Origin: a virus
Strand: one strand, 5' to 3'
DNA length: 30,032 nucleotides
IMG/VR virus record: IMGVR_UViG_3300006870_000050
Coordinates: 1 to 30,032 of that record
Part shown: in pieces, positions 1-30,032 of the stretch
Numbering within the stretch: the first letter of the stretch is position 1
How the letters are laid out: each line of letters opens with the position of its first letter
Program-made: the position numbers and the translations under genes
Notes under the pieces: model-generated
The model's database searches: none
What the model saw: only the letters and a program-made list of their open reading frames with translations
What the model was told of the DNA's origin: nothing

Positions 1-564
1 CTGTCTAACCGCTGTTTCTTGCGCGGCTTGATCTAGTTGTCCAACAAACTGTGCAACCTCTTCATCGGTGGGTGTAAACCCTGCAGCTTCAAATGCTGAA
101 CGAACTTCTGCTTCTGTGGTCTGACGCGGATCAACATATGAACCAACGGTGGTTTTTGTAGCCCCTTCAAAATCTTCTTCCCCTTGACCAACGTAAGCGG
201 CGACCTCTTCGTCTGTAGGCGTGTACCCTTGATCCTCAAAAAACTTACGCGCTTCTGCTTCAGTTACCTGTCTTGGATTTACATAGGCTGCGATAGCTTC
301 TTTCTGATCTGCTTCTGGTGTTGCACCGATTCGCGCAGTTATTTCTTCTTCCGTAGGAGTGTAATCTAGTTCTGCGAAAAACTGCTCTACTTCTTCACGC
401 GTTGTAGCTTGTGGGTCATACTCTGCGGCTATTTCTGCTGCTGCATCTTCGTCATTTTCTACTTCTCTGACGTATTGAGCGGCTTGCTCCTCTGTGAGTG
501 TCACTCCTTCTGCAGCGGCGGTGTTTATAACTTCTTGAGTATCTAAATAGTACGGGTCTACATA
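1..564 (-). repeat. Degenerate 45-49-residue coding repeats
   Basis: Four in-frame units begin with YVDPYY, EYDPQA, YVNPRQ and YVDPRQ, their tyrosine codons starting at 564, 420, 285 and 138. Spacings are 48, 45 and 49 codons. Three units continue with a glutamate-rich helix and a TPT-[DE]-EE[VI] motif. The last two are most alike (TEAEARKFFEDQGYTPTDEE against TEAEVRSAFEAAGFTPTDEE), as expected if the array grows toward the C-terminus. It probably continues past the window edge. Confidence 0.75.
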
Positions 565-3500
565 AGATGCGACCAGCGTAGCCACATCACTGTCAACGTT
601 TAGACCTGAGAGTATCTTTTTTGCTTCTCCTATTATGGGCGCAGAAAATTCTATATCATAAGTCTTAAACTCATTTTCTATTTCGCTTTGTGTAACGACA
701 TTCTTATCGTACAGAGAATTAGTAACGTTTAAAGCGGCGTCTGGACCAACACCTAAATCAACGAGAGCATCGTATGAAGACTGCGCGTCCTTACTGTTTT
801 GGATAGACGAAGGTAGTGTTGGTGGTAAGTCCCCATACTCCCCCTGTATTTTTATTTTTGCTAGGTCACCAGCATGTTGAACATCGTCAAGAGTGTATCC
901 ATAAGTGTCAAGAAGATACTCTACGGCTCCAGTATCTGTTGATATAACATAACCGTCTTTCATCAGTAAGTAATTACCGTTAAGACCTGCTAGACTTTCT
1001 AAATCTTCTTCAGAGTATAGCCCACCCCCCTGCGGATTATTTACGTCCATAAACTCTTTGGTTTGAGACAGTTCTACAGGTTGGGCGTTTGTGATAGTTT
1101 GATTTGTAGGGCTACTATTATTTATAATATCTGCGTTTGTGCCAAAGTCTTTAACCGAAGTAACTATTTGATCTCCTATAGCAATGGCTGTACCTGTACC
1201 TCCCCCCGCGATGAACCCTAATAGTGCTGCGGCAGTATTATTGCCTGAACGATCTCTAGTATCATCTATAAGAGACAAACGGCCTTCAATAAAATCTGAT
1301 ATGACCCCTTCTTCAAGTGCTTCTGAAAAACCCTCTTTTAAGCCAACCTTTGTAGGTTCTACGACAAAATCTTTAAGGCCCGATTTGTCATACAAGTTCT
1401 GCATTGCATCGGCCCAACCATCAGGGGCTTTCTTATCCCCAAATATTGCTTTTTCAAGTGCGCTACCACCAATCCCCATAGAAATAAGGCCCATAGTAGC
1501 GCCAACTATACCCGCAGCTTGTGCATTTTCGGTTGCATACTTTATAGCGGCGTCTTCTATTTTAGCTTCATACCGCTCCATCTCATTTGCAGGGGTGCCG
1601 CTTGGTAAATTTCTAAGGGCTACTTCTTTATAAGTCGCGTATGATTTATCATATGCATCACCTGCAGCGCCACCATACGCTTCTAGCACGTTGCCCGCTG
1701 CCGCTGTACCTAAAGCACCTCTAAGGGCTATTTTTTTAGAGAACTCTTCACCCGCTGTCTGTAGTCCTTTTTTAAGTAGAAGGCTCGTACCACCACTTGC
1801 TAGTAAGAACGGCAGTTCTTGGATAATCTCCGATACAACATACTCAGCTATAAATGTACCGGGGGAATCTGCAGCGGTGGCAAGGACTGCAAGAACTGAT
1901 TCTCTAAACCCTTCGGCATCGGCTAAATTTTTACCCATTGCTTCGGCAAGTGCTTCTTTATTGGCTACATAGTCGTCGGTCTGCATTCCTGTGCCGAAGT
2001 CTTCTATGGCCTCACCAAGTTTATACAGCACACTGTCGGACACTTCGCCTTCAGTCCATCCCGCAGCGTTGGTTAATATTTTTCCATACGCAAATGTTTG
2101 CGCAAGAGAGCCTACAGAAGTAGCTGCAAGCCCTGCTGTGTTCTGTACAAAATCTACTATGGCACTTGGGTCCGCTAATTCATATTCAAGTTTGTTTATC
2201 CGTTCAGTTAGCGGGTCCATTGCTACTACATAACCTGCTTCTTCAAAAGCATTACGAACTGCGAGTAAATCCTCTCCTTGATTTATTGTTTGGGAAGTCG
2301 CTCCCGTCACGGGGTTTATGTTTAATACATCACCAATCGGGAACCGTTCCGCAGCTTCTTGGTCGCTTATACCTAACGCGCCCTGTATGATTTTTTGTAT
2401 TTCTGGGTTTATTTTCGTTTCAATTTTGCTTGTCGTATATGTAGGCCCAGCACCTATGTTGGGGATTGTTACTGAATTACTTCCATAAAGAGCTATACCC
2501 TTACCTGTATCTATTAAATTTTTATATAATGCGTATGCTGCCTCTAAACTTAATTTAGAAGGGTCTTGGTCATTTAGCCATTGTTCAACTTCAGTTCCAT
2601 AATTGTCAGTGCCGTCAAAAGATTTTTGCAAAACGGGATCATACGTAGGTATTATATTGTACCCTGCGTCTTTTAATATATGATAGTCCCGTAATGTTAT
2701 TATCGTGTCTTCGCCCCTGCCTAATACATTTGATATATCAGCAGTGACACGACTGCCAACACCTACTGGGGCTAAATCGCTACGAATATCTTTCATAGTT
2801 ATGTCATACGAATTACCAACTGGAGATTCAGCAAACGGGTTTACTTGTTGATAACCATCAGGAGTGTTTTTTAGGTACATACCATTATAATAACTATAAT
2901 CCTCTCCTAACTTATCTTTTACAAACTGATCTAAACTAACGGCATCATACGTTATAGAAGTAGATACTCCATCCGCAAACGGATCAACACGCTGCCACCC
3001 ACTAGGTGTGTTCCTATAATAAGACTTTGTTGCCTCGTCGTATATGTAATCGTCTGGCAACAGGGTCATAGTGATGTTATTAGGGTCTATCGTGGCGTTT
3101 ACGTCTTGGTTTGCTAAATAATGTTCGTAAATATCCTCGTCTTCGCCTAGGTTGTGCATAAGGCGATAGTCTTCTTCAGTAAATCTACCATACCTGTCAC
3201 CCAAATTCTCCATCATTGTCGCGGTGCCAACAACCTCGTTGGTTACCCGTTTGTATTTCTCAAACATTTCGGGGAACTCGTCTAAGTCAGACAATAAATT
3301 TTCTGACGCGGTATTAAATTCTTCCTGTAAGCCCTCTATGGTAGGCGCTATTGCATTGTATGTGTTTAGGTAATCCTGTTTAGCGGACGCGTTTGCGTTT
3401 ACATAGTTTTGATATGCTTGACCTAGAGCAGCGTAATTTGTTCCTTGTGCGCCCTCGGTAGAATTATATAGATCAACTGCATCTGAATAGCGTTTGTACA

Positions 3501-4626
3501 AACGTTCTTCTTCAGTAAGTATCGCGTTGTACGAATTAGCCGCCGTCGTCATGTTAGACTGGGCGGTCGTCAAAGCATTAAGTTTTTCTTCAACTACTCC
3601 TTGGGTGCCAAAAAAAGAATCAAATAATTGATTTGCGCCTAACCCTTCAGCAGAATTTATATAGTCTTTAATTTGTTCATCAACCTGCGCATTTAATGAA
3701 GCAAAAAACGCATCTGTAGGCTCCATTCCACCTGATACAGCAGCATTCACACTCGCGCCCAAGGACTGAGCAAGCATTCTCACACGATTGTCGTCAAGGT
3801 CTATGCCTAACTCTTCTGAAACATCTACAATCGGCGCTATGACACCTTTTGTATAAGTGGATACTAGGTTATTTAGCGCTGCTTCACTAATATCACCGCC
3901 TTCTATTGCAGCAGTTAGACCTGCGGTAACTCCGTCTCTTATGCCAGCGCCTAAATCAGTCCATTGTTTTGTCGCTCCATCCACCTCTGTTAATATGTTA
4001 CCTAATTGGTCATCAATCTTGCCAAGGACCATGCCCATACCTTCAGTAAGGCTACCTGTCAAAAAAGCATTGGACGCAGCTTCAAGGTCACCTTCTGTAT
4101 GAACAAGCGTAGTTGCAAATTGTTCGGAGCCTTTTTCTACAATACTGACTATACTTTCAGGCACCCCTGCATTTTGAAGAATATTACCAGTTTGGTTTGC
4201 TACTATATCCCCTAACTGCGCACCGACATAAGATTTAAGCATAGCTCCAACTATACCTTCGGCGTCTTCTCCTTGATACGCTGCAGATGCACCTGAATTT
4301 AATGCAAATACCCAAGCAGGGGCGTTCAAAAGCACTAAGGCTACTGTGCCAATAGTGCCAAAAGGGTCTTTCTCAATCTCCTCTATTATTATTTCTCCAG
4401 ATTCAATAAGGTCTAGTTCTAATGCTTCGTTCGCATCAAAAGGATTTAAGTCAATAGATTTAAAAGCCTTACCTATGTAATAGACTTCATGCTCTATCGT
4501 ACCCGCAATATCTATATCAAGAAAATCTACATCATCTATGCCCAAATCAATCTCTACCGGACCACCCGGATCGTCAAAAGGATTTAAGTCAATATCTGTT
4601 ATATGCGGCAAATTATTTGTACACAT
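1..4626 (-). CDS. Giant putative internal virion/ejection protein (C-terminus outside window)
   Basis: Reading the minus strand from the ATG at 4626 gives an uninterrupted frame of 1542 codons that runs off the left edge, so the C-terminus is missing. The start overlaps the previous stop as TAATG. The N-terminus is acidic with a repeated IDLNPFD motif. A hydrophobic stretch lies near residues 90-115. Two similar units ending in DPFAD and NPFAE lie near residues 530-600. Gly/Ala-rich hydrophobic stretches occur around 935, 1040 and 1135, the last after a motif of the type EGFSEALEEG that I associate with large phage virion proteins. From about residue 1354 there are four units spaced 45-49 residues, each with a Y-x-[DN]-P start and usually a TPT-[DE]-EE core. 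Size, hydrophobic patches and place at the end of the tail genes suggest an ejected internal protein, as in T7-like and P22-like phages. A tape-measure role is the alternative. Function is inferred; the reading frame itself is certain. Confidence 0.85.
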   Translation of the reverse strand, partial: MCTNNLPHITDIDLNPFDDPGGPVEIDLGIDDVDFLDIDIAGTIEHEVYYIGKAFKSIDLNPFDANEALELDLIESGEIIIEEIEKDPFGTIGTVALVLLNAPAWVFALNSGASAAYQGEDAEGIVGAMLKSYVGAQLGDIVANQTGNILQNAGVPESIVSIVEKGSEQFATTLVHTEGDLEAASNAFLTGSLTEGMGMVLGKIDDQLGNILTEVDGATKQWTDLGAGIRDGVTAGLTAAIEGGDISEAALNNLVSTYTKGVIAPIVDVSEELGIDLDDNRVRMLAQSLGASVNAAVSGGMEPTDAFFASLNAQVDEQIKDYINSAEGLGANQLFDSFFGTQGVVEEKLNALTTAQSNMTTAANSYNAILTEEERLYKRYSDAVDLYNSTEGAQGTNYAALGQAYQNYVNANASAKQDYLNTYNAIAPTIEGLQEEFNTASENLLSDLDEFPEMFEKYKRVTNEVVGTATMMENLGDRYGRFTEEDYRLMHNLGEDEDIYEHYLANQDVNATIDPNNITMTLLPDDYIYDEATKSYYRNTPSGWQRVDPFADGVSTSITYDAVSLDQFVKDKLGEDYSYYNGMYLKNTPDGYQQVNPFAESPVGNSYDITMKDIRSDLAPVGVGSRVTADISNVLGRGEDTIITLRDYHILKDAGYNIIPTYDPVLQKSFDGTDNYGTEVEQWLNDQDPSKLSLEAAYALYKNLIDTGKGIALYGSNSVTIPNIGAGPTYTTSKIETKINPEIQKIIQGALGISDQEAAERFPIGDVLNINPVTGATSQTINQGEDLLAVRNAFEEAGYVVAMDPLTERINKLEYELADPSAIVDFVQNTAGLAATSVGSLAQTFAYGKILTNAAGWTEGEVSDSVLYKLGEAIEDFGTGMQTDDYVANKEALAEAMGKNLADAEGFRESVLAVLATAADSPGTFIAEYVVSEIIQELPFLLASGGTSLLLKKGLQTAGEEFSKKIALRGALGTAAAGNVLEAYGGAAGDAYDKSYATYKEVALRNLPSGTPANEMERYEAKIEDAAIKYATENAQAAGIVGATMGLISMGIGGSALEKAIFGDKKAPDGWADAMQNLYDKSGLKDFVVEPTKVGLKEGFSEALEEGVISDFIEGRLSLIDDTRDRSGNNTAAALLGFIAGGGTGTAIAIGDQIVTSVKDFGTNADIINNSSPTNQTITNAQPVELSQTKEFMDVNNPQGGGLYSEEDLESLAGLNGNYLLMKDGYVISTDTGAVEYLLDTYGYTLDDVQHAGDLAKIKIQGEYGDLPPTLPSSIQNSKDAQSSYDALVDLGVGPDAALNVTNSLYDKNVVTQSEIENEFKTYDIEFSAPIIGEAKKILSGLNVDSDVATLVASYVDPYYLDTQEVINTAAAEGVTLTEEQAAQYVREVENDEDAAAEIAAEYDPQATTREEVEQFFAELDYTPTEEEITARIGATPEADQKEAIAAYVNPRQVTEAEARKFFEDQGYTPTDEEVAAYVGQGEEDFEGATKTTVGSYVDPRQTTEAEVRSAFEAAGFTPTDEEVAQFVGQLDQAAQETAVRQ

Positions 4627-5054
4627 TATTTAGGCTCCTGAATGTTTATGGTTCCATACAAGCGCCCTGTTTTTTTCGCTTTGCGTATTTCTACCGGATA
4701 CTCTCTATCTATAGCACGGAACAACGGAGTTAACCGCACATCGTCAGTGCTAAATTTTAAAACTGATATTTTACGTTGTTTTAGCTTTTTTAAGTACGCA
4801 TACACTTGTCTTACAAGGTCTACAGCTTGATCCAGTGTATACATTTTTACCGCCGCTACCCTATACCCTTTTTTGTTTTCTTTTATTGGTGTGGTAAAAA
4901 ATACCGTGTTACCGTACTGGTCTACAACAGTATGTTTGTTTTTACCTAATATAGTAAGGAACAACATAGTCTCACGTATTTCTTCAGGTGACGCATTATG
5001 CTGCTCCGTAAGAGAGCGCCCTATAATTGTGGGTATGTCTAACTGTTCCATCAT
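4626..5054 (-). CDS. Conserved 142-aa virion-region protein, unknown function
   Basis: This 142-aa protein starts MMEQLDIPTIIGRSL and ends GTINIQEPK. The first ATG overlaps the previous TGA as ATGA, and the second ATG three bases on is an alternative start. Its stop overlaps the giant gene's start as TAATG, so the two are probably co-translated. A central part (KENKKGYRVAAVKMYTLDQA) followed by a long helix (VDLVRQVYAYLKKLKQRKI) has an alpha/beta character that can look GNAT-like, but I see no acetyl-CoA pyrophosphate-binding loop. It has no signal peptide or membrane segment. Its position suggests a partner or small internal virion protein of the giant product. That role is inferred. Confidence 0.8.
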   Translation of the reverse strand: MMEQLDIPTIIGRSLTEQHNASPEEIRETMLFLTILGKNKHTVVDQYGNTVFFTTPIKENKKGYRVAAVKMYTLDQAVDLVRQVYAYLKKLKQRKISVLKFSTDDVRLTPLFRAIDREYPVEIRKAKKTGRLYGTINIQEPK

Positions 5055-5671
5055 GAGTTAGTCCCGAATGTTACATCAACCGTAGCAGATGCGACGCCGG
5101 GGTGAAGGGCTGATGCGGCTTCTGCGTGTAAGTTTAACTGCGTATCAGTAGTGGCCCAGTAGATTTCAATATAGTCATCTGCTTCTAAAGCGCGTGTAAA
5201 AACCCAGTTAACAACATAGAAATCGTTACCTTTTACATCAAATAGATGTCCTGAGTAGGGTGTATCGGTAGTTCCATTTAGCTTCTCCCAAACAGTTACC
5301 GTAGCCTCACTAGAATTATTATGCTCTATCTGAAGCGTTATAGAAAACTGATATGTACCTGCGTGGGTAACATTTATCCTGCTATTGTTTGATAGAGTTA
5401 TGCTATCCGTGTGATGCGTAGAATTAAACGTAACCGCGTACCCCGTACTTGCCATTGCCGCCGTTTGGTCAACAGTGCTATAAAAAGACCCCCGTGGCAT
5501 GTAGAGAAACCTACCGCCGTCTTCAGTAGATGTGAGTGTAGTAACAATGTTAGTTAAACGCCGAAAGAACAGACGTAACACGTTACTTTGCTGATCTACG
5601 AACGGTCTATCATAGCCATCAGGTGCCAGCGGTAGGGCAGGTGGTTCAACTTGGTCAATTTCATTTGCCAT
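5051..5671 (-). CDS. Putative jelly-roll (C1q/TNF-like) tail protein
   Basis: 206 aa. Residues 1-55 form a proline-rich lead and a helix (PFVDQQSNVLRLFFRRL). Then comes a MPRGSFYSTVDQTAA segment and an all-beta C-terminal domain of about 140 residues, with a turn of the type SRINVTHAGTYQFSITLQIEH and a later EADDYIEIYW motif. The AGTYQFS-like strand and final hydrophobic strand are typical of C1q/TNF-like jelly rolls in phage tail proteins, which often trimerise and bind receptors or cap fibres. The start overlaps the stop of the upstream hub candidate as TAATG. Domain identity rests on pattern memory only. It is probably a tail appendage or head-fibre-like protein. Confidence 0.8.
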   Translation of the reverse strand: MANEIDQVEPPALPLAPDGYDRPFVDQQSNVLRLFFRRLTNIVTTLTSTEDGGRFLYMPRGSFYSTVDQTAAMASTGYAVTFNSTHHTDSITLSNNSRINVTHAGTYQFSITLQIEHNNSSEATVTVWEKLNGTTDTPYSGHLFDVKGNDFYVVNWVFTRALEADDYIEIYWATTDTQLNLHAEAASALHPGVASATVDVTFGTNS

Positions 5672-7536
5672 TATCGTCTTCCATCTGGCCTAGTATCTAC
5701 ACGAGGTGTACCTAACTGCCACATAACTCCTTGTCCTGTGGATTCTATTTTTAGCACCATTTGTCGCCCCCGCACGCGCATGAAAAGCTGATCTGTATAT
5801 TGCTCTATGGGGGCAGTGGCACTGCGCGTTACAGTGCCCGAACTATTCCCACTTTCTGACAATGGGCTGTTAAACCCAGAACCAGAATTAGCCAACGGTT
5901 GCAAGGTTAGAGTAGCTGCAGGAGATGTGGCGGTAGAGCCTTCAAAAGTCATATCAGGGAGCACACGATTGATTAAAGCAAACCTACTCCCATCACTAAG
6001 GTCAAACTGGGAAGACGATATATTTGCCGTTATAGCTGTGCCTGCCCCTGTTTCATTGTCGTCAATACCATCTTCATGGTTCACAAGATTGTAAGTGTAA
6101 GTTGCAGCGAGAGGAAAGTTGCGTAGCCCTGAGTCTAACCATGCAGTGCGTCCCAGTGACCCGTAATACCAAGTATCTTCTAGGTAATTATAGATAACGT
6201 ATTTGTCGATCTGTTCTTGGTTTGTGGAACAATAAAACCACCATATTTCGTGAAATGCTTCGTTAGTGCCCGCAAAAAACTGGTCGTACTGTAACGTATT
6301 TAGGTTATTAAAGATATGACGCTTAACATCACAGCGAAGTGGTTGTGTGCGACCATCGTATTTATAGAACTTATCTTTACCCATCCAGTATGCGACACCG
6401 TTAGCAAACGCTACACTGTTCTGAGATGCAATTGATATGTTGTTACCAACAAGCTGTGCGCCCCATACAGCGGGTGCTCCAACATACTGTATAGAATACA
6501 ACGCAGAGTCCGACCAAACTAGAACCTCCTGACGAGCCTGTTTTGCGGCTACAATTTCAGTGCCACGGGAAAGTCGTAAATCACCTGCTTGGTTTGTAGA
6601 CGCAGGGGTCCAGTTAACTGCGCTCTCTTGGTCGGACCACCTAACAAGCATAGGATCTTGCGTAGCACTACCTAAATTATTGCAGCCGAAACAAAATACA
6701 AACCTGTTAATATCAGATACTAGCAGTAAGTTATGCACTGTTGGTACGTCAGATGCACCGCCAAGACTTGAAAGTAATACCCCGCGAGAAGACACTCCGC
6801 TGGTAGCATCCCAGTAGTATATACTGCCGCCGCGCACACCAAATATTAAATCTTCACCAAAGTTAGATTGGCTCCAAAGCCGAATAGCTTCATTAGATGC
6901 AAGTCCGTTACTCCACGTACCACCACCCCAAGTACCCGCACCCCAGCCTGTAAGTGGAACAACTGATGCTTGACCTGTAGTGATTTGGTAAGCTGCAGTG
7001 ACGGCCCCGCCACCATTGCCTGTGTCAGACGCGTTAGCCGTAGCAGATACGGTTATAGTATATTCGTTTCCACTATTAACGGCTGTTATTTGGTGTTCAG
7101 CGTTTAGGATTGCCGCAGTAATGTTACCACCCAAAGAGGCTGCGCCACTAAATGTTACAAAGTCATTGATAGACGCCCCATGACTAGCGTCAGTCACCGT
7201 TATAGTAGTGCTACCGTTAGTAGCTGCAAAAGTGGCAGTATTGGTTGTGGTTGCACGGATCGGTGTAATGTCGTTGTACGCGCCCCCTTGCTCTAAGTAA
7301 AACTTCAAGTTTGTACCTACTCCCACAAGGTTAAACCCAGATAGGGTTACCCAGTTCCACAACGAGCGACACACACCCAAAAATGTAGAAGTAGATATTC
7401 TGTTCCACCCACCTATTTTCTCTGGAAACCCCTGCCTAAAACGTATTTTATCGCCGTCGAACCAACCATTTCCTGAAGAGTAGCTAGTACGTTCGTCGTT
7501 TATTCCGGGTTTAAACTGGAGTTTCTGGAAAGGCAT
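5671..7536 (-). CDS. Putative tail hub/nozzle structural protein
   Basis: 621 aa from the start MPFQKLQFKPGIN. An ATG 24 bases further upstream is in frame, but the chosen start has AGGTG at a proper distance, lies just after the previous stop and matches the family N-terminus I remember. The N-terminus (GWFDGDKIRFRQGFPEKIGG) is very typical of a conserved marine phage tail family. Inside it are a threonine/alanine-rich beta domain around residues 95-185 and several tryptophan-containing strands (WGAGTWGGGTW, LVWSDSALYSIQY, EIWWFYCST) that suggest a beta-propeller-like body. By context it is a candidate for the tail tip or nozzle, comparable in role to T7 gp12 or P22 gp10. The specific equivalence is inference; that it is a virion tail protein is fairly safe. 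Confidence 0.85.
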   Translation of the reverse strand: MPFQKLQFKPGINDERTSYSSGNGWFDGDKIRFRQGFPEKIGGWNRISTSTFLGVCRSLWNWVTLSGFNLVGVGTNLKFYLEQGGAYNDITPIRATTTNTATFAATNGSTTITVTDASHGASINDFVTFSGAASLGGNITAAILNAEHQITAVNSGNEYTITVSATANASDTGNGGGAVTAAYQITTGQASVVPLTGWGAGTWGGGTWSNGLASNEAIRLWSQSNFGEDLIFGVRGGSIYYWDATSGVSSRGVLLSSLGGASDVPTVHNLLLVSDINRFVFCFGCNNLGSATQDPMLVRWSDQESAVNWTPASTNQAGDLRLSRGTEIVAAKQARQEVLVWSDSALYSIQYVGAPAVWGAQLVGNNISIASQNSVAFANGVAYWMGKDKFYKYDGRTQPLRCDVKRHIFNNLNTLQYDQFFAGTNEAFHEIWWFYCSTNQEQIDKYVIYNYLEDTWYYGSLGRTAWLDSGLRNFPLAATYTYNLVNHEDGIDDNETGAGTAITANISSSQFDLSDGSRFALINRVLPDMTFEGSTATSPAATLTLQPLANSGSGFNSPLSESGNSSGTVTRSATAPIEQYTDQLFMRVRGRQMVLKIESTGQGVMWQLGTPRVDTRPDGRR

Positions 7537-7543
7537 TTTACAC

Positions 7544-7756
7544 CTATGAAGTTTCAGCAAACATTGGAGGGAATGTGGTTACACTTATAGCCACATGTTG
7601 TTTTAGATTTAACACTTCACCACAATCAGAACACATATCTGCGGCAAGTTCGGATTCATCTAAATCATAGCCACAAGCATCGCACACCTGATGTATTACA
7701 TGAGCAGGCTCTACTGAGCCATCTTCTAGCGTCTTTGCTTTATTTTCTACGCGCAT
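7544..7756 (-). CDS. Small zinc-ribbon protein
   Basis: 70 aa with two CxxC knuckles, C25-D-A-C28 and C42-S-D-C45, spaced as in a four-cysteine zinc ribbon or rubredoxin-like fold. It is acidic between the knuckles and ends in a hydrophobic stretch. It lies between the outer spanin gene and the putative tail hub gene and probably shares their transcript. Nothing shows whether it is a virion component, an assembly factor or a regulator. A second, unrelated-looking zinc ribbon is encoded at 19359-19721. Confidence 0.75.
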   Translation of the reverse strand: MRVENKAKTLEDGSVEPAHVIHQVCDACGYDLDESELAADMCSDCGEVLNLKQHVAISVTTFPPMFAETS

Positions 7757-7768
7757 ACAAGCACTCCT

Positions 7769-7981
7769 CTACTTTCCACTGCATAATCTTTCATACTGTT
7801 CGTTGTGCACAATAGTGTCGGTTAGTAACTGCTGATCATTCTTTAGAAGCCAAGCGGTCACATGAGCGTCAGCAAAATAATGCGGTTTTGCTATATCACA
7901 ATAGCCGTTAACCGTCACGCTTTCGCACCCACTTATTAGCACGATTGAGCAGAGCATCATCATCCAAACGTTTAACTTCAT
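7769..7981 (-). CDS. Outer-membrane spanin subunit (Rz1-like lipoprotein)
   Basis: 70 aa. The N-terminus MKLNVWMMMLCSIVLISGC has a short positive end, a hydrophobic core and a lipobox I-S-G-C with the lipidated cysteine at residue 19. The mature part has about 52 residues and two further cysteines (C28, C67). The first 74 bases overlap the end of the inner spanin gene in another frame, which is the classic Rz/Rz1 arrangement. O-spanins sit in the inner leaflet of the outer membrane and bind the i-spanin across the periplasm to fuse the two membranes at the end of lysis. The gene implies a Gram-negative host. The mature part is not proline-rich like that of lambda Rz1. Confidence 0.8.
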   Translation of the reverse strand: MKLNVWMMMLCSIVLISGCESVTVNGYCDIAKPHYFADAHVTAWLLKNDQQLLTDTIVHNEQYERLCSGK

Positions 7982-8147
7982 TCTCTACATCCTTCGCCGT
8001 CAACATATCATCAACACGTTTTTTAGTAGCTTTTGCGCGTACTTTCTGTGCTCCGCTAGCTGCACCCTTCAAGTATACCATAAGCATGGCACCAAGAACA
8101 GCCACCGCAGCATAAGCGTACAATTTAAGTCGAGCTAGCATAAACAT
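7908..8147 (-). CDS. Inner-membrane spanin subunit (Rz-like)
   Basis: 79 aa with one N-terminal membrane segment, about residues 9-26, followed by a basic, helix-prone periplasmic part (KKRVDDMLTAKDVENEVKRL) that should form a coiled coil. The start overlaps the amidase stop as TAATG. The 3' end overlaps the lipoprotein gene by 74 bases, supporting an i-spanin/o-spanin pair. It is shorter than lambda Rz. The assignment rests on topology and gene order, not on sequence similarity. Confidence 0.75.
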   Translation of the reverse strand: MFMLARLKLYAYAAVAVLGAMLMVYLKGAASGAQKVRAKATKKRVDDMLTAKDVENEVKRLDDDALLNRANKWVRKRDG

Positions 8148-8809
8148 TAACGGTCACCCTGTTTCCATTTTTTGGTACGCTCAATGTCAATCACGCCTGT
8201 TCCGACTAGAATCACTATCGACAGAGCGCCCAAAATCAGGAGTTTCTGCCAGTCTAGCCCACCTAATGTCCCAACCAGCGGGGTAGCAAGTCCAGCAATC
8301 TTTGTGACCTGAGATGCTTGGATCGTCTTCGATTGGGCTAAGGATTTTCTGGGTTCTTTTGGAGGGGTCTTGTCCTGAGCTATCCATTTATTCACCCTAA
8401 ACGTTGGACAAGCCTTGGTAACATCTGGCAAATCATTGTGACCAACAATCTGAGTAATGTTAGGAAACTCCATCCGCAACTGAGCAATTAGCCTACGCAG
8501 TGAACGATCTTGTGCATCGGTAAAGTTTTCCTCAAACTCATCATTCGCAGTACCGCCATGCCCTCCAAAGATTGCAACACCTATAGAAGTAGCGTTATAC
8601 CCCTTGGCGTGAGCACCTGCACGTTCTACAGGACGCCCCTCAACGATAACGCCATTACGATCAATGAGGTAATGATAGCCCACATCCGACCAACCTTTGT
8701 CCGTATGCCATTTTTTAACCTCTGCAACTTTTGCTTCTGTTGTTTGGTCGGACTGCCATTCAGGTCTTGTTGCAGTACAGTGTACTACGATCATATCTAT
8801 TTGCCGCAT
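8147..8809 (-). CDS. N-acetylmuramoyl-L-alanine amidase (endolysin) with C-terminal hydrophobic segment
   Basis: 220 aa. Residues 1-145 form an Amidase_2/T7-lysozyme type domain: IVVHCTAT with zinc ligand H10, YHYLIDRNG with Y45 and H46, then VGHNDLPD with H124 and KACP with K132 and C134. These match the T7 lysozyme ligands (His, His, Cys) and its catalytic Tyr and Lys. It would cut the bond between N-acetylmuramic acid and L-alanine in peptidoglycan. Residues about 146-187 form a Lys/Pro/Ser-rich linker. Residues 188-206 are hydrophobic enough for a membrane segment, followed by a basic tail, which is unusual for this family. The gene lies between a holin candidate and the spanins. The start overlaps the upstream gene by 13 bases; an internal ATG at 8794 is possible. 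Confidence 0.9.
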   Translation of the reverse strand: MRQIDMIVVHCTATRPEWQSDQTTEAKVAEVKKWHTDKGWSDVGYHYLIDRNGVIVEGRPVERAGAHAKGYNATSIGVAIFGGHGGTANDEFEENFTDAQDRSLRRLIAQLRMEFPNITQIVGHNDLPDVTKACPTFRVNKWIAQDKTPPKEPRKSLAQSKTIQASQVTKIAGLATPLVGTLGGLDWQKLLILGALSIVILVGTGVIDIERTKKWKQGDR

Positions 8810-9033
8810 TTTTCACAAACTTCCTTTTTAGGTTTTGACGCCTGACCGTTTACATATATGCCATAAAATCCCGCGCCCGCACCAACAATTACCGAAACCA
8901 TTCCAGCCTGCGCATTTGACGGTGCCTCAAGGCTTATGAACCATTCTGTTGTGCGGTAAAAAGCAAACCCGTACAGGGTTATAATTAGACGGGGCCAGAT
9001 GCGCCATTTGTCTAGCCACTCAGGGGTTATCAT
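8797..9033 (-). CDS. Holin candidate, small two-segment membrane protein
   Basis: 78 aa. Two hydrophobic stretches are visible, around residues 14-30 (LIITLYGFAFYRTTEWF) and 44-60 (GMVSVIVGAGAGFYGIY), with a tryptophan-rich N-terminus (PEWLDKWRIWPR) and a basic tail containing CEKC. A strong GGAGGT site precedes the start. The gene sits immediately before the amidase, where holins are commonly encoded, and marine phages carry similar proteins labelled as holins. Size, topology and place support the call, but there is no diagnostic motif, and other small membrane proteins nearby are rivals for the role. Confidence 0.7.
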   Translation of the reverse strand: MITPEWLDKWRIWPRLIITLYGFAFYRTTEWFISLEAPSNAQAGMVSVIVGAGAGFYGIYVNGQASKPKKEVCEKCGK

Positions 9034-9034
9034 T

Positions 9035-9265
9035 TCAAACCTCCATATCTACAATCTGACCTTGCGGTTGCAGGGCAGTATTGGATGCACCGAACCTATC
9101 ATAACTGGATATTAAATCAAGTTTTTGCCGCTCAAGCACTTTTTCAAGTTTGTGCGCAAGTAAATGTTCCTTTTGCACCTGCTGCTGCGCTTGGTAGTTT
9201 TCAATACTCTCGCGGCTCCTCTGCAACTCTATGGCAAATGGTAAATTTCCAACGGGATCAAGCAT
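9035..9265 (-). CDS. Glutamine-rich coiled-coil protein, unknown function
   Basis: 76 aa, soluble by appearance. Residues about 14-52 are a charged and glutamine-rich helix (RSRESIENYQAQQQVQKEHL) that should form a coiled coil. The tail is disordered-looking and ends IVDMEV. The start overlaps the previous gene by 8 bases, and the next gene begins 1 base after its stop, so it is part of the tightly coupled lysis-region cluster. Its function is unknown. It may be a virion accessory protein or a partner of the neighbouring membrane protein. Confidence 0.7.
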   Translation of the reverse strand: MLDPVGNLPFAIELQRSRESIENYQAQQQVQKEHLLAHKLEKVLERQKLDLISSYDRFGASNTALQPQGQIVDMEV

Positions 9266-9725
9266 TGGCTAACCACACGAATCCAACAAGAGCACCCACT
9301 CCAAGGATAAACAAAAAGACCCCAGCTATCCATTCTATTATCGTTTGCTTGATTTCCATTCTTCTAAATTCGTGCTCACGTTTCTGTTTTCTAATCTCGG
9401 CTTCGATACGAAGAAATTCCTGCCAATGAGATGGCCCCAGTATTGCAGGGTGCGATATGAGTTCACGCAAGTCGTCCCTCATTTTTTGGGCTTGCTTGCG
9501 AGCTAAGAAGACTTCCATAGCTTGCGCTTGTGTGCCACCACCAAGTGCTTTATACCAAGGCGGTTTGTCTGCCATTTTTTCTGCTTGGTCTATGTCAGCC
9601 ATACAGTTAGCCCACTGCTGCAACTGTTGGCCCATGTCCTGTAAGTCACGCCCGACTTGGACGCCTTTTTTCAAAAAACTATAAGCGGCCTGTGCGCCCG
9701 CTATCGCAACACCTATTTCTATCAT
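9258..9725 (-). CDS. Membrane-anchored helical protein of the lysis region
   Basis: 155 aa. The N-terminus (IEIGVAIAGAQAAYSFLKK) is mildly hydrophobic and amphipathic, the middle is helical and charged with a DKPPWYKAL motif near residues 53-61, and residues about 131-153 form a clear membrane segment (FLFILGVGALVGFVWL). Proteins of this pattern recur in marine phages near lysis genes and carry no agreed function. The start is the ATG of an ATGA overlap with the 54-aa gene before it. It could be a second holin or antiholin, or an ejection-related membrane protein; I cannot decide. Confidence 0.75.
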   Translation of the reverse strand: MIEIGVAIAGAQAAYSFLKKGVQVGRDLQDMGQQLQQWANCMADIDQAEKMADKPPWYKALGGGTQAQAMEVFLARKQAQKMRDDLRELISHPAILGPSHWQEFLRIEAEIRKQKREHEFRRMEIKQTIIEWIAGVFLFILGVGALVGFVWLANA

Positions 9726-9886
9726 GTCTCATAGAACCTCACAGGGCATATAATATTAGGGTGTACGCGGTAGACACGCCTGATGTTCTCAGTGTTACAC
9801 TGATAATGACATGCCTTATAAAACCAGCTTCCGTAGCCGTTTATAAACAGATGTCCGTACCCTATAAATACAAGGGTACAAAGCAT
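9722..9886 (-). CDS. 54-aa Cys/aromatic-rich small protein
   Basis: The ATG at 9886 opens 54 codons ending in the TGA that overlaps the next ATG as ATGA, and it begins one base after the previous stop, so the frame fills the gap exactly. The N-terminus (MLCTLVFIGYGHLFINGYG) is hydrophobic and could be a signal or membrane segment. The rest has the pattern KACHYQC and a final IICPVRFYET, giving four cysteines in total. It may be a small secreted or membrane-associated protein with disulfides. The function is unknown. The tight fit supports reality; the weak ribosome binding site suggests translation coupled to its neighbour. Confidence 0.6.
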   Translation of the reverse strand: MLCTLVFIGYGHLFINGYGSWFYKACHYQCNTENIRRVYRVHPNIICPVRFYET

Positions 9887-9887
9887 G

Positions 9888-10121
9888 TCATCGTTCCATC
9901 AAACGATCTAGTTTTTCTTCAATGCGATCAAACCGAGCTACGATCTGATTCATCACAGTAGAGCTATCAACTTTAGTGACATACTCTTTTGCCATTTCCT
10001 CTCGTGTTTTATTAAGTAGTATTTGAATACGAGCTACTTCACTATGTTGAGCTTTTAGCCACCAACCTAGCCCCCCTATTGCGGCAGTTAGTCCCACATT
10101 TATAATAGAACTCATCTCCAT
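9888..10121 (-). CDS. Small membrane protein with C-terminal coiled coil (holin-like)
   Basis: 77 aa from the start MEMSSIINVG, chosen because that ATG overlaps the fibre gene's stop as TAATG; an upstream in-frame ATG at 10163 lies inside the fibre gene and is rejected. One hydrophobic segment (residues about 5-21, ending GGLGWWLKA) is followed by a long charged helix ending in FDRIEEKLDRLMER, a heptad-like coiled coil. The topology resembles small phage proteins of the XhlA/holin-accessory kind. It begins the lysis cluster, so a role in holin function is plausible but unproven. Confidence 0.7.
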   Translation of the reverse strand: MEMSSIINVGLTAAIGGLGWWLKAQHSEVARIQILLNKTREEMAKEYVTKVDSSTVMNQIVARFDRIEEKLDRLMER

Positions 10122-11653
10122 TACGCGTACACCACGTCGGTGGTCTGCACGTCGATTACCCATTTTAGATCAGTTGCAGCAGCACCTGTAACCGAAACCT
10201 CTAAGGCACCTGCGTCTGACGTAGATGCAGCAATTGCCAGTCCGTACCCAGATACGTTTGTGCGGGCTGTTATGTCACTTTGAACGATCACAGCGCTTCC
10301 AGAAGCCTCGCGTCTCGCTACACCTTTAATATCCCATGCAGATACATCTGTACCATCTGCGGCTTGCTCTCGTACTATGGCTGTGCCTGTAAAGGTGATT
10401 GCTGAACTTGTTGCCAAGAATATTTGGTTGGATGTAGACCCTGAACCGCCATCCGTAGTGGCAATAGTTTCGGTAGCGTTGGCAGTGGTAGCGATTAATA
10501 CATACCTACCTTCTATAGTAGGGTCAGCCCATTCCGCCGCAGTAGCACCGGAGTTGACTGTTAATACTTGCCCTGCAGTACCCAGTGAAGCTGGAATGTT
10601 AACCTGAATGTCTCTACCGTCCACAGTACCTGTTACAGCTATGTTACCCGTTACAGTAATACCTGTTGCAGATGTCGCTAGTGTAGCGGCATTATCATAA
10701 TACAACGTTACTGCACCATCCAATACACCTGTAATTATATTTTCTGTGCCTGTTATAGATTGCAGGTTAATTGCATCAGAACGGATATTTAGGTTAGACG
10801 TTGCATTCGCAATATACGCCTGACCGTCTTGATATATCTGTAACTCGTTACCAGAACCAAACTGTGCTTTGTTTGCATTGCCAAACAGGATGTCATTAGA
10901 ATTAACATCTAAATCACCTCCCAATTGCGGGGTGGTGTCATCAGCAACTTCGCCAAGTGCGCCCAGATTAGTCCGTGCTGTAGCAGCGTCCGATGCACCT
11001 GTTCCACCATCCGCTACAGCTAAATCAGTGATGCCTGTTATGTCGCCCCCACTAATTGTTGGGCTGGTTAGGGTTTTGTTTGTGAACGTCTCGGTTCCGT
11101 CTAACGTACTAAGTGTACCTGTGGTTGGTAGCGTTACGTTTGTCGCACCTGTCGAAGTCAACGTAAGGGCATAGGCACCCGCCGTGGTTAGGCTACCAGC
11201 AAGAGAAATGGCCTTACCCGCTATAGACAACGATGCAGCGTTAGACACTGCCTCTACTACATTCGTGCCATCACAGTACAACAACATTGCGGTGCCGTCA
11301 GGAACAGCGATACCAGTACCTGAGCTAGTCTTTAGCGTAACAGTATAACTATTACCGACTGAATTATCCGCTACATACAGTTTAGAAGACGCAGGACATA
11401 TAACCGTCGCATTACCTGTGAGCGCAGTCCCTGTGTCGGTAAATTTCAGTATGGCAGCGCGAGATTCTGCGGTAGTGCCGTCTGCTGTAGTTAAGGTGTG
11501 AGAATTAGTAGACCATGTATTTATAGTCGCTAACCCAGCAACGGCCTCATCGACCATCGAAGTGATGTTGTCGTTAACCGTATCGCCCCATGTACCGTCT
11601 AAAGTGCCCGAAACAGGCAACGCTAGTTTTAATAATGGTGTATATGTTGTCAT
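10121..11653 (-). CDS. Tail fibre protein, family member 4
   Basis: 510 aa. It starts MTTYTPLLKLALPVSGTLDG, an N-terminal type often seen in marine phage fibres. The middle contains an ARTNLG motif (about residue 227) and a segment DIQVNIPASLGTAGQVLTVN that closely matches one in the 12965-14857 paralogue. The last 110 or so residues (from SNQIFLATSSAITFTG to the end TTDVVYA) belong to the C-terminal domain shared by all four fibre genes, here the most divergent copy. It lacks the long YadA-like head repeats of its relatives. It is probably a trimeric receptor-binding or fibre protein. A GAGG site precedes the start. Confidence 0.8.
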   Translation of the reverse strand: MTTYTPLLKLALPVSGTLDGTWGDTVNDNITSMVDEAVAGLATINTWSTNSHTLTTADGTTAESRAAILKFTDTGTALTGNATVICPASSKLYVADNSVGNSYTVTLKTSSGTGIAVPDGTAMLLYCDGTNVVEAVSNAASLSIAGKAISLAGSLTTAGAYALTLTSTGATNVTLPTTGTLSTLDGTETFTNKTLTSPTISGGDITGITDLAVADGGTGASDAATARTNLGALGEVADDTTPQLGGDLDVNSNDILFGNANKAQFGSGNELQIYQDGQAYIANATSNLNIRSDAINLQSITGTENIITGVLDGAVTLYYDNAATLATSATGITVTGNIAVTGTVDGRDIQVNIPASLGTAGQVLTVNSGATAAEWADPTIEGRYVLIATTANATETIATTDGGSGSTSNQIFLATSSAITFTGTAIVREQAADGTDVSAWDIKGVARREASGSAVIVQSDITARTNVSGYGLAIAASTSDAGALEVSVTGAAATDLKWVIDVQTTDVVYA

Positions 11654-11660
11654 ACTAGCC

Positions 11661-12293
11661 TCACTGTTTGTCGTACACGTCTACCCAATTTGGAGTCTGT
11701 GCGTCATCCACATCCTGCCATATGAGTAACCTGCCAAGTTCACCCGTAGCTGTCACACTCGTTACTTGTACCCGCATATTAATAGCAACATCTACATCGC
11801 CTACCGTTAGTGTAGCAGAATTACCAACGACTTGGAATATTGCATTTGTAGCCACACTTACGGTGCCTATAGCACCTGTTGCTTGAACCCCTGTAACTGT
11901 TGTATTTCCATCAGCGGATACAACTACATTGCCTATAGATCCAGTCACCTGCAGGCCAGTAGGAATGATAGTCGCTGCACCTGTTATGGTAACCGTGCCT
12001 AGCGCCGTGGTAGCAGATATTCCTACGACTGTAGCGTTTGCATCCGCGACTACAGTTACGTCACCTATAGCGCCTGTGGCTTCTACTCCAGTGAGCGTAA
12101 AGTCCGCATCACCTGTAACAGTTACAGACCCAATACCACCTGTGGCTTCTAAACCAGAAGGTTCTATTAAGGCCGTACCTCTTATGGTAACAGAGCCTAG
12201 CGCGGTAGTGGCTTCCACCCCCGTCAAACGAGCTATGTTCTGCTCGAATGTAGACGCTAATGGTGCGCCTGTAAGAGGGAAGAAGCCTAACAT
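11661..12293 (-). CDS. 22-residue-repeat beta protein, putative fibre or tail decoration
   Basis: 210 aa. After about 24 lead residues there are seven exact 22-residue units and a partial eighth, with consensus G-[VL]-x-A-T-G-x-[IL]-G-x-V-[TS]-[VI] and a variable second half. Such regular glycine- and valine-rich repeats should fold as stacked beta strands, in a beta-solenoid or short beta-sandwich array. The C-terminal 25 residues leave the repeat and carry WQDVDDAQTPNWVDVYD, a tryptophan/proline motif I associate with phage structural proteins. It lies between fibre genes and starts directly after the stop of the preceding gene. Function is inferred from context. Confidence 0.8.
   Translation of the reverse strand: MLGFFPLTGAPLASTFEQNIARLTGVEATTALGSVTIRGTALIEPSGLEATGGIGSVTVTGDADFTLTGVEATGAIGDVTVVADANATVVGISATTALGTVTITGAATIIPTGLQVTGSIGNVVVSADGNTTVTGVQATGAIGTVSVATNAIFQVVGNSATLTVGDVDVAINMRVQVTSVTATGELGRLLIWQDVDDAQTPNWVDVYDKQ
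11760..12221 (-). repeat. Seven in-frame 66-base coding repeats
   Basis: Units of exactly 66 bases encode the 22-residue motif of the repeat protein. They are conserved in protein pattern but diverged in DNA, with shared phrases such as ACAGGTGCTATAGG around the ATGAIG core. The constant period with no indels suggests structural constraint on the length of each turn. Confidence 0.8.
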
Positions 12294-12578
12294 CTAGTTA
12301 GCTACTCCGGGCACTTTGTCATTTACGGTAGGTAGGGGTGACGTATCAAACAATATACTATCTTCTTTTTTAGGTTTTGGAGTTTCAAGGGCGGCAATAA
12401 AACGGTGAAGCACTGCTTCACGACCCATCCTTAATTGGTCCATGTTAAACTGGGTGTTCCCAATTTTACGCTCCAAGTCTTGAACGTGACTAAGCAACAA
12501 TTTTTGCTCGTCCGTCATCGCATCAATGTTATATTCTTTTTCATTGACTGTAATGACGTTTGTTTTTTTCTCGGTCAT
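12294..12578 (-). CDS. Small helical phage protein (DUF6447-like)
   Basis: 94 aa. It starts MTEKKTNVITVNEKEYNIDAM; the I-T-V-N-x-K-E-Y-[ND]-[IL] beginning followed by a helix of the type MTDEQKLLLSHVQDLERKIG resembles a small phage family I remember as DUF6447. The tail is acidic and proline-rich. An AAAAAGGAG site precedes the start. The function of the family is unknown. It sits among tail-fibre genes, so it may be an assembly factor or small chaperone for fibres, which is inference. Confidence 0.7.
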   Translation of the reverse strand: MTEKKTNVITVNEKEYNIDAMTDEQKLLLSHVQDLERKIGNTQFNMDQLRMGREAVLHRFIAALETPKPKKEDSILFDTSPLPTVNDKVPGVAN

Positions 12579-12620
12579 TTTAGTCTCCTTTTTAACAAAC
12601 AGCCATTTGAGCTTTACGCA

Positions 12621-12950
12621 TCAAACAGCCGTGCTTCCTGCCATATCGTCTTGAGCCATAACCCAAGCATAACATTTATCAAGGAAAGCATCTCCTGATG
12701 TGGCATTAATAGCATCTAAATCTGCGTGGTAACGCTTGAAGTCTACCTCGCGGGTGTCGTCTGTAGGCGTTGACGTTGCATAGGCGCTAAGGTCAATCAT
12801 TACAGAAAACTTAGGGGGGTTATCACCGCCGTCGATTAAATCTGCACCACGTTGGCGGGATACTGCCGCTGTGATGATACGATAGTAAGCGTCGTTGAAG
12901 GCGATACCGTATTGGCTTGCCCCTTCTGCGATATTATGTTGTATAGCCAT
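12621..12950 (-). CDS. Unknown 109-aa protein within fibre cluster
   Basis: The protein starts MAIQHNIAEGASQYGIAFND, with AAAGGAG eight bases upstream. A longer reading from 13007 is rejected because it runs into the preceding fibre gene's end. The sequence is mixed alpha/beta with segments NAYYRIITA-like at residues 18-26 and FSVMIDLSAYA around residue 47, and a DLDAINATSGDAFLDKCY region toward the end. It has no signal peptide or membrane segment. I do not recognise a function. A structural or fibre-related role is suggested only by position. Confidence 0.75.
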   Translation of the reverse strand: MAIQHNIAEGASQYGIAFNDAYYRIITAAVSRQRGADLIDGGDNPPKFSVMIDLSAYATSTPTDDTREVDFKRYHADLDAINATSGDAFLDKCYAWVMAQDDMAGSTAV

Positions 12951-12964
12951 TGTTTGTTTCTCCT

Positions 12965-14857
12965 TTAGGCATACGTTACTTCTGCTGTTGCAATGTTTGC
13001 AACCCAACGAATATTTGTTGCTGCAACACCTGTGGCTTGAACGTTTAGGGCATTGTTTGTGTTGTCAGCATACAAATTCAACTTCCAACCACTTGATCCA
13101 ATCTCTGAAATGTTAAAGATTGGTAGTGTAGTTGTGCCACCGTCATTTACTAGCAGTCCACGTATTTCCCACGATCCGTAAGACGAAGCACCATTTTGCA
13201 TAGCTACGACTGTGCCTGAAAATGTAATACAGGTATCAGTAGCTGCTACGATTTGATTAGTTGATGTTGCTGTGCTGTTGTTTGTAGTTAAGGCTTCAGC
13301 AGTTGCATCTGTAGTGTCTGCACGAAGAATAAACTGACCACCTTGTGCGTCACCTGCTGCGGCAAACTGACCAGAAGCATAGGCCCTTTGTCCAGTAACC
13401 GTTGCGACTGCTTGCATTCCGTGTGCAAAAGAACCGTGACCAGAAGCCGTGTTGAAATAACCGCCAGCAACAGTAGAGTAGTTATTACTGGCAGTGCCAT
13501 TAAAACCACCTGTAACAGCAGAATATGACCCAGTCGCACTATTGGCCTGACCTCCTAAAACGGCACCTCTTGCACCGCTTGCTGTGTTTGCATTCCCACC
13601 TGCTATAATTGAGTAATTGCCTGATGCTGTATTACTCAAACCACCAATTGCAGCACTGTTGATGTTGGTTTCAGCAATATTCTGGTTACCAATAGCAATA
13701 GAGTTAGCAGAAGTAGCCTTTGACAGATACCCCATAGCAATACTATTAGAACCACTTGCACCGTAGCTAGATGAACTAGACCCTATATTAACTGCAAAAG
13801 CCTCGGTACTACTAGCCCGTGACCAACCAATAGCAACAGATCGTGTACTGGTTGAAGTGGGTCCCCAACCAAGAGCAACAGAATTTGAACCAGATGCACT
13901 TGCTGTGTACCCTACAGCTACACTATCAGCACCTCCCGCTGAAGATTGAAGGCCAGCAGCTATTGCGCCTCCCCCTGCCGCCGTAGGTCTTGCAAAGTAG
14001 TCTGTAGAAGTGTTTCCGACCCACATTATAGTTCTGTCGAGGGAATACCAGTTTAACCCGTCTGTATAGATGTGTATGCTTTCACCTGTGTACAGTTTTT
14101 CTGTACCTCTACCATCTATTGTTTCAGTCCCATCTGGATCAATCGTTGTAATATCGCCAGCACCAGCTTCGTTTTTAATCCAAACGTGAAATCCTGCTCC
14201 AAGGGTTGCTGCTGCTGTTAATGATATTGTTATATCATTACTACTATGCGAAATAACTTTACCTGCATCTCCTGCAACAACAGTATAGTTTGCCGTTTTA
14301 TCGTCTAGTGTAAGATCGGAATCGAATCCCCCACCAGCCGCGTCTGCCCACTCGCCAGCCGTTCCGCCAGAATTTACTGTGAGTACCTGACCTGCAGTTC
14401 CAAGGGTAGCTGGAATATTTTGAGCAATGTCTACGCCATCAACGGTCCCGCCCACTGTTATATTCCCATAGGCGTGGAACCGTTGTGACCCGCTTGAATA
14501 CATTAACTGAGCCGCCGCACTGCCGCTCCTATAAAAGATCAAGTTGTTGCTAAAGCTAAAATATGTATCGCTTGCCGATGGGCCTGTAATTCTAAAAATA
14601 CCACTAGCATCACGATAAATACTCGCGCCGCCGCCGAAGTCTAATCTGGCTCCTTGATCAAAAACAAAGTCGTCCGTCGATTTATCCCAAAGGACATTAT
14701 AAGTATCACCCGTAAAATCTACGTCAGCGGCGATGGCGACAGTATTAGCACTCGTTACAGTTGCGCCGACACCAATAGCTATAGAGTTTGTACCCGTTGC
14801 ACTAGGTAAAGTAGACGTACCGTCATAATTCTCAGCGCTAAGATTGGTTATTGTCAT
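12965..14857 (-). CDS. Tail fibre with YadA-like head repeats, family member 3
   Basis: 630 aa. An opening segment with TNSIAIGVGATVTSANTVA is followed by a mixed beta region, then the NIPATLGTAGQVLTVNSGG segment shared with the 510-aa paralogue. Around residues 180-275 lies a separate beta domain (KVISHSSNDITISLTAAA to GESIHIYTDGLNWYSLD). Then come many repeats of the A-x-A-x-G / S-x-A-x-G type (GSNSVALGWGPTSTSTRSVA) typical of YadA-like trimeric adhesin heads. The last 110 residues are the shared C-terminal domain ending AEVTYA. It would form a trimeric, left-handed beta-roll fibre for host contact. AGGAG precedes the start. Confidence 0.85.
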   Translation of the reverse strand: MTITNLSAENYDGTSTLPSATGTNSIAIGVGATVTSANTVAIAADVDFTGDTYNVLWDKSTDDFVFDQGARLDFGGGASIYRDASGIFRITGPSASDTYFSFSNNLIFYRSGSAAAQLMYSSGSQRFHAYGNITVGGTVDGVDIAQNIPATLGTAGQVLTVNSGGTAGEWADAAGGGFDSDLTLDDKTANYTVVAGDAGKVISHSSNDITISLTAAATLGAGFHVWIKNEAGAGDITTIDPDGTETIDGRGTEKLYTGESIHIYTDGLNWYSLDRTIMWVGNTSTDYFARPTAAGGGAIAAGLQSSAGGADSVAVGYTASASGSNSVALGWGPTSTSTRSVAIGWSRASSTEAFAVNIGSSSSSYGASGSNSIAMGYLSKATSANSIAIGNQNIAETNINSAAIGGLSNTASGNYSIIAGGNANTASGARGAVLGGQANSATGSYSAVTGGFNGTASNNYSTVAGGYFNTASGHGSFAHGMQAVATVTGQRAYASGQFAAAGDAQGGQFILRADTTDATAEALTTNNSTATSTNQIVAATDTCITFSGTVVAMQNGASSYGSWEIRGLLVNDGGTTTLPIFNISEIGSSGWKLNLYADNTNNALNVQATGVAATNIRWVANIATAEVTYA

Positions 14858-14869
14858 GGCTTGTTACTC

Positions 14870-15967
14870 CTATGCATACGTCACTTCAGAGGTTGAAATA
14901 TTAGCAACCCAACGGATGTTATGTGCAGCCTCTCCCGTGCAAGTAATCGCTAGTGCATTGTTTGTGTTGTCGGCTGAAAGAACTACAGTCCAACCATTAC
15001 CGTCTGCAAAAGTTTTAACCTCTGAGTTTACCAGAGTAGTCGTACCACCATCGTTCTTCAGCAAACCTCTGATTTCCCAGCCACCTTGATCCTGTGCGCC
15101 ATTCTGCATTGCTACAATCGTTCCTGAGAACATAATGCAAGTATCACTGGCAGCTACGATCTGGTTGTTAGTTGACGCCGATAGATTGTTGCCTGTTAAA
15201 ACAGTAGCAGTCGCATCGGTGGTGTCTGCAACCAAAACAAACGTACTGCCTTGAGCATCACCTTTTGTACCAAAGAAAATCCCAGAAAATGCCATTTTTC
15301 CTTGCTGCTCTGTTTTCCCCCGAAGAATAGCTGCCGAATAACCATGCTGTGCATTAGCATCAGTACCTATAGCCAAAGCTGACCCAACGGCTGTTGTCAA
15401 ATAACCAACGGCTGTTGCACTTGTACTCGTAGCACTACTAGAGACACCAATTGCGATTGATCTTACACCTGATGCGGTGCCATTTAGGGCTACGGCATTT
15501 GTTTGTGCGGCCTTGGCAAATTGTCCAATTGCAATACTATTAGCACCAGTAGCACCGTAGCTTGAGGAGTTAGTTGATATAGCTGCTGCGAAGCTATCTG
15601 CGCCAGAGGCGTAAGCTCTTGATATTGCTGTCGCATACGACCCAGTTACAGCTTGCGCATAAGTACCTAAAGCAAGAGCACTAGATGATGTTGCATCCGT
15701 GCCTCTGCCAAACGCCATTGATTGAACACCAGAGGCGACTGCATCCAAACCAATTGCAAAGGCGTCTTCTCCACTTGCTACCGCACTATCACCAATAGCT
15801 ATAGCATTGGCCCCTGTCGCACTTGGTTGAGCCGTAGGACTACTTTCATTAGCAGCATAAAGAGCAGCACCACCTACCGCACTGCCTCCAACTAAAAGAC
15901 TTGTGCCATCAGAGCTTAGAGTAATGCCGCCGCCTGTGCCTGTGTGATCTAGTTCAATCTTGCCCAT
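14870..15967 (-). CDS. Tail fibre with YadA-like head repeats, family member 2
   Basis: 365 aa from [13 protein letters not shown], whose ATG overlaps the stop of the preceding fibre as TAATG; an in-frame ATG at 16009 lies inside that gene and is rejected. After a short lead it enters [20 protein letters not shown], almost identical to the 699-aa paralogue, then head repeats such as [20 protein letters not shown], then the shared C-terminal domain ending SEVTYA. It has no long N-terminal anchoring region, so it may assemble onto another fibre rather than onto the tail itself. That idea is inference. Confidence 0.85.
   Translation of the reverse strand: MGKIELDHTGTGGGITLSSDGTSLLVGGSAVGGAALYAANESSPTAQPSATGANAIAIGDSAVASGEDAFAIGLDAVASGVQSMAFGRGTDATSSSALALGTYAQAVTGSYATAISRAYASGADSFAAAISTNSSSYGATGANSIAIGQFAKAAQTNAVALNGTASGVRSIAIGVSSSATSTSATAVGYLTTAVGSALAIGTDANAQHGYSAAILRGKTEQQGKMAFSGIFFGTKGDAQGSTFVLVADTTDATATVLTGNNLSASTNNQIVAASDTCIMFSGTIVAMQNGAQDQGGWEIRGLLKNDGGTTTLVNSEVKTFADGNGWTVVLSADNTNNALAITCTGEAAHNIRWVANISTSEVTYA
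15781..15829 (-). repeat. 49-base exact repeat between fibre genes, copy A
   Basis: This tract is identical to 17160-17208 in the neighbouring fibre gene and encodes part of the [20 protein letters not shown] segment. Similarity continues on both sides with a few changes. It indicates a recent duplication or recombination between the two genes. Confidence 0.8.
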
Positions 15968-18066
15968 TACGCGTATGTGACCTCCGATGTATGAACCGTT
16001 GCAACCCAACGGATATTCGTGGCTGCTGCTCCCGTAACCTCAACCTTTAGACCGCCATTCGTTGTATCAGCACTTAAAGCCACAGCCCACGCAGATGCAC
16101 CAGAGGTAGCGTATAAATGGTTTACGATGCCGTTGCCCAAGACAGTCGATGCAGCATTTGCATCCCGCAACAACGCACCCTTGATCTCCCAGCTTGCGTA
16201 GTCGCTGCCATCAGTTGCACTTTCACGAGCAATAATTGTACCTGAGAAGCTGTAGGCAGAGTTGTTTGGTAGGATGATTTGATTAGTAGTTCCCGCTAGG
16301 ATACTGTTGTTAGTTGTAAGAGCTTCTGCGGTTGCGCTAGTAGTATCACTACGAAGGACAAATGTTCCTGCTTGTGCATCTCCATCAGCAGAAAAACGAC
16401 CAGACGCATGAGCCTCTTTTCCGTATATTAACGCTTGAGCATAAAAACCGTGTGCAAACGAATAGCTTTGTGTTGCGTCATTGTATTGGCCCCCAAGAAC
16501 AGTGCTACCAGAGCCACTGGCAACATTGGAAAAACCGCCAACTACTGTTGAATCATTAGCAGTAGCTGAAGAGCCAGCACCGCCAAAAGCTGTTGCATAA
16601 ATTCCAGTAGCTGAGTTGAGATACCCAATTGCATAACTCCTAGTGTTTGTAGCAATAGCTTGCTGCCCTATCGCAATACTGTTAGCACCACTAGCACCAT
16701 ACAATGAAGAAGAATTAGCTATACCAATAGCAACAGCATCTGCACCCGATGAAACAGAACGACCTAAAGAAAGTCCGTAGTTTCCAGTAGCACTTGCTTC
16801 AAAACCAATAGCAACAGCACCCTGTGCGGAAGAACCTGTATTGGACTGCCAGCCCATAGATACACTGTAGTCACCTCTAGCACCATAGCTTGAGGTATTG
16901 TTAGCTATAGCTGCTGCGAAGCTGTCTGCGCCAGAGGCGTAAGAGGTTCCAAGTGCTACGGCTGATATACCTGTGTTAGAAATTGTAGCACCATCTCCTG
17001 CGGCAAAAGACTTTTGACCATCTGTTGTAGCACTGCTCCCAATAGCAATGCCTCTTGTGCCATTTGATGTTACTGCTGCGTTCCACCCAATTGATACAGC
17101 AAAAGCACCAGCGTTGGTTGCTCCGTCACCAATACTTATAGCATCTTGTGCGCTTGCTGCCGCACTATCACCAATAGCTATAGCATTGGCCCCTGTCGCA
17201 CTTGGTTGTGCTGTAGGTGAGCTTTCATTAGCAGCATAAAGATCAGCACCCGCTTGATCTACAAAACTCAACACCCCAGAGCCGTTAGTCTGAAGTACCT
17301 GTCCACTTGTACCATCAGCAGTAGGAAATTCAATCGCACTGTTAATGTTTAACGCGCCAGTGTGCACGTCGTTTACATAAAATACATTCCACTTTGCAGA
17401 GCCAGTACCTAAAGAAATAGTGCCATTAGCTAACTGATTGCCAGAATAATTAAACGGCATAATACTAGGAGTGCCGGGATCATAAAGAAGCCCTGAAACC
17501 CCATCCCCCATAATATAATAGCCGCCCGATATACCTATTTTACCAGCAGTAGAACCAGCATATTGAAAATCAACAATGTCCCCTTCTGTAGTAGTTCGGT
17601 TAAGAACAGCAGGAGCCGCTGATGCCGCAGAGATACTCAACGCCCCCGACATGGTGTCGCCTGTCACTGCAACAAAATCAGTTGCGGCGGACGTAGCCGC
17701 TGTACCTAAACCAAGATTAGTTCGTGCAGTAGACGCATTATTTAAGTCTGACAGGTTGTTAGATGGCTGCATAATGTCAGCAGCTACTGCCGTAATAAAC
17801 ACACGAGCACTACCTGACAAGTTAATAGCAGAACCACCACTAGAACTTTCGCTAGGGGTACGAGATAGTGTCGTACCAGACGCGGTGTACGTGCCTGTAC
17901 CTATCTCAAAATTAGCCCCATCTTCTATGGTATAGCCAACTACATCACCGTCAGACACCCCAGCGGCAGCGAATGTTTGGTAGCCTGAAACGGCACTCCC
18001 TAGAGTTATTGTGCCTGTCCCGGGCGTAGAAGTTGAGACATAGGCTCTATTCTTTAAAACAGGCAT
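15967..18066 (-). CDS. Tail fibre with YadA-like head repeats and anchoring N-terminus, family member 1
   Basis: 699 aa, the longest of the four fibre paralogues. Residues 1-95 ([18 protein letters not shown] to SARVFITAV) form an N-terminal domain found in many marine phage fibres and probably attach to the tail. An ARTNLG motif follows near residue 115, then a variable beta region to about residue 275. From [20 protein letters not shown] onward there are many YadA-type head repeats (for example [20 protein letters not shown]), and the final 110 residues are the shared C-terminal domain ending SEVTYA. It is the likely main host-recognition fibre. AGAGGT precedes the start, and its stop overlaps the next gene as TAATG. 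Confidence 0.88.
17160..17208 (-). repeat. 49-base exact repeat between fibre genes, copy B
   Basis: This is the second copy of the tract at 15781-15829, inside the 699-aa fibre gene. A further 21-base identical piece follows a short diverged gap. Both copies mark the junction where the head repeats begin. Confidence 0.8.
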
Positions 18067-18085
18067 TTACAATTACCTCTATAGC

Positions 18086-18523
18086 TTACGCAATACGGAT
18101 GATTGCACTCGTAGAATCCGCTGTTGGGAACTGGATTTGAAAATCTCCGTTTGAAGACGATTTATCAGAACCAAAATCCAGCACTGCAACTGACGGGTTA
18201 GTGCCACCAGATTTGTAGATCAACGCACCGCGAGCAGTGATTGTAGATGATGTCCATGTAGTGTTGGAAAAACTTAGGTATACAGTAGTGCCAGACCCAC
18301 CATTTGTTGGGTTTGTGGATATAGTAAGTGTATTCCCGCCTGCTGTATATCCAGTGCCAGATACCTCATTTGACGTGGTATATGCTGTGGTAGCAGCACT
18401 CAATGTCGCGCTGGACGTATACAGAGCAATCTTAAATGTTTGCGCCGTATCGCTACTAAAGTCCATTTCACCATCAAGCAGCGCTTGCTTGAAACTGGTA
18501 CACATCGCCTGTGTTATAGCCAT
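18086..18523 (-). CDS. Conserved small tail-region protein, beta-rich
   Basis: 145 aa. A short N-terminal helix (QAMCTSFKQALLDGEMDFS) leads into a Ser/Thr-rich beta domain with FKIALYTSSATLSAATTAYT and a central GTGYTAGGNTLT, ending in FQIQFPTADSTSAIIRIA. This pattern is familiar from many marine phage tail modules, where it lies next to fibre genes and is usually unnamed. A strong AAAGGAG site lies seven bases before the start. It may be a fibre-base or tail-surface component. That role is inferred from position and all-beta composition. Confidence 0.8.
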   Translation of the reverse strand: MAITQAMCTSFKQALLDGEMDFSSDTAQTFKIALYTSSATLSAATTAYTTSNEVSGTGYTAGGNTLTISTNPTNGGSGTTVYLSFSNTTWTSSTITARGALIYKSGGTNPSVAVLDFGSDKSSSNGDFQIQFPTADSTSAIIRIA

Positions 18524-18535
18524 ATCTAGTCTCCT

Positions 18536-19165
18536 TTAACTTACTGGCACTCGGAACTGTCCCGAGCGATAGGCGTCTTCACGTAATTTACCTTCTCCGA
18601 GATTTTTTAACAATCCAAGAGATTGCACAAACATTTTATCATACGTTTGTACCATATCTGGCTCACCTTTTAAGAACCTGATGGCTTCCACCAATGCACC
18701 ATTTAACAACGCACTGTCAAATTCATCCCCAAGCCAAGTGGTGCCTGCCGTAACGATTGACGGTGGGTAATACCCATAGTGAAGCTCCGCAGTATAATTA
18801 CTGTCAGGCGTTGGACCTAATATGAAAGAATCATCGTCAAAGTACGCATAGTGTTTGGGAAGCCCTACAGAAGTGGGTGTAGGGTACGCTTCTCTGATAA
18901 AGTTCACATCCTTATTTATTAGGTAGTGATACGCCCCATCGCTATCTACTAGCGCAAGCGAGTATGTGTACAGAAAGTCCGTAGGGGCTGTAAGGTATTT
19001 GTTATTTGTGGTCACAGACCCAGTAACATTTCTACGCAGCGCAGGTATCTGCACTGTGCTATATATTTTCTGTTCGGCCTGCTCCGTGAACATAGCGAGT
19101 TGAGCATCTGTGAACGAACTCTCACAAATGTCTTCTATATTAGTTTTCAACTCGGTATAGTTCAT
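18536..19165 (-). CDS. Putative tail adaptor/neck protein
   Basis: 209 aa. The N-terminus is helical (FTDAQLAMFTEQAEQKIYST), followed by the diagnostic run VQIPALRRNVTGSVTTNNKY and VNFIREAYPTPTSVGLPKHY, a beta strand FILGPTPDSNYTAELHYGYY, and a C-terminal helical part (ALLNGALVEAIRFLKGEPDM). This arrangement recurs in marine phages and is usually taken as a head-to-tail adaptor or tail protein. It lies downstream of another adaptor-like gene at 19721-20410, consistent with two stacked ring proteins of the neck. The exact ring position is inference. Confidence 0.8.
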   Translation of the reverse strand: MNYTELKTNIEDICESSFTDAQLAMFTEQAEQKIYSTVQIPALRRNVTGSVTTNNKYLTAPTDFLYTYSLALVDSDGAYHYLINKDVNFIREAYPTPTSVGLPKHYAYFDDDSFILGPTPDSNYTAELHYGYYPPSIVTAGTTWLGDEFDSALLNGALVEAIRFLKGEPDMVQTYDKMFVQSLGLLKNLGEGKLREDAYRSGQFRVPVS

Positions 19166-19168
19166 AAC

Positions 19169-19348
19169 TTACCCCATAGGCCCACGAGCCATAAGACCTT
19201 TTGTAGCCGCACCTGTGCCACGAACTTTAACACCGCCACCAGATTTATAAGCAGATGTCATCTTCTTGCCCGTCTTCTTGGCGTGGGCTTTTGCTTTCTT
19301 TTTCCCCGCTGCCGTATAGGGAAAAGATTTGTTTCCTACTTTTGGCAT
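19169..19348 (-). CDS. 59-aa basic protein with C-terminal glycine/arginine tag
   Basis: The frame MPKVGNKSFPYTAAGKKKAK opens at 19348 and closes at 19169, four bases before the next gene. The first half is very lysine-rich. The end (SGGGVKVRGTGAATKGLMAR) has the same G-G-x-V-x-V-R-G-x-G-x-A-x-K-G design as the tags on the proteins at 21236-22244. GGAGGTATGTA upstream supplies a strong ribosome binding site. Nothing suggests an enzyme. It may bind DNA or be packaged in the virion; that is inference. Confidence 0.75.
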   Translation of the reverse strand: MPKVGNKSFPYTAAGKKKAKAHAKKTGKKMTSAYKSGGGVKVRGTGAATKGLMARGPMG

Positions 19349-19358
19349 TACATACCTC

Positions 19359-19721
19359 CTACGATATAACTACACTAACAGTGCCAATTTTTCCAGTACC
19401 AACTAATGAGTTAGGTGTAAGACTAAAAGGATCATTTAGCCCCACAGGATTCCAACCCCATTGAATTACCCTACTACTCGTATCGCCAGACACCCCTAAA
19501 CTTTGGTCTGGACGTGGATTACGTATTGCTTGAGGGTCGTCCACTGGGAACTCGCCAAGTTTAAGCTGCGGATGATCAGGATCCCAACATTCAGGACAGG
19601 CTTTAATATTAGTGTCTCGCCCTTTAACAAACAGGTTTTTAAGCTCTCGTAGTTTGTATTGGAAGCCACATACATCACAAAGGGCTAAAGCGTTTTTACT
19701 AGAAGCAAACTTATTACCCAT
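19359..19721 (-). CDS. Zinc-ribbon virion-region protein
   Basis: 120 aa. C15-D-V-C18 and C42-P-E-C45 form a four-cysteine zinc ribbon around a helical FQYKLRELKNLF segment, followed by DPDHPQLKLGEFPVDDPQAI, a spacer pattern I remember from many marine phage structural modules (CxxCG...CPECxxxxHPQ). The C-terminal half is beta-rich and hydrophobic (GTGKIGTVSVVIS). The start overlaps the stop of the adaptor-like gene as TAATG, so the two are probably translationally coupled. It may be a small tail or neck component stabilised by zinc. Function is not established. Confidence 0.8.
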   Translation of the reverse strand: MGNKFASSKNALALCDVCGFQYKLRELKNLFVKGRDTNIKACPECWDPDHPQLKLGEFPVDDPQAIRNPRPDQSLGVSGDTSSRVIQWGWNPVGLNDPFSLTPNSLVGTGKIGTVSVVIS

Positions 19722-20410
19722 TATGCAATCCTACCTATTCTAGGCACGAACCGTGCAGCCGTTTTCTCTCTATCCTCACCTGCTGCTAATTCAAACTGCT
19801 CATCATACGCGGCTTTGAGCATAGGGATACGCTCCGCTAGATCAGGAACCTTCATAGCTATGTGGTAGGCTAACCCCGCAACAAGGCAAGGGAAGAACCG
19901 GAAGTTCATATCAGCGGTTTCAACGCCATTTCCAGCATCTTCAATCCGCCGCATACGCCAATAATAAAGCACATAATCGTTGTTATCAGGTACAGGCCAC
20001 ACGTTTACTTTGGGAGCATCACGCAAACGCTCTACATAAAGCTGTATAGGACGCCCTTGTGTTAGTTTGTTTGGTATAGAGGCATACGTACTTACACTTA
20101 TTCGACTTATGGTAAGATCTGATTGTGTCGTAGCATTGCCGCTATTAGTACGTATTTGATGTTCCAACAGATCAATTGTGTCTGCTGGTAGAGTATACTG
20201 AGAAGTGCCTTGCACCAAACTCACAGTGCCAGAATCAATGGTCCACATATTGATACCACGGTTCTGCCACTCGATAGTCATTAAGTTCATGGACCTACGC
20301 GCAGTGCGTAAATCATAGCCAGAACGCATCTCGCTACCAGCACGCTCCCATGCTTCTTCGGCAATCTCCGTGAAGTCCATGTTAAACGCTGTGGTGCCTG
20401 ATGTAGCCAT
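19721..20410 (-). CDS. Putative head-tail adaptor (P22 gp4-like tail accessory)
   Basis: 229 aa. It begins with helical FTEIAEEAWERAGSEMRSGY and RTARRSMNLMTIEWQNRGIN, then a beta part (SLVQGTSQYTLPADTIDLLE, then KVNVWPVPDNNDYVLYYW), and a C-terminal helix pair (FRFFPCLVAGLAYHIAMKVP). This combination is typical of an adaptor family widespread in marine podoviruses and suggested to sit under the portal. With a P22-type portal upstream, an equivalent of P22 gp4 is reasonable. I rely on remembered family patterns, so the family call is moderate and the adaptor role is an inference. Confidence 0.8.
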   Translation of the reverse strand: MATSGTTAFNMDFTEIAEEAWERAGSEMRSGYDLRTARRSMNLMTIEWQNRGINMWTIDSGTVSLVQGTSQYTLPADTIDLLEHQIRTNSGNATTQSDLTISRISVSTYASIPNKLTQGRPIQLYVERLRDAPKVNVWPVPDNNDYVLYYWRMRRIEDAGNGVETADMNFRFFPCLVAGLAYHIAMKVPDLAERIPMLKAAYDEQFELAAGEDREKTAARFVPRIGRIA

Positions 20411-20412
20411 AG

Positions 20413-20730
20413 TTACTTATCCTTAAAGTGCTTGATGACTTGCGCAACGAGAGTGTTTTTGGCTTTCCGTCTATCAAGCTCTACGCCTTCTGAACGCATC
20501 ATAGCTTCTAATTCGTTCTTAGTCATAGCCTTAATTCTAGCAACGGTGGGAACCTTAACTTTTGGTTTGGGGGCAGCAGGTTGCCCACCCATTGCTAGTA
20601 GTTTCGCTTCCGCTTCTCCCTTAGTCATAAGGTCAAAAACTTCCACGTTATATGTACCATCAGCGTTTCTTGTGCCTATCTGATACACGGGTTCGCCTGA
20701 AGAGAACCTGCCATTCTGAAAAACTTCCAT
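20413..20730 (-). CDS. Small protein with C-terminal SAP/HeH-like helical motif
   Basis: 105 aa. The N-terminal half (FQNGRFSSGEPVYQIGTRNA) looks beta-rich, then a Pro/Lys linker (APKPKVKVPT), then ARIKAMTKNELEAMMRSEGV and a second helix (KNTLVAQVIKHF). The last 40 residues fit the short helix-extended loop-helix pattern of SAP/HeH/LEM-like domains, which often bind DNA or RNA ends. It lies between the basic-protein cluster and the adaptor genes. It could be a DNA-binding virion or packaging accessory. The domain call is by eye. Confidence 0.7.
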   Translation of the reverse strand: MEVFQNGRFSSGEPVYQIGTRNADGTYNVEVFDLMTKGEAEAKLLAMGGQPAAPKPKVKVPTVARIKAMTKNELEAMMRSEGVELDRRKAKNTLVAQVIKHFKDK

Positions 20731-20739
20731 ATTACTTCC

Positions 20740-21069
20740 TCACATATAAAGGGTCTGTTTGCGTCTAGGCTCCATCACACACCCGCACCCGCGAGCGATA
20801 GAGCGCTTTCTACGCGCTAGACCACCACCTGCTAGCTTAACTGTAGCAGGCTTTGTATTTTTTACTACTGTCTTACCTTTACTGCCCTCACGCTTCTTTT
20901 TGTTAGCCGTAGCTTTACGCTGGCCTTGGGACAAACTTCTGGCTTTAGACTCTGGCAGGCACCTGTCAGGGTTCTTCTTATCTTTAGAAGTACCACATTC
21001 CCCCGCGATGTTCCCCTTGGAGTCGATGCGCTTCCATTTCTGATCCAGCCATTTTTGCAGTTGGCCCAT
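20740..21069 (-). CDS. Basic Cys-containing small protein of the tag cluster
   Basis: 109 aa, highly basic. The first part (KWKRIDSKGNIAGECGTSKD and NPDRCLPESKARSLSQGQRK) carries two cysteines in a pattern seen in short phage proteins with a W-K-R-I-D start. The C-terminal part (LAGGGLARRKRSIARGCGCV, then MEPRRKQ) is a variant of the Gly/Arg tag. The start overlaps the previous stop as TAATG. It is probably a virion-associated or DNA-binding protein. I cannot assign a function. Confidence 0.72.
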   Translation of the reverse strand: MGQLQKWLDQKWKRIDSKGNIAGECGTSKDKKNPDRCLPESKARSLSQGQRKATANKKKREGSKGKTVVKNTKPATVKLAGGGLARRKRSIARGCGCVMEPRRKQTLYM

Positions 21070-21233
21070 TACTTTTTCTTCTTACCCTTGGCCCCTTTTG
21101 CGTAATTGGGGTCTTTACAATACTTAGACGCGGCGAGGTTTGCATACGCAGAAGGGTAGGTATCAAAAGTGCGTTTGGCCCATGCTTTACCAGAAGCACA
21201 AATCTTACCGCCCTTTTTGTAATACCTACGCAT
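21069..21233 (-). CDS. 54-aa basic protein with N-terminal KKGGK motif
   Basis: The frame opens with MRRYYKKGGKICASGKAWAK at 21233 and ends in a run of lysines, its TAA overlapping the next ATG. The middle (TFDTYPSAYANLAASKYCKD) matches a recurrent small-phage-protein pattern with conserved Y-P-S-A-Y-A-N. The KKGGK motif here is N-terminal, unlike the C-terminal tags next door. The ribosome binding site (ATGAGGTAAGT) lies in the last codons of the previous gene. Function is unknown. Confidence 0.72.
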   Translation of the reverse strand: MRRYYKKGGKICASGKAWAKRTFDTYPSAYANLAASKYCKDPNYAKGAKGKKKK

Positions 21234-21235
21234 AC

Positions 21236-21448
21236 TTACCTCATCTTACAGGGGCGCACGCCCTTAGATGCCTTTCCTGCACCACGAACTTTACCACCAT
21301 GACCAAACTTTTTAGGGCCATAGATCTTATCACGGACTCGGGCTTCAAGCATCCTGCGGTCCACGTTAGGATTTAGCTTCAATTGAAACTCCAACTCCTC
21401 TTGGAACGCCATATCTTTGATGTCTTTTACGTCCTTATCCGTGTCCAT
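21236..21448 (-). CDS. 70-aa basic protein with C-terminal tag
   Basis: The N-terminal half (DTDKDVKDIKDMAFQEELEF) is acidic and helical; the remainder becomes basic (NVDRRMLEARVRDKIYGPKK) and ends GHGGKVRGAGKASKGVRPCKMR-like, a diverged form of the tag on its two upstream neighbours. Only the last 22 residues are alike, so the tag sits on an unrelated body. The stop follows directly after the ATGAGG codons that serve the next gene as ribosome binding site. It may be an internal head or packaging-related protein. That role is inferred. Confidence 0.75.
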   Translation of the reverse strand: MDTDKDVKDIKDMAFQEELEFQLKLNPNVDRRMLEARVRDKIYGPKKFGHGGKVRGAGKASKGVRPCKMR

Positions 21449-21450
21449 GA

Positions 21451-21813
21451 TTACCTCATCTTACAGACTTTGCCGCCACGGGCTAATCCGTAACCACGAA
21501 CCTTACCGCCTTTTTTAAAAGATCTATTCGTAGTATAGCTCATAGGTGCGGAACCAATAGCTTCTGACGCTGTATCTAATGCTTGCGATGCTTTACTCGC
21601 GGATACGGATATATCAGTGATATTATCATACGCACTCTTATTTTGGTTCGGCTGTAGCGTACCCCCAAGTGTACCCCCAGAACCGCCGCCAATGGGGAGG
21701 AATTTAGCTATATCAAACCCACCCGGAGCACCTGAGTTATCCATACGCAAATCCCCACCAGTTTGGAATTTTTTAACTTTTTTAGAGGATTTATTTTTTG
21801 TCCGTTTACGCAT
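21451..21813 (-). CDS. 120-aa protein with C-terminal tag
   Basis: The protein has a basic start (MRKRTKNKSSKKVKKFQTGG), a Gly/Pro/Ser-rich flexible middle (FLPIGGGSGGTLGGTLQPNQ), a helical stretch (SVSASKASQALDTASEAIG) and the tag GGKVRGYGLARGGKVCKMR at the very end. The tag and its DNA are identical to those of the next gene upstream (21816-22244). The low-complexity middle argues for a disordered virion or packaging protein rather than an enzyme. No function is recognised. Confidence 0.75.
   Translation of the reverse strand: MRKRTKNKSSKKVKKFQTGGDLRMDNSGAPGGFDIAKFLPIGGGSGGTLGGTLQPNQNKSAYDNITDISVSASKASQALDTASEAIGSAPMSYTTNRSFKKGGKVRGYGLARGGKVCKMR
21452..21516 (-). repeat. 65-base perfect direct repeat, copy 1 (tag plus ribosome binding site)
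   Basis: This tract is identical to 21817-21881. It encodes the last 20 or so residues of the 120-aa protein and includes ATGAGGTA, which serves as the ribosome binding site of the following gene. Perfect identity in otherwise unrelated genes points to a recent duplication or conversion. Confidence 0.85.
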
Positions 21814-21815
21814 AA

Positions 21816-22244
21816 CTACCTCATCTTACAGACTTTGCCGCCACGGGCTAATCCGTAACCACGAACCTTACCGCCTTTTTTCATACCCATAGACTCTTTA
21901 GCTGCCGCTTCTTCAGCTATTTTAGCTACATTGCGTCCAAGATTGGCTCCGGGCAAAGCAAACATAGCCAAGTCTTCAGCGGTTCGTTTAGCTGCCCGAT
22001 TGCCGCGCTCTATGGCTCCTATTTCATCCACGGTGGGCATATCATCAGGGCGTGCCCTTGGACGAAGTGACGCTTCCATAGTCGTATCATTCGGTCTTGC
22101 TCTTGGGCGCATAGAAGCTCTTGGAGCTAGCTTTGATGAAGGACGTGCCTTTGGGCGCATAGAAGCCTCTGGAGCTAGCTTTGAAGCGTCTTCTTTCTTC
22201 ATCTTTTTGCCTCTTCTAGGCGCATTTCTACCTTTTCTAGCCAT
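21816..22244 (-). CDS. 142-aa basic protein with internal ASMRPRARP repeats and C-terminal tag
   Basis: The protein is strongly basic. Residues 21-67 hold three tandem units of about 16 residues with cores ASMRPKARP, ASMRPRARP and ASLRPRARP. A helical part follows (DEIGAIERGNRAAKRTAEDL), and the end carries the tag GGKVRGYGLARGGKVCKMR. Similar S-L-R-P-x-A-R-P repeats occur in other phage virion proteins. The start lies immediately after the stop of the 55-aa gene. The arginine/proline repeats could bind DNA or dock on the capsid, which is inference. Confidence 0.75.
   Translation of the reverse strand: MARKGRNAPRRGKKMKKEDASKLAPEASMRPKARPSSKLAPRASMRPRARPNDTTMEASLRPRARPDDMPTVDEIGAIERGNRAAKRTAEDLAMFALPGANLGRNVAKIAEEAAAKESMGMKKGGKVRGYGLARGGKVCKMR
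21817..21881 (-). repeat. 65-base perfect direct repeat, copy 2 (tag plus ribosome binding site)
   Basis: This is the second copy of the tract at 21452-21516, at the 3' end of the 142-aa gene. The stop codons differ just beyond the repeat (TAG here, TAA in the other copy). A more diverged third copy of its last part lies at about 21236-21262. Confidence 0.85.
22044..22184 (-). repeat. Three tandem Arg/Pro-rich coding repeats
   Basis: Three units of about 16 codons encode the ASMRPxARP motif in the 142-aa protein. The first two also share a KLAP lead and long DNA similarity (TTTGGGCGCATAGAAGC in plus orientation against CTTGGGCGCATAGAAGC), so they arose by local duplication. Confidence 0.75.
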
Positions 22245-22412
22245 TTACGTATTCCTTTTACGAGCGTTTATTCTCTTGCGCTTCTGGGAAAGCTCAGAGG
22301 GTTTAGTGTATTCTTTGCCCACAGACTGAGGCACCCCTACTTTCTTAGCGAACTTAGGGTTATTAGCCACTGCTTGCATAAACTTTTCTTGTTTTGCGGA
22401 TTTAGCAGGCAT
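22245..22412 (-). CDS. 55-aa basic small protein (MPAKS-type)
   Basis: The frame begins MPAKSAKQEKFMQAVANNPK at a TGATG overlap with the previous stop and ends KRINARKRNT two codons before the next gene. It is lysine/arginine-rich and helical, with F-A-K-K-V-G-V-P in the middle. Small phage proteins beginning MPAxSxxQ are common and uncharacterised. The exact fit to the gap and the overlap support the gene. Its role is unknown; it belongs to the basic-protein cluster. Confidence 0.75.
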   Translation of the reverse strand: MPAKSAKQEKFMQAVANNPKFAKKVGVPQSVGKEYTKPSELSQKRKRINARKRNT

Positions 22413-22720
22413 CAGCAATTCCACTTCCGTAAGCTCTTGTTGATGCGACTGTTCGGGTCATTAGCGGTCTTTTTGCTTGTCAGACGCTTCTTCATGCCTG
22501 ACATACGCGCACAGAACGACTTGCGGCGGTTTGCAGCCTTTGAACCTTTTTTCAGCTTACTAGGCTTTGTAGTAACAGCGGTCTTCAGTTTACTACCGGG
22601 ATTCTGTCTCCGATAGCTAGCAACACCTTTTGCGTTTAGACCCCCTGAAGGGTCTTTACCTTCCTTGCGCTGCCAAGCAGGGGATTTTACTCCTCCGCCC
22701 TTTTTATAATAAGTCCGCAT
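22412..22720 (-). CDS. 102-aa highly basic protein (DUF6321-like)
   Basis: It starts MRTYYKKGGGVKSPAWQRKE, with the KKGGG motif at the N-terminus as in the 54-aa gene at 21069-21233. The rest (GVASYRRQNPGSKLKTAV, then KSFCARMSGMKKRLTSKKT, then NDPNSRINKSLRKWNC) matches a phage family I remember as DUF6321, marked by S-Y-R-R-x-N-P-G-S-x-L and F-C-A-R-M-x-G-M. It is very lysine-rich, so nucleic-acid binding or packaging into the head is plausible. AGGTG precedes the start. Confidence 0.78.
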   Translation of the reverse strand: MRTYYKKGGGVKSPAWQRKEGKDPSGGLNAKGVASYRRQNPGSKLKTAVTTKPSKLKKGSKAANRRKSFCARMSGMKKRLTSKKTANDPNSRINKSLRKWNC

Positions 22721-22728
22721 ACCAACAC

Positions 22729-23001
22729 CTAGCTATAGAAGAAGGTTATCGCAGTAATGTTTGTAGCAGCAGACACGTACACGTCTGACACAAACCGCAC
22801 CCCATCATCAGGAATGTTCACTGAGTGAGAATCAGAGGCCAAAAAATCTAAGTCGATTAGTGTGGCCCCGCCGTTCCCATCAGTTAGTGTCAACCGTCCT
22901 GCGCCCGCACTTGTCAAAGCCTGTATTTGACGGACACGTGCTGGCCCTACAGCTAGAGAACCTGTGCCTGTCACCCGTTTAGTTTGAACGTCAGAGGACA
23001 T
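22729..23001 (-). CDS. 90-aa beta-rich putative structural protein
   Basis: A short lead (SSDVQTKRVTGTGSLAVGPA) is followed by alternating beta strands (VRQIQALTSAGAGRLTLTDG) and an end VYVSAATNITAITFFYS. Such small beta-sandwich-like proteins are common after the capsid gene in marine phages and may decorate the head or line the neck. An AAGGAG site precedes the start. No specific family is recognised. The compact arrangement with its 71-aa neighbour suggests co-expression. Confidence 0.75.
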   Translation of the reverse strand: MSSDVQTKRVTGTGSLAVGPARVRQIQALTSAGAGRLTLTDGNGGATLIDLDFLASDSHSVNIPDDGVRFVSDVYVSAATNITAITFFYS

Positions 23002-23012
23002 GGACTAACTCC

Positions 23013-23228
23013 TTATCCTGCAGATACAGTCAAAACGCCTGAGTTACTCCAAAGCTGCCCTGCGACAGATGGATCAGCGGTTGGTAGGTCTGTAAAGATT
23101 ACAACACTGTTTGTACCATCGTGAGAAATAGAAATATCTTCTGTCACAGTACCCGTATTTGCAGCTTTTGTGATTGCTTTAAAACCGTTTTCTGAACGGA
23201 CTGCACCATTAAAGGTCGAATTAGCCAT
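23013..23228 (-). CDS. 71-aa putative structural protein after the terminator
   Basis: It starts MANSTFNGAVRSENGFKAIT and ends DPSVAGQLWSNSGVLTVSAG, a C-terminal pattern (D-P-x-x-A-G-Q-L-W) seen in many phage small virion proteins. It is the first gene after the terminator and putative promoter, with ACAGGAG before its ATG, so it may lead a separate transcription unit. The function is unknown; a head or tail surface role is inferred. Confidence 0.78.
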   Translation of the reverse strand: MANSTFNGAVRSENGFKAITKAANTGTVTEDISISHDGTNSVVIFTDLPTADPSVAGQLWSNSGVLTVSAG

Positions 23229-23286
23229 ATGAATCTCCTGTCTTGGCTAGTGTCAGCCACACCATGTGACTGTCAGGGATTGCCTA

Positions 23287-23315
23287 CGTATAACACAATA
23301 AGAACAAGCTATCAA
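23287..23315 (-). promoter_or_regulatory. Putative sigma70-type promoter
   Basis: On the minus strand TTGATA (23315-23310) is followed after 17 bases by TATACG (23292-23287). The -35 box matches consensus at five of six bases and the -10 box at four. It lies directly after the terminator and about 60 bases before the 71-aa gene, where a promoter for the downstream genes would be expected. The weak -10 box makes this tentative. Confidence 0.35.
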
Positions 23316-23324
23316 CAAAAGAAA

Positions 23325-23343
23325 GGGCCGCACGAAGCGGCCC
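23325..23343 (-). terminator. Intrinsic terminator after the capsid gene
   Basis: The minus strand reads GGGCCGC-TTCGT-GCGGCCC followed by TTTCTTTTGTT. The 7-base-pair GC-only stem, 5-base loop and T-rich tail make a strong rho-independent terminator, 47 bases after the major capsid protein stop. It probably ends or attenuates the packaging/head transcript so that capsid protein mRNA is abundant. Confidence 0.85.
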
Positions 23344-23362
23344 AGTTTATTTGAGGCAGACG

Positions 23363-23379
23363 GGCAGGGAAAACCCGCC
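23363..23379 (-). other. Second hairpin between capsid gene and terminator
   Basis: GGCGGG-TTTT-CCC(T)GCC on the minus strand can form a six-pair stem with one bulged T. It lies upstream of the terminator and has no T tract of its own. It may protect the 3' end of the capsid mRNA; this is a guess. Confidence 0.4.
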
Positions 23380-23390
23380 TAACGAGCAGT

Positions 23391-24299
23391 TTACGCTCCG
23401 GGCGAACCAAAAATCCCGAGGGGATCAGAAACGCCGAAGCTGTAACGTTCCCGTGCCTTGTAGCGAGAATTACCTGTGTCGAAGTCTGCATCCATAGATG
23501 TAGCCATCGGTGCACGAGTAAAGTGCTTCAAGCCGTTAGGAACGTCTGTCATTAAGAACCATGCGTCAGTGTCTGTCAAGTAGTGGTTGACAGTATAGCC
23601 TTCAGGGATCGAACCATTATTGCGAAGCGCGTTAATGTCGTTATCGGCTGTACCAACACGTCCTTCAGTCTCAAGCAAACGAGTTGCAACAAACTGTAGG
23701 TTTGGCGGAATGACCAACTTGCGAGGTTTGGCTGCGATCAAGAGGCCACGCTCATCGGTCCACCCTGCGATCTGAATAACTGCCGCCTCAAGAGAGGTTT
23801 CGTTAAGGTCAGCCGCAACAGAAGGACGGTTTGAGTTAGTGCCACCTGACACAAGCGGGTGATCGGTAGCACAAAGTGTTTTACCGTCACCATAGGTTGT
23901 ACCCGCAGCGAACGCATTGTTTAGGATCGCAGCAGCTTTAACCTGCTTGGTGTACGCCATAGCACGTGCGAGAGCTTTTGTGTAACGTGCAGACAATGAG
24001 TCATACAAGTTATCTTCGATAGCTTCCTCAGTGATAGAGAAGCCCATCGCAACAGTCTCGTGTGTATAGCGAGCAGTCCAAGTCTCTTGAGCAGAGTCAT
24101 ACTCAATTGCCGCACCTTCGTCTTTAACAGGTGCTGCTGAGAAGCCACTCAATTTGGTTTCTTCCTCGAATGAACGGTCAGAAGTCTCGCTTTCAAAGAT
24201 TTCAGCGTGTTCTTCACCGTACTTTGCGTACTCCAATCCAAACAGCGCGTTTAGGCCGGGAAGGAGTTCTTTAAGTAACTGGGCGCGTGAAATAGCCAT
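23391..24299 (-). CDS. Major capsid protein (Mu gpT-like, HK97 fold)
   Basis: 302 aa. Features typical of Mu gpT-like major head proteins are visible: an N-terminal helix (RAQLLKELLPGLNALFGLEY), the segment YTHETVAMGFSITEEAIEDN near residues 80-99, a helix (LARAMAYTKQVKAAAILNNA), then CATDHPLVSGGTNSN and RKLVIPPNLQFVATRLL in the P and A domains. The C-terminus ends in RERYSFGVSDPLGIFG, again typical. It builds the icosahedral shell. It follows the scaffold gene as expected, has a strong AAGGAG site, and is followed by a terminator, in line with very high expression. Confidence 0.92.
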   Translation of the reverse strand: MAISRAQLLKELLPGLNALFGLEYAKYGEEHAEIFESETSDRSFEEETKLSGFSAAPVKDEGAAIEYDSAQETWTARYTHETVAMGFSITEEAIEDNLYDSLSARYTKALARAMAYTKQVKAAAILNNAFAAGTTYGDGKTLCATDHPLVSGGTNSNRPSVAADLNETSLEAAVIQIAGWTDERGLLIAAKPRKLVIPPNLQFVATRLLETEGRVGTADNDINALRNNGSIPEGYTVNHYLTDTDAWFLMTDVPNGLKHFTRAPMATSMDADFDTGNSRYKARERYSFGVSDPLGIFGSPGA

Positions 24300-24312
24300 A
24301 GTACATCACTCC

Positions 24313-24906
24313 TTATACGCCAGTCGTGTTGTTATACTGGTGACCTGCGTTCCATTTAACGTAAGCCTCGGTATAACCACCCGAACTGTTTTTGGTTTCC
24401 TCAACCAGACCAATGATACGGAATGGAAGAGTGTTTGTAGTTGCAGACGTATCAGAGATAGCGCAACGAGAATTACCCGAAACGGAATCACCTGTATTGT
24501 CTACACCCGCGACGTTTGCACCGATGTCAGTGATTGCAAGATCACCAATCGTTGTGCCTGAAGATACAACCGCAGCCTTAAACAGAAGGTCGGTACCGTC
24601 TGCGACAAACGCTTGAATATCAGATGCAACAGTGCTTGCAGGATATGACTGACGCCAGACCTTGTAACCAAGGTTTGGATCTGTATATGTGCAGCCAAGG
24701 AAGACACCAACGGGTGTCATGGCAGCGTCAAACGTATCACGCTCAACGGTGCCTCCGGTAACTAGCTTTACAGCATCCCCATAAAAAATAGCCGTAGCAT
24801 AACCACTTGCAATACTGAAGTGGCGTGTAACGCCTACAAAAGGAGAACCGCTCAACAATTTTACCGGAACCAGTCCATATGGACCATCAACAGCAGGATA
24901 TGCCAT
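24313..24906 (-). CDS. Putative capsid-associated (decoration/cement) protein
   Basis: 197 aa. The start YPAVDGPYGLVPVKLLSGSP, then FYGDAVKLVTGGTVERDTFD and TPVGVFLGCTYTDPNLGYKV form a pattern (Y-G-L-x-P-V-x-x-L-x-G-S and G-D-x-V) often found next to the coat gene in marine phages. The protein is beta-rich, has no membrane segments and is encoded between scaffold and coat. By position it could decorate or cement the capsid. The family pattern is remembered rather than computed. Confidence 0.8.
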   Translation of the reverse strand: MAYPAVDGPYGLVPVKLLSGSPFVGVTRHFSIASGYATAIFYGDAVKLVTGGTVERDTFDAAMTPVGVFLGCTYTDPNLGYKVWRQSYPASTVASDIQAFVADGTDLLFKAAVVSSGTTIGDLAITDIGANVAGVDNTGDSVSGNSRCAISDTSATTNTLPFRIIGLVEETKNSSGGYTEAYVKWNAGHQYNNTTGV

Positions 24907-24921
24907 TATATACTCCTAGAG

Positions 24922-25371
24922 TTAAGTTCCTGTTCCAAAAGTGACCTTAGAACGTCTATCGTTAAATAGAGGCATTCTAGGATCATTCTCCCGCATGAAG
25001 TTATTGTCTACGGACTGCATCTGGGATTTGGTCTGATTATTGTAATAATCACTCCGCTCTTCGACGAGTTCCTTTGGAGCTTTGCACAGCAACAACCCAC
25101 CTATGACTACATTATCTTTAAACCGTTCATTCTCTACGGTTACCAGTGTAATCTCAGGGTGATCACTTGCCTTCACAGGCTCCCAACCTTCACGCAGTTT
25201 TGAGGATACGTTAGTAGCGTCAATTTGGCCTTGCGTACTAACTCTAACCCAATGATACTCATATCCCGGCTCTGGATTCGGAGAAGGGAGTGTCTCTGGA
25301 CGCTGCCAGTGACGTTTACGAGTTTTCTTCTCGCGGGTTTCAAGTTCTCTATCTAGCCTATTCTCAGCCAT
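24922..25371 (-). CDS. Conserved 149-aa head-region protein, unknown function
   Basis: A basic start (RETREKKTRKRHW-like, residues 10-22) and a proline-rich part (TLPSPNPEPGYEYHWVRV) lead into a beta/alpha middle (SSKLREGWEPVKASDHPE and DNVVIGGLLLCKAPKELVEE) and a charged, polar tail. The E-Y-H-W-V-R-V and L-R-E-G-W-E-P-V phrases recur in marine phage head modules. It overlaps the scaffold gene by 8 bases. It may be a capsid or scaffold partner; nothing more can be said. Confidence 0.78.
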   Translation of the reverse strand: MAENRLDRELETREKKTRKRHWQRPETLPSPNPEPGYEYHWVRVSTQGQIDATNVSSKLREGWEPVKASDHPEITLVTVENERFKDNVVIGGLLLCKAPKELVEERSDYYNNQTKSQMQSVDNNFMRENDPRMPLFNDRRSKVTFGTGT

Positions 25372-26359
25372 TTTGTTTCCTCATATCTATTGCAACCTGT
25401 CTGGCGTATTGTTCTGGAGTTAAACCTAAACGTTTAGATAACGCTATTTGAGTCTGACTTAATTTTACCTTTTTAGGGGCTGTGCTCCGCGTTGCGGGTG
25501 CGACTACATTAGCGCTACGCCTTGGCGTAACTTCAGTTTGTTGATCAGCATCCTCGAAATTATCGGGGAAAACTTGCCGCATACGAGAATCTATTCTCTC
25601 GTAGTATTCATCTGACTGAGGACTTACGCCCTCCTTGATAAGTTTGGTATGCAGCCCCAACGCCAAACTTGTCATTTCGTCATCGACATTAAACCACGGA
25701 TTTTGAGTTTTCCACTCTTCCGCACGTGGGTCATGCCCTGTTTGTGGGGCGGATTCTGTTCTTGAGGGTACAGGAACCTGTGTTTCCTGTAAAGCGGGTA
25801 TTTTGAAGTTTGCTAACCTATCAGCCTTTATCTTAGCTGCTGTTAACTTTTCCTGTGCAGAAAGCACTGCATCAGGATCTCCAGACTCATATGCTGTCTT
25901 ATACGCTTGTTTAGCAGCATCTGATTCCGCTTCAGCGTTTTTCTTGGCCTGTTCTACCAACGCTGTCTGATTTTTGGTTACGTCTCCCTTGAGCTTGTTG
26001 TTTTCCTCAACTAACTGCTTGGCAAACCGCTCTAACTCTTCGCGCTCACGGATAGCCCTTTCTTTCTCCCGCCGCTCGTCGTGATAGCCCTTGCTGAAGT
26101 GTTTGATCCGTTTTTGAACTTTTTCAGAATAATCTTCTAGTTCTTCTTCGGTAACATCTTCTGGGGGTTCAGAGGGCTTACGTCCTCTGTCGGCTTTTGG
26201 AGTGTCATCGACAACTTCAATTTCAAGAGAATCAGCTTCTTCAGCTTTTGCTCTAGCGGGCTTTTTGATTTCTTCAGCACTGGACGGCTCCACTTCTATC
26301 TCTGTGGACTCCTCTTCCTTCTCATCAGGAAACTCAAATTCAACCTTTTGGAATGGCAT
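25364..26359 (-). CDS. Scaffolding protein
   Basis: 331 aa, highly charged and almost entirely helical. The N-terminal third is acidic and disordered (DEKEEESTEIEVEPSSAEEI). Residues about 85-195 form long coiled-coil helices (EREELERFAKQLVEENNKLK). A segment WKTQNPWFNVDDEMTSLALG near residue 220 and a basic C-terminus (APKKVKLSQTQIALSKRLGL to MRKQNG) match phage capsid assembly scaffolds, where a short basic C-terminal helix binds coat protein. It lies upstream of the coat gene, as expected. TAGGAG precedes the start. Confidence 0.85.
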   Translation of the reverse strand: MPFQKVEFEFPDEKEEESTEIEVEPSSAEEIKKPARAKAEEADSLEIEVVDDTPKADRGRKPSEPPEDVTEEELEDYSEKVQKRIKHFSKGYHDERREKERAIREREELERFAKQLVEENNKLKGDVTKNQTALVEQAKKNAEAESDAAKQAYKTAYESGDPDAVLSAQEKLTAAKIKADRLANFKIPALQETQVPVPSRTESAPQTGHDPRAEEWKTQNPWFNVDDEMTSLALGLHTKLIKEGVSPQSDEYYERIDSRMRQVFPDNFEDADQQTEVTPRRSANVVAPATRSTAPKKVKLSQTQIALSKRLGLTPEQYARQVAIDMRKQNG

Positions 26360-26368
26360 ACTCTACTC

Positions 26369-26743
26369 CTATACTGTCATAATGCCGCGAGGATCAGGGA
26401 TAACTGCCTCTACAGAATCATCATTCATCAAACGAAACTCTTTGCCGTTTACCTTGAACCGTGTGCCTGTGTTCATACGGAACATCACGTAGTCCCCTAC
26501 TTTACACCACGGACCCTCTGGAAAACGCTCTTTGTCAGAGTATGCGTCTGCTCCCATGTCAATAACTACGCCCATAATAGACATAATGTATTCACGATGC
26601 TTTTCAGTATCAGTCTTGAGTAGACTCGTGCCTTCATAATGATCATCAATATCAGGCAGTGCTACCAACAATCTGTACCCTACAGGCACGGGAAGTTGGG
26701 CTTCCCATTGCTCGTCAGCTAGTTTTGTGACGGTATTAGTCAT
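26369..26743 (-). CDS. GroES-like co-chaperonin
   Basis: 124 aa from MTNTVTKLADEQWEAQLPVP; this ATG follows GGAAGAAG, whereas a longer reading from 26800 has no site and lies within the upstream gene. The body shows a cpn10-type plan: PVGYRLLVALPDIDDHYEGT, a polar loop (LLKTDTEKHREY) in the place of the GroEL-binding mobile loop, IMGVVIDMGADAY, FPEGPWCKVGDYVMFRMNTG and FKVNGKEFRLMNDDSVEAVI. Phage co-chaperonins such as T4 gp31 cap the host GroEL chamber so that the coat protein can fold. Placement between portal and scaffold supports that role. The conclusion is fairly strong; which host GroEL it binds is unknown. Confidence 0.87.
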   Translation of the reverse strand: MTNTVTKLADEQWEAQLPVPVGYRLLVALPDIDDHYEGTSLLKTDTEKHREYIMSIMGVVIDMGADAYSDKERFPEGPWCKVGDYVMFRMNTGTRFKVNGKEFRLMNDDSVEAVIPDPRGIMTV

Positions 26744-26933
26744 TATCTTCTTCCATATAGTTACGCGAGAGGTCTTCAATGTAAGATTTGGTGGCTTCAA
26801 GACCCCGAATTAAGCCAACAACTTCCCTATAATTCGCATAATCTTTAGGCGATCCTGCGCGTAGGAAACTCTGTGCAGACGATATATCCTCGTCGATTCT
26901 ATCCTTTAGCACGTCAAAGACGGTCTTTGCCAT
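26736..26933 (-). CDS. 65-aa helical protein between portal and co-chaperonin
   Basis: The protein is short and all-helical: AKTVFDVLKDRIDEDISSAQ, then DYANYREVVGLIRGLEATKS and an acidic end (SRNYMEEDND). Its ATG overlaps the portal stop as TAATG, and its last codons overlap the co-chaperonin start by 8 bases. The fold-type sequence with a Y-R-x-x-x-G-x-I-x-G-L-E helix is common next to phage portal genes, with no function assigned. It may help portal or packaging assembly; that is inference. Confidence 0.78.
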   Translation of the reverse strand: MAKTVFDVLKDRIDEDISSAQSFLRAGSPKDYANYREVVGLIRGLEATKSYIEDLSRNYMEEDND

Positions 26934-29368
26934 TAATTATTCTTCTCCTTCGATAGCTTAATAAGCTCTATGCCCTTTTTATCTGCGGCATCTTTCATAG
27001 CGCGGTCTATGTTTGCGCCTTTCTCTTCCGCCTCAATAGCCAACTCAGCGCGTTCGAGTTTAAGTCTTTCAGCTTCAATCATAGCTTTAGACATGTCTCT
27101 CGCAGTAGCTGTCTGGGCCTGCTGCTGGCGTATTTGAACATCTGCTTGATCTTTAGCGATCTTGCGCTGCACCTCTTGCTCTTTGATCTGCAGTTCTTTC
27201 TGTTGCATCTGGATGATCGGATCTTGCGCTTTTTGCTGGGCAGCTTGTTGTGCGGCCTGTTGCTGATGCTGCTGCGTAAGCTGACGACCTGCGTCTGCCA
27301 CCAGTTTAGAAAGTTCGACCTCTATCTCTTCTGGCAACTCTTCATTCGGTCTAGGCAGCGCAACGCCCAGTTTCTCTTCTATCTGCGAGCGATACTGGAA
27401 CCCAAGGTGCTCTGCTATGTGAGCCTGCATAGATGCACCGATCTGCTTGGCCTGTGGGTTTTGAGCAATCATCTGAGCAATCATAGGGTCTTGCAGGAAC
27501 GACATATGCGTAGCGATATGTGCTTGGTGGTCCTGATACATAAACGCCTTCATAGGCTCGCCTGTAAGCGCGTCCATGTTCTCGCTGACTGGATCTTTCG
27601 GCTTGGCGTCCTCTTTTGTGGGTACCAATTTATCTGCGTTTTTGATCCCCAACACCTCGATCATCTGCCTGTGTAACTGCGGTAGATTGTATATTTGAGG
27701 TGCCTGTTGTGACATCTGCAGTACAGCCTGATACTGCACCACTCGTTGAGCCATTGTAGAACTGTTGGGGTCACTTACTGGTATGACATCCACAAGCATA
27801 TAATCTGCTTGCTTGGCGCTAACCTCGCCTCTGTGCGGCTGGTACGCGTAGTCCATAGGCGCATACTCAGATATAATCCGCTTGAGCAGTTTAAACTCCT
27901 GCTTCATCGCGTAGTGTACACGCGCCTGAACAGCCGCCATAGGCTTCAGGGTACGCTCTAGGAGCGCCAGAGTGGTTCCAACGGGGGCGTTAGCTGACAT
28001 GTCCGATATGTTCATGTCACTAATAGCGCCTAGCCTACGTCCTTCCTGTGTTATCTTATCAAGTAGGGCGAGAAGGGTCTGGCTAGGTTCCTTGTACGGG
28101 AGAGGCATAATATTGTCACGGATGCTACCAGACGGCACGTCCACATCCTTAAACTCTCCCGGTTCTATCGGTGTATCGTCTCCCTTGATACGCAGCCCAC
28201 GAGACTTTAAGCCACCGGGCAGATTAGCTAATGTACCAGCATCGACAAGCTGTCGTATCAAGGAAGTCCCTGCTTTGGCGTAACCGCCAATAATATGGAT
28301 AAGACCAAGGCCGTAGAACCCAAACCCCGGCACATACACATAGTGCACGAAGTGCTGACGCTTCAACATCAACGGATCATCGGGAGCATAGTTTCTACGC
28401 ACCGCTAAGACCTCACCAGAGCCGCGTTCTATAGTGACCACGTATGGCTTGGCTATATCGTCTTCGTCATCTACGCCTTCTATAACGAGGTCTGCGTGTA
28501 CCTCATATATGGTGTAGCGATCATCATCTGTTAGAGAGAACCCACCTTCTTCAGCCTTACGCTTCTCTATATCCGAGTGGTATGGCTGTGGCTCTCCTAC
28601 ATCTACATCACTGTAAAACCCTACAGACTGTAACTTCTTTAACTCGTTTTTGGTCTTGCGCATTACATGTGTAACGCGTTCTGCGGTTTCTAGGTGGCTT
28701 GCTCCATAAGGAACAATAACATCCTCGGCGGGTATATACACAGCGACTTGCCGCCCAAGATTGGGGTCATAGTATACTTTTTTGAACGCGGAACCTGCCA
28801 AACCAAGGTTATACAGCATACGCTCGTGCTCAGAGCGATACTCCACCATATGCTCTGTTAGCTCATAGTTCATATCTGCTTTAACACGGAGAGCCGCTTC
28901 TTCCTTATCCTTAGTCTCATCACCAAGAATTTTAACTTTTACAGGGCCAGCGGCAGGGAAAGTCTCTGACATTGTTTCGGCTTGGAACCGTATCGCAGCC
29001 TCTGCAAGCACTGTAGAATACACCCCACAAGCACCTTCCCACGGCTCGGTGCGGTCCTCGTATTTAAACCCTAACACGTCAAGCCCTTTGACAAATGTAT
29101 CTGCCCATTCTTTGCGACTATCAGTATCTGCGTCTATCATACCCATAAGATCAGAAGACAAAGAGTTAAGATCGCCCTCTGTCATAACTTCAGCTAAGTT
29201 GCCGTCAAATGGCACCATATCAATTTCGTTTCCGGGCATTATGGTAATCTCCATAGACCCGTCGTCCATTATAACCGCGTCAGGATTAACGATTTCGATC
29301 TCTACCTCGGAGAGTTCCTCGTCTTCCAAACCCTCTGGGGCTGTGTACACACTTTTCTCTATAGCCAT
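26933..29368 (-). CDS. Portal protein (P22-type)
   Basis: 811 aa. The N-terminal 100 residues are acidic. The core has FVKGLDVLGFKYEDRTEPWE, RMLYNLGLAGSAFKKVYYDP and VYIPAEDVIVPYGASHLETA, then LIRQLVDAGTLANLPGGLKS, PYKEPSQTLLALLDKITQEG and MSANAPVGTTLALLERTLKP, phrases typical of P22-like podovirus portals. The C-terminal part (from about residue 690) is a Gln/Ala-rich helix (QQHQQQAAQQAAQQKAQDPI) that would extend a barrel toward the capsid centre, as in P22. The dodecameric ring is the vertex for DNA entry and exit. GAGGA precedes the start, within the TerL stop region. Confidence 0.93.
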   Translation of the reverse strand: MAIEKSVYTAPEGLEDEELSEVEIEIVNPDAVIMDDGSMEITIMPGNEIDMVPFDGNLAEVMTEGDLNSLSSDLMGMIDADTDSRKEWADTFVKGLDVLGFKYEDRTEPWEGACGVYSTVLAEAAIRFQAETMSETFPAAGPVKVKILGDETKDKEEAALRVKADMNYELTEHMVEYRSEHERMLYNLGLAGSAFKKVYYDPNLGRQVAVYIPAEDVIVPYGASHLETAERVTHVMRKTKNELKKLQSVGFYSDVDVGEPQPYHSDIEKRKAEEGGFSLTDDDRYTIYEVHADLVIEGVDDEDDIAKPYVVTIERGSGEVLAVRRNYAPDDPLMLKRQHFVHYVYVPGFGFYGLGLIHIIGGYAKAGTSLIRQLVDAGTLANLPGGLKSRGLRIKGDDTPIEPGEFKDVDVPSGSIRDNIMPLPYKEPSQTLLALLDKITQEGRRLGAISDMNISDMSANAPVGTTLALLERTLKPMAAVQARVHYAMKQEFKLLKRIISEYAPMDYAYQPHRGEVSAKQADYMLVDVIPVSDPNSSTMAQRVVQYQAVLQMSQQAPQIYNLPQLHRQMIEVLGIKNADKLVPTKEDAKPKDPVSENMDALTGEPMKAFMYQDHQAHIATHMSFLQDPMIAQMIAQNPQAKQIGASMQAHIAEHLGFQYRSQIEEKLGVALPRPNEELPEEIEVELSKLVADAGRQLTQQHQQQAAQQAAQQKAQDPIIQMQQKELQIKEQEVQRKIAKDQADVQIRQQQAQTATARDMSKAMIEAERLKLERAELAIEAEEKGANIDRAMKDAADKKGIELIKLSKEKNN

Positions 29369-29378
29369 GAACTAATCC

Positions 29379-30032
29379 TCAGTAGTAACCGCCTTTGCGT
29401 TGCCTAAAGTATCTAGGCTCATCCGGTTCATCTGTAGGCAACCGTATAAACCCGCCCTGTCTAAACCGCATGAGGGCCATCACTGTAGAGTCAACAAGGT
29501 CATCGTGGCTCATAAACGGAAACCCTGCTATCTCCTCAATAACCTCTTCAGCCCAACGCGTCTGTGGTACCCATACCATACCAGAGGCTATTATGTCAGC
29601 TACAGAATTAAGTCTAGCCATCTTATCCCCTGATCCACGGTGCGGGGTGTACTCCTGTACGGGCAATCCTGTCCTGCGCATCTCCTGATATAGGGCTGCA
29701 CCAGAACTCTTTTTCTCCACAATGAACGAATCTGGCTCCCAGTCCGCATACTCCTGCATAGCCAGTGCTTTTAGCTCGGGGAACTCAAGTCTTTCCTTTA
29801 TGCTATTCAGCAGAATTATGTGATACGCGTTTTCTTCTTCGTTTAAGAAGACGCCCCAAGTTGTAAGCGCGGTAAAGTCGGCTCTGTTGTGTTTTTCTGC
29901 CGCTGCGTCCAAAGACATAATGATATATTCGCAAACAGGTGGGTTTTCGCTTGTCCATTCCTGCCACCACTCCCTTTTTACTACAGCCGCTTCTTCTGCG
30001 GTAGGTTGCTGTTGATACTGAGCGTTCCACTG
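29379..30032 (-). CDS. terL: Terminase large subunit, C-terminal nuclease part (5' end outside window)
   Basis: The 217 codons in the window continue in frame to its edge, so the ATPase half and the true start are missing. QWNAQYQQQPTAEE matches the linker segment typical after the TerL ATPase. The nuclease domain shows IIMSLDAA (first acidic residue), then DSFIVEKKSSGAAL (second), and SHDDLVDSTVMALMRF (third), an RNase H-like DxD/E set that cuts concatemeric DNA during packaging. It is followed directly by the portal gene, the usual order. The ATG at 29918 is internal and not the start. Confidence 0.9.
   Translation of the reverse strand, partial: QWNAQYQQQPTAEEAAVVKREWWQEWTSENPPVCEYIIMSLDAAAEKHNRADFTALTTWGVFLNEEENAYHIILLNSIKERLEFPELKALAMQEYADWEPDSFIVEKKSSGAALYQEMRRTGLPVQEYTPHRGSGDKMARLNSVADIIASGMVWVPQTRWAEEVIEEIAGFPFMSHDDLVDSTVMALMRFRQGGFIRLPTDEPDEPRYFRQRKGGYY

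Follow-up and report, generated by a model that had tools for sequence, protein, structure and literature searches.

A giant repeat-bearing protein as a possible accessory, recombining member of the DNA-ejection module of short-tailed phages

Introduction

The closest described systems to the locus reported here are the ejection proteins of phages T7 (gp14/gp15/gp16) and P22. The giant protein of this study is like them in being large, helical and encoded near a nozzle-type gene and ejection-like genes. It is unlike them in that no sequence similarity to them was detected, in that it carries a variable repeat array and an exchanged middle, and in that no transglycosylase domain was found; in addition, the flanking genes are retained in two cultured relatives in which no giant could be recognised. 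A second comparison is with the polyvalent proteins (DarB and the LPD giants). The giant resembles these in its multi-part build, its late virion context and its module exchange, and an LPD39 giant is located four genes downstream of it in one relative, L014; however, no polyvalent enzymatic or LPD domain was recognised in the giant itself.

TonB has a proline-rich spacer and TolA has a helical spacer. Pro-Glu rods and charged coils, found in other alleles of the slot described below, are similar to these spacers by composition. The likeness is compositional only; the giant is phage-encoded, and the allele studied here has a helical repeat array.

Variable regions of marine phages, as treated in passages of PMC3909814, PMC10504331 and PMC3861242, include internal virion proteins. 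In the passages of PMC3909814 on under-recruiting islands, internal virion proteins are placed inside these islands and the reason is called obscure by the authors. The known families of ejection proteins are described as very divergent in a part of PMC8954989, and internal virion protein genes as divergent or mosaic in a part of PMC10386132. The locus reported here is like the metaviromic islands of the first three sources, as far as those passages go, in that alleles are replaced within otherwise similar genomes. It differs from them in that the exchanged unit is resolved inside a single gene, in which one end is kept and the spacers can replace one another.

Herein, the giant was analysed in one window, that is, the whole stretch of DNA under study, a linear IMG/VR virus record of 30,032 bases. 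Loci of relatives are numbered with the prefix L.

Results

Gene layout of the window and phage type

The window genes run on the minus strand in the order terminase, portal, capsid, fibre-like genes, amidase, stabilisation-type gene, two small genes and the giant:

30032-29379, minus strand: terminase
29368-26933, minus strand: portal
24299-23391, minus strand: capsid
12965-18066: fibre-like genes with YadA-like repeats (recognised by eye)
8809-8147, minus strand: amidase, a separate gene (Pfam Amidase_2, 2.8e-22)
5671..7560, minus strand: stabilisation/needle-type virion protein, the synteny anchor (phrog_3287, 2.8e-66)
5051..5671, minus strand: 206-aa protein (p206), left border of the slot, with a weak minor-tail-protein match (phrog_746, 8.2e-4)
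4626..5054, minus strand: 142-aa upstream gene
1..4626, minus strand: giant protein, of which 1,542 aa are in view, running on past the window at its 3' end

By the homology of its core genes, the window is a fragment of a podovirus-type phage. The neighbours of its portal and capsid are Planktothrix phage Pag-Yong1, Pelagibacter phages HTVC023P and HTVC027P, Roseobacter phages CRP-901 and CRP-902, phage DSL-LC04 and others. The best relative of the capsid has 70.7% identity, and portal identity is at most 45%. The carriers of the giant are mostly uncultured and, by such core genes, probably short-tailed phages.

The open frame and its repeat array

The giant had been noticed in an earlier note, made from the letters of the window, as an open frame of at least 1542 codons. 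This is borne out on the minus strand, with an ATG at 4626 and no stop before base 1. The visible protein was divided as follows:

2959..4626, minus strand: N region, residues 1-556 (46 sequences in alignment A3), in which the model predicts an antiparallel coiled-coil hairpin at ~328-467
2200..2958, minus strand: variable linker, residues 557-809, poorly conserved
607..2199, minus strand: M region, residues 810-1340, rich in Gly/Ala and helical, differing greatly between some close relatives
421..564, minus strand: repeat 1, residues 1355-1402
286..420, minus strand: repeat 2, residues 1403-1447
139..285, minus strand: repeat 3, residues 1448-1496
1..138, minus strand: repeat 4, residues 1497-1542, up to the window end

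The repeats of 45-49 residues in the earlier note were found again as units of about 47 residues starting at 1355, 1403, 1448 and 1497 (spacing 48, 45 and 49). The Y-x-[DN]-P motif given for them is borne out by three copies, which begin Y-V-[DN]-P, and not by the second, which begins Y-D-P. The four copies score 31.7, 38.7, 62.9 and 63.8 bits with a held-out profile built without the window, L001, L002, L003, L004, L012, L018 and L082. Among 1,000 shuffles of the whole protein, 675 of which gave a reported domain, the best domain reached 5.1 bits; when residues 1341-1542 alone were shuffled, 986 of 1,000 gave a domain and the best reached 10.1 bits. The window repeats are far above chance.

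The scattered hydrophobic patches that had also been pointed out carry no signal of this kind. Four 19-residue windows exceed a Kyte-Doolittle value of 1.3, the shuffle mean is 3.97, and at least four such windows occurred in 597 of 1,000 shuffles, a test run after the patches had already served as a lead.

The visible frame was followed to the left of the window, as the earlier note had proposed. Contig L002 is an identical copy of the visible part of the giant and ends one base past the window end. Contig L018 begins with the final 84 coding bases of the window and goes on with about seven repeats and some 575 more residues; L018 is probably, by this overlap, the continuation of the window giant. 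The description of the C-terminus as built of repeats does not stand, since the array is the last visible part only: relatives with both ends have 32-1,033 residues beyond it (median 468, n=45 distinct). The minimum of 32 residues belongs to L102, the frame of which is broken inside the array.

Relatives and copy number

Three scans gave 98 loci with the repeat, the window and contigs present twice included. These are 75 distinct protein sequences, or 72 once contained ones are removed. The set was gathered via the repeat or the giant and therefore cannot give the frequency of slots without them. No relative of the giant was found by tblastn of 50,697 phage records (low-complexity filter on) or by a genome contig scan, which returned 52 pattern stretches. 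Searches of the open literature, subscription papers lying outside this scope, gave no paper on the giant or the repeat by title or abstract.

Copy number ranges from 2 to 29 across relatives, the 29 copies being those of L095, a right-open frame. The 45 distinct proteins with both ends have 2-21 copies (median 8) and 656-3,111 residues (median 1,970), and copy number is correlated with protein length (r 0.56). The array also differs between near relatives: L009 has 18 repeats and L065 has 13, with 92% identity in the N region and 93% in the stabilisation protein. Five of the 29 right-open frames stop within 12 residues of a repeat, and the rest stop further off.

The C-terminal tail

A Gly-Gly tail (GG.[VI] in the last 50 residues) is present in 47 of 50 right-complete giants (all except L088, L094 and L102) and in 22 of 672 other ORFs. 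The pattern was chosen after the tails had been viewed, and an earlier, stricter pattern matched 28 of 59. Any ORF hit by the N, M, repeat or tail profile was dropped from this control, which stood at 30 of 681, slot giants included, before their removal; it still contains the L145 mini-allele and frames that are perhaps not genes. A dockerin-like calcium-loop motif of the type YDxTGDG follows the array in 36 of the 50 right-complete relatives. In L018 the Pfam Dockerin_1 match has E 0.0031 and 18.1 bits (cut-off 22.9). The motif is absent from the visible part of the window protein, as checked via the identical copy L002.

Predicted structure and domain searches

A fold prediction, one of the checks proposed in the earlier note, showed the modelled parts of the window protein as almost wholly helical. 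The model of residues 810-1542 (48 sequences, mean pLDDT 72, pTM 0.43) is helical, with strand bridges of one or two residues only. Each repeat is predicted as about three short helices, mostly at pLDDT 89-96 (repeats 1 to 3 and part of repeat 4), and the last ~13 residues are at 80-82. The model of residues 1-556 (mean pLDDT 60.7) is also helical, with a coiled-coil hairpin.

By sequence, the giant gave nothing above threshold against Pfam, PHROGs and PDB. No match to the described ejection families was found in Pfam, PHROGs, PDB and the phage records; those families are themselves very divergent. Foldseek against PDB gave no match at E <= 0.001. The VIA matches look like generic helical bundles, and the best of them, TIM23 (Z 6.9, rmsd 5.6, 134 aligned), is below the trusted range for helical bundles. 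With hydrophobic segments at chance level, the case for membrane insertion is weak. The two best BFVD matches, uncultured Caudovirales proteins of 1,090 and 765 residues, have E 1.2e-7 and 5.5e-4, and the name of the 765-residue one refers to a lytic-transglycosylase domain; the large rmsd values of 49 and 32 make them a hint only.

Pfam matches of the window protein are all sub-threshold, and a multi-domain polyvalent make-up was not seen, the unseen end being checked via L018. Likewise, no wall-lytic domain was found in the chain with Pfam, PHROGs and PDB, again with the end taken from L018. The suggestion of wall-binding repeats gained nothing from these searches, in which no wall-binding or lysozyme domain was found. 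No family above threshold was found for the upstream gene (best PDB match KaiC, 0.0052).

Gene neighbourhood in relatives

In the relatives inspected, the order is stabilisation gene, p206, small genes in some cases, upstream gene, giant, d1, d2, d3 and d4, as far as the contig reaches. The p206 position holds a whole homologue or a piece of one, and the upstream gene encodes ~155 aa. Downstream of 50 distinct right-complete giants, d1 and d2 were each matched in 47 cases by profiles built from such loci themselves. Among 44 scanned d1-d4 proteins, phrog_4287 'DNA ejection protein' matches six (best 2.1e-9), LPD39 matches four (best 1.1e-12) and a DarB-like family matches one. Single scans of L014 place the 'DNA ejection protein' in d2 and both LPD39 and the DarB-like match in d4. 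The giant of these relatives is thus two genes ahead of an ejection-protein-like d2 and close to an LPD39 giant. It belongs to a late cluster near a nozzle-type gene and ejection-like genes, the position in which podovirus ejection proteins are looked for.

Two cultured relatives, Pag-Yong1 and DSL-LC04, have homologues of the stabilisation gene, p206, d1 and d2 in order; d2 homologues were also found in the genome parts examined of HTVC023P and CRP-901. In Pag-Yong1 and in the examined parts of DSL-LC04, profiles gave no convincing giant, repeat or upstream gene, with two weak exceptions: the M profile against a Pag-Yong1 'large polyvalent protein' (E 7.8e-5, 17.9 bits) and the N profile against the d1-like gene of DSL-LC04 (0.026). 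Since both of these relatives retain the flanking genes but no giant that could be recognised, the giant is not a core ejection part; by this comparison it looks like an addition to the core block. The d1-like gene of DSL-LC04 is annotated 'tail tape measure protein'. The word 'ejection' is absent from the main text of PMC10149686 and PMC9599517, the papers on cultured relatives.

Allele exchange between close relatives

Pair comparisons were performed with M slices cut relative to the first detected repeat, and with upstream and d1-d4 sequences chosen from where they lie and how long they are rather than from homology; the pairs named here were rechecked by sliding global alignment. Window and L004 DNA is 97.6% identical through the 206-aa gene and 94% identical again from residue ~1,340 of the giant. 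Between these points there are only two matches of ~110 bases (75% and 71%). Protein identity is 99% for the stabilisation protein, 98% for p206, 47% for the upstream gene, 35% for the N region and 21% for the M slice; the last three differ together.

The replaced part is not always the same. Between L037 and L046, identity is 90-100% up to residue ~420, falls to 10-46% between ~470 and ~1,200 and returns to 76-100% thereafter; their neighbouring genes are 90-99% identical. In L039/L044 the middle is replaced and the flanks are mostly at 70-100%; the upstream gene and the N region of this pair are at 40% and 85%. In L083/L074 the N-terminus is replaced, and the remainder is mostly at 75-100% with a dip to 35%.

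Both regions were measured in 23 pairs with stabilisation proteins at least 95% identical; pairs and loci are non-independent, and several loci are one contig counted twice. N and M are both at least 99% identical in five pairs. The other 18 comprise ten with N or M at 60% or less and eight without a large replacement, such as L021/L022 and L058/L060. The ten divergent pairs form five groups, namely the window and L003 with L004; L037, L043 and L046; L039 with L044 and L045; L074 and L075 with L083; and L005 with L011. Their stabilisation proteins are 95-100% identical, and the strongly unlike part of the giant is, depending on the group, the N-terminus, the middle or everything up to residue ~1,340. 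The difference within L005/L011 is diffuse and not block-wise.

Content of the slot and the upstream gene

A second set of loci was selected by the stabilisation protein, independently of the giant. From 597 relatives 80 were kept, and 41 of 79 new loci have at least 3.5 kb after that gene, or 36 once five duplicates are removed; this filter drops short alleles such as L145. Many frames of the set run off the contig, so that missing later parts are often truncation. The 36 distinct loci contain the N region, M region and repeats (12), none of these (8), M and repeats (6), N only (6) or other mixtures (4).

Seven of the eight loci with none of these regions (L118, L129, L133, L138, L141, L142 and L165) have a common start; six contain a charged Ala/Glu/Arg/Lys/Gln coil and five contain Pro-Glu rods. 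All seven are cut by the contig end, with their tails outside view. The eighth, L148, has Pro-Glu and poly-Asp stretches and matches the C-tail profile. Weak tail-fibre matches were also noted in the L148 allele (best 3.9e-6). In L171 the N region and the tail are held within 1,051 residues, and L145 has 236 residues only, with a similar start (by eye) and the Gly-Gly tail.

The upstream gene and the N region are both present in 21 of the 36 loci and both absent in 15, and two profile sets agree on this. The first N profile used the initial 480 residues of all left-complete giants, some with an unrelated start; cleaner upstream and N profiles were built from 12 loci. In 67 loci of the repeat set, both are present in 56, neither in three, and N without the upstream gene in eight (L063, L074, L075, L083, L095, L096, L100 and L102). 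Two short loci are mixed: L145 has the upstream gene without N, and L159 has N without the upstream gene. The upstream gene usually accompanies the N region, with these exceptions. In 55 loci, the likeness of the upstream gene and N goes beyond what the stabilisation protein predicts (partial r 0.69); the values for upstream gene/M and N/M are 0.47 and 0.50, and each of the three was reached in 0 of 999 permutations.

Discussion

The position of the giant, its array, its end tails, the unlike alleles beside near-identical neighbours and the frequent company of the upstream gene were computed directly. Position, helical make-up and neighbours point to the ejection module, and the occupation of one slot by an array, a coil, a rod or poly-Asp points to a spacer. 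We tentatively propose, at a little under an even chance, that the giant is an accessory, recombining member of the DNA-ejection module of short-tailed phages, with an adjustable spacer. The term ejection-like in the earlier note thus finds support in the gene position, the d1-d4 matches and the helical model, but not in any sequence match of the giant itself. Its idea of repeats as spacers gains support from alleles without the array, in which the same slot is taken by extended elements of unrelated kinds, namely a charged coil, Pro-Glu rods or poly-Asp. Several observations count against the proposed reading: the variability would fit a surface adhesin as well, the ejection PHROG was seen in only 6 of the 44 scanned neighbours, the hydrophobic segments are at chance level, Pag-Yong1 and DSL-LC04 lack a recognisable giant, eight of 18 close pairs show no large replacement and L005/L011 differ diffusely, and the upstream gene is at times separated from the N region.

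The exchange of strongly unlike alleles between close relatives is typical of host-recognition genes, and an external adhesin or tail-tip fibre would keep its conserved tail on the virion while the variable middle meets the host surface. Carbohydrate-binding and tail-fibre proteins are the commonest identified genes of under-recruiting regions in the relevant passage of PMC3909814, and the dockerin-like motif and the tail-fibre matches of the L148 allele agree with such a role. Yet the models of the window protein show helices and not the beta-rich make-up of fibres, the fibre-like genes of the window sit elsewhere (12965-18066), and in relatives the giant stands two genes before d2 and near the LPD39 giant; on balance an adhesin appears unlikely. 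That LPD39 neighbourhood is what brings in a polyvalent or anti-defence protein that is injected and works in the cytoplasm, whose exchanged middle would supply effectors and whose repeats would be mere linkers. The next giant, d4, has the LPD39 and DarB-like matches, a part of PMC5512222 lists such proteins among virion genes and considers them injected, and module exchange is consistent with an arms race. We regard this as quite unlikely, as no enzymatic or LPD domain above cut-off was found in the window protein, L014, L121, L171 or L018. An assembly ruler similar to a tape measure would agree with an array of variable length and with the annotation of the d1-like gene in DSL-LC04. However, the core genes, portal and capsid among them, have their matches in podovirus-type phages, no gene for a tail tube or sheath was recognised in the part of the window's proteins scanned, and the array length varies at 93% stabilisation identity (L009/L065), so a ruler is very improbable.

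Under the ejection-module reading, the giant would be packaged together with the ejection proteins or close to them, and would be driven into the cell envelope along with the DNA. The Gly-Gly tail at the C-terminus may serve as a docking part, joined in many alleles by the N region and the upstream gene. The middle would act as a spacer, either a helical array or a charged coil, Pro-Glu rod or poly-Asp, and would also carry exchangeable, largely helical modules. Recombination alters repeat number and module identity in this scheme, perhaps fitting different envelopes or defences. A more specific form, which we hold doubtful but a real prospect, is an exchangeable tether that spans the envelope, and so might cross the periplasm: one slot of the ejection block would take unrelated, physically equivalent spacers and modules between docking ends, and recombination would retune reach and target.

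The giant makes the island question concrete, with one slot, a kept end, exchangeable modules and a spacer whose length can be measured. Should it prove to be an ejected tether, adaptation to hosts or defences would act on DNA delivery, beyond receptor binding.

Additional observations

Several candidate identities were tried and set aside. In the giant these are Sigma70_r3 (E 0.0015, 19.1 bits, below the cut-off of 25.3), phrog_25320 (weak, 0.0051) and calmodulin via the A4 profile (weak, 0.0095). DUF2789 in L018 (1.8e-5, 25.2 bits) is below its cut-off of 27. A GNAT identity of the upstream gene, tried against one Alcaligenes phage protein, was unsupported, as were comparisons of the N region with the next gene of that Alcaligenes phage and with d4 of L014. 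The A4 profile gave no support against the Pag-Yong1 giant, although the M profile alone does match it at the E-value given above. Several relatives have a small gene of 370 aa in the slot, and the copy in L009 matches ketoacyl synthase.

Genes at or near the slot of the giant gene

Further genes were found in related contigs at or near the slot, the place that the giant gene occupies:

L009:4242-5351, ketoacyl-synthase-like gene, 370 aa (Ketoacyl-synt_C match, 1.1e-16)
L014:12301-17769, d4, a second giant gene, at least 1,823 aa (LPD39 and DarB-like matches)
L113:3265-8689, three large genes (512, 553 and 734 aa), different in make-up from the giant, occupying the slot

The ketoacyl-synthase-like gene lies within the structural block, flanked by the upstream gene and the homologue of p206, the 206-aa protein at the left border of the slot. 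Genes of 370-374 aa are present in this same interval in several relatives; in the window, no gene of this size lies between p206 and the upstream gene. The three L113 genes precede a giant of the M-plus-repeat type, in the start of which EF-hand-like loops were seen by eye. The L020 giant appears as two frames, with stretches of 931 and 999 aa, which is either a real split or an assembly error.

Other genes in the window

12965-18066 (-), three successive fibre-like genes, their repeats resembling those of the YadA head (by eye)
21451-21813 and 21816-22244 (-), two adjacent small proteins with the common C-terminal tail KKGGKVRGYGLARGGKVCKMR
26369-26800 (-), GroES-like gene lying amid the head genes and sharing 45% identity with the Pag-Yong1 gene annotated GroES

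The C-terminal ends of all three fibre-like genes are related, and the first and second genes overlap. The tail KKGGKVRGYGLARGGKVCKMR is a further Gly-Gly tail type within the window phage.
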